Position numbers and translations under genes: made by a program. DNA of 64,000 nucleotides. It comes from Synechococcus elongatus PCC 11801 (GTDB lineage: Bacteria > Cyanobacteriota > Cyanobacteriia > Synechococcales > Synechococcaceae). The notes under the pieces are model-generated. The model was not told the DNA's origin. It saw nothing but the letters and a program-made list of their open reading frames with translations, and made no database searches. Below are positions 1 to 64,000 of this stretch, one piece after another; position 1 is the first letter of the stretch, and each line of letters opens with the position of its first letter. Where the stretch lies: NCBI RefSeq assembly GCF_003846445.2, contig NZ_CP030139.2, forward strand, positions 1,612,001 through 1,676,000. Reading direction: 5' to 3'.

Positions 1-915
1 CGGCTCTATGTCTTCAGCTTGGATAGCCGTTACACCTGGAATGAATCCCGTCAAAAGCTGGTGCGTTTGGTTGCGGATCAAACCGCTGTTGCCATTGAAA
101 ATGATGCACTGACCACTGAGCTGCGCCAGAAAGAACGTCTCGATCGCGAGTTAGAAATTGGGGCTGAAATCCAGTTGCAATTACTGCCCAGCCAATGTCC
201 TGCCATTGAGGGGTTAGAAATTGCAGCTGCCTGTCGCACGGCCAGTCGCGTCGGAGGCGATTACTACGACTTCATTCCCACTCGCACCCACAGCGATGAA
301 CAAGGGCGATTGCAACCGGATGCTGGTTCCCCTTGGGCGATCGCAATCGGCGACATCATGGGCAAAGGGGTGCCTGCTGGCCTGATTATGACGATGCTGC
401 GCGGCATGCTGCGGGCTGAAGTCCTCAATCGGCACCGGCCCAGCCAAGTCTTGGCCCACCTCAATCAGGTGATCTACGCCGACCTAGAGCATTCCAATCG
501 CTTTGCTACCCTCTTCTACTCGGAATACGATCCCAGCACGCGATCGCTGTCCTTTAGTAATGCAGCCCACAATCCGCCCCTACTCTGGCGGCAAGCTACG
601 GGTAACCTGCACCGGCTCGATGCCTTTGGCATGATGATTGGCCTAGAAGCCGACAACGCCTATGCGGAACAGCAGGTGCAACTACAGCCGGGCGATGTAG
701 TTCTTTACTACACCGATGGCTTGACCGACGCCTCCGATCCGCGCGGCAACCGTTTTGATGAAGAGAATGTGGCGATCGCTTTTCGGGATGCCTGTCGGCG
801 TCGACTCTCGGCCGATGCACTCCTTGCGGATCTCTTCAATCGAGTCCAGCGGTTCATTGGTCCCGATCGCCATAACGAAGATGACATGACTCTCGTCGTA
901 CTGCGAGCCGTTTAA
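1..915 (+). CDS. SpoIIE/RsbU-type PP2C serine phosphatase, 5' end outside window
   Basis: The reading frame is open from base 1, so the N-terminus is missing. The first residues look like the end of a GAF domain (motif DQTAVAIEN), followed by a short linker helix (ERLDRELEIGAEIQ) that typically joins a sensor to a SpoIIE/RsbU phosphatase domain. The phosphatase domain fills the rest: GGDYYDF, IGDIMGKGVPA and the late NEDDMTLVVL motif supply the acidic metal ligands of the PP2C fold. Such proteins dephosphorylate anti-sigma-factor antagonists in partner-switching pathways. No anti-sigma or antagonist gene is visible downstream, so the target is unknown. The family call is firm; the physiological role is inference. 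Confidence 0.9.
   Translation, partial: RLYVFSLDSRYTWNESRQKLVRLVADQTAVAIENDALTTELRQKERLDRELEIGAEIQLQLLPSQCPAIEGLEIAAACRTASRVGGDYYDFIPTRTHSDEQGRLQPDAGSPWAIAIGDIMGKGVPAGLIMTMLRGMLRAEVLNRHRPSQVLAHLNQVIYADLEHSNRFATLFYSEYDPSTRSLSFSNAAHNPPLLWRQATGNLHRLDAFGMMIGLEADNAYAEQQVQLQPGDVVLYYTDGLTDASDPRGNRFDEENVAIAFRDACRRRLSADALLADLFNRVQRFIGPDRHNEDDMTLVVLRAV
337..344. repeat. HIP1 palindrome GCGATCGC, first of very many copies
   Basis: This octamer is the first complete copy in the window. It recurs throughout, inside genes and between them, usually extended to GGCGATCGCC-like forms. It is known as the highly iterated palindrome of many cyanobacteria. The only long gap in its distribution that I noticed is 4797-6751. 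Confidence 0.95.
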
Positions 916-968
916 CGAGACAATTAAGCCCTAAATCAATCTGTGCACAACCTTGTGGAAGCGCAACG

Positions 969-1130
969 ATGCTAGAAGCTGTCTGGTTCGCGATTGATGT
1001 CAGCAATAGTGATGTCATTCAAAACATCCGTCAATCTTGGGATGGATTTGTGAGTTCTGGTCAAGCGTGGGCAGCGCTGTTTGGCGTGGCTTTTGGCTAC
1101 TTCGTCGCCAAATTCACGAGCTATGGCTGA
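969..1130 (+). CDS. small single-pass membrane protein, 53 aa, function unknown
   Basis: An ATG-initiated frame of 53 codons sits between the phosphatase and argH, with a purine-rich TGGAAG stretch upstream that could serve as ribosome binding site. The N-terminal half is polar (SNSDVIQNIRQSWDGF); the C-terminal third (AWAALFGVAFGYFVAKF) is a likely membrane helix ending in a lysine. It resembles in size the tiny single-helix subunits found in thylakoid complexes, but I do not recognise it as any specific one. Spacing of 53 nt from the phosphatase stop would allow co-transcription. Real but uncharacterised is the best call. Confidence 0.55.
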   Translation: MLEAVWFAIDVSNSDVIQNIRQSWDGFVSSGQAWAALFGVAFGYFVAKFTSYG

Positions 1131-1207
1131 AGCACAATGAGTGGCTACCGTAGCTGCTCGACTCACTCCCTGAAATCTCACTGCGGAAGGGACAGGCAGG
1201 GCTATGA

Positions 1208-2638
1208 TTGCCTGTGGCCTTCCCTACACAGAGTCTGGTGACCCAAGCTGCTGCCCCACAACCTTGGAGCGATCGCTTCGAAACAGCACTCCATCCGGCG
1301 ATCGTGGTTTTCAACGCCAGTATCGGCTTTGATTTGGCGTTGATCGAATATGACCTGACGGGGTCGCAGGCCCATGCCCAAATGCTGGCAGAGCAAGGCA
1401 TTATCAGCCGCGAGGAAGGGGAAGCGATCGTTGCGGGGCTCGAACAAATTCGCAGCGAGTATCGGGCGGGTCAATTCCAACCGGGACTCGATGCAGAAGA
1501 CGTCCATTTTGCTGTCGAACGGCGGCTGACGGAACTGCTGGGTGACGTCGGTAAGAAGCTGCACACCGCCCGATCGCGCAACGACCAAGTCGGAACAGAT
1601 ACAAGGCTCTATCTGCGCGATCGCGTCGATCGCATCCGGCAGCAGCTGCGGGAGTATCAGCGGGTTTTGCTGGCGCAAGCTGAGCAGCATGTTGAGACGT
1701 TGATTCCTGGCTATACCCACTTGCAGCGAGCTCAACCCTTGAGCTTGGCGCACCATCTCCACGCCTATTTAGAAATGGCAGAGCGTGATTGGGAGCGGCT
1801 AGGCGATCTGCGCAAGCGCCTGAATACGTCTCCTTTGGGTGCGGGTGCCTTAGCGGGGACGACCTTCCCAATCAATCGCCAACGGACGGCGGAATTACTG
1901 GGCTTTGAGCGGGTTTATGCCAACAGCTTGGATGCCGTCAGCGATCGCGACAGCTTAGTCGAATTTTTGGCAGCAGCCAGCTTGATCATGGTGCACCTCA
2001 GCCGTTTGGCGGAAGAGGTGATTCTCTGGGCTTCTGAGGAGTTTCGCTTTGTCCGCCTCAGCGATCGCTGCGCGACCGGCTCCAGCATCATGCCCCAGAA
2101 GAAAAACCCTGATGTGCCGGAACTGGTGCGCGGTAAAACAGGACGGGTGTTTGGGCATCTGCAAGCCATGCTCGTAGTCTTGAAAGGTTTGCCACTGGCC
2201 TACAACAAAGACTTGCAGGAAGACAAAGAAGGCTTGTTTGATGCGGTGCAAACCGTGGAAAGTTGTCTCGAAGCGATGACGATCTTGTTCGCAGAGGGGC
2301 TGAGCTTCCAGCCCGATCACCTAGCCGCGGCGGTCGAATCTGACTTTTCCAATGCCACGGACGTGGCGGATTATTTGGCCGCACGGGGCGTTCCTTTCCG
2401 CGAAGCCTATAACTTAGTGGGTCGTGTTGTCCGCACCTGCTTAGCGCAGGGTAAGTTGCTCAAGGATTTGAGCTTGGACGAGTGGCAAGCACTGCATCCA
2501 CAATTTGAGGCGGACATTTACGAGGCGATCGCCCCGCGACAAGTAGTTGCGGCTCGCAACAGTCAAGGTGGAACAGGTTTTGAGCAAGTGCGCTCAGCTC
2601 TAGCCACCGTTCGGCAGCGCTTAGAGTCTACGACCTAG
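1208..2638 (+). CDS. argH: argininosuccinate lyase
   Basis: Catalyses the last step of arginine synthesis, argininosuccinate to arginine plus fumarate, in the cytoplasm. The fumarase/aspartase superfamily signature [11 protein letters not shown] lies at about residues 292-302 with the catalytic serine loop, and TARSRNDQV and [10 protein letters not shown] are the conserved substrate-binding blocks. The length of about 460-476 aa matches the family. The start is not certain: TTG at 1208 has an AGGG-like sequence upstream, while GTG at 1214 or 1238 would give a protein closer to the usual N-terminus. argF for the preceding urea-cycle-type step lies far away at 60.5 kb, so the arginine genes are dispersed. 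Confidence 0.95.
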
Positions 2639-2805
2639 GCGCGATCGCAGCTCATTCCAACCTGAGCGAATACTCACCGATCGTTACGTTTCAAGGCCTT
2701 TCGCCCGCATCAACGTTAGGCTAATTGCCTAGCCCTGTTGTTCAGCGGCTTGTCTCTGTCTCGCTAGGAGTTCGCGATCGCGTGTCTTGGTTGTGCAGTC
2801 TGTCG

Positions 2806-3117
2806 ATGTTTTCGCGTGAGCACTGTATTGCCCTCTGTGGGGCACTGGTGCCGCTGACCATCCTGCTGACCTTTAGTGCGATTTTGCTGGTCTTGGCAGA
2901 AGCTCCCCGCGTTTGGCAACGCAGCTTAGCCTTAGCGGGTTCTCTCCCCGCGATCTTGATGGTGCTGCACGTCTACAGCTGGTGGGCCGTCGGAGTGGTT
3001 GCTGCGCCGACGTTCATCCTCTGCGGCTTGACTGTGATCTGTGGTGCTATCCAATGGGTGATCTTGAAGCGATCGCTCACACCCATAGCGATCGCTCCAG
3101 TGCAGGTGGTGAGTTAG
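2806..3117 (+). CDS. small integral membrane protein, about 103 aa, unknown
   Basis: A mostly hydrophobic protein with three probable membrane helices (around ALVPLTILLTFSAILLVL, SLPAILMVLHVYSWW and VVAAPTFILCGLTVICG). I chose ATG at 2806; in-frame GTG at 2782 or TTG at 2725 would extend it by 8 or 27 residues, and no strong ribosome binding site decides between them. The stop overlaps by 4 nt the end of the convergent SDR gene. I do not recognise the family and give no function. Confidence 0.5.
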   Translation: MFSREHCIALCGALVPLTILLTFSAILLVLAEAPRVWQRSLALAGSLPAILMVLHVYSWWAVGVVAAPTFILCGLTVICGAIQWVILKRSLTPIAIAPVQVVS

Positions 3118-4010
3118 GGCAGGAATTGCTGCAGGGCCGACTTGAGATCGGGATAGCGGAATTGGAAGCCACTCGTCTCTAAGCGCTTTGGCAGCACTTG
3201 TTGACCTTCGAGCACGAGCAACGCCCCTTCACCCAACAAGGCTTCCAAGGCAAAACCCGGCACCGGCAACCAAGAGGGTCGTTGCAGCACTTCCCCGAGA
3301 ATTCGGCTCAGTTCCATCATCCGCACCGGCTGCGGGGCCGTGGCGTTGTAGGTGCCCTGATAGCTGGGATTGGCGATCGCCTCAAGAATCAGCGAGACTA
3401 AATCTTCGCGTTGAATCCAAGAAACCCACTGCTGACCGCTACCGATGGGACCGCCCGCAAACAACTTGAAGGGGCCAAGCATCTTGCCAATTGCGCCACC
3501 CGGACCAACAACGATACCAATCCGCAATGTCACTAGGCGGGTACCGCTAGCCGTGACTGCTTGAGCTTCTTGTTCCCAAGCTTGGCAAATTTCCGCGAGG
3601 TAATCCTGCCCAGCAGAGCTATCTTCGCTGAATTGCGCAGTTTCACTGGTCCCGTAGTAGCCAATGGCCGAGGCACTGACGAGGACTGCCGGTTTTTGCT
3701 GGGCGGCAGCGATCGCACTGACCAAGGCCCGTGTAGTTTGTACCCGACTATCCTTGAGGCGTTGTTTTTGCGCAGGCGTCCAGCGCTGTTCAGCGATCGG
3801 TTCACCGGCTAGGTTGATAACCGCATCAGCACCTTCTACAGCAGCCAGCCAGCTTGCCTGATCGGCGGCATCAAACACTTGGCAACCCGTCAGTTGCTGC
3901 GCAACCGTAGGTCGTTGACTGAGGATCCGTAGCTCGTGCCCCTCGGCCTGCAACCGCTCGACTAGACGACGACCGACAAAGCCTGTCGCGCCCGTAATCG
4001 CAATCTTCAC
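3114..4010 (-). CDS. TIGR01777-type NAD(P)-binding epimerase-like protein (SDR39U1 family)
   Basis: An extended short-chain dehydrogenase. The N-terminus MKIAITGATGFVG carries the Gly-rich dinucleotide motif at residues 7-13. The central SASAIGYYGTSE supplies the Ser and Tyr positions of the active site, and the C-terminal segment (VPGFALEALLGEGALLVLEGQQV) matches the DUF1731 tail diagnostic of the YfcH/SDR39U1 group. At 298 aa it has the normal family length. Substrate is unknown for this family; a role linked to cell division or plastid-type biogenesis has been proposed for homologues but not shown here. It lies 17 nt downstream of the Psb28-family gene on the same strand and is probably co-transcribed with it. 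Confidence 0.88.
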   Translation of the reverse strand: MKIAITGATGFVGRRLVERLQAEGHELRILSQRPTVAQQLTGCQVFDAADQASWLAAVEGADAVINLAGEPIAEQRWTPAQKQRLKDSRVQTTRALVSAIAAAQQKPAVLVSASAIGYYGTSETAQFSEDSSAGQDYLAEICQAWEQEAQAVTASGTRLVTLRIGIVVGPGGAIGKMLGPFKLFAGGPIGSGQQWVSWIQREDLVSLILEAIANPSYQGTYNATAPQPVRMMELSRILGEVLQRPSWLPVPGFALEALLGEGALLVLEGQQVLPKRLETSGFQFRYPDLKSALQQFLP

Positions 4011-4027
4011 ACCTAAATCTCCCGTCG

Positions 4028-4402
4028 TTATGGCTGGCGATCGCCGTAGGTCATGCCATTGGCCGCAGCGTAGCGCTCCATAAAGCGCATGAAGCGTTGC
4101 CAGTGGTCTTCATTGTCGATCGGGATGACAAACTCGACGCGATCGAGTTCATCGCCGTCATCCCCGCCAAACACGAGTTTGGAGGAGTCAGGCCAGAGTT
4201 CGATCGCGCCTTCACTATCAGTAAGCCGAATGGCCTTGGAAAAGCGGCTCCTAAAGCTGTTAAAGCGATCGAGGGCTTTGAGGGCACGAAATCGAAGCAA
4301 GACGTTGCGGCTGCCGGTCTGGCGATCGCGCCGTAGGCTGACGTTATCTAGGTCTTCGGCAATGCCATCAAACAGTTCAATGGTGGGCAGTACGTCGGTC
4401 AT
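4028..4402 (-). CDS. psb28: Psb28-family photosystem II assembly protein (divergent, Psb28-2-like)
   Basis: The C-terminal signature HWQRFMRFMERYAAANGM is the hallmark of Psb28, a cytoplasmic-face factor that binds CP47 during photosystem II assembly and repair. The start at 4402 (MTDVLPTIELF) is fixed by AGGAGG eight bases upstream; an upstream in-frame codon would add 22 residues lacking family similarity. The protein has 124 aa, slightly longer than canonical Psb28 (about 112), and the middle (RFSKAIRLTDSEGAIELWPDSS) is divergent, so the Psb28-2 paralogue is more likely than Psb28-1. It probably forms a two-gene unit with the SDR protein downstream. Confidence 0.78.
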   Translation of the reverse strand: MTDVLPTIELFDGIAEDLDNVSLRRDRQTGSRNVLLRFRALKALDRFNSFRSRFSKAIRLTDSEGAIELWPDSSKLVFGGDDGDELDRVEFVIPIDNEDHWQRFMRFMERYAAANGMTYGDRQP

Positions 4403-4866
4403 AGCCCTGCCTCCTAGTGGCTCTCCTTCTACTCTGACACTTTGCATAGGATCCAGGAGAGGCAACAAGCGATCGCAAATGCAGTAGCGACATTGATCAG
4501 CAGAATCAGCAAACCATCTTCTTATAGGTCATTGGGGCCCACAAGCTACTCGTAGAGAGTAGTTAACTGATCTTTAGGAGTCGTTAGGCCATGTTGAAAA
4601 TGGTCTGGGTATTGTTGGAGATAACCCAGTGATTAAAAAAGAGTCATTAATTATTGTTTGGCTATAACTATCGCATCTTTTTTAGGAGTCGGCTCTGGTT
4701 AATCATGAGCTGACTCTTGTCGCAGAACATCATTTGATCGCGAATCCTGAGCGGATCCTAGTCTAGTTTGAGAGAATGGGGGTATGCTGCGATCGCGTTG
4801 GGATGGAAGAGTCAGCCATAGCAAAGTTTAATCCAGTTTGGCAACGGCAACTGCTCAACTTCTATT
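4403..4866. other. intergenic region, A+T-rich, with one stem-loop
   Basis: 464 bp between the divergently oriented Psb28-family gene and the broken pilin. The left part must hold the Psb28-unit promoter. The only structure I see is an imperfect hairpin at 4686-4716. A 13-codon ATG frame near 4591 with TAGGAG upstream is too short to call. A HIP1 site at 4789-4796 is the last one before the HIP1-free patch. Confidence 0.5.
4686..4716. other. imperfect stem-loop (arms AGTCGGCTC / GAGCTGACT)
   Basis: Arms 4687-4695 and 4707-4715 pair over nine positions with one G-T wobble around an 11-nt loop; one more G-C pair closes the base. There is no T-run directly after it on either strand, so it is not a good intrinsic terminator. 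It could be an operator or an RNA element ahead of the pilin remnant. Confidence 0.4.
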
Positions 4867-5399
4867 TTGACCCGCACCTCGCGATCCCAAGGTTTTACAA
4901 TCACTGAAATTTTAATTGTGATTATCATTGTCGGCATTCTGGCAGCAGTTGCCACACCAAGCTTGGCAGGCTTTGTTGGACAACAACAAACGAATCAAGC
5001 TACGAGCGAAGTTTAAGCATCCATTCTAGAAATGGTACGTGAGACTCAGCGGACAAATATAGAAGAAGGATGTAAACTTTTGTCGAGTGATATTACTGTG
5101 ACAAGAATTATTCGAAGAATTACTCCTGCAAAAACCCTAATTGATTGCTAAATAGTCGCTCTTTTCCATCTGAGACAACGATTGCTGACAACAATTTTAA
5201 TGGTGTCAGTATTGTTGCTTACGGAACGGGCAATGTCAGGATCTTAAGTGGAACGAATCCAATTAGCGTTGCAAGTATTCGGCTCAGCAATACTAAAAGT
5301 CCTGCTTTCCAGCGTTGCGTACAAGTTGCAGCACCACAAGGATTGGTGCGAACTGGTCGCATGATTGGTGGGACTTGTGTAATTGATCGGATTAACTAA
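4867..5399 (+). pseudogene. type IV pilin-like protein, broken by a stop and a frameshift
   Basis: Frame 1 begins at or before TTG 4867 and encodes a textbook prepilin N-terminus: short basic leader, then G|FTITEILIVIIIVGILAA, with the glycine cleavage site, Glu at +5 and the hydrophobic helix. It hits TAA at 5014-5016. The same frame continues as plausible pilin sequence (VRETQRTNIEEGCKLLSSD) to a second stop at 5149. A different frame from about 5145 to 5399 then supplies a typical pseudopilin C-terminal domain (ISVASIRLSNT, CVQVAAPQGLVRTG, GGTCVIDRIN) with two cysteines. Joined, the parts give about 175 aa, the size of a FimT/GspH-type pilin. Two lesions make a functional product unlikely. 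Confidence 0.8.
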
Positions 5400-5455
5400 T
5401 AAACAAACTACAGCTACCTAATAAAATCCAAAAATTGCTATTATTTTTAGTTTAA

Positions 5456-6219
5456 CTAACTGCGAATTTTTGCAATGATATCGGCACAGGAAAGATTGGT
5501 TGCCGCAATTCGGCGTTCTAGAGGTAATCCCAAATAAATTTGTACCGAGCGGCGAGAAGTATTATTGATATCAGTCCTCATACCACTTGTAGAAACACTA
5601 GTTTCTGTATAGCCAGCTACGCGTGAAGTACAAGCTACAGGCAGAGGTTCAAGTGCAGGGATTGCTGCTACACCATCCAAGAAGACTTGGTTGGTAGGAG
5701 AATCAGCAAGAAACTGCGACCTGCCGCATTTTGGGTGAGTAGCGACTCCTGAAAATCACCGGCTGCAGCTGCATTTGTAACCCAACTTGGCCGATTAGCC
5801 GCCAGCCCCTCTATACCAGAAAGGATCGATGCTGCTTTGGTTGCATCAATCTGCGAAACACCGCCACAAGTGCCGGACTGACCACTGTTTTTAATCGTAT
5901 TTAAGACTTGGACATATCTTTCAAGCAAAGCATAACGATCATCCCACTGAGACTTATCGACATCAGCCAAAAAATTGTATTGCCGATTTAATTGAGTAAA
6001 CAGAAAGTCAAGACCATTTTCAGCATTGATTCGAGCAGCAACAGCCTGTGGATCTTGTTGACTTGAAGTCCGTTCCGAAGCTGCCCGAACGAGCAATGCA
6101 GTGCTAGAGACGACAAGGATAATTCCCAAGCCAACGACAATTCCTAAAACATAACCCTTGGGATGCCGAGAACGCCGCCGCGTCCGTGTCCGTTTACCTA
6201 GCCACTCTTGCACTTTCAT
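5456..6219 (-). pseudogene. PilX-like minor pilin or pilus-associated membrane protein, frameshifted
   Basis: The N-terminal part (ATG 6219, to about 5712) has a very basic start, one membrane helix (YVLGIVVGLGIILVVSSTALLV, about residues 27-48) and a following RTSSQQDP...INAENGLDFLF region that resembles the PilX_N pattern in which a helix is followed by an AENGL/AEAGL motif. The prepilin Glu at +5 is absent. In the sequence AATGCGGCAGGTCGCAGTTT (minus strand, around 5710) the frame changes: frame A runs on to a stop at 5668, while the -1 frame continues as SQFLADSPTNQVFLDG and on to 5456 with a Cys-containing C-terminal domain. One missing base explains it. The pilin remnant lies tail-to-tail with it. 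Confidence 0.72.
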
Positions 6220-6452
6220 GATCAACACCTGCCATACAGCAATTGATCCCTACAACTCCATCATGCCGAATCTTTGGAAGACTGTGCTTTCAATGACGCA
6301 AAAGATAGAAAGCTCAATCTTCCCCTCCCCTGCTGTCATTATTCATAAACTTCCATCGAGACCTGAGGGGCTTAGCCATGGCTACTTTGTGAGACTGACA
6401 GTGTTTCCCTTACGGTCAGAGGACTAATTCCTAAGCTTTACTTGTAACTCTC

Positions 6453-6481
6453 TTGACAGAATCGATTTCAAACAAATAATT
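6453..6481 (+). promoter_or_regulatory. near-consensus sigma70-type promoter
   Basis: TTGACA at 6453-6458, a 17-base spacer, and ATAATT at 6476-6481. Transcription would start near 6488, about 320 bases before the ndhO start codon. It is the best -35/-10 match I noticed in the window. Confidence 0.55.
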
Positions 6482-6494
6482 AGAGCCCAATACA

Positions 6495-6517
6495 AAAGCT
6501 GATCTAATTTCAGCTTT
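6495..6517 (+). other. perfect 8-bp stem-loop at the start of the predicted transcript
   Basis: AAAGCTGA (6495-6502) and TCAGCTTT (6510-6517) pair perfectly around a 7-base loop. It lies 7-30 bases after the predicted start of the transcript from the 6453 promoter and is followed by ATT, so it could be a 5' stabilising hairpin or a weak terminator of a very short RNA. Confidence 0.45.
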
Positions 6518-6805
6518 ATTCCCCAGTACCAATAGTAGCTACTTACTCGTAAAACTAGGCTACAACTAGCAAGAGCTCAGAATCATTCAATCAACAAAGG
6601 TTCGGACAAGCAATTCTTCAACCTAATGAATCAACTGGTCTCTTCAGTCGTTGAGCACCTAGTGCCTACATTCAGATACTCCCCCGAACCGCATTAATCA
6701 TTAATCCTGATGGTTACGGCTCACTATGCTGTTTTCTACAGTTCTTTTTTCGCGATCGCTCCCGCTGCCTACAATGAGGAGCGTATTTCCTCCCAAACCG
6801 ATGCT

Positions 6806-7024
6806 ATGGCTGCAGATCTCAAGAAAGGTTCCCTTGTCCGCGCGATCGCCACTGAACTTGAAGGCAGTGTTGAGCTACTGGCCAGCGACGCTCGCATCCC
6901 CAGCTACATCCTCGAAACTAACGGCGAAATCCTTGACATCAAAGGCGACTATGCCCTAGTGCGCTTCTCACGTCCCACACCCAACGTCTGGCTGCGCCTC
7001 GACCAACTGCAAGCCGCTGCGTAA
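6806..7024 (+). CDS. ndhO: NAD(P)H dehydrogenase (NDH-1) subunit O
   Basis: A 72-aa protein that matches NdhO along its whole length: MAADLKKGSLVRA at the start, PSYILETNGEILDIKGDYALVRF in the middle and PNVWLRLDQLQAA at the end. NdhO is a small, soluble, oxygenic-phototroph-specific subunit of the thylakoid NDH-1 complex, near the ferredoxin-binding side, and influences cyclic electron flow. Start ATG 6806 gives the family N-terminus; an in-frame upstream extension to 6710 is rejected because it adds unrelated residues. No strong ribosome binding site is visible. Confidence 0.92.
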   Translation: MAADLKKGSLVRAIATELEGSVELLASDARIPSYILETNGEILDIKGDYALVRFSRPTPNVWLRLDQLQAAA

Positions 7025-7095
7025 ATTAGTCCATACCTCAAGGGCAGCGATCGCTCTAGGCCTTAGCTCACATTTACTCCCAGGGAGATCTCTTC

Positions 7096-7713
7096 ATGCG
7101 ACGCCTCCTAGCTCAGTCCTTCCTGATTTCCTTTCTGCTGGGTTCGAGTACCGCTGCCTTTGCCCAAGATTTTGACCCGCTCCTGACTGATCCCGACTTT
7201 GGCGGAGCCTTCCCCACCGGGCCTGTCAAAAAACTCGGGGATGGAGAGCTAACCTGCAATCAGCTCTATGCCGAAGTTTCCGACCTCGAAAAAACCATTG
7301 TTCAGCGCCAAAGCGAATATGAAGCGCTGATGACCAAGGTGAGCCAGAGTGCACGGGACATGGCTGCAGCTGCACGAGGAGCAGGCGGTGCTGCCGGTGC
7401 TATCAACACCATTACCGGCTTGGCTGGTCTCATCCCTGGGGCAGGATTTATCGCAGGCACCGTCGGGAGTTTGGCCAGCTCTGCTGCGCAAGACGCTCAA
7501 TTCAACGCGATTGATGCCCAAATGGCTGAGATGGAAGCTACGCAAGGGCAGTTGATGAAGCTCGGCAGTGAGTTGGGTACTGCCACCGCCCGCCGCGAAC
7601 ATCTCACAGAACTGTTCCTCAAAAAAGACTGCAAGGTATCAGAGCTGCAAGCCCCAACACCGCAGCCATCTCCGAATAAACCGTCGCTTCTCAAACCCCG
7701 CAATCCCCTCTAG
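7096..7713 (+). CDS. secreted protein with Gly/Ala-rich helix region, unknown function
   Basis: 205 aa with a clear Sec signal peptide (MRRLLAQSFLISFLLGSSTAAFA, cleavage likely before QDFDPL), so it is periplasmic or lumenal. Residues about 60-95 and 140-170 look like coiled-coil helices (DLEKTIVQRQSEYEAL, AQMAEMEATQGQLMKL). Between them is a glycine/alanine-rich hydrophobic stretch (AAARGAGGAAGAINTITGLAGLIPGAGF) reminiscent of glycine-zipper segments that insert into membranes. Two cysteines (in ELTCNQLY and KKDCKVSE) could form a disulphide. AGGGAG upstream supports ATG 7096. I do not recognise a named family. Confidence 0.75.
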   Translation: MRRLLAQSFLISFLLGSSTAAFAQDFDPLLTDPDFGGAFPTGPVKKLGDGELTCNQLYAEVSDLEKTIVQRQSEYEALMTKVSQSARDMAAAARGAGGAAGAINTITGLAGLIPGAGFIAGTVGSLASSAAQDAQFNAIDAQMAEMEATQGQLMKLGSELGTATARREHLTELFLKKDCKVSELQAPTPQPSPNKPSLLKPRNPL

Positions 7714-7744
7714 GGAGACTGCGATCGCTCACCGCAGGACACTC

Positions 7745-8104
7745 ATGCCCCTCAGTCGCTACAGGCAAGTGGATTGGGCCAACGTGATTGAGGAGATTGC
7801 CGACTTGGGCTAAAGCGAGTGTCGGGCTTTGGTCTCGGCACTTAAGCAGCTGACCCTCCATCACTTGAAAGGGCACTATCAGCCCGATCGCCGCAGTCGC
7901 TGCTGGCAAATTTCGATGGCTCATTAACAGCTTGCAATTGAGCAGCTCTTGGATGAGAGCCCTAGCCTCAAATCACGCCTTGAAGCTGCGATCGAAACTG
8001 GCCTACCTTTGGCAACCTTTCCCGAAACCTGTCTCTACTTGCTGGTGGATCTCCTCAATCCAGAAGTGACTTGGGAAGATGGAAATGATCCCCAGTCAGG
8101 ATAG
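7745..8104 (+). pseudogene. DUF29 family protein interrupted by two in-frame TAA codons
   Basis: The frame from ATG 7745 keeps DUF29 similarity across its length: WANVIEEIADLG, then SECRALVSALKQLTLHHLKGHYQPDRRS, then IEQLLDESPSLKSRLEAAIETGLPLATFPE. It is interrupted by TAA at 7811-7813 and at 7925-7927 with no change of frame. Both stops sit where CAA (Gln) would fit, so two C-to-T changes explain them. DUF29 genes are multicopy in cyanobacteria and their function is unknown. I call it a decayed copy; the natural stop is 8102-8104. Confidence 0.8.
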
Positions 8105-8163
8105 GCAACACAAGAGTCAGGGCTAGAGAGGGCTCACAGACTCGCTTTTGCTCCTGAGCAAAC

Positions 8164-11100
8164 CTATTTCGTTTCGAGCGTAGCGATCGCGTTTGCTGTA
8201 GACAGGATTTGCGACTGCTGATCCCGCATGATCACCTGCCAGTGGGGAGCCGCGATCGCTGGCAGCTCTCGTTCCTGTGCCACCATCAAGCCCTGCTCCA
8301 GAGCAGCACTGATTGCTGTCAGCAGCACTGATTGCTGTTCGTTATCGAGTCCTGCAAAGGGTTCATCCCAGAGGAGCAACGTTCCCGAGCGATTAGGGTG
8401 TTGTGCCAACAGCTGCACCAAACTGAGGCGAATGGCGAGATCTAGGAGACGGGTTTCGCTGTCGGAGCAAGTATTGACCCGGCGATCGCCCTGATCGGTG
8501 TGCAGGCTGAGTTGCAGACCGAGAATGCCGTGATCAGTCGTAATCACCTGCCACTGTAGCGCCCCCTGTCTCCAGCCCAAGCGATCGAGCCAGTCTTGGC
8601 AGCGCGCCTGAAGATGGGGGAGCCATTGGTTTATCAAGGGCACTGTCCAATCGGGGCGATCGCAGAGCGCAGCAAGCTGTTGGGCGGGCTGCCGTTCCTG
8701 TGCGATCAGCTGCAGACGCTCTTGAGTGCGGTGGAGTTGAGCCTGAATGATCCCCGGATCACGAGTCTCGGGCTGTTGGGCGATCGCCTGCTCTTGGCTA
8801 GCTTGCTCTGCTTGTAAGGCTTGAATCTGGGCTTGCAGAGTGGTGATCGCAGTCTGGAGGGTTTGGCGATCATCGGCTGGAGCGATCGCAGCTTGTTGAC
8901 GCAAGCAATCAGTTAACCGCTGTTGCAGCTGCTGGAGGTCGGCTTCCAGTCCGGCCTGTTCAGCCTGCAGCCGAGGCAGGGTCTGCTCTGCCTCTAGCAG
9001 CGCTTGGTAGCGCTCAGCCACCTCCTGTCTCGTAGTGGCGGCTGGGGGAGCCGTCAGACCGCGCAAGGTGGCTTCCACCTGTTGATGCTGGCGCTGCAGC
9101 TGTCGTAAATGCTGACCGAGGGGACTGTCGGGCAGCTGGTTGAGGGCCTGTTGGCGATCGCGGTATTGGACTTCTAAGCGGGCGAGTTCTTGCTGCCAGT
9201 GCTGCTGCTGGGCTTGGGCCGTCTGCAGAGCCGCATAGCGTTCAGCGATCGCCTGCCACTGGTCGATCGCTTGCTGAGCCAGGCTGAGGTCGCGATCGCG
9301 GTAACCCAGATCCTGAATTTGGCGATCGAGCTGCCGCACCCGCCGCTGTAAGTCCGGCGCAAAATCGCCGGCAGCGAGGCTGCGCTCAAGGGTTTGAATC
9401 TGCTGATCGATCTGCTGCAGTTGTTGTGCTTGTTCGGTGTGCGCCAAGAGCTGAGCTTGGAGCTTGCCGCGCTCTTCGAGGGCTTGACTGTAGGGTTCGA
9501 GGTCAATGGCGCGATCGCGATATTCCTGCCGCAGCACCTGAATTTCTCGCTCAGAGACTGCAAATTGCTCGCAGATTACCCAGATTAGGTTTTGGATCTC
9601 AGTCTGCTGCTGTTGATAGCGCTGCTGCACATGCTGCCAATGATCAGCATCCAGCGACTGGTCGCAGAGCGGGCAGGGGCCATGGGGAGCGATCGCATTC
9701 GCCTGAGCCTCCAATTCGGCTAGCTGCGCTTCGTAGTCGCGCTGTCGCGCTTGAAGACGCGCTAGAAAGTTGCGGCGCTCCTGCTGCTTTTCCTGCACTT
9801 GGTCGCGATAGCGCTGGTGTTGCTCCAGTTGCGCAATCGTTTGGCTGACGGCCGTAAGGGCTTGCTCTAGTTCGCTGCGATCGCGGTGCTGCTGTCGAAG
9901 TTGCAAGCGCTGTCCTTGCAAATCTTCCAGATGGGCCTGCAGGCGAATGCGAGCCTGTTCGAGCTGGGCTTGTACCTGTTGCCGCTGATCGAGCAGGGGC
10001 TGAGCCACCGCTTGCCGCTGTTGCGCTTGGGCGAGTTCCTGTCGCGCCTGCTGAAGCTGTTGATAGCCCGCCGCGATCGTGGTTGCCTGTTGTAGCAGCG
10101 GCTCAATCTGGGTTAGCGCCGCTTGGCCCTCCTGCACCTGCTGTTGGAGCACGACGATCGCCTGCTGGTGCTGCAGGACAGTGACATCGTACTGGGCTTG
10201 CACCTGCTGAAGTTGTTCGGTCAAGGCTTGTAGCGCTTCAGTGTGCTGCGACCAGCGGTTGGCTTGCTGCTGGGTGTGCTGCCACTGTTGCCATTCCGCC
10301 CGAATGCTGAGGGCACGAGTCAGGATCTGCTGCGCTTGCGCTTGGCGCTGCTGATTGTCGTCCAGTAAGCGTTGCTGTTCGGCGATCTGCTCCTGTAGCT
10401 GGTGGAGCTGGTAGATCAGAGCTTGGTGATCGCGCTGCTGTTGCTCGGCAGCCCGCCACTGCTGATTCAAGGACTGGAGTTGTTGCACCAGAGCAGCTTG
10501 CTGCTGCTGGAGATCGGATAAGTGCTGGGATCGCTGCGATCGCTCCTGAGCGATCTGCTGCTGTTGCTCAGCTTCCTGCTGCAGCTGTTGCAGTTGGGCT
10601 GCAAACCATTGAGCTTCCGCCTCCAAACTGCGATCGCGATCGCGGGCTGCTAACACGAGCGGCGTGAGTGTTTCCAGTTGCAAGATCTGGACGAGTTGCT
10701 GATAGCGATTGCTAGGCGATCGCCGTACCCAAGGCGATGGCTGTCCTTGGGGCGCATAAACCGTTTGACAAAAGCCCGCATAATCCCAGCCAAGGACTTG
10801 GCTGAGCCGTGCTTGCCTAGCCGTCAGCGTCGGCTGCGCCCAATTGGACCAAGGCTGATCATCATGACTGCGCTGCCAGACCTGGAGGTCAGTCCCTGCT
10901 TGGCGATCGTGCCGCCGTTGCACTCGAAATTGATGTTCGCCCTGCTGAAACTGCAGGCTGACCTGCATTTCGTCCGCAGCACTGTGGATCAGGTCACTGC
11001 TCTCACCGCGTTGACTCTTGCCCCAAAGCCCCCAAGCGATCGCCTCCAGTAGTGCCGTTTTGCCAGTACCAGGAGCCCCAGTCAAAACCACCAGCTGCCG

Positions 11101-11166
11101 ACCGAGTGCGAGATCAGCCTCCCGGTAGCTGAGGAAGTGGTGCAGCTGAAGACGCAGCAGAATCAT
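8164..11166 (-). CDS. sbcC: SbcC/Rad50-like SMC-type ATPase (exonuclease subunit)
   Basis: A 1000-aa ATPase of SMC architecture: Walker A GAPGTGKT at residues 30-37, two very long glutamine-rich coiled coils, a zinc hook CPLC at residues 498-501 exactly in the middle, and Walker B LLLWDEP with Asp934-Glu935 followed by FAGLD. This is the Rad50/SbcC arrangement, which with the SbcD/Mre11 nuclease opens hairpins and processes double-strand breaks. No SbcD gene is adjacent. The ABC signature region (NTCSDSETRLLDLA) departs from the usual SGGE/SGGQ pattern. The start codon lies about 130 nt from the end of the trailing minus-strand PLP gene. Confidence 0.85.
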   Translation of the reverse strand: MILLRLQLHHFLSYREADLALGRQLVVLTGAPGTGKTALLEAIAWGLWGKSQRGESSDLIHSAADEMQVSLQFQQGEHQFRVQRRHDRQAGTDLQVWQRSHDDQPWSNWAQPTLTARQARLSQVLGWDYAGFCQTVYAPQGQPSPWVRRSPSNRYQQLVQILQLETLTPLVLAARDRDRSLEAEAQWFAAQLQQLQQEAEQQQQIAQERSQRSQHLSDLQQQQAALVQQLQSLNQQWRAAEQQQRDHQALIYQLHQLQEQIAEQQRLLDDNQQRQAQAQQILTRALSIRAEWQQWQHTQQQANRWSQHTEALQALTEQLQQVQAQYDVTVLQHQQAIVVLQQQVQEGQAALTQIEPLLQQATTIAAGYQQLQQARQELAQAQQRQAVAQPLLDQRQQVQAQLEQARIRLQAHLEDLQGQRLQLRQQHRDRSELEQALTAVSQTIAQLEQHQRYRDQVQEKQQERRNFLARLQARQRDYEAQLAELEAQANAIAPHGPCPLCDQSLDADHWQHVQQRYQQQQTEIQNLIWVICEQFAVSEREIQVLRQEYRDRAIDLEPYSQALEERGKLQAQLLAHTEQAQQLQQIDQQIQTLERSLAAGDFAPDLQRRVRQLDRQIQDLGYRDRDLSLAQQAIDQWQAIAERYAALQTAQAQQQHWQQELARLEVQYRDRQQALNQLPDSPLGQHLRQLQRQHQQVEATLRGLTAPPAATTRQEVAERYQALLEAEQTLPRLQAEQAGLEADLQQLQQRLTDCLRQQAAIAPADDRQTLQTAITTLQAQIQALQAEQASQEQAIAQQPETRDPGIIQAQLHRTQERLQLIAQERQPAQQLAALCDRPDWTVPLINQWLPHLQARCQDWLDRLGWRQGALQWQVITTDHGILGLQLSLHTDQGDRRVNTCSDSETRLLDLAIRLSLVQLLAQHPNRSGTLLLWDEPFAGLDNEQQSVLLTAISAALEQGLMVAQERELPAIAAPHWQVIMRDQQSQILSTANAIATLETK

Positions 11167-11212
11167 GCCAACGGCAGTAGGCGAAGCTTGCCCTGTAGTC
11201 TAGCGATCGCTT

Positions 11213-12448
11213 TCAAGCCGGACCGATCGCAGCGATTGCAGCTTCCAAGGCGATCGCAACCTGTGCATGGTGGCTGCCCCCTTGGCAAAAGACAGTGTAC
11301 GGTTCGCGCAGAGGTCCATCGGCGGAAAACTCCGAGGTGCTGCCATCAATGAAGGTACCGCCAGCCATCACGAGATCGCTTTCGTAGCCTGGCATCGGTG
11401 CGGGTACGGGGTCGAGATAGGCCCCGATTGGAGAATGCTGCTGAATCGCCCGACAAAAGGCAATCAGTTTTTCGGCACTGCCTAAACGAACTGCCTGAAT
11501 CACATCGCGGCGGGGTTCCCATGGGTCGGGTTGCACCGGATAGCCGAGGCGATCGCATACCCAAGCAATCAAGTGGCTACCCTTCATCGCCTCAGCGACC
11601 ATTTGCGGGGCAAGGAACAAGCCCTGAAACAGCAACCGATTTTGGTCAAAGGTGGCACCACCACTGCTACCAATGCCGGGAGCGGTCAAGCGGCAGGCCG
11701 CTGCTTCCACCAAGTCAGCTCGCCCCGCTACATAGCCACCGGCTGGTGCGATGGTGCCGCCTGGATTTTTGATCAGCGACCCGGCCATCAGATCCGCGCC
11801 GACCATCGTCGGTTCGCGGGTTTCGATAAATTCGCCATAGCAGTTGTCGACAAAGCAGACCGTGTCAGGGTTTTGTGACTTGACTAGATCCACAATCCGC
11901 GCAATGTCATCAATACTGAGGCTGCGTCGCCAAGAATAGCCACAGGAGCGCTGAATTAAGGCAAGGCGAGTGTTGGGGCGAATTGCTGTTGCCAGTGCTT
12001 GCCAATCGATCTCACCAGACTCTGTCAGGGCTAGTTCCCGGTAGCTCACCCCAAAATCCTTGAGGGATCCTTGGCCTTCACCACGAGTGCCAATCACTTC
12101 TTCCAAGGTGTCGTAAGGAGCACCCGCGATCGCTAAAAGCTCATCCCCAGGCCGCAAAACGCCATAAAGTGCAGCGGCGATCGCATGGGTTCCAGAGACA
12201 AACTGGATCCTGACCGCTGCAGCTTCGGCTCCGAATACGCGAGCATAGAGACGGTCGAGGGTTTCCCGCCCAAGATCATCGTGGCCATAGCCACTAACCC
12301 CCGCGAAGTGATGAACGCCGACCCGCTCGGCCCGAAACGCTTCCAAAACCCGTCCTAGGTTTTCCTTGACCTGAACGTCAAGACCGACAAAAATCTGTAG
12401 CAGCTCTGCTTCTGCTTCAGAAACAAGCTGGGGAGTGATCATTTCCAT
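11213..12448 (-). CDS. methionine gamma-lyase-family PLP enzyme ('aluminium resistance' protein family)
   Basis: 411 aa, fold-type I PLP enzyme of the PF06838 Met_gamma_lyase group often annotated as aluminium resistance protein. Visible features are VSGTHAIAAALYGVLRPGD (cofactor phosphate loop), CFVDNCYGEF with the PLP-ring Asp, and the lysine in MAGSLIKNPGG that should form the Schiff base. The C-terminus FCQGGSHHAQVAIALEAA is typical of the group. Its true substrate in cyanobacteria is not established. ATG at 12448 or 12442 could start it; GAGG directly upstream favours the second. It is divergent from desC with only 84 bp between them. Confidence 0.85.
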   Translation of the reverse strand: MEMITPQLVSEAEAELLQIFVGLDVQVKENLGRVLEAFRAERVGVHHFAGVSGYGHDDLGRETLDRLYARVFGAEAAAVRIQFVSGTHAIAAALYGVLRPGDELLAIAGAPYDTLEEVIGTRGEGQGSLKDFGVSYRELALTESGEIDWQALATAIRPNTRLALIQRSCGYSWRRSLSIDDIARIVDLVKSQNPDTVCFVDNCYGEFIETREPTMVGADLMAGSLIKNPGGTIAPAGGYVAGRADLVEAAACRLTAPGIGSSGGATFDQNRLLFQGLFLAPQMVAEAMKGSHLIAWVCDRLGYPVQPDPWEPRRDVIQAVRLGSAEKLIAFCRAIQQHSPIGAYLDPVPAPMPGYESDLVMAGGTFIDGSTSEFSADGPLREPYTVFCQGGSHHAQVAIALEAAIAAIGPA

Positions 12449-12532
12449 GCCTCAGCGGTTTAACTTCAAAGTGCGATTGACGGACGAAAAGCAGCTCAAA
12501 GGCTGAATTGATTTAGAACTCGACACCGCTGA

Positions 12533-13369
12533 ATGACCCTTGCTATCCGACCCAAGCTTGCCTTCAACTGGCCGACCGCCCTGTTCATGGTCGCCATTCA
12601 CATTGGAGCACTGTTAGCGTTCCTGCCGGCCAACTTTAATTGGCCTGCTGTGGGCGTGATGGTTGCGCTGTATTACATTACCGGTTGTTTTGGCATCACC
12701 CTAGGCTGGCACCGGCTAATTTCGCACCGCAGCTTTGAAGTTCCCAAATGGCTGGAATATCTGCTTGTGCTGTGCGGCACGCTGGCGATGCAACACGGCC
12801 CGATTGAGTGGATTGGCCTGCACCGCCACCATCACTTGCATTCTGACCAAGACGTCGATCACCACGATTCCAACAAAGGCTTCCTCTGGAGCCATTTTTT
12901 GTGGATGATCTACGAAATTCCGGCTCGCAAAGAAGTCGATAAGTTTACGAAGGATATCGCTAACGATCCGGTCTATCGCTTCTGCAACAACTACTTCTTC
13001 GGCATCCAGGTACTGTTGGCCGTTCTGCTCTATGCCTGGGGCGAAGCGTGGGTTGGTAACGGCTGGTCCTTTGTCATCTGGGGCATCTTCGTGCGCTTGG
13101 TGGTGGTCTACCACGTCACTTGGCTGGTAAATAGTGCCACCCACAAGTTTGGCTACCGCTCCCATGAGTCGGGCGATAAGTCTACTAACTGCTGGTGGGT
13201 TGCACTGTTGGCCTTTGGTGAAGGCTGGCACAACAACCACCATGCCTACCAATACTCAGCCCGTCATGGTTTGCAGTGGTGGGAATTTGACCTGACTTGG
13301 TTGATCATCTGCGGTCTGAAGAAGGTGGGTCTGGCTCGCAAGATTAAAGTGGCGTCGCCGAATAACTAA
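12533..13369 (+). CDS. desC: delta-9 acyl-lipid desaturase
   Basis: Introduces the first double bond at position 9 of membrane fatty acids, using ferredoxin, in thylakoid and plasma membranes. All three histidine boxes of the di-iron site are present: HRLISH at residues 60-65, HRHHH at 97-101 and HNNHH at 233-237. Hydrophobic segments at residues 14-55 and 150-200 give the usual four-helix membrane topology. 278 aa is the normal length. S. elongatus-type strains contain only monounsaturated lipids, so this would be a key determinant of membrane fluidity. A strong intrinsic terminator follows at 13397. Confidence 0.95.
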   Translation: MTLAIRPKLAFNWPTALFMVAIHIGALLAFLPANFNWPAVGVMVALYYITGCFGITLGWHRLISHRSFEVPKWLEYLLVLCGTLAMQHGPIEWIGLHRHHHLHSDQDVDHHDSNKGFLWSHFLWMIYEIPARKEVDKFTKDIANDPVYRFCNNYFFGIQVLLAVLLYAWGEAWVGNGWSFVIWGIFVRLVVVYHVTWLVNSATHKFGYRSHESGDKSTNCWWVALLAFGEGWHNNHHAYQYSARHGLQWWEFDLTWLIICGLKKVGLARKIKVASPNN

Positions 13370-13396
13370 TCGCACTCAAACTGTTGATTTGAATCG

Positions 13397-13430
13397 CCCC
13401 TGATGAAGTATCGTCAGGGGTTGTTTTCTT
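13397..13430 (+). terminator. intrinsic terminator of desC
   Basis: CCCCTGATGA (13397-13406) pairs with TCGTCAGGGG (13411-13420) through ten positions with one wobble, around the loop AGTA, and is followed by TTGTTTTCTT. It lies 28 bases after the desC stop. Confidence 0.9.
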
Positions 13431-13476
13431 ATCCGATAGTTGGAAGAGGAGCTGGGATCTGGACAGGAATTCTGCT

Positions 13477-14037
13477 TTAGAGGGGCTTGGACAGAAAGAG
13501 GCGCCAAGAGCCACCAGTGATCCAGGCTTGCCAAGTGCGATCGCGTTTTTGCAGGCTGTAGCCCTGCTTGGCATAGAGCGATCGCGCCCGATAGTTGCTC
13601 TCCAGAACATGCAGGTAAACCTGCGGGCTGCCCCAAGCTTGGGCGGTTTGTTCGGCATGACGGAGGAGTTGGCTGGCGAGTCCTTGGCGTCGCCAAGCCT
13701 CAGCAACGGCCAGATTGGAGCAATAGGGATAGGCGGTTTGCCAGGGCCAATCCTGTTTGAGTTCCAGCTCAATGACACCAGCGATCGCACCATCGGCGAT
13801 CGCGATCCAGCAGTCGTAGCCGGACTTGCGGCGCTGTAGCCGCTGCTTGAGGTCGGATTGAATACTCAGATAAAGCAGCCAGTAGAGCCAGCTATCCGTG
13901 CCGAGATGGCGATGAAAACTAGCCGAGAGCAATTTTGCGATCGCTTCTCGGTCATCAAGCTGAGCAGGACGAAATTCAATCTGGGCAGGCAAAGGACGGT
14001 GGTGAAAGCCCTTCTGATTGTAGAGACCTGACTCCAC
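13477..14037 (-). CDS. GNAT-family N-acetyltransferase
   Basis: 186 aa with the GNAT core: [18 protein letters not shown] at the N-terminus, then the acetyl-CoA pyrophosphate loop [13 protein letters not shown] (the R-x2-G-x-A pattern), and the late [20 protein letters not shown] motif. That ending is typical of RimI-like acetyltransferases, but the substrate (protein amino group or small molecule) cannot be read from the sequence. It is convergent with desC and divergent from rplI. Confidence 0.82.
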
Positions 14038-14185
14038 AGAAACCGTTCAATTCGTGCGATCGCTCTCGAAAACCGAGCGACTTTGCGTCATAATATGCGT
14101 TTGCGGGTTCACTACCGCTCTCAATCAGTGTGCGTTGCTAAACGCTGTTTTGATGCAGCTACCAGTAACACGCTCACATTCAGAC

Positions 14186-14206
14186 AGAAACCGTTCTGCG
14201 GTTTCT
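14186..14206 (+). promoter_or_regulatory. stem-loop in the rplI leader
   Basis: AGAAACCG (14186-14193) pairs perfectly with CGGTTTCT (14199-14206) around TTCTG. It lies about 120 bases before the rplI start, in a stretch without a gene from 14038 to 14326. No run of T follows, so antitermination or a structured mRNA leader is more likely than a terminator. Confidence 0.4.
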
Positions 14207-14326
14207 TTGCTCGCCGAGGGAACCACTCACACTCCCGACGAAGCGAGAGTCTCCGGACTAAGGCTTCATCACAGAAAGCGACAGGCCGGGAAGTGTCCAG
14301 AAGGATTAGCCCACGGAATTGCAGTC

Positions 14327-14785
14327 ATGGCCAAGCGAGTTCAAGTCGTTCTCAGTCAAGATGTCTACAAATTGGGGCGCGATGGCGACCTCGTAGAAGT
14401 TGCACCGGGCTATGCTCGCAACTTCTTGCTGCCCCAAGGCTTAGCGCAACCGGTGACCCGCGGTGTGCTCAAGCAGGTTGAATTCCGCCGTGCTCGTGAA
14501 GCGGCTCGCTTGGTGGCTGAGAAAGAAGCTGCCGTCGCTCGCAAAACTGCGCTGGAAACCATCGGCCGCTTTGTGATCAAGAAGCAAGTTGGCGAAGGCG
14601 AAGCGATCTTCGGGACTGTCACCAATGGTGATGTAGCTGAAGCAATCCAAGTGGCGACCACCCAAGAAGTGGATCGTCGCGAAATCACCTTGCCGGAAAT
14701 CCACAAGCTGGGCTTCTACAAAGTGCAAGTCAAACTGCACGCTGATGTGACCGCTGAAGTCGAAATTCAAGTCGCAGCACTCTAG
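14327..14785 (+). CDS. rplI: 50S ribosomal protein L9
   Basis: 152 aa, full-length bL9: [38 protein letters not shown] is the N-terminal rRNA-binding domain with the invariant GYARNFL motif, followed by the long connecting helix and the C-terminal domain ([27 protein letters not shown]). L9 binds 23S rRNA near the L1 stalk and supports reading-frame fidelity. ATG 14327 gives the family N-terminus; the frame stays open upstream to 14054 but that extension has no L9 similarity. A terminator follows directly. Confidence 0.96.
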
Positions 14786-14813
14786 TCTCGACTGAATCTC
14801 TAAATTTCAATGG

Positions 14814-14842
14814 GGCTGACTCGAATCGGGTCAGCCTTTTTT
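14814..14842 (+). terminator. intrinsic terminator of rplI
   Basis: GGCTGAC (14814-14820) and GTCAGCC (14830-14836) form a perfect 7-bp stem followed by TTTTTT (14837-14842). The 3' arm contains the stop codon of the convergent cysteine desulfurase gene. Confidence 0.9.
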
Positions 14843-15997
14843 GTGGCTCGTGAGGCGCGATCGCTCGGCTTGAATCGCAGAGATCAAAATCTCCAGCGTG
14901 CGATCGATCTCCTCGGCAGTGGTGAAGCGGCCTAGACCAATCCGCAGCGAGGCACGAGCGAGGTCGGGCGATCGCCCGATCGCAGTCAGCACGTGGGAAG
15001 GCTCGGCATTGCCAGAACTACAGGCTGAACCCGAGGAAACCGCGATCGCTGCTCGAAGTCGCTGGATGAGGCGACTGGGATCGATGCCTTCGATGCTGAA
15101 GTTGAGGTTGCCGGGCAGGCGTTGTTGGTCATCGCCGTTGAGATGCAGTCCACCGATCGCCTGCAGTTCTTGCCAGAGGCGATCGCGCAAGGTCTGTAGC
15201 CGGATCGATTCGGTGGATTGTTCGGCAACTGCTAGTTCCGCAGCTTTGGCAAAACCAACAATCAGAGCCGGTGCAAGCGTTCCGGCTCGGAGTCCTTGTT
15301 CCTGACTGCCGCCGTGCATTTGTGGCGCGATCGCTAGGCCCGAGCGCCGGTATAGCAACCCAATTCCTTTGGGGCCATAGACTTTGTGGCTGCTGAGCGA
15401 GAGCAGATCGACGTTGAGGTCATGGACGTTGAGCGGAATCCGCCCGAGGGCTTGCGCTGCATCGCAGTGGAAAACCACCCCGCGATCGCGACAGAGGGCT
15501 CCGATTTCTGCGATTGGTTGCAGCACGCCAATCTCGTTGTTGGCCGCCATCACGGAAACCAGAATTGTGTCGGGACGGAGGGCGTTGGCGACTTGCTCAA
15601 CGCTGATCAACCCTTGGGAATCGACGGGTAAGACGGTCAGTTGAAAGCCCAGCGATTCCAAGTAGCGACAGGGAGCCAGCACGGCTTGATGCTCCGTCGC
15701 CACAGCGATCAGGTGCCGGCCCTTCTGATGTTGCGCTTCGGCCACACCTTTGATCGCTAGATTGTTGGCTTCCGTGGCACCACTGCAAAAGATCAGCTCC
15801 TCGGGTTGTGCCGCGATCGCCGTTGCCAGAGTTTCCCGCGCGACTTGTACGGCTGCCGCCGCTTCGAGGCCATAGCGATGACTGCGGCTGGCGGGATTGC
15901 CAAACTGCTCGCTCCAAAACGGCTGCATCGCAGTGACCACCCGCGAATCGACGGGCGTGGTGGCGTGATAGTCCAAATAAATGGGATTCTGCGACAT
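14831..15997 (-). CDS. cysteine desulfurase (NifS/IscS family)
   Basis: PLP enzyme that removes sulfur from cysteine for Fe-S cluster and other sulfur cofactors. N-terminus IYLDYHATTPVD, cofactor Asp in FHCDAAQALG, the PLP lysine in SLSSHKVYGPKG, and the persulfide cysteine in SSGSACSSG are all present, so the protein should be active. 388 aa and the short SGSACSSG loop indicate the class I (NifS/IscS) rather than SufS type. Its neighbourhood to the hydrogenase operon (divergent, 158 bp apart) makes Fe-S supply for HoxU/HoxY conceivable, but no sequence evidence shows this. Confidence 0.92.
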   Translation of the reverse strand: MSQNPIYLDYHATTPVDSRVVTAMQPFWSEQFGNPASRSHRYGLEAAAAVQVARETLATAIAAQPEELIFCSGATEANNLAIKGVAEAQHQKGRHLIAVATEHQAVLAPCRYLESLGFQLTVLPVDSQGLISVEQVANALRPDTILVSVMAANNEIGVLQPIAEIGALCRDRGVVFHCDAAQALGRIPLNVHDLNVDLLSLSSHKVYGPKGIGLLYRRSGLAIAPQMHGGSQEQGLRAGTLAPALIVGFAKAAELAVAEQSTESIRLQTLRDRLWQELQAIGGLHLNGDDQQRLPGNLNFSIEGIDPSRLIQRLRAAIAVSSGSACSSGNAEPSHVLTAIGRSPDLARASLRIGLGRFTTAEEIDRTLEILISAIQAERSRLTSHKKG

Positions 15998-16155
15998 CCA
16001 TTCCGCTCCTGCCCCCGATCTCTAGTCTGCAAGGGACAGGGGCGATCGCGAATCTAAAGCCTCTGTTTCAGTTTTGGACGCTCAGAGCTAGCACTGGGCA
16101 GGATAGAGGCGACTGGCCTCCTGTGGGTCAGGCATTCCCTGCGGTGACTCCGCCT

Positions 16156-16872
16156 ATGTCTGTCGTCACCTTACAGATTGATGATCAAGAGCTAGCAGCC
16201 AACGTTGGCCAAACCGTGCTGCAAGTGGCTCGTGAGGCTGGGATTCCGATTCCGACGCTTTGCCATCTCCAAGGGGTGAGTGACGTTGGCGCTTGTCGCC
16301 TCTGTGTCGTCGAAGTGGCAGGTTCGCCGAAGCTGCAACCGGCCTGTCTACTGCCAGTCAGCGAAGGCTTGGTGGTCAACACGCGATCGCCACGCCTTGA
16401 AAGCTACCGCCGCCAGATCGTCGAGCTGTTTTTTGCAGAAGGTAATCACGTCTGTGCGATCTGTGTCGCCAATGGCAACTGTGAGCTGCAAGATGCCGCG
16501 ATCGCTGTCGGCATGGATCACAGCCGCTATCCCTATCGCTATCCCAAGCGAGATGTGGATCTGTCCCACCGCTTCTTTGGGCTGGATCACAACCGCTGCA
16601 TTCTCTGCACGCGCTGCGTTCGCGTCTGCGACGAGATCGAAGGGGCGCACGTCTGGGACGTGGCGATGCGAGGTGAGCATTGCCGGATTATCGCGGGCAT
16701 GGATCAGCCCTGGGGTGAAGTCGATGCCTGCACGAACTGCGGTAAGTGCATTGATGCCTGCCCGACTGGTGCACTCTTCCACAAGGGCGAAACTACTGGC
16801 GAAATTAGCCGCGATCGCGACAAGTTGGCCTTCCTAGCCCAAGCCCGAGGACAGCAGCGATGGACAAGATAA
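16156..16872 (+). CDS. hoxU: bidirectional NAD-reducing hydrogenase diaphorase subunit HoxU
   Basis: Electron-transfer subunit between the flavin subunit HoxF and the hydrogenase small subunit HoxY, related to the N-terminal part of complex I NuoG. Cys36, Cys47, Cys50 and Cys64 bind the [2Fe-2S] cluster; HVCAICVANGNC follows as the His-Cys3 site; CILCTRCVRVC and CTNCGKCIDACP bind [4Fe-4S] clusters. I place the start at ATG 16156 (MSVVTLQIDDQE), giving 238 aa as in other cyanobacteria; an upstream GTG at 16123 would add 11 residues. It is the first gene of the hox-hyp cluster and overlaps hoxY by 13 nt. Confidence 0.95.
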   Translation: MSVVTLQIDDQELAANVGQTVLQVAREAGIPIPTLCHLQGVSDVGACRLCVVEVAGSPKLQPACLLPVSEGLVVNTRSPRLESYRRQIVELFFAEGNHVCAICVANGNCELQDAAIAVGMDHSRYPYRYPKRDVDLSHRFFGLDHNRCILCTRCVRVCDEIEGAHVWDVAMRGEHCRIIAGMDQPWGEVDACTNCGKCIDACPTGALFHKGETTGEISRDRDKLAFLAQARGQQRWTR

Positions 16873-17414
16873 AGCTGGCGACGGTTTGGTTGGCAGGTTG
16901 CTCGGGCTGCCACATGTCGTTCTTGGATCTGGACGAGTGGCTGATTGATCTGGCGGAGCGAGTCGACGTTGTCTTCAGTCCCGTTGCTTCCGATCGCAAG
17001 GACTATCCCGAAGGCGTTGATCTCTGTCTGATTGAGGGTGCAGTCGCCAATCTCGACAATTTGGAGCTGCTGCATCAAGTCCGCGATCGCACCCGCGTTC
17101 TCGTTTCCTTTGGTGACTGCGCGATTCATGCCAATGTGCCGGGGATGCGCAATCTTTGGGGAACCGAATCGACAACAGCCGTGCTGGAACGGGGCTATCT
17201 GGAGCTGGCGGACACGACGCCGCAACTGCCGAATGAGCCGGGGATTGTGCCACCGCTGATCGATCGCGTCACGCCAATTCACGAGCTGGTCGCGGTCGAG
17301 CATTACTTACCGGGCTGCCCACCGCCCGCCGATCGCATCCGTAGTTTGCTGCAGGCATTGCTCGATCAGCAGGAACCGCCTCATACCGGTCGTGACTTAC
17401 TGAAATTTGGTTGA
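16860..17414 (+). CDS. hoxY: NiFe hydrogenase small subunit HoxY
   Basis: 184 aa. Carries the proximal [4Fe-4S] cluster that passes electrons to and from the active site in Hox[18 protein letters not shown] near the N-terminus gives the CxxC pair, [15 protein letters not shown] the third ligand, and [15 protein letters not shown] the fourth. There is no twin-arginine signal, as expected for the cytoplasmic group 3d enzyme. The 13-nt overlap with hoxU and 9-nt gap to hoxH indicate one transcript. Confidence 0.95.
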
Positions 17415-17423
17415 GGCTGGAGT

Positions 17424-18851
17424 ATGACGCGCACGATTGTCATTGATCCGGTGACGCGGATCGAAGGCCACGCCAAGATTTCCGTGTTTTTAGATGAGCA
17501 GGGCAATGCCCATGAGGCTCGCTTCCATGTGGTTGAATATCGCGGCTTTGAGAAATTCTGCGAAGGCCGCCCCTTCACGGAAATGGCTGGGATCACAGCG
17601 CGAATCTGCGGCATCTGTCCTGTTAGTCACCTACTGGCGTCGGCCAAAACTGGCGACAAAATTCTGGCGGTGAAAATCCCCCCAGCAGCTGAAAACCTCC
17701 GCCGGATGATGAATCTGGCGCAGATTATTCAGTCCCATGCGCTCAGCTTCTTTCACCTCAGTAGTCCTGACTTCCTCTTGGGCTGGGATAGCGATCCAGC
17801 ACAACGCAACGTCTTTGGCTTAATTGCCGCCGATCCGGAAACCGCTCGGGCGGGCATTCGCTTGCGGCAATTTGGGCAGCAGATCATTGAGTGGCTGGGG
17901 GCTCGCAAAATCCATGCGGCTTGGACGGTGCCGGGTGGGGTGCGGAGTCCGCTCAGCGAAGAAGGACTGGCTTGGATCCGCGATCGCTTACCGGCAGAAC
18001 TGGCGACAGTACGAGCCACGTTCGATCGCTTCAAACGGCTACTCGATCAGGATCTGCGTGAGGAAACCCAAGTCTTTGGTGACTTCCCCAGCTTGTTTAT
18101 GGGGCTGGTGGCCGATAACGGCGACTGGGAGCACTACGGCGGCCATCTGCGCTTTGTCGACAGTACTGGCCAAATCGTTGCCGATCGCCTCAGTGAGGAT
18201 GACTACGCCAGCTTTTTGGGTGAGGCGGTGGAACCGTGGTCCTACCTCAAATTCCCTTACTACAAACCGTGGGGTTATCCCGAGGGGATGTATCGAGTGG
18301 GGCCGTTGGCGCGACTCAATGTCTGCGATCGCATTGGGACAGTAGGGGCGGAAGCGGAACGGCAAGAACTGCGCGATCGCGCTGGCGGCACGGTTAACGC
18401 TAGCTTCCTCTATCACTACGCCCGTCTAGTTGAGATTCTGGCGGGACTAGAGAAGATTGCCGAGATGGTCGAGGATCCCAACTTGCAAACAGGATCGCTG
18501 CGATCGCGGGCTGCTGTGAACTGTCTGGAGGCAGTCGGCGTCAGCGAAGCACCCCGTGGCACGCTGTTTCATCACTACCGCGTTGATGCCAACGGCCAGA
18601 TCCAGCGCGTCAACCTGATCATTGCTACTGGCCAAAACAATCTGGCGATGAACAGAACGGTGACCCAAATTGCCCAGCGCTACATCCGCAACGGCGATGT
18701 GCAGGAATCCTTTTTGAATCGGGTCGAAGCGGGGATTCGCTGTTTTGATCCCTGCCTGTCCTGCTCAACCCATGCTGCCGGACAGATGCCCCTCAAAATC
18801 GAGATCTTCGACAGCGACGGGGAACTCTATCAATGCCTGTCGCGTGACTAG
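17424..18851 (+). CDS. hoxH: NiFe hydrogenase large subunit HoxH
   Basis: 475 aa, holds the NiFe active site that interconverts H2 with protons and electrons. [10 protein letters not shown] has ligands Cys62 and Cys65, and DPCLSCSTH has Cys444 and Cys447. After His450 a 25-residue tail remains; in this family the tail is removed by the endopeptidase HoxW after Ni insertion. The complex equilibrates the NAD(P)H or ferredoxin pool with hydrogen under dark-anaerobic conditions and at light onset. All visible catalytic residues are intact. Confidence 0.97.
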
Positions 18852-18864
18852 ATTCTGAGACGTA

Positions 18865-19317
18865 ATGAGCCTTGTAATCGGCTACGGCAATTCTCTTCGC
18901 AGCGACGACGGTGCGGGCATCGCGGTGGCCGAGGCGATCGCGCAGTGGCCGGGCAATGAGTTTCGGACGATCGCCTGTCATCAGTTACTGCCGGAATTGG
19001 CGGCAGAATTAGCCAACGAGCAGATGGTGATTTTTGTCGATGCCTATCCTGCTCCCAATTCTGAAGACGTGGGCGTTGAGCTCCGTTTCCTGAGTCCAGA
19101 AGCTGCAACGCTCCACCCCCACAGTCTGACGCCTGCCACCCTACTGGGTCTGTGTCAGCAACTCTATGGCCATCATCCCAAGGCCTACTGGTTACTGATT
19201 CCTGGCCACGAGTGGCATTTTTCGGAACAGCTATCGGAGGCAACGCTAGCAGAAGTGCAACAAGCGCTCTGGTTGATTCGCAACTGGAACGATCAGGAGG
19301 CGCTGTGCACGAGCTAA
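18865..19317 (+). CDS. hoxW: hydrogenase maturation endopeptidase HoxW
   Basis: 150 aa protease of the HycI/HybD type that clips the HoxH C-terminal tail once nickel is in place. The N-terminus LVIGYGNSLRSDDGAG is the family signature with its acidic Ni-sensing residue; VDAYPAP and LHPHSLTP provide the second Asp and the His ligand. It starts 13 nt after the hoxH stop and its end overlaps hypA by 13 nt, so the protease is translated together with its substrate. Confidence 0.92.
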   Translation: MSLVIGYGNSLRSDDGAGIAVAEAIAQWPGNEFRTIACHQLLPELAAELANEQMVIFVDAYPAPNSEDVGVELRFLSPEAATLHPHSLTPATLLGLCQQLYGHHPKAYWLLIPGHEWHFSEQLSEATLAEVQQALWLIRNWNDQEALCTS

Positions 19318-19640
19318 GTCTGGCAACAAGTTTGCTGGAAACGGCGATCGCCCAAGCGGAGCAAGCCCAAGCTGAGCAGGTTGTGGGACTGACGTTGCGG
19401 CTCGGAACTTGGGCTGGCGTGGATGTGGAAGCGCTGCGCTTTGCCTTCTCGCTCGTCCAAGCAGAAACGATCGCAGCATCAGCGACCTTGGCGATCGAGC
19501 CAGTACCCGTGCAGTTTTGTTGTCTCGATTGTGGTGCGATCGCGACTCCGCCCTTGGCGATCGCCTGTGTTTGTGGCAGCGATCGCTGGCAGTTGCAACA
19601 GGGTCGAGAGTTGCAGTTGGTGTCGATGGAGGTGGTTTAG
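19305..19640 (+). CDS. hypA: hydrogenase nickel incorporation protein HypA
   Basis: 111 aa starting at GTG 19305 (read as MHELSLATSLLE), where Met-His-Glu at the very N-terminus is the nickel-binding motif of HypA and so fixes the start. A zinc-finger pair follows: FCCLDC and CVCGSD. HypA delivers nickel with HypB to the HoxH precursor. Translational coupling is evident from the overlap with hoxW and from the stop directly adjoining the hypB ATG. Confidence 0.93.
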   Translation: MHELSLATSLLETAIAQAEQAQAEQVVGLTLRLGTWAGVDVEALRFAFSLVQAETIAASATLAIEPVPVQFCCLDCGAIATPPLAIACVCGSDRWQLQQGRELQLVSMEVV

Positions 19641-20369
19641 ATGTGTGGTGTCTGTGGCTGTCAAAGTACGGATCCGGTCGTGATTGCTGCGCCGGAGCCC
19701 CGCCAGATTTCTTTAGCGGAAACGATTTTGCATCGCAATGATCATGCGGCGGCGCACAATCGCGAGCATTTTCAACGGGCGAATGTCCTCGCTCTCAATC
19801 TGCTGTCGTCGCCCGGGGCGGGCAAAACGGCACTACTAGAACGGACGCTGCGAGAGTTGCCGCCGACCCTGCGGCCCGCGGCGATCGTGGGCGACTTGGC
19901 AACCGATCGCGATGCCCAACGCTTGCAAGCAACAGGTGCCCCAGCCATCCAGATTGAAACCGGTGAACTCTGTCATCTGGAAGCGGATTTAGTCCACCGC
20001 GCCTGCCATCAACTCGATCTGGCCGCGATCGATATTCTCTTCATCGAAAATGTTGGCAATCTGGTTTGTCCGGCAGCTTTTGACCTTGGAGAAGATCGGC
20101 GGGTGGTCTTGCTGTCGGTGACAGAAGGCGAAGATAAGCCGCTCAAGTATCCGAGTGCGTTCAGCCGTGCGGATCTGGTGCTGATCACCAAGCTGGATTT
20201 GGCGGAGGCGGTGGAGTTTGATCGGGCTGCCGCGATCGCCAATCTGCGAGCCGTGAATCCCACAGCGATGATTCTGCCGATCAGTAGTCGGCGGGGGCAG
20301 GGTTGGAGTGAGTGGCTGGCTTGGTTGCAGGCGCAGCGATCGCGGATTCCCACGCCGGTCAAAGCTTAA
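19641..20369 (+). CDS. hypB: hydrogenase nickel incorporation GTPase HypB
   Basis: 242 aa. The N-terminal CGVCGC motif (Cys2, Cys5, Cys7) is the high-affinity Ni site; the P-loop SSPGAGKT is at residues 56-63, and ENVGNLVCP and TKLDL are the further G-protein motifs. The long polyhistidine stretch found in some HypB proteins is absent, although several histidines are scattered at residues 31-43 (HRNDHAAAHNREH). It starts on the base following the hypA stop. Confidence 0.95.
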   Translation: MCGVCGCQSTDPVVIAAPEPRQISLAETILHRNDHAAAHNREHFQRANVLALNLLSSPGAGKTALLERTLRELPPTLRPAAIVGDLATDRDAQRLQATGAPAIQIETGELCHLEADLVHRACHQLDLAAIDILFIENVGNLVCPAAFDLGEDRRVVLLSVTEGEDKPLKYPSAFSRADLVLITKLDLAEAVEFDRAAAIANLRAVNPTAMILPISSRRGQGWSEWLAWLQAQRSRIPTPVKA

Positions 20370-20440
20370 ATTGCAGAGGCGATCGCGCTCAACGACTCGA
20401 CAGGTCGCCAAACTGAAGCCACAGTCCGATCGACCTAGGC

Positions 20441-22753
20441 ATGGCAGGGGTAATCACTGAAATAACGGAGCGTTGGTGCCTGCGACTGCAAGGTGTCGTG
20501 CAGGGCATTGGCTTTCGGCCGTTTGTTTGGCGTTTGGCCCGTGAGTTGGGGCTGACGGGCTGGGTCAAAAATGATGCGACTGGTGCACAGATTGAAGTCG
20601 AGGGAGCGATCGCCCAACTCCAGCAATTTCAGAAGCGTTTGCTAGCTGAACTCCCTGCGGCAGGTCGCTGCGATCGCATCCAGCAACAGCGACTAAATCT
20701 TCAAGGCGATCGCGAGTTTGCGATCGCGGTTTCATCAGCTTCTGCACAGGTCACTGCTCAACTGCCACCCGATCGCGCCCCTTGCCCGGACTGTCTGCGA
20801 GAGCTTTGGGACCCGCGCGATCGCCGCTATCGCTATCCATTCCTGAATTGCACGGTTTGTGGTCCCCGCGCCAGCATTGTTCGGCAGCTTCCCTACGATC
20901 GCGATCGCACGACGCTGGCAACCTTTCTGCTTTGTGCCGACTGTCAGCGTGAGTACGACGATCCGCGCGATCGCCGTTTTCATGCCCAGCCGATCGCCTG
21001 CCCAACCTGTGGCCCGCAGCTTCAGCTTTGGGATGCAGCAGGGCAAGTCTTGGCGGAACGTGATCAGGCTTTAACAGAGGCGATCGCGGCACTTCAACAA
21101 GGCAAAATTCTGGCCGTGAAAGGACTGGGTGGCTTTCAACTGCTGGTGGATGCCCGTCAGACTGCCGCTGTGCAGCGACTGCGCGATCGCAAACACCGGC
21201 CTCATAAGCCGCTGGCCTTGCTGGTGCCGGATCTAGAAGCTGCTCAGCAGCTCTGCCAAATGTCTGCTGCAGAAGCGGAACTTTTGCAGTCGCCCGCTGC
21301 GCCAATTGTTTTACTGCGATCGCTCACTTCCGAACCGTGGCTAGCCGCGATCGCCCCGGACTGTCGGGATCTGGGGCTGATGCTGCCGGCGACACCGCTC
21401 CATCATTTAATTAGTCGGGATTTTGGCCAGCCTTTGGTCGCTACCAGCGGCAATCGGAGCGGCGAACCGCTCTGCTGGGATGAAGTAGAAGCGCTAGAGA
21501 GTTTGAAGGCGATCGCGGATCTTTGGCTCGTCCACGATCGCCCGATCGCCCTACCGATGGATGATTCCGTTGCCCGGATCATCGCTGGCCAGATTCAAGT
21601 CCTGCGCCGAGCCCGAGGCTATGTTCTGACTCCGATTGCGATCGCGACACCTGCAGAACCGCTACTTGCCTTGGGAAGCTGGCAGAAAAATACGCCCGCG
21701 ATCGCGGCGGATGGACATCTGCAACTCGCGCCCTACGTTGGTGATCTCGAAAGTTTGGCTGCTCGCGATCGCCGCCAGCAGCTCATCGCGCACTTACAAG
21801 CGCTGACGGGATTGCAGCCCAGAGCTTGGGTCGCTGATGCTCATCCGGATGCGCCGTTGCTGACAACAACAGAAACGCGATCGGGCTGGCGCGTTCAGCA
21901 TCACTTGGCGCATGTCCTTGCCGTGGCTGCGGAACATCAATTACAACCACCGTTCCTCGGCTTGGCTTGGGACGGCAGCGGCTGGGGACTCGATCAAACC
22001 ATTTGGGGCAGTGAAGCTTTGATTTGTTCGGCGGATCGCTGGCAACGCTGGAGGCATCTCCAACCGTGGCCGCTGCTCGGGGGCGATCGCGCAGCCAAAG
22101 AACCACGCCGGTCTGCTTTGGCTCTGTTCCGGCAATGGCAAGGCGATCGCTGCTGGGAAATTCCGGAACTGACTGCGGCGTTTAGTCCAACAGAACGATC
22201 GCTGTTGCAGACTTGGCTCCAGCGCGATCGCGGGCTGAAAACCTCCAGCATGGGGCGATTGTTTGAGGCGATCGCTTGGATTTGCGGTTGGCAGGGTGAG
22301 CAGAGTTATGAAGGGCAGGTGGCGACTTGGCTCGAAAATCAGGTCGCGCCGGAGATTGAGGTCGACTATCCGCTGACGCTGACTAAAACGGGTATTGACT
22401 GGCAATCGCTGCTGCAAGCCGTTTGGCGCGATCGCCAAGTAGGTCTGCCAGTTGCCGTGATCTCAACCCGCTTCCACCGCAGCTTGGTTCAGCTAATCGT
22501 GACTCTTGCCCAACAAGCGGGACTCGAACGAGTGATTTTGAGTGGCGGTTGTTTCCAGAATCGCTTTCTACTGGAAGGAGCGATCGCGGCTTTACGAGCC
22601 GCTGGATTCCAGCCTTACTGGCCGCAGCAGTTGCCGCCAAATGATGGAGGCATCGCCGCCGGTCAAGTTTGTGCTGTTCACTGGTATGGAGGATCGGAGC
22701 ATGTGCTTAGCGGTGCCGGGACAACTGCTCAGTATTCACACGCAGCCGGATGA
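20441..22753 (+). CDS. hypF: carbamoyltransferase HypF (cyanide ligand synthesis)
   Basis: 770 aa with the full HypF domain order: acylphosphatase-like (LQGVVQGIGFRPFVW, about residues 17-31), two zinc fingers (Cys115-Cys118 with a partner CTVCGP, and CADC with CPTCGP), a YrdC-like domain (AVKGLGGFQLLVDA, ATSGNRSGEPL) and a C-terminal Kae1-like domain (HHLAHVLAVAAEH, LSGGCFQNRFL). It transfers the carbamoyl group used with HypE to make the CN ligands of the NiFe site. The last 53 nt overlap hypC in another frame. Confidence 0.95.
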   Translation: MAGVITEITERWCLRLQGVVQGIGFRPFVWRLARELGLTGWVKNDATGAQIEVEGAIAQLQQFQKRLLAELPAAGRCDRIQQQRLNLQGDREFAIAVSSASAQVTAQLPPDRAPCPDCLRELWDPRDRRYRYPFLNCTVCGPRASIVRQLPYDRDRTTLATFLLCADCQREYDDPRDRRFHAQPIACPTCGPQLQLWDAAGQVLAERDQALTEAIAALQQGKILAVKGLGGFQLLVDARQTAAVQRLRDRKHRPHKPLALLVPDLEAAQQLCQMSAAEAELLQSPAAPIVLLRSLTSEPWLAAIAPDCRDLGLMLPATPLHHLISRDFGQPLVATSGNRSGEPLCWDEVEALESLKAIADLWLVHDRPIALPMDDSVARIIAGQIQVLRRARGYVLTPIAIATPAEPLLALGSWQKNTPAIAADGHLQLAPYVGDLESLAARDRRQQLIAHLQALTGLQPRAWVADAHPDAPLLTTTETRSGWRVQHHLAHVLAVAAEHQLQPPFLGLAWDGSGWGLDQTIWGSEALICSADRWQRWRHLQPWPLLGGDRAAKEPRRSALALFRQWQGDRCWEIPELTAAFSPTERSLLQTWLQRDRGLKTSSMGRLFEAIAWICGWQGEQSYEGQVATWLENQVAPEIEVDYPLTLTKTGIDWQSLLQAVWRDRQVGLPVAVISTRFHRSLVQLIVTLAQQAGLERVILSGGCFQNRFLLEGAIAALRAAGFQPYWPQQLPPNDGGIAAGQVCAVHWYGGSEHVLSGAGTTAQYSHAAG

Positions 22754-22946
22754 TCTGGAGGGGCTATTTCGCAGTGGGCGGGTCAGTTTTGGCGGCGCGA
22801 TTCGCGAAGTCAGCTTGGCCTGTGTGCCTGAGGCTCAGGTAGGCGACTACGTGATTGTCCATGCGGGCTTTGCGCTCACGGTTTTGGATGCAGAAGAAGC
22901 CGAGCGAACTTTGGCGGCGACAGCTGCGATCGCCTCTGGGAGTTAA
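22701..22946 (+). CDS. hypC: hydrogenase maturation chaperone HypC
   Basis: 81 aa. The invariant MCLAVPGQ start with Cys2, which binds the Fe(CN)2CO precursor and the HoxH precursor, fixes ATG 22701. GDYVIVHAGFAL is the second conserved block. The gene begins inside hypF, 53 nt before its stop, and GGATCGGAG lies just upstream as ribosome binding site. hypD, the usual partner gene, does not follow: the next gene is on the opposite strand. Confidence 0.95.
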   Translation: MCLAVPGQLLSIHTQPDDLEGLFRSGRVSFGGAIREVSLACVPEAQVGDYVIVHAGFALTVLDAEEAERTLAATAAIASGS

Positions 22947-24016
22947 CTCACTCGTCGCCGCAGCCATTGCCCAAACAGCGGTAACGCAATCTGGTAGCCC
23001 GACTCGGGACCATAGATCAACCCCTTCTGCATCAAGCTATTCAAGGCACCTTGCAAGCCGCCACCGCGAGAGAGTTGGTGCTTCTGGATATACTGCTGTG
23101 CCTGTGGACTAGAGGTGGGGTCGATCGCCAAACTCTCTAATAGCCGCACCTGACTGGTGGGCAACAACAGCAACAGCGACTCGAAGGTCAACGCCAAGTC
23201 TTCCAGCAAGAGATCAACCGCTGCATCAACCTGCGATCGCTCGATGGTCAAGCTAGGTTGCAGCAGCCAGAGTCGCCGCGCCAAGGTTTCAGTTTCACCG
23301 GGATGGCCTTGGGTGGCTGCCCAAAAAGCTTGCAGGGCTTCTGGACTGAAGCCATAACCCAAATCAGCAAACTGCTGATCCAGCCACTGCTCAATTGTGG
23401 TTTGACTCAGTGGATTGAGCGCAATGATTTCCAAGCCACTGGCGATCGCCCAAGGTTCAGCAGCAGTCGCGATCAGGGCATAACAAACCTGCGTCTGCCG
23501 AGCAATTTCACCGCGGAGCTGTGCCTCCCAATGCCCCTTCCGATCCCAAGTCTGGAGATGGCTGAAATTGCGGAACATCACGACGACGCGCTGTTCGAAG
23601 CGCTCAGCCAGTGCCTGTGGCAAGGCCAGAATGGCAGTACTGAGTTGCCGTTCACGACTACTGCTCCCCAGCTCAAATTTGAAAGCGGTTGGCTCGTCTT
23701 GCAGGCTAATGCGATGCTCGATCGCCCAGTCTCGGAGCTGCTCGCGTTCCAGCGGTGCCGTAAAAGCTGTGGCGATCGCATCCAAATAGAGCGCCAAAAA
23801 GCGTTGATTGTTGGTGGCGCGCAGGCAATCGACTTCGAGACAGTAGCCACCAAGGGACTGCGTAACGGCACGCACAAGTGCAGTGCGGCCGCTGCGCGGA
23901 ACGCCCGCAATTAAGCAATCACCATCCTGTTCCAGACAGTGCTGGAGGCGCCCCGCTTCACTAGCGCGACCAATGGGAAGGCCGTGCCCAAACAGGGCAA
24001 ATTGGGGGATAGACAT
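22943..24016 (-). CDS. AAA/STAND-like P-loop ATPase, function unknown
   Basis: 357 aa. The segment FALFGHGLPIGRASEAGRL and the Walker A GVPRSGRTALV (about residues 38-48) match the start of AAA-type and STAND NTPases; the Walker B-like strand is RVVVMFRNF. RNFSHL in place of a DE box is atypical, so catalysis may differ from standard AAA proteins. The C-terminal 80 residues look like a winged-helix (SQVRLLESLAID, GGLQGALNSLMQKGLIYG). It is tail-to-tail with hypC with a 4-nt overlap. No function can be assigned. Confidence 0.7.
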   Translation of the reverse strand: MSIPQFALFGHGLPIGRASEAGRLQHCLEQDGDCLIAGVPRSGRTALVRAVTQSLGGYCLEVDCLRATNNQRFLALYLDAIATAFTAPLEREQLRDWAIEHRISLQDEPTAFKFELGSSSRERQLSTAILALPQALAERFEQRVVVMFRNFSHLQTWDRKGHWEAQLRGEIARQTQVCYALIATAAEPWAIASGLEIIALNPLSQTTIEQWLDQQFADLGYGFSPEALQAFWAATQGHPGETETLARRLWLLQPSLTIERSQVDAAVDLLLEDLALTFESLLLLLPTSQVRLLESLAIDPTSSPQAQQYIQKHQLSRGGGLQGALNSLMQKGLIYGPESGYQIALPLFGQWLRRRVS

Positions 24017-24066
24017 GCTCTCCAGCCTAAAAGATGCTGGTGAACCCCTAAGATAAATGACGAGCT

Positions 24067-24098
24067 AGCACTATTCATTAGTGTCAGCACTATTTATT
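24067..24098. repeat. 13-bp direct repeat just upstream of pacL
   Basis: AGCACTATTCATT (24067-24079) and AGCACTATTTATT (24086-24098) differ at one base and are 19 bp apart start to start. The first copy also sits in the small palindrome CACTA-ttcat-TAGTG. The second copy ends 11 bases before the pacL start codon. Position and spacing (near two helical turns) fit a repressor or activator site; the regulator is unknown. Confidence 0.5.
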
Positions 24099-24109
24099 CG
24101 GTCTCATCC

Positions 24110-26908
24110 ATGACTGACTCTGCCTCCAGTCCTCGTTTGCAAGCGTCTTGGCATGCCCTGCCCCCTGAAGAGGTGGTTACCCAGCTCCAGACCGATGCTC
24201 AGGCTGGCCTGACCGCTGAGCAAGCTGCGGAACGTCTGGCAGAGTTGGGACCCAATGAGTTGGTCGAAGGCGATCGCCGCAGCAACTGGCAGATTTTGCG
24301 CGATCAGTTTGCCAACGTCATGTTGCTGATGCTGATTGCAGTGGCGCTGATCTCGGCGGGACTGGATATTCATCAGGGCTTACAAACTGGCAGCCTGCCA
24401 TTTCCTAAGGATGCGATCGCAATCTTCACCGTCGTCTTCCTGAATGCGGCGCTGGGCTTTTTCCAAGAACGAGGTGCAGAGAAAGCCTTGCAAGCTCTCC
24501 GTCGCTATGCCGCCCAGCAAGTGCAGGTCGTGCGATCGGGGCAGCGGCTATTGGTGGATGCCAGTGCTCTCGTTCCTGGCGACCTCTGTCTGTTGGAGGC
24601 GGGCGATCGCGTGCCAGCCGATGGCCGGTTGCTGGAAGCCGTCAACCTACAGACCCGTGAGGCCTCGCTGACCGGCGAAGCAGAAGGGGTTCTCAAAGAC
24701 GCTAGTGCCCAGTTCCCGATTGAGACGTTGCTGGGCGATCGCGATAACTGTGTCTTTGCCGGAACGGATATTCTGCAAGGTCGCGGGCTAATGTTCGTGA
24801 CCGCCACGGGCATGGCAACGGAGCTGGGCAAAATTGCGGCAGCACTGCAGTCGGTGCAAACTGAGCCAACGCCGCTGCAAAAGCGCATGACTCAGCTCGG
24901 GCAGGTCTTAGTCAGCGGTTCGCTGATTCTGGTGGGGCTGGTCATCGGTGGCGGTCTTTGGCTTGCACCGCCGGGACTCAACTTTGGGGACTTGGTCGAA
25001 GTCTCGCTGAGTATGGCGGTGGCAGTCGTCCCGGAAGGCCTACCCGCCGTGATTACAGTCACGCTGGCACTCGGCACGCAGCGGATGGTGCGGCGGCAGG
25101 CATTGATTCGCCGTTTACCAGCGGTGGAAACCCTCGGCAGTGTGACCGCCATTTGCTCCGATAAAACGGGGACGCTGACCCAGAACCGCATGGTGGTGCG
25201 GCAGTTAGCCTTGCCCTCGCAGGCGATCGCGGTCAGTGGCAACGGCTATGCCCCCGAAGGCAGCTTTCAGACCGAGACGGGAGAAGTCCTATCACTTGCG
25301 GATCACGAGTTGCGATCGCTCCTAGCTGCGGCTCTGCTCTGTAGCGATGCTGTCTTGCAGCAGGCGGAACGGGATTGGGAAATCCTTGGTGATCCGACGG
25401 AAGGGGCATTGGTGACGGCAGCTGCCAAGGCCGGATTTTGGCGAATGGCATTAGCTGCTGATTGGCCCCGCGTGGCGGAGCTGCCTTTCAATGCCGATCG
25501 CAAGCGGATGAGTGTGGTGGTGACCAACGGTCAAGCGACTCTCTTGGGAACTGAAGCGCCGCTCGTGCTGATCAGTAAGGGCTCGCCCGAATTATTGCTG
25601 CCTCTCTGCCAGTCGATTCGCCAAGGCGATCGCACTCTCCTGCTGACTAATGAACATCGAGCGCATATCCAAGCAACCTGCGATCGCTGGGCGAGCCAGG
25701 GATTGCGCCTATTGGGCGTGGCAATGCGATCGCTGGAATCTACGCCCAAGGATGTGGCGGCTGCCGAAGAGGATCTGATCTGGTTAGGACTGTTTGGGAT
25801 GCAGGATCCACCTCGCCCCCAAGCCCAAGCCGCCGTCGAAAAATGTCGAGCTGCCGGCATCCGGCCGCTGATGATCACGGGCGATCATCCCCTTACCGCA
25901 AGGGCGATCGCGGCAGAACTGGGCATTGCTGACTTGCAATCATCTGTGGTGACAGGTCGAGAACTAGAAACGATGAGCGCAGCGGAACTGAGTCAATCGG
26001 TTCGAGAGGTCAGTGTCTACGCGCGGGTTTCTCCAGAACACAAGCTGCGCATTGTCCAGTCCTTGCAGCAACAAGGGCAGATCGTCGCCATGACCGGCGA
26101 TGGCGTCAACGATGCGCCGGCACTCAAACAGGCAGATATCGGCGTGGCAATGGGCATTACGGGCACGGATGTCAGCCAAGAAGCCAGCGATATGGTGCTA
26201 CTGGATGACAACTTTTCGACGATCGTGGCGGCGGTCGAAGAAGGCCGCGTTGTCTACGGCAACATCCGCCGCTTTATCCGCTACATCCTCGGCAGCAACG
26301 TTGGCGAAGTACTGACGATCGCCTCGGCACCTTTGCTAGGGCTGAGCGGCGTGCCACTGTCGCCACTACAAATTCTGTGGATGAACTTGGTTACCGATGG
26401 CGTGCCTGCTTTAGCTTTGGCCGTTGAACCCGGCCAACCCAACACGATGCGACGGCCACCGCATGATCCCCGTGAAGGTATTTTCGCGCGGGGGCTTGGC
26501 AATTACATTGTTCGTATCGGAATTGTGCTGGCGATCATCGCCATTGCACTGATGATCTGGGCCTATCAACATTGCCAAATTCCAGTCGAAGGACTCAGTC
26601 CCGATCGCTGGAAAACGATGGTTTTTACGGTGCTTTGCCTATCACAAATGGGGCACGCGATCGCGGTGCGATCGAAAACAGAACTGACGCTGAAAATTGA
26701 TCCTTTTTCGAATCCTGCTCTGCTTTGGTCAGTGCTGTTGACGAGTGGATTACAGCTTCTTTTGGTCTACTGGCGACCGCTACAAATTTTCTTTGGAACA
26801 CAACCCATCTCTGCGATAGAGCTACTGATCTGCCTAGGCTTTAGCAGCTTAGTCTTTGTTTGGATTGAACTAGAGAAACTCGTCATCAGTCGCTGGGAAG
26901 CTCGCTAG
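24110..26908 (+). CDS. pacL: P-type cation (calcium) transporting ATPase, PacL-like
   Basis: 932 aa P2A-type ATPase. The phosphorylation site is Asp351 in CSDKTGTLT; actuator-domain motif SLTGEAEG, the helix-4 sequence [10 protein letters not shown] with the ion-binding Glu, the hinge [11 protein letters not shown] and about ten membrane helices are present. No N-terminal heavy-metal domain (CxxC) is seen, so it belongs with calcium pumps rather than CtaA/PacS copper pumps. S. elongatus PacL is known as a calcium-dependent ATPase and this matches from memory; Ca specificity is otherwise inference. Confidence 0.88.
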
Positions 26909-26937
26909 ATGGCTGTAGAGTCGAGAAATAATCGCCC

Positions 26938-26975
26938 CAAAACAAAACCGATCGCTACGGTCAGTAACGATCGGT
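26938..26975 (-). terminator. terminator of leuD (minus strand)
   Basis: ACCGATCG (26947-26954) and CGATCGGT (26968-26975) pair perfectly. Read on the minus strand, the hairpin is followed by TTTTGTTTTGGGG, which suits termination of leuD. It would not work well for pacL. Confidence 0.7.
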
Positions 26976-27006
26976 CTGCTGTAGAAAAATTGTAGAGATT
27001 TAACGA

Positions 27007-27615
27007 TTAGCTAGCGGCGATCGCTTGCCAACCCACATAAGGCAAATTTTGCGCTGTTTGCGCGATCGCTTCTCCATTGGCAACCAGTTGACCCGTGGCA
27101 TCCCACTGGCCACTCCGCAGCATTTGCAGCGGGCCTTCGGCCAAGGTCACAGTTGCAGACCAATCACCGCAGCGGACTTGCAAGTTTTCGATATCGACCG
27201 TGACCGGCGCGCTCGGATCAGCAGCGATCGCGGCTTGCAGTGCGGCCACATCCTCCGCTGTGGCGGTCAGACAGGGGACGCCCATCGCCAGACAGTTGCC
27301 AAAGAAAATTTCCGCGAAACTTTCGCCAATGATCGCCTGAATGCCCCACTTGGCGATCGCTTGGGGCGCATGCTCACGGCTGGAACCACAGCCAAAGTTC
27401 CGGTTAACCACCAAGACAGTCGCGCCTTGGTACTGGGCCTGGTCAAAGGGATGCTCGCCTTGGAGTTGCTGGCGATCGTCGATGAAAACGTTGGCCCCTA
27501 AACCGTCGAAGGTGACACTACGCAGGAAGCGAGCTGGAATGATGCGATCGGTGTCGATATCATTGCCCACCAAAGGCACAGCTCGACCCGTTACTTGCAG
27601 GATTTCGCTACCCAT
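27007..27615 (-). CDS. leuD: 3-isopropylmalate dehydratase small subunit
   Basis: 202 aa. Swivel-domain subunit that, with LeuC, isomerises 2-isopropylmalate to 3-isopropylmalate in leucine synthesis. The N-terminus [20 protein letters not shown], the block [11 protein letters not shown] and the substrate loop [15 protein letters not shown] are diagnostic. The start at 27615 gives the family N-terminus; the frame continues 12 residues upstream to 27651 without similarity. leuC is not adjacent. Confidence 0.95.
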
Positions 27616-27711
27616 GTCACTCGCGCATGCAAACAGTGCTTTTACGATCATGCCTGATCGCTGAGCAATGCTGGCAGTTAATCGGCAGCGATCGCAGGGA
27701 TCGAGCCAAGA

Positions 27712-28032
27712 TCAATCGGCTTGTGCGGCAATATCCTCATCGCCGGCTTCATCCAGCAAGGCATCTGCAACGTACTCAATGATCCGCAGGCAGGCATGCC
27801 GACAGCCCCCACGGCAATCATCAAACATTTCCGTGATGTGCTCACCCGGTAGACCTGCATCTTGAAGCAGCTTGACCACACGGAGGTTCGCTTCCCAGTC
27901 CTCGCCGAAGACCGCTTCATTGACGAGCTCCTCTGCGACCGCAAAAGCATTGCAAAGGTACACCCCCGCTTCCTCCGTCGGCTCGGCAGCAGCCAAAGGA
28001 TGGAGGAATTGCGGCGTTTCTTGTTCTGACAT
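27712..28032 (-). CDS. small acidic Cys-motif protein, unknown
   Basis: 106 aa, strongly acidic, apparently all-helical and soluble. Its one notable feature is CRGGCRHAC near residues 73-81, a CX3CX3C arrangement directly followed by an amphipathic helix and an acidic tail (DALLDEAGDEDIAAQAD). A fourth cysteine lies at about residue 27 (YLCNAF). The cysteine pattern could bind a metal or an Fe-S cluster, but that is only a suggestion. It lies 96 nt upstream of leuD on the same strand. I do not recognise the family. Confidence 0.65.
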   Translation of the reverse strand: MSEQETPQFLHPLAAAEPTEEAGVYLCNAFAVAEELVNEAVFGEDWEANLRVVKLLQDAGLPGEHITEMFDDCRGGCRHACLRIIEYVADALLDEAGDEDIAAQAD

Positions 28033-28080
28033 CAGGGCCTAGGGCAGACAGCAGATTGGTTGCAGTTTAGCGGAGGGCTG

Positions 28081-28800
28081 TCACAAATGGGTGACGCTGG
28101 TTCGGACGCTGGCGATCTCAGCGGCCAAGCTCGGCTGGCTCAGCAACTGCTGTAAGGGTTCCCAAGCTTGCACCTCTTCGTATATGGCGCGGTAGCCACT
28201 GACGTTGGGATGCAGCCCATCGGGACCTAGGCAAGACTGCCACCAACCCTCACCCAGCTCCCACCAGCGGCTGAACAAGTCGAGATAGGGGAGCTGTAGC
28301 TCCTCACAGGCATGCTGCGTGATTGCGGTGTATTCCCGCTGATCCTCATGGTTAAACCAGAGGCAGTCTGCAAAAGGCATCTGGGCTTCGCATACTGGCA
28401 CCATGCCGATCACGAGGGTCGGCGCGAGCGATCTTGCTTCCTGCAGCAAGGCTTGGATTGCCTCCGCAAAGCGATCGCGCGGACACATTTGGCGTCCCTG
28501 ACGGGAACCGATGCGGGCGGAATCATTAACGCCGACCGAGAGCAGGATGACATCCGGTTGCTGGCGACGCAGTTCACCCCGACAGCGAAATTCGGCTTGC
28601 AGCCGTTGCTGAACTTGCTCGACTCCATCACCACGGACGCCGAGGTTGTAGAGCACTGGGCCGGGGCGATCGGGGCGCATCCACTGGCGGCGCAATCGTT
28701 CCACCCAGCCACCCCCTTCGGGATCACCGTAGCCATAAACCGTGCTGTCCCCGATCGCGATCCAACGCTGCGGGACAAGCGGTCGCATTGTCGAACCCAT
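28081..28800 (-). CDS. SGNH/GDSL-type hydrolase
   Basis: 239 aa esterase/lipase-like protein. Blocks of the SGNH fold are present in order: IAIGDSTVYGYGDPEGGGW with the nucleophile Ser near residue 19, LGVRGDGVEQV with the oxyanion Gly, LLSVGVNDSARIG with the Asn, and PDGLHPNVSGYR with the catalytic Asp-x-x-His. There is no signal peptide, so it is probably cytoplasmic. The natural ester substrate is not known. Confidence 0.88.
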   Translation of the reverse strand: MGSTMRPLVPQRWIAIGDSTVYGYGDPEGGGWVERLRRQWMRPDRPGPVLYNLGVRGDGVEQVQQRLQAEFRCRGELRRQQPDVILLSVGVNDSARIGSRQGRQMCPRDRFAEAIQALLQEARSLAPTLVIGMVPVCEAQMPFADCLWFNHEDQREYTAITQHACEELQLPYLDLFSRWWELGEGWWQSCLGPDGLHPNVSGYRAIYEEVQAWEPLQQLLSQPSLAAEIASVRTSVTHL

Positions 28801-28876
28801 CGCTCACTAAGCAAAAGTGCTGATCAAGATAGCACCTCGTCTCAGGTCACGGTGGACAAGACCTCGCAATGCGGCC

Positions 28877-30055
28877 TTAAACCGAGACACCAAGCAGGCT
28901 TTTTTGGAACTGGTAGAGTCGTTCCAGACCCTTTTCAATCGTCTGACAGTCGGTGGCATAGGAGAGCCGGATACTGCAATCGTCGCCAAAGGCAATACCG
29001 GGAACAGCCGCAACTTGATGCTGCTCTAGCAGTTGACGGCAATAGCTCATCGAGTCGAGGCCAGTTTTGCTGATATCCACAAAGACGTAGAACGCGCCTT
29101 CGGGGACAGGGCAGGATAAGCCGGCAATCTGGTTGAGGCCCTCTAAAATCAACTGGCGACGCTTAGTAAAAGCAGCCAACATTTCGGCCACACAGTCCTG
29201 AGATCCCTGCAAGGCCGCGATCGCACCGTACTGGGCAAAGGTGCAGACATTGGAGGTGCTGTGGCTTTGCAGTGAGGCAGCAGCAGAGATCAGTTCGCTG
29301 GGTCCTGCCAGATAGCCAACCCGCCAACCCGTCATCGAGTAGGCTTTGGCGAAGCCGTTGCTGATCAAGGTCCGATCAAAGCAGGCTGGGCTCAAGCTGC
29401 CAATGCTGTGGTGTTCGGCACCGTCATAGAGGATCTTTTCGTAGATCTCATCGGAGACGACCCAAAAGTCGTGGGCTTCGATGATCGGCGCGATCGCTTC
29501 CAGCTCTTGCCGGCTATAAACCATCCCCGTGGGATTGGAGGGGGAATTCAGCACTAGCAGTCGTGTCCGAGGCGTAATGGCTTCTGCCAATTGCTGCGGC
29601 TGGAGCTTAAAGCCGTCGCTCGCTAGAGTCTCGACAATGACGGGGACACCGCCCGCCAGCTTGACCATTTCGGGATAGCTCAACCAGTAAGGCGCGGGGA
29701 TAATCACCTCATCACCGGGATCGAGCAGCACCTGCATCAGGTTGTAGAGTGACTGCTTACCGCCATTGGTCACGAGGACATTGGAGGCTTGGTAATCGAG
29801 CCCGTTGTCACCACGAAGTTTTTGAGCGATCGCCTCTCGCAGGGCAGGTTCGCCAGCCGCTGGGCCATAACGAGTCTTACCCTCCGCCAAGGCTTGGGCT
29901 GCCGCATTACGGATATGCAGAGGCGTTTCAAAGTCAGGCTCACCGGCGCTAAAGCTGCAGACATCCAGGCCCTCAGCTTTCATTGCTTTAGCTTGGGCAG
30001 CGATCGCGAGAGTCAACGATGGTGACACTCGCCCCACACGCTCGGATAGTTTCAT
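28877..30055 (-). CDS. aspC: aspartate aminotransferase
   Basis: 392 aa class I aminotransferase of the I-gamma type common in cyanobacteria. [13 protein letters not shown] near the N-terminus binds substrate; [10 protein letters not shown] holds the PLP phosphate; [23 protein letters not shown] and [21 protein letters not shown] follow, with Lys in the last motif forming the Schiff base. The final SIRLSYA contains the Arg that binds the substrate carboxylate. ATG 30055 ([13 protein letters not shown]) is preferred over upstream in-frame codons. It may also act on prephenate, as in related enzymes. Confidence 0.93.
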
Positions 30056-30169
30056 GAAAGCGACTGGCGGCGCAGGCGGCAAAAAAGGCAATCTTTCGAT
30101 CTTACGGTCTTGGCTTGCTCCGCGACGCATCAATTTTTGAAGAATTTGCAGTTGTGACTGGCAGAACCC

Positions 30170-30550
30170 ATGCTCACCCTTGAAATGACCTTAGCTGTTC
30201 AGAACCTTGTGGCGATGCAGGCGTTTTATACGGCGCTGTTGGGCAGCGATCCACAGGTGGTTTGGGGCGATCGCTATGCTGGCTTTCAAATTTATGGTCA
30301 GCGGTTGGGATTATTCCGGCCCCGCACCGAGGAGCGCGATCGCTGGCGATCGGCACAGGGGGCTTGGAGTCTCTGTCTCTATGTACCTGACTTGGAAGCG
30401 GCTTGTCAGACCGTGCTGGCAGCTGGTGGTCAAATCGAATCAGCGGCGATCGCGGAAACCTACGGTCGGGAATGTTACGCCCGAGATCCCGAGGGTAACC
30501 GCCTGCTGCTCTGTCAGGGTGAGCCACCGGTTGCCCTCCCAGATCCCTAG
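30170..30550 (+). CDS. glyoxalase/bleomycin-resistance (VOC) fold protein
   Basis: 126 aa with the repeated beta-alpha-beta-beta-beta unit of the vicinal oxygen chelate fold. Characteristic pieces are [18 protein letters not shown] at the N-terminus and [15 protein letters not shown] at the C-terminus, where the Glu/Asp metal-ligand region lies. It is a single-domain member; the reaction (dioxygenase, isomerase or binding protein) cannot be told. It is 38 nt upstream of the uracil-DNA glycosylase and may share its transcript. Confidence 0.8.
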
Positions 30551-30588
30551 CCCGCTTAAGATCGAGCCAGCGATCGCAATCTGGGGCT

Positions 30589-31296
30589 ATGAGCGAGGAT
30601 CAAATCAGTCTGTTCGACTTGGGGGTTGCAGCCGAACCTGTGGCCGTTGCCCCAGCCACGGTCGATCGCGCAGCAATTCCAACGAGCGCCAGTGTCCCGA
30701 TTCCTGCAGGAACTTTTAGCACAGTTGAAGAACTGGTTGAGCCCTGTAACGCTTGCCAGCGCTGTGGGTTGGGTCAAACTCGCACCCATGCGGTGGTGGG
30801 GCGCGGCAATCCCCAAGCCAAGCTGATGGTGATCGGTGAAGGCCCCGGCGAGAACGAAGATCTACAGGGCTTACCGTTCGTCGGCAAAGCGGGACAACTG
30901 CTCGATCGCATTTTGGCGGCGGTCAGCCTCGACAGCAATCGTGATGTCTACATCGCCAACATCGTCAAATGTCGGCCACCTGGGAACCGCAAGCCCACGC
31001 CCGAAGAAATGGCTGCCTGTGTGCCCTACTTGCAAGAGCAAGTGCGGCTTGTCCAACCGCAGATCATCCTCTTGGCGGGTGCAACGGCAGTGCAAGGGCT
31101 GCTGGGTGACAAGCGAGGTATTACCAAAATTCGTGGCCTCTGGATGGAATGGCAAGGCATTGCCTGTATGCCCGTCTTCCACCCGGCCTATCTCCTGCGC
31201 AATCCGTCCAAGGAGCAAGGCAGCCCCAAATGGCTGATGTGGCAGGACATCCAAGAAGTCAAACGCCGCCTTGATGAATTGTCCGCAACCCCCTAA
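30589..31296 (+). CDS. family-4 uracil-DNA glycosylase (Fe-S)
   Basis: 235 aa. Removes uracil from DNA as first step of base excision repair. Catalytic motif GEGPGENEDLQGLPFVGKAGQ and the second motif HPAYLLRNPS are those of type 4/5 UDGs. Cysteines for the [4Fe-4S] cluster occur in CNACQRC (residues 53-59), NIVKCRPPGN and MAACVPYL. A low-complexity Ala/Val/Pro-rich segment (about residues 12-40) precedes the domain, which is common in cyanobacterial homologues. The similarity extends to phage DNA-polymerase-related domains, but the full-length match is to glycosylases. Confidence 0.9.
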   Translation: MSEDQISLFDLGVAAEPVAVAPATVDRAAIPTSASVPIPAGTFSTVEELVEPCNACQRCGLGQTRTHAVVGRGNPQAKLMVIGEGPGENEDLQGLPFVGKAGQLLDRILAAVSLDSNRDVYIANIVKCRPPGNRKPTPEEMAACVPYLQEQVRLVQPQIILLAGATAVQGLLGDKRGITKIRGLWMEWQGIACMPVFHPAYLLRNPSKEQGSPKWLMWQDIQEVKRRLDELSATP

Positions 31297-31312
31297 GCCC
31301 TCGAGAACTGTC

Positions 31313-31660
31313 ATGAACCGCTTGTTGCGATCGCTCTTCACGGCTCTCTGCCTGCTGCTCTGTGGGCTGACTATCGCCCCAATTCCCACTCAGGCTGCAC
31401 CGGCAACTGGAGCAGCGCTGTTTGAGGCGCAGTGCGTCGGTTGCCACATTGGCGGCGGCAATATTATTCGCCGGGGCAAAACCCTACAACTCAAAGCCTT
31501 GCAAAAAAATGGTTACGACACTGCTGAAGCGATCGCGACGATTGTCAGCCAAGGCAAAAACAACATGTCCGCCTACAGCGATCGCCTCAGCCCCGAGGAA
31601 ATTGCAGCAGTGTCAGCCTATGTGCTGGAACAAGCCAACGCGGGCTGGCCTCGGTCATAA
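31313..31660 (+). CDS. cytochrome c6-like protein (second, non-canonical c6 type)
   Basis: 115 aa with a Sec signal peptide (LLRSLFTALCLLLCGLTIAP...AQAA, cleavage after about residue 27), then a monohaem class I cytochrome c: haem site CVGCH at residues 41-45 and axial Met85 in NNMSAY. The frame around GGNIIRRGKTLQLKALQKNGYDT is c6-like, but the sequence differs from the major S. elongatus c6 as I recall it (which begins ADLAHGGQVFSANCASCH), and fits the additional c6B/c6C group. It would act in the thylakoid lumen or periplasm; which donor it replaces is unknown. It lies 16 nt after the UDG gene. Confidence 0.85.
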   Translation: MNRLLRSLFTALCLLLCGLTIAPIPTQAAPATGAALFEAQCVGCHIGGGNIIRRGKTLQLKALQKNGYDTAEAIATIVSQGKNNMSAYSDRLSPEEIAAVSAYVLEQANAGWPRS

Positions 31661-31691
31661 CCGCTGAGTGCTGCGGAAAGCTGTCAAAAGA

Positions 31692-31719
31692 GTTGGAGGA
31701 AAGCTAGCCTTCTTCCAAC
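31692..31719. terminator. bidirectional terminator-like hairpin
   Basis: GTTGGAGGAAAG (31692-31703) and CCTTCTTCCAAC (31708-31719) pair over 12 positions with one wobble and one mismatch around CTAG. It stands between the cytochrome gene and the convergent tRNA-Asp. On the minus strand CTTTTG follows, so it probably ends the tRNA transcript; on the plus strand no good T-run is seen. Confidence 0.5.
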
Positions 31720-31753
31720 TACAGGAAACTAACTTTCTAGATTTTGATTAGAA

Positions 31754-31827
31754 CGGGACTGACGGGGCTCGAACCCGCAACTTCCGCCGTGACAGGGCGG
31801 TGCTCTAACCGATTGAACTACAGTCCC
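31754..31827 (-). tRNA. tRNA-Asp (GTC)
   Basis: 74 nt on the minus strand. GGGACTG and CAGTCCC form the acceptor stem with G as discriminator; the anticodon loop CTGTCAC gives anticodon GTC; the T loop GGTTCGAACCCC is canonical. CCA is not encoded. Confidence 0.97.
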
Positions 31828-31992
31828 AATTGCATCTCATTACTGAGCGCATGAATAATCATGCCTGTCTTGCCAAACGGTGTCAAGCCTTTGCGGCAAA
31901 GTTTTTGTGCCCCTTAGGCGTCTTCGACTCGATAGCCCGTCAATTGCCATCAAAAGGACAGCGATCGCTCATGACAGGGGCGATCGCAAGAT

Positions 31993-32025
31993 AAAACAAA
32001 ACCCCCAGCCCTACGACTGGAGGTT
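31993..32025 (-). terminator. terminator downstream of tRNA-Trp
   Basis: On the minus strand AACCTCCAG (32025-32017) pairs with CTGGGGGTT (32008-32000), one wobble, followed by TTGTTTTAT. It lies just below the 3' end of tRNA-Trp. Confidence 0.7.
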
Positions 32026-32033
32026 TCTAGAAA

Positions 32034-32106
32034 CGCGCCCTGGAGGACTTGAACCCCCGACATCAGGTTTTGGAGACCTGCGTTCTACCAACTGAACTAA
32101 GAGCGC
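32034..32106 (-). tRNA. tRNA-Trp (CCA)
   Basis: 73 nt on the minus strand. Acceptor stem GCGCTCT with AGGGCGC (one wobble), discriminator G, anticodon stem CAGGT/ACCTG with loop CTCCAAA, anticodon CCA; T loop GGTTCAAGTCC. It lies directly downstream of rplS on the same strand, 46 nt from its stop. In many cyanobacteria this tRNA stands next to secE-nusG-rplK instead. Confidence 0.96.
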
Positions 32107-32152
32107 AAACGCAGAGGCAAAAGCCTCTTGCATTGTATCGGATGGCGATCGC

Positions 32153-32515
32153 TTAGATCGAGCGATCGAAGCGCTGTTTGACGCGGGTTGCTTTGCCCAC
32201 GCGATCGCGCAGGTAGTACAGCTTCGCCCGACGCACTTTACCGCGACGGAGAACTTGCACGTTAGCAACGGATGGCGAGTGAAGCAGGAAGACCCGCTCA
32301 ACACCGACGCCTTGGAAGATGCGGCGAACGGTGATGCTCTCGTTGATACCGCCACCACTGTTGGCGATTACAACACCTTCATACGGCTGTACGCGCTCTT
32401 TGCCACCCTCTTGGATGCGAACGCCCACTTTGACCGTGTCACCGACGTAGATCGTCGGCAAGTCCGACTTGGTGTATTCCGCTTCGATAGAGCGGATGAT
32501 TTCTTGGGCGCCCAT
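32153..32515 (-). CDS. rplS: 50S ribosomal protein L19
   Basis: 120 aa bL19: [29 protein letters not shown], then [20 protein letters not shown] and the basic end [25 protein letters not shown]. It lies at the 30S-50S interface. ATG 32515 ([14 protein letters not shown]) is chosen over an in-frame codon nine residues upstream, as this gives the family N-terminus. rpsP, rimM and trmD, its usual partners in other bacteria, are not nearby. Confidence 0.96.
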
Positions 32516-32622
32516 AGACCCGCTGTAAAACTCACAGTCCACTAGCTTAGCGAAGTTGATTGGCGCTTGTCTAGAGGGGGAACGCTAAAAATACCTTCGT
32601 TCGCAGCTTTGAGGATAGCGCC

Positions 32623-33084
32623 ATGGGTCACCTTTGGTCTCTGCGGAAGCCGCAAGGGCTGCGCCACTGGCTGCTCTGGCTGGCGATTGTCCTCTGGGCT
32701 GCTTGGTTCTGCTGGCCCAGACCCGCGATCGCGGCTGCCGTCCGCCAAAGTATCAGCATTGATTTAGGAAATGCCGCAGGTGAGTTGCGCTTTTTCCCCA
32801 ATCAACTCCGGCTCAAAGCGGGGCAACCCTACGAATTGACCCTGCGCAATCCCAGTCCGCTCAAGCACTACTTCACCGCCAAAGACTTCAGTGATGCCAT
32901 CTGGACCCGAAAAGTGGATGCCGGTGGAGTCGAAGTTAAGGGCAACATTCGGGAGCTAGAGCTACGCCCCAGTAGTGAAGCGGTTTGGCAATTCACGCCT
33001 GAACGGCCAGGCCAATATGACCTACGCTGTCGTATCGCTGGTCATACCGAAGCTGGGATGACGGGTCAGTTGATTGTTGAGTAA
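32623..33084 (+). CDS. exported cupredoxin-domain protein
   Basis: 153 aa. The N-terminus has a basic start and a hydrophobic signal (HWLLWLAIVLWAAWFCW, cleavage near AIAA), so the domain faces the lumen or periplasm. The cupredoxin fold is followed by a type 1 copper site: His82 in PLKHYF, Cys136, His141 and Met146 in the C-x4-H-x4-M loop. All four ligands are present. The domain resembles plastocyanin-like or nitrosocyanin-type single-domain cupredoxins but is not the main plastocyanin. Its redox partner is unknown; the cytochrome c6-like gene 1 kb away is suggestive only. Confidence 0.82.
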   Translation: MGHLWSLRKPQGLRHWLLWLAIVLWAAWFCWPRPAIAAAVRQSISIDLGNAAGELRFFPNQLRLKAGQPYELTLRNPSPLKHYFTAKDFSDAIWTRKVDAGGVEVKGNIRELELRPSSEAVWQFTPERPGQYDLRCRIAGHTEAGMTGQLIVE

Positions 33085-33250
33085 CCAATGAGAAGCCTCT
33101 CGGGCGATCGCAGCGGGATCTTGCAAGGCGGTTCAGCATGGAGTTTCAGCGGGCTGCTGTCTGTTCAATCACTTGCCCTCAGCAGCTTTAATTTCGGGGC
33201 GATCAGTATCTGAGGGAGAATAAAGACCCACCGCTGTCAATGTGCTGGTT

Positions 33251-33796
33251 ATGCGTCGCTTCGTTCTCTGCTGCTTGACCGTCCTGATCTTGGGGATGAG
33301 CTATTTCTGGTCGCCCGCAGCGCAGGCCAGCCTGCAAGACGATCGCTTTGACGGCAACATCTTTGCGCTCTATGCCGGTAATGGGTCGCTGGTGCCGCCT
33401 CGGATGCCGCTCAGTCAGGCGATCGCAGAGCACCGCCCCTCCTTGCTGGTCTTTTATTTAGATGACAGCCGGGATTGCAAGCAGTTCGCCAGTGTGGTTT
33501 CGCAGCTACAAGCGCCCTACGGTCGGGCGGTGGAGTTCATCCCCGTCAATGCCGACACGCTGCTGGGCGATCGCCCCAAAGATCAAACAGAGGCTGGCTT
33601 CTATTACCAAGGTGTGGTGCCTCAAGTCGTTGTCTTCGATCAGCAAGGCAAGGTTCGCCTCAATCAAACAGGGCTAGTAGCCTACGACGCGATCGATGAT
33701 GCGATGCGATCGATTCTCGATCTCCCTGCACGATCGCAGACGGAGACGACGCGTCCTCGGATCCTCAACGAGATCAACACAGAGTTGGTTCAGTAG
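33251..33796 (+). CDS. thylakoid membrane PSI accumulation factor, thioredoxin-like
   Basis: 181 aa with a signal peptide (MRRFVLCCLTVLILGMSYFW...AQA) and a conserved mature start DDRFDGNIFALYAGNGSLVPP. The fold is thioredoxin-like (PSLLVFYLDDSRDCKQFASVVSQLQ, then VPQVVVFDQQGKV), but the active site keeps only one cysteine (SRDCKQF), so it is not a typical dithiol oxidoreductase. The near-invariant C-terminus EINTELVQ matches the cyanobacterial family named for PSI accumulation. The name rests on recall of that family. ATG 33251 is preferred over GTG 33242. Confidence 0.75.
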   Translation: MRRFVLCCLTVLILGMSYFWSPAAQASLQDDRFDGNIFALYAGNGSLVPPRMPLSQAIAEHRPSLLVFYLDDSRDCKQFASVVSQLQAPYGRAVEFIPVNADTLLGDRPKDQTEAGFYYQGVVPQVVVFDQQGKVRLNQTGLVAYDAIDDAMRSILDLPARSQTETTRPRILNEINTELVQ

Positions 33797-33939
33797 CAGA
33801 CGACCAACGGAGAAGGGCGATCGCTGTTTACGGTGCAGCCCGTTCTGATCCCGAGAATCGCCAACTCCCGTCAGACAGCGAGTGGCAGGCAAAGCGGGCG
33901 CTAGACTGAAGAGACGTCGCTCAGCGGAACCGCTTGGCT

Positions 33940-34626
33940 ATGCTCGGATCGATTCAAGCAGTGCAGGCACCCTACTACGGGGATGTGTCCTACCGGACGC
34001 CGCCACCAGACCTGCCCTCGTTGCTGCTCAAAGAGCGGATTATCTACCTCGGCATGCCGTTGTTCTCGTCTGACGATGTCAAGCGGCAAGTGGGTTTCGA
34101 TGTGACGGAGCTGATCATTGCTCAGCTGCTCTATCTGGAATTCGATAACCCCGAGAAGCCGATTTACTTCTACATCAACTCCACCGGTACCTCTTGGTAC
34201 ACCGGCGATGCGATCGGCTACGAAACCGAAGCTTTCGCGATTTGCGACACGATGCGCTACATCAAGCCGCCCGTACACACCATCTGTATCGGTCAGGCGA
34301 TGGGCACCGCCGCGATGATTCTCTCGGGTGGTACGCCGGGCAACCGCGCCAGCTTGCCCCACGCCACGATCGTGCTCAACCAACCCCGCACCGGCGCTCA
34401 AGGCCAAGCCTCGGATATTCAAATCCGAGCTAAAGAAGTGCTGGCCAACAAGCGCACGATGCTGGAAATCTTTGCCCGCAACACCGGTCAAGATCCAGAG
34501 CGCTTAGCGCGTGACACCGATCGCATGCTTTATATGACTCCGGCTCAGGCCGTGGAGTATGGCTTGATCGATCGCGTTCTCGACAGCCGCAAAGATCTGC
34601 CCGCGCCGTTGCCGAGCTTCTCCTAG
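33940..34626 (+). CDS. clpR: ClpR, non-catalytic ClpP-like protease subunit
   Basis: 228 aa ClpP homologue that lacks the active site: where ClpP3 downstream reads GLAASMG, this protein reads GQAMGTAA (Ser replaced by Gly), and the His motif MIHQP is VLNQP (His replaced by Asn). It carries an inserted segment near STGTSWYTGDAIGY. In cyanobacteria ClpR and ClpP3 assemble into a mixed-ring core that partners with ClpC and is essential in S. elongatus. It is followed 42 nt later by clpP3. Confidence 0.95.
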   Translation: MLGSIQAVQAPYYGDVSYRTPPPDLPSLLLKERIIYLGMPLFSSDDVKRQVGFDVTELIIAQLLYLEFDNPEKPIYFYINSTGTSWYTGDAIGYETEAFAICDTMRYIKPPVHTICIGQAMGTAAMILSGGTPGNRASLPHATIVLNQPRTGAQGQASDIQIRAKEVLANKRTMLEIFARNTGQDPERLARDTDRMLYMTPAQAVEYGLIDRVLDSRKDLPAPLPSFS

Positions 34627-34668
34627 TCTTCCGACCGTCTTCGTCCTGTCCTCCACCCATCCTGCGCT

Positions 34669-35268
34669 ATGCCTATTGGAGTCCCGAGCGTTCCCTACCG
34701 TCTTCCAGGGAGCAGCTTTGAACGCTGGATCGATATCTACAACCGCTTGGCGATGGAGCGGATCATCTTCCTCGGGCAGGAAGTGACCGACGGTTTGGCC
34801 AACAGCATCGTCGCGCAGCTGCTCTACCTCGACTCGGAAGACTTCAGCAAGCCGATCTACCTCTACATCAATTCGCCCGGTGGCTCAGTCACAGCGGGCA
34901 TGGCCATCTACGACACGATGCAATACATCAAGTCGCCGGTGATCACCATCTGCTTGGGCTTGGCCGCATCGATGGGTGCATTCCTGCTCTGCGCTGGCAA
35001 CAAAGGCAAACGGCTGGCCCTGCCCCACTCGCGGATCATGATTCACCAACCGCTGGGTGGCACGGGTCGTCGTCAGGCTTCGGATATTGAAATCGAGGCC
35101 AAAGAGATCCTGCGGATCAAAAAACTGCTGAACCAAATCATGGCCGATCGCACCGGTCAGCCTCTCGAAAAAATTGAGAAGGACACCGATCGCGACTACT
35201 TCATGTCGGCGGAAGAAGCACGGGAGTACGGCCTGATTGACCAAGTGATCGCTGAACGGCCTGTCTAG
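34669..35268 (+). CDS. clpP3: ATP-dependent Clp protease proteolytic subunit ClpP3
   Basis: 199 aa catalytic subunit with Ser101 in GLAASMG, His126 in RIMIHQP and the acidic third residue in the ESTDRDYFM-equivalent [10 protein letters not shown]. The ring-forming helix and the C-terminal [12 protein letters not shown] are conserved. It forms one core with ClpR, distinct from the ClpP1/ClpP2 core whose clpP2 gene lies at 47 kb. A J-domain gene begins 5 nt after its stop, likely co-transcribed. Confidence 0.95.
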
Positions 35269-35273
35269 TTGCC

Positions 35274-35807
35274 ATGAGTGCAGAGCGATCGCGATGGCTG
35301 CAGTGTTTGGGGCTCCCCGCTACGGCCGACGCGATCGCCATCAAAACGGCTTACCGCCAGTTAGCGCGGCAGTGGCACCCCGATCGCAACCCAGATCCGC
35401 AAGCTACGGCTCGCTTTCAGGAAATTCAGACCGCCTATGAGCGGCTGCTCGTTCTTCAAGAATCGGCAGCGTCTCAACCGATTCCACCGCCACCACCAAC
35501 GGATGCTGCAGCGATCGCACTGAAACGCCAGTTGCACCTGCAGCTCCAAGACCTTTTGGCCGATGGGCGCTGGGCCAAAGCGATCGCCTTAACCGAAGCT
35601 CTGCAGCAACGCCTGCCCGAAGACTGGGAAGTGCGGCAGTGGCTAGCGCTGTGCTATCTCCGGCAAGGACAAGCGTTACTCGTTCAACAACAGCGGCAGC
35701 GAGCGATCGCCTACTTTGAGAAAGCGCGCCGCACCGATCCGCATAACCCACGTCTTCAACAAGAAATTCAAGCCAGTCGACGACAAGCCTCAGCTCGACG
35801 AGCCTGA
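35274..35807 (+). CDS. J-domain protein with TPR-like C-terminus
   Basis: 177 aa. Residues 7-65 are a J domain: CLGLPATADAIAIKTAYRQLARQWHPDRNPDP with the HPD loop intact, then FQEIQTAYERLL. No Gly/Phe region, zinc finger or DnaJ C-terminal domain follows, so it is a class III DnaJ. The C-terminal half (LHLQLQDLLADG, EALQQRLPEDWEVRQWLALCYLRQGQ, AIAYFEKARRTDPHNP) resembles TPR repeats. It would recruit Hsp70 to a specific client. Its place behind clpR-clpP3 suggests supply of substrates to Clp, which is inference. The end overlaps the convergent GGDEF gene by 18 nt. Confidence 0.85.
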   Translation: MSAERSRWLQCLGLPATADAIAIKTAYRQLARQWHPDRNPDPQATARFQEIQTAYERLLVLQESAASQPIPPPPPTDAAAIALKRQLHLQLQDLLADGRWAKAIALTEALQQRLPEDWEVRQWLALCYLRQGQALLVQQQRQRAIAYFEKARRTDPHNPRLQQEIQASRRQASARRA

Positions 35808-38800
35808 TGAATCTAGGGTGGTGGCAATCGGACTAGATTTTTCGATTGCGCCTTCTTCAAGCTTGCGCCAATTCGGCTGACTGACCACAACACAGTTTCG
35901 TCCTGCAGCTTTGGCCTGATACAGACTGGTGTCTGCCGCTTTCAGGAGTGCATCGCCCGTGATGCCACTGTCGGGGAAAGCAGTCACGCCAATAGAGACA
36001 GTCAGGGGGGGCAGAGTCTGATCTCGATAGTCGATCACCAGTTCAGCGATCGCCTGCCGAATTTGATCCGCTTTACGGGCACTGACTTCAATGTTGGCCC
36101 CTGGCATCAAAATCGCAATTTCTTCACCGCCAAAGCGACAGACCACGTCTGAAGCGCGCACTTGATTGAGCAGGGCACGAGACACCTGCTTCAAGACCAC
36201 ATCGCCGGCATCGTGGCCAAACTCATCGTTGAAGCGTTTGAAGTGGTCAATATCCAGCAGCAAAATGCCAATGTTGTCGCCATTGCGCTTCGCTCGGGAG
36301 AGCTCCTGTTCAAAAAATTCCTGGAGATAGCGGCGGTTGAACAGCCCCGTGAGAGGGTCGCGCAGATTCTCTTGGCGCAGAGTTTCCCGCAGTTGTAGGT
36401 TGGCGATCGCCAGTGCTAGTTGCTCGGCAACGGTTTCTGCTAGGGGTCTTGCCGTGCTGTCTCCTGAACTGCTGGTATCTGTGACCAACCGCTCAAACTG
36501 CAAATGTCCCAAAATCTCACCAAAGGCACTGAGCGGCAAGCAAAAGATGCTCTCGTCTGGGGCGATCGCTCCCTGCACATGATGGCAAGCTGGGCCAGGA
36601 ACTTGGCCAGGATGGTAGAGGTAGGCCATGCCGCGGCGCAGTGCCCAGCAATCACTGAGCAGAAAACTCGGCTGGGTATGGGTGGGCTGTCCCCACGTCA
36701 CAACGGCTTGGAGGGTCTCAAGATTGGCCTCTTTTTGGAGTAAGCTCAGCTGGCCGCGACAGTCTGGAAATAGTTGTGGCATAAAGCTAGCAATCACTTG
36801 CCCGGCTTCCGCCATGCTGGAACAGGCCTGCAGAAAATCACTGAACTGCCCCAAGAGCTGCATTTCTCGGTTGCGCTGATTGAGTTCTTGGAGGCGCTGC
36901 TGTAACGCCAAGCCTGTTTCTTTGAGCGCTGTAATATCAACAGCGAGGCCCTGAATCGCCAAAGTTCCATCGGGCTCAAACAAAATTTCACCTTGGTCGC
37001 GCACCCAAATGGTTTGGCCATTGGTGCGGATCATCCGATATTCAAAACTGTAGGCACGTTGTTCTGTTACTGCGGCCTGAAACTGTGACACGACCCAATC
37101 CCGATCGCCAGGATGAAGGAAATCTTGCCAAGTGCGAGCTAGTCCTGCGTCCCACTGCGACGGTGGAACACCAATGAGGTCTTCAATTTGTGGGCTGATG
37201 TAGCCTTTATCATCAGGAAGACTGGGGTAAAAGCGATAGACAACGCCGGGGTTCTTTTCAATCAAAAGGCGAGCCTGCGCCTCTGCCTCTGCCAAGCGCA
37301 ACTCCGTTGCTTTGCGATCGGTGATATCGATCGCAGTCCCAATCAGCCGCACAATCTGACCGTTGGCATCGCGAACCGCTTCACCTTGGCCGCTGACCCA
37401 GTGGATACTGCCATCACGCCAAAGCACGCGGAAATCGATGGAATAGGGAATCCCTTCTTGGATGCAGCGCTGCACACTCTCCAGCCAATAGCTGCGATCG
37501 CGGGAATCAATCTGTTGCTGATGCTCCTCGAAACTCGGCTCCGGCTCACAGGGATCCATGCCAAATAGACGAAAGAGTTGCGGCGACCACTGGATGGTTT
37601 GTGTGGCAATTTCAAACGCCCAACTACCGACTTTGGCAACCCGCTGCGCCGTTTCTAGCTGATCGCGAATCGACTCGAGTTCCGTCGTGCGGATCTGGAC
37701 CAAATGCTCAAGGTTTTCGCTGAGATTGCGCAGTTGGCGATCAGCTAATGTGCGATCGGTAATGTCGATCGCCATACTGAGAACTAAAATTCGTCCTTCT
37801 GCATCCGTACCCAGCGCTGAGGAATAGAAATCCCAAGTGCGTAATGTCCCTGATTTGGTTCGCAGGACAAACTCACCATTCGACATTCGTTGGCCAGGGG
37901 CCAGTTCATACTGTGCCTGAATTCCCTGTAGAACCCCTGGGACTGCTTCTGTTCCGTAGGCAGCCTCCACCCAGCTGGCCACCGTTGGAGCTTCCTCAAG
38001 GCGATAGCCACTCAACTCCACCCAAGCATCGTTGACTTCCAGAATGAGGCCGTCATTGCGGTGCAACACCATGGGTAATGGTGCTTGCATGACAATTTGC
38101 CGAAAGCGACGCTCGATCTCTTGGGCGGATTGCAAGGCAACCAGAAGTTTTTCTTCTTGCTGGTTGAGCGATCGCGCTGAAAGCCAGAGCAGTGCTAACA
38201 GCAGACTGGTAGTTGTCAGCGCCACGAGCCCATCGCCCACAACCGGCGTGACAGACAAGTATTTTTGACTCAGGATTTTGATGCCGCGTAAGACGATCGG
38301 CAGCAGCAAAAACCAGGGCAGCAACACACGGCTCAACCGGCCGCCCAAGGAAGGGCTACTGAGCACGGCCAGTAGTCCTTTCTGAGGATGCAGACTCAGA
38401 GCACCAATACTGAGCACCAGCAAGCCCACAACCGTATTAGCGGCGATCACAGTGCTGCGATCGAGGAATAGATAAAAGGTGTCAATACTGAGCAAGTAAC
38501 CAAAGAGACCAAGCAACGCGATCCAAGCAGCGACCAACGCCAGCCCTTGGCTGCAAATTAGTCGAGGTTCACGCCAGCTTCTGGAACAGTTCAACGAAGC
38601 GGCGAGCAATAAAAACGAGATGGCAGCTTGGTCGCTCATGCGCCCGGGCCAGCCAGACCCCAGAGGGGAGATGCGATCGCGAATCAGCAATTCATCAATG
38701 CCCAGATTCCAGCCCGTGACATGTTGCAGCAACGTCAGGCTGGCGATGACAACCACAATTCCTAAACAACTGAGTCGCAGTCGTCGTTGCCAGCGCGATC

Positions 38801-39023
38801 GCGCATTGGCTGACACCAGCACCCAACCACTCAGGACGAAGCAAAAAGCCGTGTTGACCTTCATGGTGTTGGCGCTGCCCGGCAGCAGCATGGTGAGCGC
38901 CGGACTACCAATCACCCAGCCCAGCAACACAATCAGGCCAAGGGCGATCGCAAACCACCCACAGGATTGATACAGCGGCAGCTTGAGCCGCAGAGACGGA
39001 AAAGCCGGAAAATCCAATCTCAA
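35790..39023 (-). CDS. membrane multi-PAS/GAF diguanylate cyclase
   Basis: 1077 aa. Residues 1-290 hold about eight membrane helices of an uncharacterised sensory type (motifs KVNTAFCFVLSGWVL, GIDELLI, GRMSDQAAISFLLLAASL). PAS domains follow at about 310-420 (PMVLHRNDGLILEVNDAW), 460-580 (VGSWAFEIATQTIQWS, with HWVSGQGEA) and 590-705 (NPGVVYRFYPS, TIWVRDQGE), then a degenerate GAF (735-890) and a GGDEF domain (905-1060). The active site is GGEEI and the RxxD inhibition site (RASD, five residues ahead) is present, so cyclase activity with feedback is expected. The ligand or light signal is unknown. Confidence 0.88.
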   Translation of the reverse strand: MRLDFPAFPSLRLKLPLYQSCGWFAIALGLIVLLGWVIGSPALTMLLPGSANTMKVNTAFCFVLSGWVLVSANARSRWQRRLRLSCLGIVVVIASLTLLQHVTGWNLGIDELLIRDRISPLGSGWPGRMSDQAAISFLLLAASLNCSRSWREPRLICSQGLALVAAWIALLGLFGYLLSIDTFYLFLDRSTVIAANTVVGLLVLSIGALSLHPQKGLLAVLSSPSLGGRLSRVLLPWFLLLPIVLRGIKILSQKYLSVTPVVGDGLVALTTTSLLLALLWLSARSLNQQEEKLLVALQSAQEIERRFRQIVMQAPLPMVLHRNDGLILEVNDAWVELSGYRLEEAPTVASWVEAAYGTEAVPGVLQGIQAQYELAPGQRMSNGEFVLRTKSGTLRTWDFYSSALGTDAEGRILVLSMAIDITDRTLADRQLRNLSENLEHLVQIRTTELESIRDQLETAQRVAKVGSWAFEIATQTIQWSPQLFRLFGMDPCEPEPSFEEHQQQIDSRDRSYWLESVQRCIQEGIPYSIDFRVLWRDGSIHWVSGQGEAVRDANGQIVRLIGTAIDITDRKATELRLAEAEAQARLLIEKNPGVVYRFYPSLPDDKGYISPQIEDLIGVPPSQWDAGLARTWQDFLHPGDRDWVVSQFQAAVTEQRAYSFEYRMIRTNGQTIWVRDQGEILFEPDGTLAIQGLAVDITALKETGLALQQRLQELNQRNREMQLLGQFSDFLQACSSMAEAGQVIASFMPQLFPDCRGQLSLLQKEANLETLQAVVTWGQPTHTQPSFLLSDCWALRRGMAYLYHPGQVPGPACHHVQGAIAPDESIFCLPLSAFGEILGHLQFERLVTDTSSSGDSTARPLAETVAEQLALAIANLQLRETLRQENLRDPLTGLFNRRYLQEFFEQELSRAKRNGDNIGILLLDIDHFKRFNDEFGHDAGDVVLKQVSRALLNQVRASDVVCRFGGEEIAILMPGANIEVSARKADQIRQAIAELVIDYRDQTLPPLTVSIGVTAFPDSGITGDALLKAADTSLYQAKAAGRNCVVVSQPNWRKLEEGAIEKSSPIATTLDSSGSSS

Positions 39024-39069
39024 AAGCTCGACCCTGCCCTTTTAGTATCCTTAAATTTACGAATCGCGC

Positions 39070-39097
39070 TTGACTTGTTTACAGGCCTGAACAAAAT
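39070..39097 (+). promoter_or_regulatory. candidate promoter for the cyanobacteriochrome-GGDEF gene
   Basis: TTGACT (39070-39075), a 16-base spacer and CAAAAT (39092-39097). It lies about 80 bases before the start codon in the 162-bp divergent region. Confidence 0.4.
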
Positions 39098-39185
39098 CTA
39101 AAGGCACGTCTTACGCTAAGAAGAGAACGCCGTGCTAGCGGCCTGCTGGCATTTTGACGGTTAGTTTCATATCGCTGGACTGTCT

Positions 39186-40523
39186 GTGCCCCTTTCCTCC
39201 GATTCCCGTCATCCGTGGCCGGCTGCAAGTCGGTGGATGTTTGGGCTTGTCGCAGGACTGCTCGCCGCCGCATTTTTAGCAACTGTAAAGCCGGGTTCTG
39301 GCTGGCTCTTGTTGGTCAGCAGTTTAGTGACTGTCACCGCCGCCGCAATCCTCCAATCGGTGAGCGATCGCCGGTATCTCAACGACTTGAGTCATCGCTA
39401 TGAGCAGCTGCGCCGCGAACAAGAGACGCTCGCCGACAGCTATCAAAAGCAACTCGACCAAGAGCGGCTTTTGATAGATATCACTCTCAGCGTTCGTCAG
39501 TCGCTCAATCTCAATAAAGTCATGGAAACGGCTGTCACGGAGGTGCGATCGCTACTCCGGGTCAATCGTGTTTTGGTGTATCAGTTTCAACCCGACTGGC
39601 GCGGTGAAGTGGTTGCAGAATCAGTTTCAGATCCCGAGTATTCAGTGCTGGGAATCAAAATTGAAGACTACTGTTTTGAAAACGATTGGGATAAGCAGTA
39701 TCGCGAAGGCTATATCCATCAAATTCATCAGGTTGCCACTGCTCCGCTCAATCCCTGCTATCGACAACTGCTGCAGTCGCTGAAAGTGCAGTCCAACCTC
39801 GTTTTACCGATTCGCTACGAGCAAAAACTATGGGGGCTTTTGGCCGCTCACCATTGCACATTACCCAGAACTTGGCTGAACAGCGAGGTGATTCTACTCA
39901 AGCAGGTTGCTGAACAGCTCAGTATTGCGATCTCGCAGGCTCAGCTGCTCAAAACCTTAGAAGTGACCAATCAAAAACTGCAAGATCAGGTGCGTATTGA
40001 TGGCCTAACTCAGATTCCCAATCGCCGCCGCTTTGATGAATATTTCCACGATGTTTGGCTCTGGGGCTGTCGCGATCACAGCCCACTCGCTCTGTTACTC
40101 ATCGATGTGGATTACTTCAAAAACTACAACGACTTCTATGGTCACCTCGCCGGTGATTCCGTCTTGCGAAAAATCGGTTTATTGCTGAGCGCCACGGTGC
40201 TCCGTGCCACGGATTTAGTCGCTCGCTACGGTGGTGAAGAGTTTGTCGTCGTCTTACCCAGTACCACCCTAGAAGGAGCGAAAGCCGTTGCCCAGCGTCT
40301 TCAGTCGGACTTGAACCAGCTCAAGATTCCCCATGAGCATTCCCCGGTGGCCGACTGGATTACCGTCAGCATTGGCGTGGCGGTGATGGTTCCCGATCCA
40401 ACGGTGCCCTCGGTGATGTTGATCGACCAAGCAGACGAGGCACTGTATGACGCGAAGGCTGCTGGCCGCAACTGCATCATGTACGCCAAGTCCAGTTCTA
40501 CAGACAAGCCCTATCAGCCCTGA
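39186..40523 (+). CDS. DXCF-type cyanobacteriochrome GAF domain fused to GGDEF (light-sensing diguanylate cyclase)
   Basis: 445 aa. Two membrane helices (about 18-35 and 40-57), a helical linker (70-95), a GAF domain (about 95-255) and a GGDEF domain (270-435). The GAF has the two chromophore cysteines of DXCF cyanobacteriochromes: Cys163 in DYCF and Cys191 in NPCYRQLL, 28 residues apart, the same spacing as Cys494 and Cys522 of TePixJ. SNLVLPI and GLLAAHHC are the usual flanking motifs. The residue after Cys191 is Tyr where most bilin-GAFs have His. GGDEF is RYGGEEF with I-site RATD, so it should make c-di-GMP under photocontrol. Start is GTG 39186; ATG 39237 is possible. Confidence 0.85.
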   Translation: MPLSSDSRHPWPAASRWMFGLVAGLLAAAFLATVKPGSGWLLLVSSLVTVTAAAILQSVSDRRYLNDLSHRYEQLRREQETLADSYQKQLDQERLLIDITLSVRQSLNLNKVMETAVTEVRSLLRVNRVLVYQFQPDWRGEVVAESVSDPEYSVLGIKIEDYCFENDWDKQYREGYIHQIHQVATAPLNPCYRQLLQSLKVQSNLVLPIRYEQKLWGLLAAHHCTLPRTWLNSEVILLKQVAEQLSIAISQAQLLKTLEVTNQKLQDQVRIDGLTQIPNRRRFDEYFHDVWLWGCRDHSPLALLLIDVDYFKNYNDFYGHLAGDSVLRKIGLLLSATVLRATDLVARYGGEEFVVVLPSTTLEGAKAVAQRLQSDLNQLKIPHEHSPVADWITVSIGVAVMVPDPTVPSVMLIDQADEALYDAKAAGRNCIMYAKSSSTDKPYQP

Positions 40524-40894
40524 TCGCTAGACTGTCGCCCCAAGGCATAGACCCCACAGGCGATCGCGGCAACCATGCCAAGACTCAGACCCCAGCTGTG
40601 TCCCAAACTCACCTCAACGCCCCAATCGCAAACACCGCCCAAGACCAATAGGGGCAGGGTGCTGACAATCGAGGCGTAGAGAAGATTGACGGATTCTCGG
40701 GCTTCCCGCGATCGCTCATACTCATCAGTGGATGTGTAGAGAGAGCGATCGGCTTCCCCAAGCCAGTGAGCGAGTTGCTGGCTAATGCGGCGGTTGACCG
40801 GCGCTAAGGCGAAGTAGAGCGCCACAGCCCAGAGAGCGGCCGCGGCCACACTGACGGCATCAAAGGGAAACAGCGATCGCAGGAAGAGGAACAT
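40514..40894 (-). CDS. small membrane protein, 126 aa, unknown
   Basis: 126 aa with hydrophobic helices near residues 13-31 (VSVAAAALWAVALYFALAP), 74-91 (SIVSTLPLLVLGGVCDW) and 99-117, and a basic/acidic cytoplasmic loop (RRISQQLAHWLGEADRSLYTSTDEYERSREARES). It overlaps the end of the cyanobacteriochrome gene by 10 nt, tail to tail. I do not recognise a family and see no functional motif. Confidence 0.6.
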   Translation of the reverse strand: MFLFLRSLFPFDAVSVAAAALWAVALYFALAPVNRRISQQLAHWLGEADRSLYTSTDEYERSREARESVNLLYASIVSTLPLLVLGGVCDWGVEVSLGHSWGLSLGMVAAIACGVYALGRQSSDQG

Positions 40895-41002
40895 CGGAGT
40901 CAGGAGACGACGGATTCTTTACAGCCTGACACAGACCTTTCCGCAGGGCTTACCCCGTGGCGATCGTTAGGATCAAACCAGCCTTTTTGGAGTGGGGAGA
41001 TC

Positions 41003-41902
41003 ATGCCGATCGCAGCAGTGCCAGGCCAAACCTGGACTTGGCAGGGGCATCACATTTACTACGTGCAAGCGGGTGCGACGACGGGCGATCGCCCGCCCTT
41101 GCTGTTGGTGCATGGCTTTGGCGCCTCAACCGACCACTGGTGGAAAAATATTGCAGACCTGCAGGCGGACTTCCAAGTCTGGGCGATTGATTTACTAGGA
41201 TTTGGCCGCTCCGCAAAACCTGCGATCGACTACAGCGGACAACTCTGGCAACGGCAGCTCACTGACTTTATTCAAGACGTGATTGGTCAGCCCGCGATCG
41301 TGGCAGGGAACTCCCTCGGCGGCTACGCTGCCCTCTGTGCTGCGGCAGCTGCTTCAGACTGGGTCAAAGGTGTGGTGCTGCTCAATAGTGCTGGCCCCTT
41401 CACGCCCGATGCACCACCTCCCGAACCTTCTCCCCTGCAAAAACTCTGGCGATCGCTCCTGCGCGGTCTGACCCGACAGCCTTGGGCCGTGTGGTTAGTC
41501 TTCAAGAATTTACAGCGCCCCCAAACGATTCGTCGCACCTTGGAAAAGGTCTACTGCGATCGCACCGCCGTCACCGATGACCTGGTCGAAGCCATTCGCC
41601 GCCCTTCCCTCGATCCGGGGGCATTTGAGGTGTTTCGCTCCGTGTTTCGGACGCCCCAAGGTGAGCCAGTTGATCAACTTTTGGCTCAACTCAGCTGTCC
41701 CCTCCTCTTGCTTTGGGGGACCGGTGATCCTTGGATGAATTGTCAGCAGCGCAGCCAGCAGTTCCAGCGCCATGCTCGCAACCTAACGGAGCATTTTCTC
41801 GAAGCGGGGCACTGTCCCCACGATGAAGTTCCGGACCAAGTCGATCGCCTGATTCGGGATTGGGTCAATCAAGCGATCGCTCCAACTGCGGTTTGCCACT
41901 AG
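41003..41902 (+). CDS. alpha/beta-fold hydrolase
   Basis: 299 aa. LLVHGFGASTDHWW holds the oxyanion hole, GNSLGGYAAL the nucleophile Ser in a G-x-S-x-G elbow, LLLWGTGDPW the acid residue, and EAGHCPHDEVPDQV the catalytic His. A lid of about 60 residues lies between the elbow and the acid residue. This set is typical of the cyanobacterial and chloroplast group that includes pheophytinase- and haloalkane-dehalogenase-like proteins. The substrate is unknown. ATG 41003 follows GGGGAG. Confidence 0.88.
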   Translation: MPIAAVPGQTWTWQGHHIYYVQAGATTGDRPPLLLVHGFGASTDHWWKNIADLQADFQVWAIDLLGFGRSAKPAIDYSGQLWQRQLTDFIQDVIGQPAIVAGNSLGGYAALCAAAAASDWVKGVVLLNSAGPFTPDAPPPEPSPLQKLWRSLLRGLTRQPWAVWLVFKNLQRPQTIRRTLEKVYCDRTAVTDDLVEAIRRPSLDPGAFEVFRSVFRTPQGEPVDQLLAQLSCPLLLLWGTGDPWMNCQQRSQQFQRHARNLTEHFLEAGHCPHDEVPDQVDRLIRDWVNQAIAPTAVCH

Positions 41903-41920
41903 CTGATTCGCGATCGCCAC

Positions 41921-41949
41921 AAAAAAGGCAGACCCACAGAGGATCTGCC
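41921..41949 (-). terminator. intrinsic terminator of rpsB-tsf
   Basis: On the minus strand GGCAGATCC (41949-41941) pairs with GGGTCTGCC (41935-41927) with one wobble around TCTGT, followed by TTTTTT (41926-41921). It lies 36 nt after the tsf stop. Confidence 0.92.
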
Positions 41950-41985
41950 TTAGCGCATCAATAGATGTCGATTAACCCGTGCAAT

Positions 41986-42651
41986 TTAGCTTTGGGCAGC
42001 AGCAGCTTGAGCAGCCACTTCAGCAGCGAAATCGCTCTCGGCTTTCTCAATGCCTTCACCCAACACAAAGCGGGTAAAGCGGCGCACTTGAATGTTTTCG
42101 CCCAGTTCAGCAATCGACTGTTTCACCAGTTCAGCAACCGAGATGTTGGGGTCGCGGATGTAAGGCTGATCCAGCAAGGTCAATTCTTTCAGGCGTTTTT
42201 CAATCCGGCCAACCACGATTTTCTCGCGGATATTTTCCGGTTTGTTCGCCAAGTCGTCGCGACCCATTTCGATCGCTTTTTCCCGCTCAGCAATTTCAGC
42301 CGGGATATCTTCGACTTTGACAAATTCCACGTTCGGGCAAGCCGCAATTTGCATGGCAATGCTGCGGACAAGCTCTTGGAATTTATCACCACGAGCCACG
42401 AAGTCGGTTTCGCAGTTCACTTCCACCAGCACGCCAACCCGGCCGCCGGTGTGAATGTAGCTACCAACCAGCCCTTCAGCGGCAGTCCGGCCCGATTTCT
42501 TCTCAGCTGAAGCAATCCCTTTCTGACGCAGCCATTCGATCGCTTTTTGCAAGTCGCCGTCGTTTTCGTTCAGCGCCTTTTTGCAATCCATCATGCCAGC
42601 GCCGGTTTTTTCCCGGAGCTCCTTGACGAGCTTTGCACTAATTTCAGCCAT
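41986..42651 (-). CDS. tsf: elongation factor Ts
   Basis: 221 aa, short cyanobacterial EF-Ts. The UBA-like N-terminus [22 protein letters not shown] with the [12 protein letters not shown] signature is followed by the EF-Tu-contact segment ([21 protein letters not shown]). It exchanges GDP for GTP on EF-Tu. It lies downstream of rpsB on the same strand with 102 nt between them, as in most bacteria. The C-terminus is alanine-rich ([13 protein letters not shown]). Confidence 0.96.
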
Positions 42652-42753
42652 GATCCAGGTTTGATGTGGGGGTCAAATGTTGATCGATGAGGCGGTGGAT
42701 CCGCTTTAGGGCCACTGGGCCGCAGACTAGCCTACTCCACCGCGATCGCTTGC

Positions 42754-43509
42754 CTATGCTTCGTCGGCGTCGTCTTCGTACTCGTCTTCAGCGCCGTCGT
42801 AGTCGAACTCTTCAGCAACTGGAACAGCACCGTGGCGAGCTTCGTAGATCGCATCTGCCAGTTTGCTGACGATCAGCTTGACCGAACGGATGGCGTCGTC
42901 GTTGCCCGGAATCGGCACATCAACCACGTCAGGATCGCAGTTGGTATCGAGCATCGCCACGATCGGAATACCGAGCTTTTGGCACTCTTGAACTGCGTTG
43001 TACTCGCGCTTTTGGTCAATGATCACCACGGCGTCGGGCAGACGACGCATGTTTTTGATCCCGCCCAGATATTTCTGCAGGCGCTCGAGTTCACGACGCA
43101 GCACGGCTGCTTCTTTCTTTGGACGCAGGGCTAAAGCGCCAGTTTCTTCCAGCCGCTCCAGCTCTTTCAGGCGGTCAACCCGGCCTTTGATCGTGGCCCA
43201 GTTGGTGAGCATGCCACCCAGCCAACGTTGGTTGATGTAGTAGGAGCCGCAACGGGTTGCTTCTTCAGCGATGATGCCGGCAGCTTGGCGTTTGGTGCCC
43301 ACGAACAGGAAGCGCTTGCCTTGCTCGGCATTGGTGCGCACCCAGCGGTAGGCCGACTCGACGCACTGCGCCGTTTTGACAAGGTCGATAATGTGGACCC
43401 CGTTGCGCGCCGTGTAGATGTAGGGCGCCATGCGAGGGTTCCAACGACGGGTCTGGTGTCCAAAGTGGACGCCAGCTTCCATCATTTCGGCGAGGGAAAT
43501 GATTGCCAT
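42754..43509 (-). CDS. rpsB: 30S ribosomal protein S2
   Basis: 251 aa uS2: [21 protein letters not shown] is the N-terminal signature, and [29 protein letters not shown] and DTNCDPD...[14 protein letters not shown] are core blocks. The C-terminus is acidic ([15 protein letters not shown]). ATG 43509 ([10 protein letters not shown]) is preferred; an 18-residue extension upstream has no similarity. First gene of the rpsB-tsf operon. Confidence 0.96.
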
Positions 43510-43890
43510 GTATGGGGTTTCTCCAGATCGGGTTTGAGCCTCCACCTCGACAGGATTCATCACTGAGAATGAACACCCGAACGTCGAAGTGTGCGATTTG
43601 ACACTTTTTCTAGGTTATCACTCAGGCGCGATCGCGCGGTACTACCCCACTTCAGCCTGCGCGAAAAGCGACTGCGATCGCATTGGAATAGCGGTCTGCC
43701 GCGATCGCTGATGAGGTCTCAAAAGAATTGTCCTCGATGTGTTTCAGAAAACAAACACAAATTCCGTAGCATTTGTTACAGTTTAGGGGCGAGGGTAATC
43801 GTTGGCCCAGATTTTCTGGGTGGAAGTAAGGCTTCTGGCCTGAAGCAACGCGCCTCTCAATGCAAACCGTAGTTGAGACGCGTACCCAAA
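43510..43890. other. divergent intergenic region with two short hairpins
   Basis: 381 bp separating rpsB from the DUF4278 gene; it must hold both promoters. A HIP1-rich part (43620-43710) is followed by an A+T-richer part around TTGTTACAGTTTAG (about 43773). CCCAGA-ttt-TCTGGG (43806-43820) and GCTTC-tggcct-GAAGC (43831-43846) could fold in the leader of the DUF4278 mRNA. A reading frame at 43591-43872 lacks any family features and is not called. Confidence 0.5.
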
Positions 43891-44175
43891 ATGGAACTCA
43901 CATACCGCGGGATTAAATATCCCTACACCCCCCCGACTGTTGCCTCAGCGCCGAGCAGCATCTACACCGAATACAAAGGGCTAGATGTTCGTTTTCGCTC
44001 CAAAGATGAGCCGGTTCAACCGCTGAAAGTGGAAATGGCTCAAGCGCAAGCTCCGACCTCGGCCAACCAAACCGAAGAAAAGCTGGTCAGCCATCTCTAC
44101 CGCCATGCCCTGCGCAGCTTGCAGCGGCAGCAGCAAAAGTCCATGCGGGCGAAGCAAGACCTGCAGTTCTGCTAG
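43891..44175 (+). CDS. DUF4278 family protein
   Basis: 94 aa. MELTYRGIKYPYTPPTV is the start typical of the DUF4278 family, short cyanobacterial proteins of unknown function. The middle has YKGLDVRFRSKDEP and the C-terminus is a basic helix (HLYRHALRSLQRQQQKSMRAKQD). No signal or membrane helix is present. ATG 43891 is chosen over ATG 43873, as the family begins with M(E/Q)LxYRG. A perfect intrinsic terminator follows. Confidence 0.8.
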   Translation: MELTYRGIKYPYTPPTVASAPSSIYTEYKGLDVRFRSKDEPVQPLKVEMAQAQAPTSANQTEEKLVSHLYRHALRSLQRQQQKSMRAKQDLQFC

Positions 44176-44224
44176 AGACCTGATTAGGCTGACTCAGTTT
44201 CCAGTCTGACGATGCTCAAAGATG

Positions 44225-44252
44225 GCCTGCTGAAGTTTCAGCAGGCTTTTTT
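44225..44252 (+). terminator. strong intrinsic terminator
   Basis: GCCTGCTGAA (44225-44234) and TTCAGCAGGC (44237-44246) pair perfectly around two bases and are followed by TTTTTT. It ends the DUF4278 transcript and, being symmetric, may also receive the convergent LRAT-family transcript. Confidence 0.95.
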
Positions 44253-44270
44253 GTGGGCGATCGCTGGCTG

Positions 44271-44957
44271 CTAGATCCGCGAGAGCAGTTGGCGCAGTTC
44301 CGTCAGTTGCAGCTCCAGATTTTGCATTTGGCGCTTGAGCGGATAGCGCTTTTCCAAGGCTGCACGGGCAAGGTCTTCGCGATCGCGCTGCAGTGCCGCT
44401 TGAGCGGTTTTTTGCCAGGATTCTGCTTCTTGCTGGAGCTGGGTTAACTGCTGTTCGAGTTGAGTTTCGGTTGCCAGCAGGGAGCTACGAGCTTCTTGCA
44501 GCAAGCGTTCGGCTTGCACCGGATCGGTAGCTTGCTGGGCCTGACTGAGCAGGCCCTGGACGCCAAGGGCACCGGCTGCTGCTAAGGCAGGCAGAACGAG
44601 GGGACCCCCAAGGAGTAAACCTCCCACAGCTCCGACAGCCAGCGATCGCTCAACTTGATGACTGTTGGCGCGACCGGTTTTGCACCAAGTGGCGAAGTGC
44701 TCGCAGTTATTAAAAAGGACGTTGTAGCGTTGTTCGCCTAGGCGACTGAGGGCGCGTTCAATTGTGATGTCGGCGGGGTCACAGTCCGCATAGTCGCGCA
44801 GGCGGATTTGCTCTCCGCGACGGAAATAATCCTTGCTGGTGCGAACAATCGTTTCGCCTTCCAAGTAGTGCACAACGGTGCCATCACCGATATCAATGCC
44901 GTGATGGGTATATAGACCACCGCGTCGATCGACTACCAGATGATCGCCTTGCGCCAT
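44271..44957 (-). CDS. LRAT-domain (NlpC/P60-related) protein with membrane segment and coiled coil
   Basis: 228 aa. Residues 1-100 are a lecithin-retinol-acyltransferase-type domain: GDHLVVDRRGGLYTHHGIDIG with His18/His19, VVHYLEGE with His30, and NNCEHFATWC with the nucleophile Cys85. Residues about 104-146 are hydrophobic and glycine-rich (LAVGAVGGLLLGGPLVLPALAAAGAL), a likely membrane anchor. The last 75 residues form a coiled coil (LLQEARSSLLATETQLEQQLTQLQQEAESW). Eukaryotic relatives are acyltransferases and phospholipases; in bacteria the role is unsettled. The catalytic residues look intact. Confidence 0.85.
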   Translation of the reverse strand: MAQGDHLVVDRRGGLYTHHGIDIGDGTVVHYLEGETIVRTSKDYFRRGEQIRLRDYADCDPADITIERALSRLGEQRYNVLFNNCEHFATWCKTGRANSHQVERSLAVGAVGGLLLGGPLVLPALAAAGALGVQGLLSQAQQATDPVQAERLLQEARSSLLATETQLEQQLTQLQQEAESWQKTAQAALQRDREDLARAALEKRYPLKRQMQNLELQLTELRQLLSRI

Positions 44958-44980
44958 AGAACTCAGAAGCTCCCTCTTCG

Positions 44981-45819
44981 CTAGGGTAGCGAGTTGCGGT
45001 CTGCTTGGAGGAAGGGCCGGGCGATCGCCGCAAAAGCGGTGGGATCTTCCAACATCGGTAAGTGCCCGACTTGGGGCATTACTACCTGCCGACAGCGATC
45101 GCTCAGAGCAGCAGCACGCTCCCCTAAGACAACGGGAGCGATTTGATCAAACTGGCCAGAAATTAGCAGAGTCGGCACCGAGAGCGATCGCCAAGCCTGA
45201 CCGAGTTGCTCGACTGCTGTCAAGCTCACGGCATCTTGCAGGCTACCGATCGCGGCTTCGGTATCGGCTTGCAGAAAGTCTTCCAGAAAGGATCGAGTCG
45301 TCACTGGATCGAGCGGCTGATGGCAAAACCGACTCAGGATCAGGCGATCGAGTCCGGGAATTTGCTGCCAGAGCGGCGATCGCGATCGCACCAGCAGTTG
45401 ACTGATCTGCTGAAAAATCGCAAAGGCGATCGCTGAATAGCTGAACAGTCCACTAGCCGTCAGCAAGAGACGATCGACGCGATCGGAATAAGCCTGAGCG
45501 AACAACAGCGCCACACTGCAACCCCAGGAGTGGGCCACAATCCGCACCGATGGCAAAGCCAGCTGATCGAGCAGGGCCACTAAATCCGCCACGGTCGCTT
45601 GCAAGCTGTAGTCCTGATCCGCAGGCTGCGATCGCGCTTCCCCAAAGCCCCGCCAATCGAGAGCGAGCCCAGCCCCACAATCCTCAAGATCCTGAGCCAT
45701 GGGCTGCCAGTTGCGACGACTGCCGCCCCATCCATGCAGATAGAGAATGGGGGCTTGGCGATCGCCAGCTAACGTCCATTCCGCTTGCAGCGTCCCCCCT
45801 TGGGGTGAGGCGATCGCGA

Positions 45820-45823
<4 letters not shown>
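44981..45823 (-). CDS. alpha/beta-fold hydrolase
   Basis: 280 aa. [14 protein letters not shown] (oxyanion hole), [13 protein letters not shown] (nucleophile Ser in the H-S-W-G elbow), [12 protein letters not shown] (acid) and [11 protein letters not shown] (His) are in order. The set resembles BioH- and lysophospholipase-like proteins; substrate unknown. Its start overlaps the clpX stop by 4 nt, so it is translationally coupled to the tig-clpP2-clpX unit. Confidence 0.87.
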
Positions 45824-47166
<1,343 letters not shown>

Positions 47167-47178
47167 CACGCCTGCCCG

Positions 47179-47901
47179 CTACTGGAGAACAGCATCATTA
47201 TGGTCGTTGATGGCCACGGTTGGTCGCGTAAGTACCTGATCAATTAATCCGTAGGCCTTGGCTTCCTGAGGCGACATAAAGAAGTCGCGATCGGTATCGA
47301 CTTCAATCTTCTCAAGCGGCTGCCCCGTATGCTGCGCTAACAGGTCGTTGAGCGTGCTCTTGTGGTACAGGATCTCACGGGCTTGGATTTCAATATCCAC
47401 AGCTTGACCCTGAGCGCCGCCCAGTGGTTGGTGGATCATGATGCGGGCGCTAGGCAAAGCCATCCGCTTACCTTTGGCTCCACCCGACAGTAAGAAAGCG
47501 CCCATGCTGGCTGCCAAACCAAAGCAGATGGTGGCAACATCTGGCGCGACCTGTTGCATCGTGTCGTAGATCGCCATGCCAGCGGTCACTGAACCACCGG
47601 GGGAGTTGATGTAGAGCTGAATATCTTTCTCGGGATCTTCGGCTTCGAGGAAAAGCAGCTGCGCCACGATCGAGTCTGCAACCGCATCATCAACGCCTGT
47701 CCCCAAGAAGACAATCCGTTCGCGCAATAGGCGGGAATAGATATCGAAAGCGCGTTCACCTCGTCCTGATTGCTCCACCACCGTCGGCACAATAGCCTGG
47801 GAGCCTGCGATCGCTTGAATCTGCGGCTGCTGCCACTGGCTGTCGAGACCAGCGCTCAGTCGTCGACTGTGAATGGGCAGAGAAGCTTGGGACGAAAACA
47901 T
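47179..47901 (-). CDS. clpP2: ATP-dependent Clp protease proteolytic subunit ClpP2
   Basis: About 240 aa, with Ser in GLAASMG, His in RIMIHQP and the acidic residue in [10 protein letters not shown]. Compared with ClpP3 it has about 40 extra N-terminal residues (from [14 protein letters not shown] to [12 protein letters not shown]), so the true start may be internal. ATG 47901 is a compromise between the longer open frame and the canonical start. It forms the ClpP1P2 core that works with ClpX. The gap to clpX is 12 nt. Confidence 0.93.
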
Positions 47902-47992
47902 AGAGGAAGGCAATGGATACAGCAGCGGCAGCGAGAAAGTCCCGCTGCCGACAATTATGCCGCGCCGAACTAGTCGACTGTGAGAATGCGGC

Positions 47993-49417
47993 CTAGGCTT
48001 TTTTCTTGCCCTTCTTCGCTTTCGATTCTGCAGAGGCATCTTCTGATGCTTCTGTTGCCGTTGTTTCAACGGTTGCAGTCGAGGCGTCGACTTCCGCGTC
48101 CTCAGACTTGGGAGTGACCAGCGTCACGCTGTTGTTGGCTTCAAACCACTCCACCAGTTTTTCCTCGAGGAGTTCTTCGCGAACCACCGTGTTGAGGCGA
48201 TCGCGATCGATTTCTTGCGGACGCGGGTAGTTGCTCAGTAGTTCTGCAGCCCGAACGGCGACGGCTTCATCGTCGACGCTGGTTTCGGTGACTTTGGCTA
48301 GTTCACCGAGGGCGATCGTGCGGCGCAGGCGTTGCTCTGCCTCGTCCTTCGAGCTTTCGCGGAGCCGTTCCAAGACATCCTCGGTGAACAGCTTGCGAAC
48401 ATCCATGCCCTGATTCGAGAGGCGGGTTGCCGTCTCGTTGATCATGGCGGAGATTTCGCGTTGAAGCAGCGATTCAGGCAGTTCAACATCAAGCTGGTCG
48501 GCCAGCGCGGTCAGAATGGCATCGCGCTTGTTGGCTTTGACTTGATTGGTCGCTTCCGCTTGAAAACGCTCAGTCAGTGCTGCTTTCAATGCTTCTAGCG
48601 TTTCGTATTCGCTCGCTTCTTGGGCGAACGCATCATCCAGCTCCGGCAGATCACGGGTTTTCAGCTCTTTGAGCGTGATCGTGAACTGAGCGGCTTTGCC
48701 CGCGACTTCTTCCTGACCGTAGGTTTCGGGGAAGGTAGCATCAACGGTGCGGGTTTCTTCGATCGCCATGCCGACGATGCCGCTGATGAAGCCTGGGATA
48801 AAGCGATCTTCTTCCACTTCAATTTGGAAGTCAGTAGCGCTACCGCCCGGAATTTCCTCGCCGCTCTCGACCAAGATGCCTTGGAAGTCGATCACGGCCA
48901 CATCGCCGATCGCCGCATTCCGGCCTTCGACGGGAACCAAGGTCGCCATCTGTTTTTGTTGCTCTGCCAAAACGCTGTCAACGCGATTGGCATCAAAAGG
49001 TACGTCTTCGACTTCAACGGTGAGGCCGGTGTACTGAGTCAGAGTCGCCGTTGGCTGTACATCAACGCTGGCTTCAAAGCTGAGCGGTTGCCCGGGCTGG
49101 AAGTTATCAACCAGCGCTTCAAATTCACTACTGAGTTTGTAGTTGCCAATCGCTGGAATCGATTCTTGGGCGATCGCGGCTTCGAGGCTCTGCTGCACCA
49201 AGTCTTCGAGGGCGTTGGCCTTGAGGGCAGCTTCGCCAATGCGTTGAATCAGAACCGGACGGGGTACTTTCCCGGGGCGGAAGCCTGGCAAGCGAATTTC
49301 GCGACTGAGGCGGGTGAGGGTGCGCTCATAAACTTGGCGCGACTGTTCGCCACTGACTTCAATCTGCAGACCAACGCGACTGGCCGGCAGCTTCTCCTGG
49401 GTAACTTTTAGCGACAT
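47993..49417 (-). CDS. tig: trigger factor
   Basis: 474 aa ribosome-bound chaperone and peptidyl-prolyl isomerase. The N-terminal ribosome-binding signature [14 protein letters not shown] is present; the FKBP-like domain lies at about 160-250 ([32 protein letters not shown]); the C-terminal helical chaperone arms follow. The tail is acidic, then lysine-rich ([11 protein letters not shown]). First gene of tig-clpP2-clpX, linking nascent-chain folding to proteolysis. Confidence 0.96.
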
Positions 49418-49684
49418 CCGAGTTCAGACTGATTGAGGGAGCTGGTTGCAGCGTGGGCAATGATCCAATGGCCTTGCCGTAGGCCAATGATCGCGCTCGA
49501 GATCTCAAAGGGAGGGCGATCGCGGATCGAGGCTTCTTTTTTCTGCAGTCTTTGATCGTATCTGATGGACATCGCTCCTGACCAGAATCGACTGAATTGA
49601 TTCCGGCTGCAATTACGGCATGCTGCGATCGCCCCTGACAGGAACAATGCCATGCTGGGACTGGCATGTCGATGTTGTGAGGCC

Positions 49685-50611
49685 ATGCAAGAGGCGAAAA
49701 TTGCGGCAGTTTTAGGGGCTGGTGCTTGGGGCTTAACCCTTGCTCAGCTTTTGCGCAGCAATGGCCTTGAAGTCCGGCAATGGTCGCGGCGCAGTGAAGC
49801 CTCACTCGCAACTGTTTTAGCTGGGGCTGATCTCTGGATCATGGCGGTGTCGATGGCGGGTTTAGCCTCGGTGGCCGATCAAGTCGCCGCACTTTCTCTC
49901 AGCGATCGCGCCATTTGGGTGAGTGCGACAAAAGGGTTGGATCCCCAAGGTTGGCGAACGCCCTCACAGGTTCTGAACGATCGCTTTCCACATCAGCCGA
50001 TCACAGTCCTTTCGGGGCCAAATCTGTCCAAGGAAATTGCCCAGGGCTTACCGGCCGCGACAGTCATTGCTAGCCGCGATCGCCAAGCCGCAACCGTGGT
50101 TCAGCAGGCTTTTGCCAACGATCGCTTTCGGGTCTATACCAATCGAGATCCGCTGGGAACAGAATTGGGCGGCGCGTTGAAAAATGTGATTGCGATCGCC
50201 GTGGGGGCTTGTGATGGGCTCTCGCTGGGGTCGAACGCGCGATCGGCTTTGGTGACGCGAGCTTTGGCAGAAATTCTGCGCGTGGGCGCTTATTTTGGCG
50301 CTCGGACTGAGACGTTTTTTGGGCTCTCAGGACTCGGCGATCTGCTCGCAACCTGTACTAGTCCGCTCAGTCGTAACTATCAAGTTGGCTTTCGGCTGGC
50401 TCAAGGCGAAAGTTTGGAGACTGCACTGACAGCGATCGCGGCCACGGCTGAAGGTGTGTCTACGGCGCGAGTTCTGGCCCAACTTGCCAGTCGTGAGGGA
50501 CTGGAACTACCGATCGCAGCCTGTGTGGCCGAGTTACTGGCCGATCAGATTTCTCCTGCTACCGCGATCGAGCGGCTGATGGCACGAGATCTGAAAGCGG
50601 AATTGGTCTGA
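49685..50611 (+). CDS. gpsA: glycerol-3-phosphate dehydrogenase [NAD(P)+]
   Basis: 308 aa. Makes sn-glycerol-3-phosphate from dihydroxyacetone phosphate for membrane lipids. The N-terminal LGAGAWGLTLA is the dinucleotide motif; SGPNLSKEIAQGLPAA, GGALKNVIAIAVGACDG with the catalytic Lys, and GLGDLLATCTSPLSRN are the conserved substrate blocks. ATG 49685 (MQEAKIAAVLGAG) is preferred over an upstream codon at 49652. The gene is divergent from tig across 267 bp. Confidence 0.96.
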   Translation: MQEAKIAAVLGAGAWGLTLAQLLRSNGLEVRQWSRRSEASLATVLAGADLWIMAVSMAGLASVADQVAALSLSDRAIWVSATKGLDPQGWRTPSQVLNDRFPHQPITVLSGPNLSKEIAQGLPAATVIASRDRQAATVVQQAFANDRFRVYTNRDPLGTELGGALKNVIAIAVGACDGLSLGSNARSALVTRALAEILRVGAYFGARTETFFGLSGLGDLLATCTSPLSRNYQVGFRLAQGESLETALTAIAATAEGVSTARVLAQLASREGLELPIAACVAELLADQISPATAIERLMARDLKAELV

Positions 50612-50669
50612 GACAATCAGAACGTAGCCAGCAATACCTTTACCCCTGGCGATCGCAGAGCCTCTGGCG

Positions 50670-51998
50670 ATGAAAAAAACTTACGTCCTCGACACGAACG
50701 TGCTTTTGCACGACCCAATGGCGCTGTTTCGCTTTGAGGACAACGATCTCGTGATTCCAATCACGGTGATCGAAGAGATCGATCGCTTTAAAAAGGATTT
50801 GAATGAACGGGGCCGCAATGCCCGCCAAATTTCTCGCCTTCTCGATGGCTTCCGCAGCAAAGGTCATCTGATTGAGGGAATTACTCTCGATCACGGCGGC
50901 AAGCTGCGTGTTGTCATGCTCGAAAAAGCATTTCTTGAACAACTACCCAGTGGCTTAATTGCTAATGCGAATGACAATGCCATTCTGGCTGTGGCACTCG
51001 CGCTTCAACAACAAAATGGTCAGCCAACAATTCTGGTTACCAAAGATACGAATCTCCGGATCAAAGCTGATGCAACAGGGCTGAGCGCCGAAGATTATGA
51101 ATCTGACAAAATTGATTTTTCGGAACTCTACAGCGGTACAGCTGAAGTCTATCTCTCGCCCGATCAACTGCAAGCCTTTCGCCGCGATGGCGGCTTAGAT
51201 CTCAGCGGCGAATTTTTCCCCAATCAAGCCCTCACGCTGATTGATGAAACGAATCTGTCCCATACGTTGCTCGGCCGCTATCGAGCCAGCGATCGCCGTG
51301 TCTTGCCGTTGATTCAGCCGCCCAAAATAGGCATCAGCCGCATTCATGCCCGCAATCGTGAGCAACAGTTTGCCCTTGATCTATTGCTGGATGACAGCAT
51401 TCAGTTGGTGACCTTAGTGGGCAAGGCCGGAACCGGTAAAACGCTCCTTGCGGTCGCGGCTGGCCTGCATAAGGTCGCAGATGAACGTCAGTTCAGTCGC
51501 TTACTCGTCTCACGGCCGATTTTTCCAATGGGACGTGATTTGGGTTTCCTGCCAGGAGATTTACAGGAAAAGTTAGCGCCTTGGATGCAGCCGATTATCG
51601 ATAACCTCGATTTCATTTTGGGTGGTGCCAATAACAATGGCGATCGCCCAGCGGGCAAACATCAAAACTATCAAGATTTGATGAGCATGAACCTGCTGCA
51701 AATTGAGCCGCTAACTTACATCCGTGGGCGATCGATTCCGCGTCAATTCATGATTGTTGATGAGGCACAAAATCTAACGCCTCACGAAATTAAAACAATT
51801 CTGACCCGCGCCGGCGAAGGTACCAAAATTGTCCTCACCGGCGATGCCTACCAGATTGACAATCCCTATGTAGATGCCTCAAGCAATGGGCTGACCTATG
51901 TGGTCGAGAAATTCAAAAACGAGGCGATCGCCGGGCATATCACCCTCGAACGTGGCGAGCGATCGCCCCTTGCTGAACTCTCTGCCAACTTGCTCTAA
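50670..51998 (+). CDS. PIN-PhoH ATPase (YlaK-like)
   Basis: 442 aa with an N-terminal PIN nuclease-like domain (KTYVLDTNVLLHDP, ITVIEEIDRFKKD, VTKDTNLRIKAD: the acidic metal residues are present) and a C-terminal PhoH ATPase domain. Walker A GKAGTGKT is at residues 251-258 and Walker B is MIVDEAQNLTP. Such PIN-PhoH proteins are thought to be RNA-dependent helicase-nucleases. No toxin-antitoxin-like small gene is visible upstream. The LOG-family gene follows after 8 nt. Confidence 0.92.
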   Translation: MKKTYVLDTNVLLHDPMALFRFEDNDLVIPITVIEEIDRFKKDLNERGRNARQISRLLDGFRSKGHLIEGITLDHGGKLRVVMLEKAFLEQLPSGLIANANDNAILAVALALQQQNGQPTILVTKDTNLRIKADATGLSAEDYESDKIDFSELYSGTAEVYLSPDQLQAFRRDGGLDLSGEFFPNQALTLIDETNLSHTLLGRYRASDRRVLPLIQPPKIGISRIHARNREQQFALDLLLDDSIQLVTLVGKAGTGKTLLAVAAGLHKVADERQFSRLLVSRPIFPMGRDLGFLPGDLQEKLAPWMQPIIDNLDFILGGANNNGDRPAGKHQNYQDLMSMNLLQIEPLTYIRGRSIPRQFMIVDEAQNLTPHEIKTILTRAGEGTKIVLTGDAYQIDNPYVDASSNGLTYVVEKFKNEAIAGHITLERGERSPLAELSANLL

Positions 51999-52006
51999 CT
52001 GCCGGA

Positions 52007-52726
52007 ATGTCTGCACCTGACTGTAATCCGCACAAAGACTTGCTGGAGCGCGTGCTCCGCGACAGTGTTTTCGATCTCTGGGCGATGATCGATCGCATCT
52101 TGACCCTGCCGCGATTGCCCCACGATCGCTTCTGCGTCTGTATTTTTGGCTCAGCGCGGCTGCTAGAGGACAGTCCGATTTATCGCGATGTCCAGTGGTT
52201 GGCGCAGGAACTGACCTACTTAGGCTGCGATATCGTTACAGGCGGGGGACCAGGACTGATGGAAGCAGCAAATGCCGGCAGTGTCAGTGCTGACCCCGAG
52301 AATCGGACGCGATCGGTGGGTTTGCGGATTGCGTTACCCCATGAGCAGGGAACGAATCCCTATGTCGAAGAGCTCCATGAGCACAGCAACTTTTTTTCGC
52401 GACTGCATCACTTTGTCCTCGAGGCGGATGCCTTTGTGGTGATGCCGGGAGGGATTGGCACACTTTTGGAGTTGGTAACGATCTGGCAGTTGCTCCAAGT
52501 CGCGAAGCTACCGCCTACCCCGCTAATTTTGGTGGGTTCAATGTGGCGTGACTTTTTAATCTGGGCTCACACAGCCATGGCGAAAGGACAACCAACCCTC
52601 GCGAGTGAAGCAGACTTAGAAATTCCGATCGCAGTTGAGCATATTGCTGAAGTTTTACCTTTGTTACGGCAAGCGCAAGCTCGCTGGCAACAAAGTTGCC
52701 CAATCATGACTACTGAGACTTTATAA
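52007..52726 (+). CDS. LOG-family protein (TIGR00730)
   Basis: 239 aa. CIFGSARLLEDSP near the N-terminus, GGGPGLMEAAN and the family motif PGGIGTLLELVT (PGGxGTxxE) identify a LOG-type nucleotide phosphoribohydrolase. Plant and bacterial relatives release cytokinin bases from their 5'-monophosphates or hydrolyse AMP; the native substrate here is unknown. It lies 8 nt behind the PIN-PhoH gene, an arrangement that suggests joint nucleotide or RNA metabolism. Confidence 0.9.
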   Translation: MSAPDCNPHKDLLERVLRDSVFDLWAMIDRILTLPRLPHDRFCVCIFGSARLLEDSPIYRDVQWLAQELTYLGCDIVTGGGPGLMEAANAGSVSADPENRTRSVGLRIALPHEQGTNPYVEELHEHSNFFSRLHHFVLEADAFVVMPGGIGTLLELVTIWQLLQVAKLPPTPLILVGSMWRDFLIWAHTAMAKGQPTLASEADLEIPIAVEHIAEVLPLLRQAQARWQQSCPIMTTETL

Positions 52727-52738
52727 AGCTACCTTAAA

Positions 52739-52760
52739 GAGCAGGCTTGTTGTCCTGCTC
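52739..52760 (+). other. perfect 7-bp hairpin after the LOG gene
   Basis: GAGCAGG (52739-52745) and CCTGCTC (52754-52760) pair around 8 bases. There is no T-run after it, so it may be a 3' stabiliser of the upstream mRNA or part of the leader of the next gene. Confidence 0.4.
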
Positions 52761-52798
52761 CCCTCACCCGTGCAATCTGGCATGGTTACCGAATCCGA

Positions 52799-55498
52799 AT
52801 GCCGTCACTTTTTGCTTGGCTCCCTCGCCCGCGCCTGAGAGACTGGCCTGCTATTTGGCTGGTTGCTGGGATTCATATTCTTGTCTCTCAGTTTGCCTAC
52901 GCCTATACGACCCTTCCTGATGCCAAAGTCAGTCCTATTTGGCCTTCTTCAGGAGTCACGCTAGCGGCACTGTTTTTGGCAGGGCCTCAAGTCTGGCCAG
53001 GAATTCTCATCGGTGACTTTTTACTCAAGGTGATGAGTGGGCTCGGTGTAGGGCTCAGTATTAGTGGGGCCATCGCCAATGCCAGTTCACGCTTAGTTGG
53101 CTATGCGATTGCCAAACGAGTAATTAGCCGTTCGAGTCGACTGCAAACTCTCGATGAAGTTTGGACTCTGTTAGGGGCTGCAGCAGTTCAAGCAACCGTC
53201 TCTGCTTTGATTGGGACCACCGGCAATTGCTTGATGGGCAATGTCAGTTGGAGTCGCTTTTGGTCAGTTGGCGGCACCTGGTGGACGAGCAATGCCAGTA
53301 GCGCCATTTTATTTTTTCCAATCGTCTTTTTATGGGGTACGCAAGGGCTCCGACCCTTCAAAATGCCCATCAAGCGTTGGCTGGAATTACTGGCAATTGC
53401 CTCGATCGTTTTTGCGATCATGACCTTGGCCTTTACCGGCAGGCCCTATCCCGCCAGCTCTCTTGTCATTCCCATGTTTGTCTGGCTGGCATTGCGGTTC
53501 GAGAATACTTGGGTTGCCGTCGGCGTTGTTCTCGTCACTTTATTTTCTTTGATTTCAACAGCGAACGGCAGAGGTCAATTCAGTGTTCTCTCCACCAATG
53601 AAGCCTTAATTCTCTTACAGAGCTATAACAGCAGCATTGCAGTGATGAGCTTCATCCTGAATGCTGTGATCAATCAAGCTCGTAATAGTCAAATCTATCT
53701 CCGTCAAATTTTAGACTACCTGCCGATCGGGGTTTCTGTGCATGATTTGACGGGTCGCATGACCTATGTCAACGCTATTGGCGAAGCAATTCTACGAACA
53801 ACCAGCAGTCTGAATTTGCAGGGTTTAGCGAAATTTTTCAATGTTTACCAAACGGGCAAGGATGAAATTATTTCTCCTGAGAAACTGCCTCTTGCGATCG
53901 CCTTGAAAGGAGAATTGAATCACACAGAAGACCTTGAGCTACGCTGGCCCGATCGCACGGTTCCTCTAGAAGTTTGGGGCATTCCTATCTATGACAAGGC
54001 GGGTAATGTCGCTGAGGGGATGACTGTTTTTCAGGATATTCATGAACGCTTAGAAAATGCCCGCATTATTTACCAAGCAAATGAACAGCTCTCTCAAGCC
54101 GTCCAAGAATTAGAGGCCACCAATCGCAAACTGGAGCAGGAAGCATCAGAGCGCCAACAAGCCCAAGCCCAGCTGTGGCATTTGGCGCATTTCGATACGC
54201 TGACACAACTGCCCAATCGGACTTACTTTATCCAGCAGCTTCACGCTTGGTTTCATCGCTATCAAGTCGATCATCAAGAACCCTTTGCTGTTCTCTTTTT
54301 AGACTGCGATCGCTTCAAAATTGTCAATGACTCTCTGGGCCATAGTGCCGGAGATAGTTTGCTCACTCAAGTAGCTCAGCGGCTGCAAACCTGCATCGCG
54401 GAACCCGTGATTTTTGCGCGACTGGGCGGTGATGAATTCGGTGTCTTAGTACCCGCCAATGACCCCAATTATCCTCAAAGTCTGGCGGAAGAGCTGCATG
54501 ACTTAATCGTCAATCCTTTTGAGGTTCAAGGTCAGCGAATCTACATTGGCGTCAGCATTGGAATCAGTCTTACCTCAACACGCGTACAAGCTGCTGAAGA
54601 ATTACTCCGCAATGCCGATACGGCGATGTACGCGGCCAAACGCAATCCCCTAAGCCGCGGTATTCAAGTCTTCTCCGATAAGCTTTCCGTGAACTCACGG
54701 AAGAATCTCGCTCTCGAAACTTCCCTCCGCGAAGCTATTCAACAGGCTGAGATTGATCTCTACTATCAACCGATTATTGATCTCAAGACTGGCACCCTCG
54801 TTGCAGCTGAAGCCCTCGCTCGCTGGTTCCATCCTGAACTAGGCACGATTCCGCCCCTAGAGTTCGTCTCTCTGGCTGAGCGATCGAAGCTCATTTTTAG
54901 TCTCGGCAACTTTATTCTTGAAAAAGCTTGTTTGCAGGTTTATCTCTGGCAGCAAGCTCAGCTGATGCCAGATAGCTTCGTCTTGCATGTCAATATCTCC
55001 GCCCAGCAAATTTGCCATGAAGACTTTGGGGATTGGATTAAAGACATCCTCAAAAGGACAGAGATCCCTGCTCAAAAATTGATGCTAGAAATTACTGAGT
55101 CGAGTGTTGCAGAAGATATTGACCAGCGACTTCTGAAGCTACTCGACGAGCTGAAATCAATGGGCATCAAGCTCAGTATTGATGATTTTGGGACAGGGTA
55201 TTCCTCACTGAGCTACCTGCAAAAGCTACCAGTCAACTCCCTCAAGATTGATCGATCGTTCATCCACCAAATCAATCAAGCAGGTGACAATCGTCAGGTG
55301 GCTCAAGCCACGATCGCCCTTGCTCACAGCTTTGGACTCGCGGTTGTGGCCGAAGGCATTGAAGACGAGGCGCAACTCCATTGGCTCCGGCAGCTCGGCT
55401 GCGATATGGGGCAGGGCTATTACTTCTCGAAGCCGCTGTCGGCCCATGATATGACCGAGTTTCTGCGCTGCCACGGCTCGGCCAGCAAAACCCGGTAG
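52799..55498 (+). CDS. MASE1-PAS-GGDEF-EAL cyclic-di-GMP protein
   Basis: 899 aa. Residues 1-300 are a MASE1 membrane sensor (SPIWPSSGVTLAALFLAGPQVWPGILIGDFLL). A PAS domain follows (about 305-410, YLPIGVSVHDLTGRMTYVNAIGEAIL), a helical linker, GGDEF (465-625, LGGDEFGV, no RxxD I-site) and EAL (645-895, VAAEALARW, with SIDDFGTGYSSL, KIDRSF and VAEGIED). Both active-site signatures are intact, so it could synthesise or degrade c-di-GMP; fused proteins of this type often act mainly as phosphodiesterases. The third c-di-GMP gene in this window. Confidence 0.92.
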   Translation: MPSLFAWLPRPRLRDWPAIWLVAGIHILVSQFAYAYTTLPDAKVSPIWPSSGVTLAALFLAGPQVWPGILIGDFLLKVMSGLGVGLSISGAIANASSRLVGYAIAKRVISRSSRLQTLDEVWTLLGAAAVQATVSALIGTTGNCLMGNVSWSRFWSVGGTWWTSNASSAILFFPIVFLWGTQGLRPFKMPIKRWLELLAIASIVFAIMTLAFTGRPYPASSLVIPMFVWLALRFENTWVAVGVVLVTLFSLISTANGRGQFSVLSTNEALILLQSYNSSIAVMSFILNAVINQARNSQIYLRQILDYLPIGVSVHDLTGRMTYVNAIGEAILRTTSSLNLQGLAKFFNVYQTGKDEIISPEKLPLAIALKGELNHTEDLELRWPDRTVPLEVWGIPIYDKAGNVAEGMTVFQDIHERLENARIIYQANEQLSQAVQELEATNRKLEQEASERQQAQAQLWHLAHFDTLTQLPNRTYFIQQLHAWFHRYQVDHQEPFAVLFLDCDRFKIVNDSLGHSAGDSLLTQVAQRLQTCIAEPVIFARLGGDEFGVLVPANDPNYPQSLAEELHDLIVNPFEVQGQRIYIGVSIGISLTSTRVQAAEELLRNADTAMYAAKRNPLSRGIQVFSDKLSVNSRKNLALETSLREAIQQAEIDLYYQPIIDLKTGTLVAAEALARWFHPELGTIPPLEFVSLAERSKLIFSLGNFILEKACLQVYLWQQAQLMPDSFVLHVNISAQQICHEDFGDWIKDILKRTEIPAQKLMLEITESSVAEDIDQRLLKLLDELKSMGIKLSIDDFGTGYSSLSYLQKLPVNSLKIDRSFIHQINQAGDNRQVAQATIALAHSFGLAVVAEGIEDEAQLHWLRQLGCDMGQGYYFSKPLSAHDMTEFLRCHGSASKTR

Positions 55499-55540
55499 GG
55501 TGCGGGCGTATAGTGGAGGGCGTTGCCCCCTGAGGTCTGC

Positions 55541-56938
55541 ATGCGGATTCTGTTCGTAGCTGCCGAATGTGCTCCCTTTGCCAAAGTGGGAGGCATGGGA
55601 GATGTGGTTGGTTCGCTGCCCAAAGTGCTGAAAGCCATGGGCCATGATGTTCGGATCTTCATGCCGTACTACGGCTTTCTGAACAGCAAGCTCGACATCC
55701 CGTCTGAGCCGGTTTGGTGGGGCTACGCGATGTTTAACCACTTCGCGGTCTACGAAACACAACTGCCCGGTTCGGATGTGCCGCTCTATCTAATGGGGCA
55801 TCCTGCCTTTGATCCGCACCGCATCTACTTTGGTGAGGATGAAGATTGGCGCTTTACCTTCTTCGCCAATGGAGCGGCTGAGTTTTCTTGGAACTACTGG
55901 AAACCACAAGTCATTCACTGCCATGACTGGCATACCGGCATGATTCCGGTCTGGATGCACCAGTCACCGGATATCTCGACGGTTTTCACTATTCATAACT
56001 TGGCCTATCAAGGCCCCTGGCGCTGGAAGCTCGAGAAAATCACCTGGTGTCCTTGGTATATGCAGGGTGATAGCACGATGGCAGCAGCGCTGCTCTATGC
56101 CGATCGCGTCAACACGGTGTCGCCCACCTATGCTCAGCAGATTCAAACCCCAACCTACGGCGAGAAACTCGAGGGTTTGCTCTCATTCATTAGTGGCAAA
56201 TTGAGCGGCATCCTCAACGGGATTGATGTTGAGAGCTACAATCCAGCGACTGATAAACGAATTGTTGCTAACTACGATCGCGACAATATCGACAAGCGAA
56301 TTGCCAATAAATTGGCCCTGCAAAAAGAGATGGGTCTGGAGGTCAATCCCGATCGCTTCCTGATTGGGTTTGTGGCTCGCTTAGTCGAGCAAAAAGGAAT
56401 TGACTTACTGCTGCAAATCCTCGATCGCTTCCTGTCTTACAGCGATGCGCAATTCGTTGTCCTAGGCACGGGTGAGCGCTACTACGAAACCCAACTCTGG
56501 GAGTTGGCGACCCGCTACCCCGGCCGGATGTCTACTTATTTGATGTACGACGAAGGGCTGTCACGCCGCATTTACGCCGGTAGTGATGCCTTCTTGGTGC
56601 CCTCCCGCTTTGAACCCTGCGGTATCACCCAAATGCTGGCACTGCGCTATGGCAGTGTGCCGATTGTGCGCCGTACGGGTGGCTTGGTCGACACGGTCTT
56701 CCACCATGATCCGCGTCACGCCGAGGGCAATGGCTACTGCTTCGATCGCTACGAGCCGCTCGACCTCTATACCTGTCTGGTGCGGGCTTGGGAGAGCTAC
56801 CAGTACCAGCCGCAATGGCAGGAGCTGCAGCAACGGGGGATGGCTGCTGATCTGAGCTGGAAGCAATCGGCGATCGCCTACGAACAGCTCTACGCCGAAG
56901 CGATCGGGCTGCCGATCGATGTCTTGCAGGAGGCCTAG
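55541..56938 (+). CDS. glgA: glycogen synthase (ADP-glucose)
   Basis: 465 aa GT5 glycosyltransferase that extends alpha-1,4-glucan chains from ADP-glucose. The ADP-glucose motif [10 protein letters not shown] is at residues 15-24; HCHDWHTG and [10 protein letters not shown] lie in the first Rossmann domain; [20 protein letters not shown] and [12 protein letters not shown] make the C-terminal nucleotide site. ATG 55541 preceded by TGAGG is chosen over 55523. It feeds the main carbon store of the organism. Confidence 0.96.
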
Positions 56939-56959
56939 GGTCGGAGGAGGCAATCGCTC

Positions 56960-57658
56960 ATGGGGTTTTGGCAGCGGCTGCAAGGATCATGGCGAGCCAG
57001 CCAAGTGGCGCTTTTTGAATGGCTCAATCGCTGGAGTGGGCAGCAGTTGGCGGCACTAGAAGCAGCTGATGCGGCGCTCACCAGCGATCGCCCGGCTCTC
57101 GACCGTCGTTTGCAAGGGCGCGACTGGTTGGGTTTGCTGGGTGCAGGTGTGGCGATCGCGATCGTGGTCTGGATTAGTCAGCAACCGCTGCCTTGGCCCA
57201 AACTGCAAGTCCGGCTGCCAGAACCCGTCGTCACAGAGGTTGAACCCCAGCCTGCGCCTGATCTGTTGCCGCCGCCGAAAGCGGTTCCCGTTGCCCCGCC
57301 ACCCGAGCCGAAACCAGCACCAGAACCGCCACGGCCCCCGCGCCCGACTGAGATTGACCCCAATGCCCGCTTGATTGAGGCCATTCAGTCGGAAGTGTCA
57401 GCGATTAGCGATCGCTACAGTGAAGCGCTGATCCTGGGGGTCGAGGCCAACTTTGTCGGCAGTCGTCTGCGCTTGCGTCTGAGTGATGGTTGGGTCAGCC
57501 TCTCACCCACTCAGCAGGATCAACTAGCGCAAGAGGTTTTCAAGCAAGCGCGGGAGCTTGGTTTCCGTCGCTTGGAAATCATCGATGAGGACGATCGCCT
57601 CTTGGCTCGAAGTCCGGTAATTGGCTCCGAGATGCTCATTGTTCGTCGCGATCCCTGA
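56960..57658 (+). CDS. single-pass membrane protein with Pro-rich linker, unknown
   Basis: 232 aa. The N-terminal 58 residues are polar and helical; a membrane helix (LLGAGVAIAIVVWI) sits near 60-74; a proline-rich stretch (about 83-130, PPPKAVPVAPPPEPKPAPEPPRPP) follows; and the last 95 residues form a small mixed domain (AIQSEVSAISDRYSEAL, LSDGWVSLSPTQQDQLAQEVFKQARELGF). The arrangement resembles a TonB-like spacer carrying a periplasmic domain. It follows glgA after 21 nt. No known family is recognised. Confidence 0.7.
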   Translation: MGFWQRLQGSWRASQVALFEWLNRWSGQQLAALEAADAALTSDRPALDRRLQGRDWLGLLGAGVAIAIVVWISQQPLPWPKLQVRLPEPVVTEVEPQPAPDLLPPPKAVPVAPPPEPKPAPEPPRPPRPTEIDPNARLIEAIQSEVSAISDRYSEALILGVEANFVGSRLRLRLSDGWVSLSPTQQDQLAQEVFKQARELGFRRLEIIDEDDRLLARSPVIGSEMLIVRRDP

Positions 57659-57728
57659 TCATTGACAGGTCTGATAGGAGGCCATCCCAACAACAGGCTA
57701 TGGTGATCCCAGACTTGTGGTCGCTGCT

Positions 57729-57968
57729 ATGCCTCGTCCTCTGACTCGCCAGCAAATCATCCAACGAGACCTTCGCCTTATTCGCCGGCGGCTACAGCGA
57801 CTTTTGGCAGCCTTTCCGCGGGCTACCCAGCAGTTTTTGAGCCAAGTTATTGCAGTCGGGAATGTCCGCAGCGATCGCGAAGTCGATCAACTCGTTGATC
57901 AAGTCCGAACCAATCTCAACCAAGGCATTAGCCAAGCGTTGGACGCCGAAGAGCCAGAGTCTCGCTAA
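57729..57968 (+). CDS. small basic protein, 79 aa, unknown
   Basis: 79 aa, helical and strongly basic at the start (PRPLTRQQIIQRDLRLIRRRLQRLLAAF), acidic at the end (SQALDAEEPESR). There is no signal peptide or membrane helix. ATG 57729 is chosen; the frame reaches upstream to GTG 57717. It is 70 nt after the Pro-rich protein gene. The family is not recognised. Confidence 0.5.
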   Translation: MPRPLTRQQIIQRDLRLIRRRLQRLLAAFPRATQQFLSQVIAVGNVRSDREVDQLVDQVRTNLNQGISQALDAEEPESR

Positions 57969-58029
57969 GCAGCGATCGCCCTGTTTTGCTCAGTTCTAAA
58001 CCGAGGCGGCTAGTTTGGCTTAAATGGAG

Positions 58030-58102
58030 TGGAGCTAACCGGACTCGAACCGGTGACCCCTTGCATGCCATGCAAGTGCTCTACCAACTGAGCTATAGCC
58101 CC
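58030..58102 (-). tRNA. tRNA-Ala (GGC)
   Basis: 73 nt on the minus strand. Acceptor GGGGCTA with TAGCTCC (G-T at position 3-70, the alanine identity pair), discriminator A, anticodon stem CTTGC/GCAAG with loop ATGGCAT giving GGC. CCA is not encoded. Confidence 0.96.
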
Positions 58103-58222
58103 ATTTAGCGATATTTATGTTTTCGTATTTACCAGCAATTGTCAAGCCAGCATTTCAGGTCTTCTGGGCTGAGTCAGTTGAGCCTGTTAAGACACAGTTT
58201 GTCGCCAACTGGATGGGCCGCG

Positions 58223-60490
58223 ATGATTGCAACGCCTAGTCTGGCCGATTGTCTCCAAACGATTCGGGCTCAGCTGCGGGCTGGACAGCAGCAGTTAGCC
58301 GATTGGCAAGCAGGGAGCCTGGCGGTTTCAGCAGTTCCGGGTGCGGGTAAATCAACGGGAATGGCCGTGGCTGCCGCGATCGCCCTAGCTCGTCAATCGC
58401 AACGCGATCGCCGCCAACTCTATTTGGTCACTGTGACGCGATCGGCAGCCCTCAACCTGCGTCAGAAAGTCCGCGAGACGTTGCAACAGCTGGGACTACC
58501 TGCGATCGGATTTACCGTTCAAACCCTGCACAGTCTGTCGCTGCAGATTGCCAGTAGCGCTCCTGAACTCTCCAATCTGTACTGGGATCAGGTCAGCTTA
58601 ATTGGCGATCGCCGCAAAGTCCGCTTGCTACAGCAGGCTGTCGATCAGTGGATTGAAGCGGAACCCCAGCACTTTCAGCAGTTGTTGTATGGCACTGGAT
58701 TTGATGGCGAACTGACCGAACAGCTCCGACGCAGTCGCGTGCTTCGCAATGAGTTTTTGCTGGATCTCGCACAGACTTTGATCCCCGAGCTGAAAAGTTC
58801 CGGTCTCTCGCCGGAGGCTTTAGCCGATCGCCTGCGACACTGGCCGAGCTTAGGGGACTATCCGCTGCTGGCGATCGCGCAAGGTCTCTATGAGCGTTAC
58901 CAAGCGGCGCTGCAGCAAGCCAGCTTGATTGATTTCGATGACATGGTCTTGGCGGCGATGCGAGTTCTCCGTCATCCACCGGCCCGTCACCACTGGCAGT
59001 CCTCAATTCTGGCCATCTTTGAAGATGAAGCCCAAGACTCATCACCGCTCCAGATGCAGTTATTGGAGCTGTTAGCCCCTAGATGCGACGATGACCAGCC
59101 CCAACTGGTGCGGGTCGGCGATCCCAATCAGGCAATCAACTCGACCTTCACACCTGCTGATCCACTCTTCTTTCGCCGGTTCTGCGAAGCCTGCGATCGC
59201 CAGCAACAACTGGTGATGTTCGACCAAGCGGGGCGCAGTACAGCAGCCGTCTTTACCGCCGCCAACTTTGTTCTGCACTGGGTCAATCAGCACTGGCCCT
59301 ACGCACGATCGCTGCAGCCATTTCGGGAGCAGGCCATTCGGCCCGTCGATGCTGATGATCCTCAACCCAATGCCAATCCCGATCCGCTTGGGTTGGGTCT
59401 GGAGCTGCTGCAGACTGCTGATGTGGATCAAACCATCGATCGCTTACAGCAGCGGTTAATTGAGTTGTTTCGCGCCGATCCTGAGACCCAAGCGGCCATC
59501 TTGGTGCGACAGCATAGCCAAGCGCACTTCCTGCGCAATCGCTTGGCTGACCCGCTGGCTCAGCAGGGCATTCATTTCTGGGAAGCTACAGACCGCGATC
59601 GCGATCGGCAGATTCCGGAAGAGATGCTGACGCTGCTGCAGTTTCTGGAACGGCCGCAGGAACGCGATCGCCTGCGGGCTGCGCTTCAGGTCTTGGTACA
59701 GCGCGATCGCCTCTCCACATTGCCTTGGGACTTGCTGCCGGAACCGGAAGTCTTTCTAGGAAATAGATTGCTATGGGACGACCCACATCCTGCCTTGCAA
59801 GCGGCCCAACGGCTTTGTCAACAGCTCCTCAAGGCGCGATCGGAGCTACCGCCGGATCAACTCATTCCGTTTCTGGCGCTAACGCTGCGTTATGACGGCA
59901 GTGAACTCGCTACCGCTGACTCCCTTGCTGAGCAACTGGGCCGCCGCGCTTGGAGTAACGTCTCGCTGGGACAGTTACTCGCTGATCTCCAAGAGCTTTT
60001 AGCGGGCAATCGCTTTAACGGCATCGAAACAGAAGATCCGGGCTTGGCATTGACGCGATCTGGCCAAGTCACCGTGCTGACTATGCACCGTTCCAAAGGG
60101 CTGGATTGGGACTGCGTCTTTCTACCGTTTCTTGAGGAATCGCTAGTTCCTGGTGGGCGATCGCCCAAGCAAAGTGAGGCATTTTTGGGTGGCCAGCCTT
60201 GGAGTGCGATCGCGCGGCTACAACTACGACGTGCTTTACAAGCTGAGACGGGCGCCAGCGTTGAACCTTTCACCGATCTAGCAGCCGCAGTCTCTGAGGC
60301 GCAGGCATTGCGAGAAGCCGAAGAATATCGCCTGCTCTATGTGGCAATGACCCGCGCCAAACGTCTGCTCTGGATGGCGTCAGCTCAGCAAGGCCCCAAT
60401 TACTGGTCTTCTTCCTATCGCTTGGTTCCTCAAACCCCTTGTCCGGCGCTCGCTGCGCTCTATCGCCAGTTTCCTCAGCACCGCCGCTGA
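58223..60490 (+). CDS. UvrD/PcrA-like superfamily I helicase
   Basis: 755 aa. Motif I AVPGAGKST at residues 37-45, motif II IFEDEAQDSSP, motif III VGDPNQAI, motif V TMHRSKGLDWDCVFLP and motif VI LLYVAMTRAK are all present, so it should be an active SF1A helicase. It is longer and more divergent than standard UvrD between motifs III and V, where a glutamine- and arginine-rich insert lies. It may be the cyanobacterial ATP-dependent helicase group rather than UvrD proper. ATG 58223 (MIATPSLADC) is preferred over TTG 58139. Confidence 0.9.
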   Translation: MIATPSLADCLQTIRAQLRAGQQQLADWQAGSLAVSAVPGAGKSTGMAVAAAIALARQSQRDRRQLYLVTVTRSAALNLRQKVRETLQQLGLPAIGFTVQTLHSLSLQIASSAPELSNLYWDQVSLIGDRRKVRLLQQAVDQWIEAEPQHFQQLLYGTGFDGELTEQLRRSRVLRNEFLLDLAQTLIPELKSSGLSPEALADRLRHWPSLGDYPLLAIAQGLYERYQAALQQASLIDFDDMVLAAMRVLRHPPARHHWQSSILAIFEDEAQDSSPLQMQLLELLAPRCDDDQPQLVRVGDPNQAINSTFTPADPLFFRRFCEACDRQQQLVMFDQAGRSTAAVFTAANFVLHWVNQHWPYARSLQPFREQAIRPVDADDPQPNANPDPLGLGLELLQTADVDQTIDRLQQRLIELFRADPETQAAILVRQHSQAHFLRNRLADPLAQQGIHFWEATDRDRDRQIPEEMLTLLQFLERPQERDRLRAALQVLVQRDRLSTLPWDLLPEPEVFLGNRLLWDDPHPALQAAQRLCQQLLKARSELPPDQLIPFLALTLRYDGSELATADSLAEQLGRRAWSNVSLGQLLADLQELLAGNRFNGIETEDPGLALTRSGQVTVLTMHRSKGLDWDCVFLPFLEESLVPGGRSPKQSEAFLGGQPWSAIARLQLRRALQAETGASVEPFTDLAAAVSEAQALREAEEYRLLYVAMTRAKRLLWMASAQQGPNYWSSSYRLVPQTPCPALAALYRQFPQHRR

Positions 60491-60517
60491 GGCTCGTTCA
60501 GGTTGCTACGATCGCAA

Positions 60518-61441
60518 TCAGAACTGGACGGTATCAAGCAATAAGGCGAGCACTGCTTTCTGGGCGTGGAGGCGGTTTTCAGCCTGATCCCAGACGCGGG
60601 ACTGCGATCCTTCAAGGACTTCCGCCGTGATTTCTTCTTCGCGGTGGGCGGGCAGGCAATGCAGCACGATCGCGGCGGGATCGGCTTTTTCCAGTAGGGC
60701 TTGGTTGAGTTGGTAGGGCGTAAAAGCTTTGACCCGCGCTTGGGCTTCTTCCTCTTGACCCATGCTGGCCCAGACATCGGTGTAGAGAACGTGAGCGCCT
60801 TGGGAAGCGGCGATCGGGTCGTGGAGGATTTCCACTTTGGCGCGATCGCCCGCAATCTCACGGGCTTTGGCGACAATCCGTTCCTGCGGCTGATAGTCGG
60901 GCGGGCAGGCGATGCGGACATTCATGCCGACTTGGGCACAACCCAGCAGTAGCGAATGGGCGACGTTATTGCCATCACCCAGATAGGTCAGCGTTAGGTC
61001 TTGCCACTGGCCAAAGTTTTCTTGGATCGTCTGCAAGTCCGCCAAGATTTGGCAGGGATGGTAGTCATCCGTCAGGGCATTGATGACGGGGATATCAGCG
61101 TAGTGGGCGTATTCTTCGAGGTCTTGCTGAGCGAAGGTGCGAATCGCCAGCACATCCAAATAGCGGCTGAGGACGCGCGCCGTATCCGCGATCGGTTCAC
61201 CCCGCCCCACTTGGGTGACGTTGGGGTTGAGATCTAAAACTTGGCCGCCCATCTGCATGATGGCTGCCGAAAAACTGACACGGGTGCGGGTTGAGGACTT
61301 GCTGAAGATCAGTCCCAGTGTCTTAGGACAGTGGACGGCCGTTTGACCAGACTTGAGAGCAGCGGCCAGTTCCAAAATTTCGAGAACTTCTGCACTCGAA
61401 AGGTCCGCTAGCGTCAGTAGGTCGCGCCCTGCTAGTCCCAT
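60518..61441 (-). CDS. argF: ornithine carbamoyltransferase
   Basis: 307 aa. Makes citrulline from ornithine and carbamoyl phosphate. The carbamoyl-phosphate motif SKSSTRTRVSF is at residues 47-57; ADIPVINALTDDYHPCQ and the ornithine loop HCLPAHREEEI are intact, distinguishing it from aspartate carbamoyltransferase. Partner step argH is at 1.2 kb of the window. Confidence 0.95.
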   Translation of the reverse strand: MGLAGRDLLTLADLSSAEVLEILELAAALKSGQTAVHCPKTLGLIFSKSSTRTRVSFSAAIMQMGGQVLDLNPNVTQVGRGEPIADTARVLSRYLDVLAIRTFAQQDLEEYAHYADIPVINALTDDYHPCQILADLQTIQENFGQWQDLTLTYLGDGNNVAHSLLLGCAQVGMNVRIACPPDYQPQERIVAKAREIAGDRAKVEILHDPIAASQGAHVLYTDVWASMGQEEEAQARVKAFTPYQLNQALLEKADPAAIVLHCLPAHREEEITAEVLEGSQSRVWDQAENRLHAQKAVLALLLDTVQF

Positions 61442-61512
61442 CGATCGCCTCCCCTGCAGAAACTTCTCATTCTACAGAGGCGATCGCAGCAATGCGCACC
61501 GGTATTTCTGCT

Positions 61513-62376
61513 TTAACGCGAGAGGCTAGCGCTATTGGTGTTGACTGCCTTGGGAGTTGCAACCGCTTGGGGACGTTGTTGGCAAGCCCGTACCGTATCG
61601 ACAAAGCGGCCCACTCGCACCGGATCGATCGACTGCTCGCGTTTGCCTTGACGCTTCAGCGACGAGGAAACGATCACGCCATCCGCAGCTTGCAAGAGTT
61701 GGCCAATGTTCTCGATCGAGGCACCGCTACCAATAAACACAGGAACATCACCTGCGGCAGCTTTTGCCAGCTCCAAATCTTCTAGTGATGGCGGGCTGCC
61801 GGTTGCCCAACCGGAAAGAATCACACCGTCAGCCAGTCCACGCTCGATCGTGTCTTGCACAGCCACAGTCAGATTCGGTGTGCCTAGAGGTCGAGCGTGC
61901 TTGACCAAGACATCCGCCAGAATTTGGACATCACTGCCCAACTCACGCCGGTAGCGCAGCAGTTGATGGGCTTCGCCTTCAATCAAGCCCTGATCTGTGG
62001 CCATCACTCCTGTCAGGACATTGACGCGGATGAAGGCTGCACCAGTGCAACTCGCAATCGCCAAAGCACTGTGGGCATCGTTGCGCAGAACGTTCAGCCC
62101 CAAAGGAACGGTGACGAGGTTTTGCAGTCGCTCCACAATCAGCGTCATTGCACTGACAACGGCGGGATCGACGTGGTTTTTCGGAAAAGGTGCGTCGAAA
62201 AAGTTCTCAACAATAATGCCGTTCACACCGCCGGCAGCGAGGGCTGTTGCTTCCTGTTCAGCACGCTCAATCACAGCGCGCAGATTGCCGCCCCAGCGGG
62301 CTGCCGTAGGCAGCGGTTGCAGGTGCACCACGCCAATGACGGGGGTTGTGGTTCCGAAAATACGATGCAAATCCAC
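61513..62376 (-). CDS. btpA: BtpA family protein (photosystem I biogenesis factor)
   Basis: 287 aa. The start DLHRIFGTTTPVIGVVHLQPLPTAARWGG, the block GVNGIIVENFFDAPF and the TIM-barrel phosphate motifs (VILSGWATG, PVFIGSGAS) identify the BtpA/SgcQ family. In Synechocystis BtpA is an extrinsic thylakoid protein needed to stabilise the PSI reaction centre, especially at low temperature. The family fold resembles nucleoside or ribulose-phosphate enzymes, so an enzymatic activity is possible. It lies 71 nt upstream of argF on the same strand. Confidence 0.92.
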   Translation of the reverse strand: MDLHRIFGTTTPVIGVVHLQPLPTAARWGGNLRAVIERAEQEATALAAGGVNGIIVENFFDAPFPKNHVDPAVVSAMTLIVERLQNLVTVPLGLNVLRNDAHSALAIASCTGAAFIRVNVLTGVMATDQGLIEGEAHQLLRYRRELGSDVQILADVLVKHARPLGTPNLTVAVQDTIERGLADGVILSGWATGSPPSLEDLELAKAAAGDVPVFIGSGASIENIGQLLQAADGVIVSSSLKRQGKREQSIDPVRVGRFVDTVRACQQRPQAVATPKAVNTNSASLSR

Positions 62377-62558
62377 GTCAGAATCGAGTTGCTGCCATCA
62401 ATCGCGGGTCTGTAACAAGCATCATACTCTTTGGATGGAACGCCACTACTTCAGAGTCCAGAGTGGTGCGATAGGATCGACAAGCTATTCGACTTTCAGT
62501 TGTCGCTTGATCTGCACTGAAAGCGATCGCCTTTCCTTCATTCCGTTTGCGCGCTGCC

Positions 62559-63917
62559 ATGACGGCCAAACCAACGATCGCGTTCTCGCACCTCGGGTGT
62601 GAGAAAAACCGCATCGACACTGAACACATGATTGGTTTGCTCGCTGAGGCAGGCTACGGCATCGATGCCAATGAAGAGCTGGCCGATGTGGTGGTGGTCA
62701 ACACCTGCAGCTTCATTCAAGCGGCGCGGGAAGAATCGGTGCGCACGCTGGTGGAACTGGCGGAGTCGGGCAAGAAAATTGTGATCGCGGGCTGTCTCGC
62801 CCAGCATTTTCAGGATCAGCTTTTGGCTGAGCTGCCAGAAGCGATCGCCTTGGTAGGAACGGGCGATTATCACCGCATTGTTGACGTCCTGCAGCGCACG
62901 GAGAGTGGCGAGCGCGTCAACGCCATTTCTCAAGAACCTAGCTTCATTGCGGACGAAAATCTACCGCGCTATCGCACCACGACGTCAGCCGTCGCCTATC
63001 TGCGGGTCGCGGAAGGCTGCGACTACCGCTGCGCTTTTTGCATCATTCCGCACCTGCGGGGCAAGCAGCGATCGCGATCGATTGAATCGATCGTGGCCGA
63101 AGCGCATCAACTGGCCTCTGAGGGTGTGCAGGAGCTGGTGCTGATCTCGCAAATCACCACCAACTATGGCCTCGATCGCTACGGCAAACCGATGCTGGCG
63201 GAACTGCTGCGCCAACTTGGTCAAGTCGATGTGCCGTGGATTCGCATTCACTACGCTTATCCAACAGGCCTGACGCCAGACGTCATTGCCGCGATCCGCG
63301 AAACGCACAACGTGCTGCCCTATCTCGATCTGCCGTTGCAGCATTCCCATCCCGAGATTCTCAAGGCGATGAATCGGCCTTGGCAGGGCAACGTCAACGA
63401 TCGCATCATCGAGCAACTGAAAGAAGCCTTGCCAGATGCGGTGTTGCGAACCACCTTCATCGCTGGCTTCCCCGGTGAAACGGAAGCCCATTTCCGTCAC
63501 CTTCAGCAGTTCATCGAGCGTCACGAGTTTGATCACGTCGGTGTCTTTGCCTTCTCGCCGGAAGATGGAACGGCTGCGATCGATCTGCCGAATCCTGTAC
63601 CGGATGAAGTTAAGGAAGCGCGCCGTGATGCCTTGATGGCAACGCAGCAACCGATCGCAGAACGTCGTAATCGTGCTCAGATTGGTCGTTTGGTTGATGT
63701 CTTAATCGAGCAAGAACAACCGAGCACCGGTCTCAAAATTGGGCGATCGGCACGCTTTGCCCCCGAAGTCGATGGCATGGTCTACGTCCAAGGCGAAGCC
63801 GCCCTCGGCAGCTTGGTCACTGTGCGGATCACGGACGCCGATATCTACGACCTGCACGGCGAAGTTGCCAGCGCTGCGGATCTGTTCCAAGCCAGTCGTC
63901 AGCCGAGTCTTACTTAG
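62559..63917 (+). CDS. rimO: ribosomal protein S12 methylthiotransferase RimO
   Basis: 452 aa radical-SAM enzyme that adds a methylthio group to an aspartate of S12. The UPF0004 domain starts [17 protein letters not shown] with Cys14; the SAM cluster site C-x3-C-x2-C is Cys154, Cys158, Cys161 in [11 protein letters not shown]; and a TRAM domain closes the protein ([13 protein letters not shown]...[11 protein letters not shown]). The set with the [11 protein letters not shown] follow-up is RimO rather than MiaB. ATG 62559 is used over TTG 62547. Confidence 0.95.
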
Positions 63918-63922
63918 GTCTC

Positions 63923-64000
63923 ATGCGACGATTTCAGCGATCGACGGTTATCGAAGCACCGCGGGAATTGGTGTGGGCTTTCCACGAACAGCCTGATGTT
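63923..64000 (+). CDS. start of an SRPBCC/START-like family protein, cut by window end
   Basis: Only 26 codons are visible. RRFQRSTVIEAPRELVWAFHEQP is the usual first strand of the polyketide-cyclase/START-like SRPBCC fold (xxxS-x-I-x-AP-x-E-x-VW). The gene starts 5 nt after rimO stop and is probably co-transcribed with it. Function cannot be told from the fragment. Confidence 0.65.
   Translation, partial: MRRFQRSTVIEAPRELVWAFHEQPDV

Follow-up and report, generated by a model that had tools for sequence, protein, structure and literature searches.

The closest characterized relative of the protein described here is SesA (Tlr0924) of Thermosynechococcus, in which a DXCF cyanobacteriochrome (CBCR) GAF domain is joined to a GGDEF domain carrying an RxxD site. 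SesA binds its bilin covalently at the canonical cysteine and shows the usual behavior of a blue/green receptor carrying phycocyanobilin/phycoviolobilin, its two cysteines being published as Cys499 and Cys527 (PMC4223177), and the arginine of the RxxD site as R676 (PMC5871770).

Two other systems offer partial parallels. The GAF domain of TePixJ (PDB 3VV4, 4GLQ) has the same fold, both cysteines, and the same spacing between them, but it belongs to a chemotaxis-type phototaxis receptor, has a His after the canonical cysteine, and falls in a clade separate from that of the GGDEF-linked GAFs. On the other hand, the phytochrome-linked diguanylate cyclase IsPadC (5LLX) is the best whole-chain fold match and has a bilin sensor, a coiled coil, and a GGDEF domain in common with the present protein, although it is a PAS-GAF-PHY bacteriophytochrome that uses biliverdin and red light and has no membrane hairpin. 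The IsPadC cyclase is controlled by coiled-coil register switching (PMC6005682).

The window, i.e., the whole stretch of 64,000 nucleotides of Synechococcus elongatus PCC 11801 that was analyzed, encodes a protein which shares with SesA the DXCF CBCR GAF, the GGDEF domain with its RxxD, the Cys-Tyr pair at the canonical site, and the 42-residue spacing from the conserved Trp to the DxLT motif, with 42% identity in the GAF and 43% in the GGDEF domain. The two proteins differ at the N-terminus, where SesA has three CBS matches and PAS_3, whereas in the window protein a hydrophobic hairpin of two helices and a coiled coil are all that precede the GAF. This protein is probably a minimal, membrane-tethered, bilin-based diguanylate cyclase of the SesA type, activated by blue light.

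Gene and domain anatomy

The features of the gene are as follows, each with its basis.

39186..40523, forward strand: CBCR-diguanylate cyclase CDS, 445 aa, GTG start (ORF and Pfam)
39225..39284, forward strand: first predicted membrane helix, aa 14-33 (hydropathy; predicted helix, pLDDT about 53-68)
39300..39362, forward strand: second predicted membrane helix, about aa 39-59, running on into the coiled coil (hydropathy 2.02 over aa 41-59; helix 39-105)
39363..39446, forward strand: coiled-coil-like helix from the hairpin to the GAF, aa 60-87 (AlphaFold model)
39510..39932, forward strand: GAF domain, DXCF cyanobacteriochrome type, aa 109-249 (Pfam, PDB sequence matches, 4GLQ fold match)
39672..39674, forward strand: Cys163 codon TGT, the second cysteine (that of DXCF), which is predicted to bond reversibly to C10 of the bilin, equivalent to SesA Cys499 (alignment)
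39756..39761, forward strand: Cys191-Tyr192 codons (Cys191 is TGC, 39756-39758), canonical chromophore cysteine and neighboring Tyr, equivalent to SesA Cys527-Tyr528 (alignment)
39879..39992, forward strand: signaling helix joining the GAF to the GGDEF, aa 232-269 (AlphaFold model, linker alignment)
39996..40472, forward strand: GGDEF diguanylate cyclase domain, aa 271-429 (Pfam)
40203..40214, forward strand: RATD product-inhibition (I) site, aa 340-343, equivalent to the RxxD of SesA at Arg676 (PMC5871770; alignment)
40230..40244, forward strand: GGEEF active-site motif, aa 349-353 (alignment)

The sequence bears out the reading frame, strand, length, and GTG start given in the initial annotation. 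The upstream residues DSRHPWPAASRW are shared with a congener (genome G001), and the stretch ahead of Met18 is almost identical in both, which favors the GTG start over Met18. Reading from the N-terminus, two helices form a predicted membrane hairpin, a coiled coil follows, and then come the DXCF CBCR GAF and an intact GGDEF, with Pfam scores of 68.9 bits for the GAF (cut-off 22.4) and 169.1 bits for the GGDEF (cut-off 23.8). The proposed fusion of such a GAF to an intact diguanylate cyclase is thus supported by Pfam, by motifs, and by fold, as is an N-terminal anchor in place of further sensor domains, given that two hydrophobic segments precede the GAF and that Pfam finds no CBS or PAS domain in the protein.

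The AlphaFold model of the 445-aa protein, built from a shallow alignment, has a mean pLDDT of 86.5 and comprises, besides the folded GAF and GGDEF domains, three helices, at 14-33, at 39-105 (a long one that leads into the GAF), and at 232-269. NCBIfam has no specific equivalog above its cut-off for the CBCR-GGDEF protein, the promoter and terminator scans gave only chance-level results, and the literature searches found no publication on this particular protein.

Chromophore pocket and the residue after the canonical cysteine

Cys163 lies within DYCF and Cys191 within PCYRQLL, 28 residues apart, which is the distance between the chromophore cysteines of TePixJ (DPCF to ECH) in a gapless alignment, so that the spacing claimed for this pair agrees with the TePixJ sequence. 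Both cysteines fall at pocket positions rather than outside the chromophore pocket, and Cys191 aligns with the CBCR chromophore cysteine and with SesA Cys527. The top PDB sequence matches of the GAF are bilin-binding CBCRs and proteins derived from them, and the modeled GAF superposes on the blue-absorbing form of TePixJ (4GLQ) with an rmsd of 1.5 Å over 143 columns. A gene for a ferredoxin-dependent bilin reductase is present in the same genome.

Other pocket residues are kept as well, namely R128, W216, and C224 (each in 95% or more of the relatives) and H222 (67 of the 72 dual-Cys homologues). Four family-conserved columns depart from the usual residue, with N127 in place of an Asp found in 68 of 72, A220 for Ile, Q253 for Glu, and L255 for Tyr; the last two are located within the signaling helix and could change the coupling.

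The one claim that did not survive is that the Tyr after Cys191 is unusual and might bring odd color tuning or bilin binding. Among 72 other dual-Cys GAF-GGDEF homologues, a count that excludes the window protein and its orthologue, the residue after the canonical cysteine is His in 45 and Tyr in 25, with at least nine His/Tyr exchanges on the tree of the dual-Cys proteins. The SesA gene itself (genome G030, L212), read from a GTG start, yields Cys499, Cys527, Tyr528, and the RxxD Arg676, in exact agreement with the published numbering, and its genome is that of the TePixJ source species, because its PixJ GAF is 100% identical to the PDB TePixJ sequence. Tyr192 is therefore ruled out as an oddity by both the count and SesA Tyr528. 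At the equivalent site, H87Y was selected in the engineered miRFP670nano, where it stacks on biliverdin (PMC6336887). Together with SesA, which has the same Cys-Tyr and a covalent bilin, this indicates that the site can carry a Tyr and still attach bilin covalently. The uncommon part of the protein appears to be its membrane anchor, not the Tyr. Neither the kinship with SesA nor the constant length of the linker had been noted in the initial annotation.

Kinship with SesA

The homologue set comprised 120 GAF-GGDEF proteins, with both cysteines at the same columns in 74, while the scan of the genome contigs gave chiefly GGDEF-only relatives. When SesA is used as the query against this genome, the best match is the CBCR-GGDEF protein, at 297.6 bits, followed by a paralogue at 257.1, and the search in the opposite direction, against Thermosynechococcus-like genomes, returns SesA, which makes the two proteins reciprocal best hits. 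The protein also joins the SesA clade in the full-length tree of 119 proteins (SH-aLRT 84), in one restricted to 70 dual-Cys proteins (89), and in the GAF-only tree (81), values which lie below the mark of 95, on a long branch. Orthology with SesA is likely and falls short of proven, given that trees and best hits agree while the support is under 95 and the branch is long.

The orthologue of the congener, which was the sole other genome in the genus and order searches, is 76% identical and has the same hairpin, DYCF, DCYRRLL with its Tyr, GGEEF, and RATD. The combination of two cysteines, DXCF, GGEEF, and RxxD is not due to chance, since it is kept in this congener and both cysteines recur in 74 of the 120 homologues.

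Diguanylate cyclase domain and linker

The GGEEF (349-353) and the RATD inhibition site (340-343) are both intact, as had been read from the sequence. The cyclase residues D272, D307, N315, D316, and GGEEF are kept and are nearly invariant among the relatives, and the modeled GGDEF superposes on that of WspR at 1.7-1.8 Å. With an intact GG[DE]EF, DxLT, and the metal and GTP residues, catalytic activity is predicted.

The conserved W230 and D272, the Asp of DGLT, are separated by 42 residues, as in SesA. Across the 120 homologues, this spacing is 42 in 110, 35 in seven, and 56 in one, and the two remaining proteins, with 48 and 67, are without the Cys pair, so that all 74 dual-Cys proteins have a spacing of 35, 42, or 56, i.e., a multiple of seven (whole heptads). 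This regularity fits a coiled-coil linker with a phase that matters, and kinship by itself accounts for part of it.

Predicted membrane hairpin

The membrane helices are predicted from hydropathy and from a low-confidence part of the model, in which a loop of about five residues joins them. In a survey of matches at E < 1e-75 plus the genome-contig loci, membrane helices within about 110 residues ahead of the GAF occur, among the 120 homologues, in the window protein and its orthologue only. One further stretch, in L160, passed the hydropathy threshold with a value of 1.62 and was rejected as a membrane helix, its sequence being read as the core of a receiver-like domain. Two other short proteins, of 417 and 421 aa (L169 and L146), are also without N-terminal sensors, and probably begin downstream of the hydrophobic stretch.

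On a speculative note, the hairpin might direct the blue-light synthesis of c-di-GMP to a particular membrane, such as that of the cell pole or the thylakoid, and in S. elongatus the color of light would then set a local rather than a cell-wide signal. The CBS-type SesA module would in that case have been divided in two, one part being the light sensor on its tether and the other a CBS-type cyclase that is blind; the odds of this are rather low.

Genomic neighborhood and related genes

The photoreceptor gene has a divergently transcribed neighbor.

35790..39023, reverse strand: second diguanylate cyclase (membrane segments, PAS-PAS, GGDEF), not part of the photoreceptor (ORF and Pfam)

The two genes are separated by 162 bp (39024-39185), and their order is kept in the congener; the divergent PAS-GGDEF gene is found at about 3 kb from the photoreceptor gene in both genomes. 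A third c-di-GMP gene, at 52799-55498 on the forward strand, 12 kb downstream, encodes N-terminal membrane segments followed by GGDEF and EAL, which brings three c-di-GMP enzymes within 20 kb. As for the rest of this genome (2.80 Mb), one of two small contigs is 81-90% identical to plasmids of S. elongatus, in keeping with a host of that group, and the other gave no plasmid match.

Elsewhere in the same genome, a CBS-GAF-GGDEF paralogue (G000:C1:1242461-1244323, reverse strand, L012) has the domain order of SesA and GAF-GGDEF homology to the window protein, but its GAF is without both cysteines and the gene is interrupted by an in-frame TAG within the GAF-GGDEF helix, with 472 aa before the TAG and a GGDEF frame of 191 aa after it; the frame of the congener is intact (L011). 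The genome also encodes a PixJ-like receptor (G000:C1:about 1138867-1142013; L016, L020) whose 1614-aa frame contains a tandem array of no fewer than six DXCF GAFs that are almost identical, and five GAFs were matched in the 1408-aa frame of the congener, so that the repeat number appears to differ between the two.

Proposed mechanism and alternatives

The view of this protein as a blue-absorbing photoreceptor that gates c-di-GMP synthesis holds by homology with SesA; its bilin content, colors, and sign of light control are inferred, as are dimerization and a membrane location. Phycocyanobilin would be attached to the GAF through Cys191, and would probably be isomerized in part to phycoviolobilin. 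In the dark state, Cys163 would add to C10 of the bilin, and the receptor would absorb blue. Blue light would then flip the bilin and break the Cys163 bond, yielding a state that absorbs green (or teal), and the change would travel along the 42-residue helical linker, from W230 to D272, of a putative homodimer. The GGDEF would thereby be switched on to make c-di-GMP, subject to feedback inhibition at the RATD site, while the two-helix hairpin would tether the enzyme to a membrane.

Homologues can differ in the sign of their light control, and the same bilin photoreceptor could work with the opposite sign, the blue-absorbing dark state being active and light switching it off, or could form a teal product with a twisted or trapped bilin. 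Such an arrangement is unlikely. It would accord with the four divergent columns, two of which (Q253 and L255) lie in the helix between the GAF and the GGDEF, and with the fact that both green and teal photoproducts are known among the DXCF receptors. SesB, for example, is regulated by teal light, but the closest characterized relative, SesA, is activated by blue light (PMC5871770), and the linker has the same 42 residues in SesA and in the window protein.

It is also conceivable, if quite improbable, that the GAF holds no bilin in vivo, and that the membrane-anchored cyclase is under some other control, for instance by C163 and C191 acting as a redox pair of thiols, or by a signal received at the hairpin. 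The 46 of the 120 related proteins that are not dual-Cys, including the CBS-GAF-GGDEF paralogue of this genome, would fit this scheme, as would N127 in place of an almost invariant Asp, but both cysteines, the DXCF frame, and the other pocket residues are kept across two species at 76% identity, and the short loop between the helices leaves too little for a periplasmic sensor. An atypical pocket owing to Tyr192, for example one that accepts biliverdin or is strongly fluorescent, in the manner of H87Y of miRFP670nano, is very improbable; the window GAF does align with that engineered protein, including the CYR, but Tyr is a natural residue in about a third of the dual-Cys homologues (25 of 72), and SesA has the ordinary bilins and colors with the same Tyr (PMC4223177).

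Implications

The preferred reading, a tethered blue-light-activated cyclase, belongs to a known kind, the SesA-type CBCR cyclase, and what is new here is the uncommon membrane anchor. At 445 aa, the protein is among the shortest GAF-GGDEF proteins of the SesA kind in the sample, and may be a possible optogenetic part.

S. elongatus is a model for work on circadian rhythms and biofilms. According to a 2026 study, what its 20 c-di-GMP genes do has remained unclear; the sole light-linked one named there encodes a LOV phosphodiesterase, SL2 (PMC13001216). A compact blue-light cyclase with a single GAF, for which SesA provides a yardstick, would make the control of c-di-GMP by blue light directly testable in the S. 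elongatus group.
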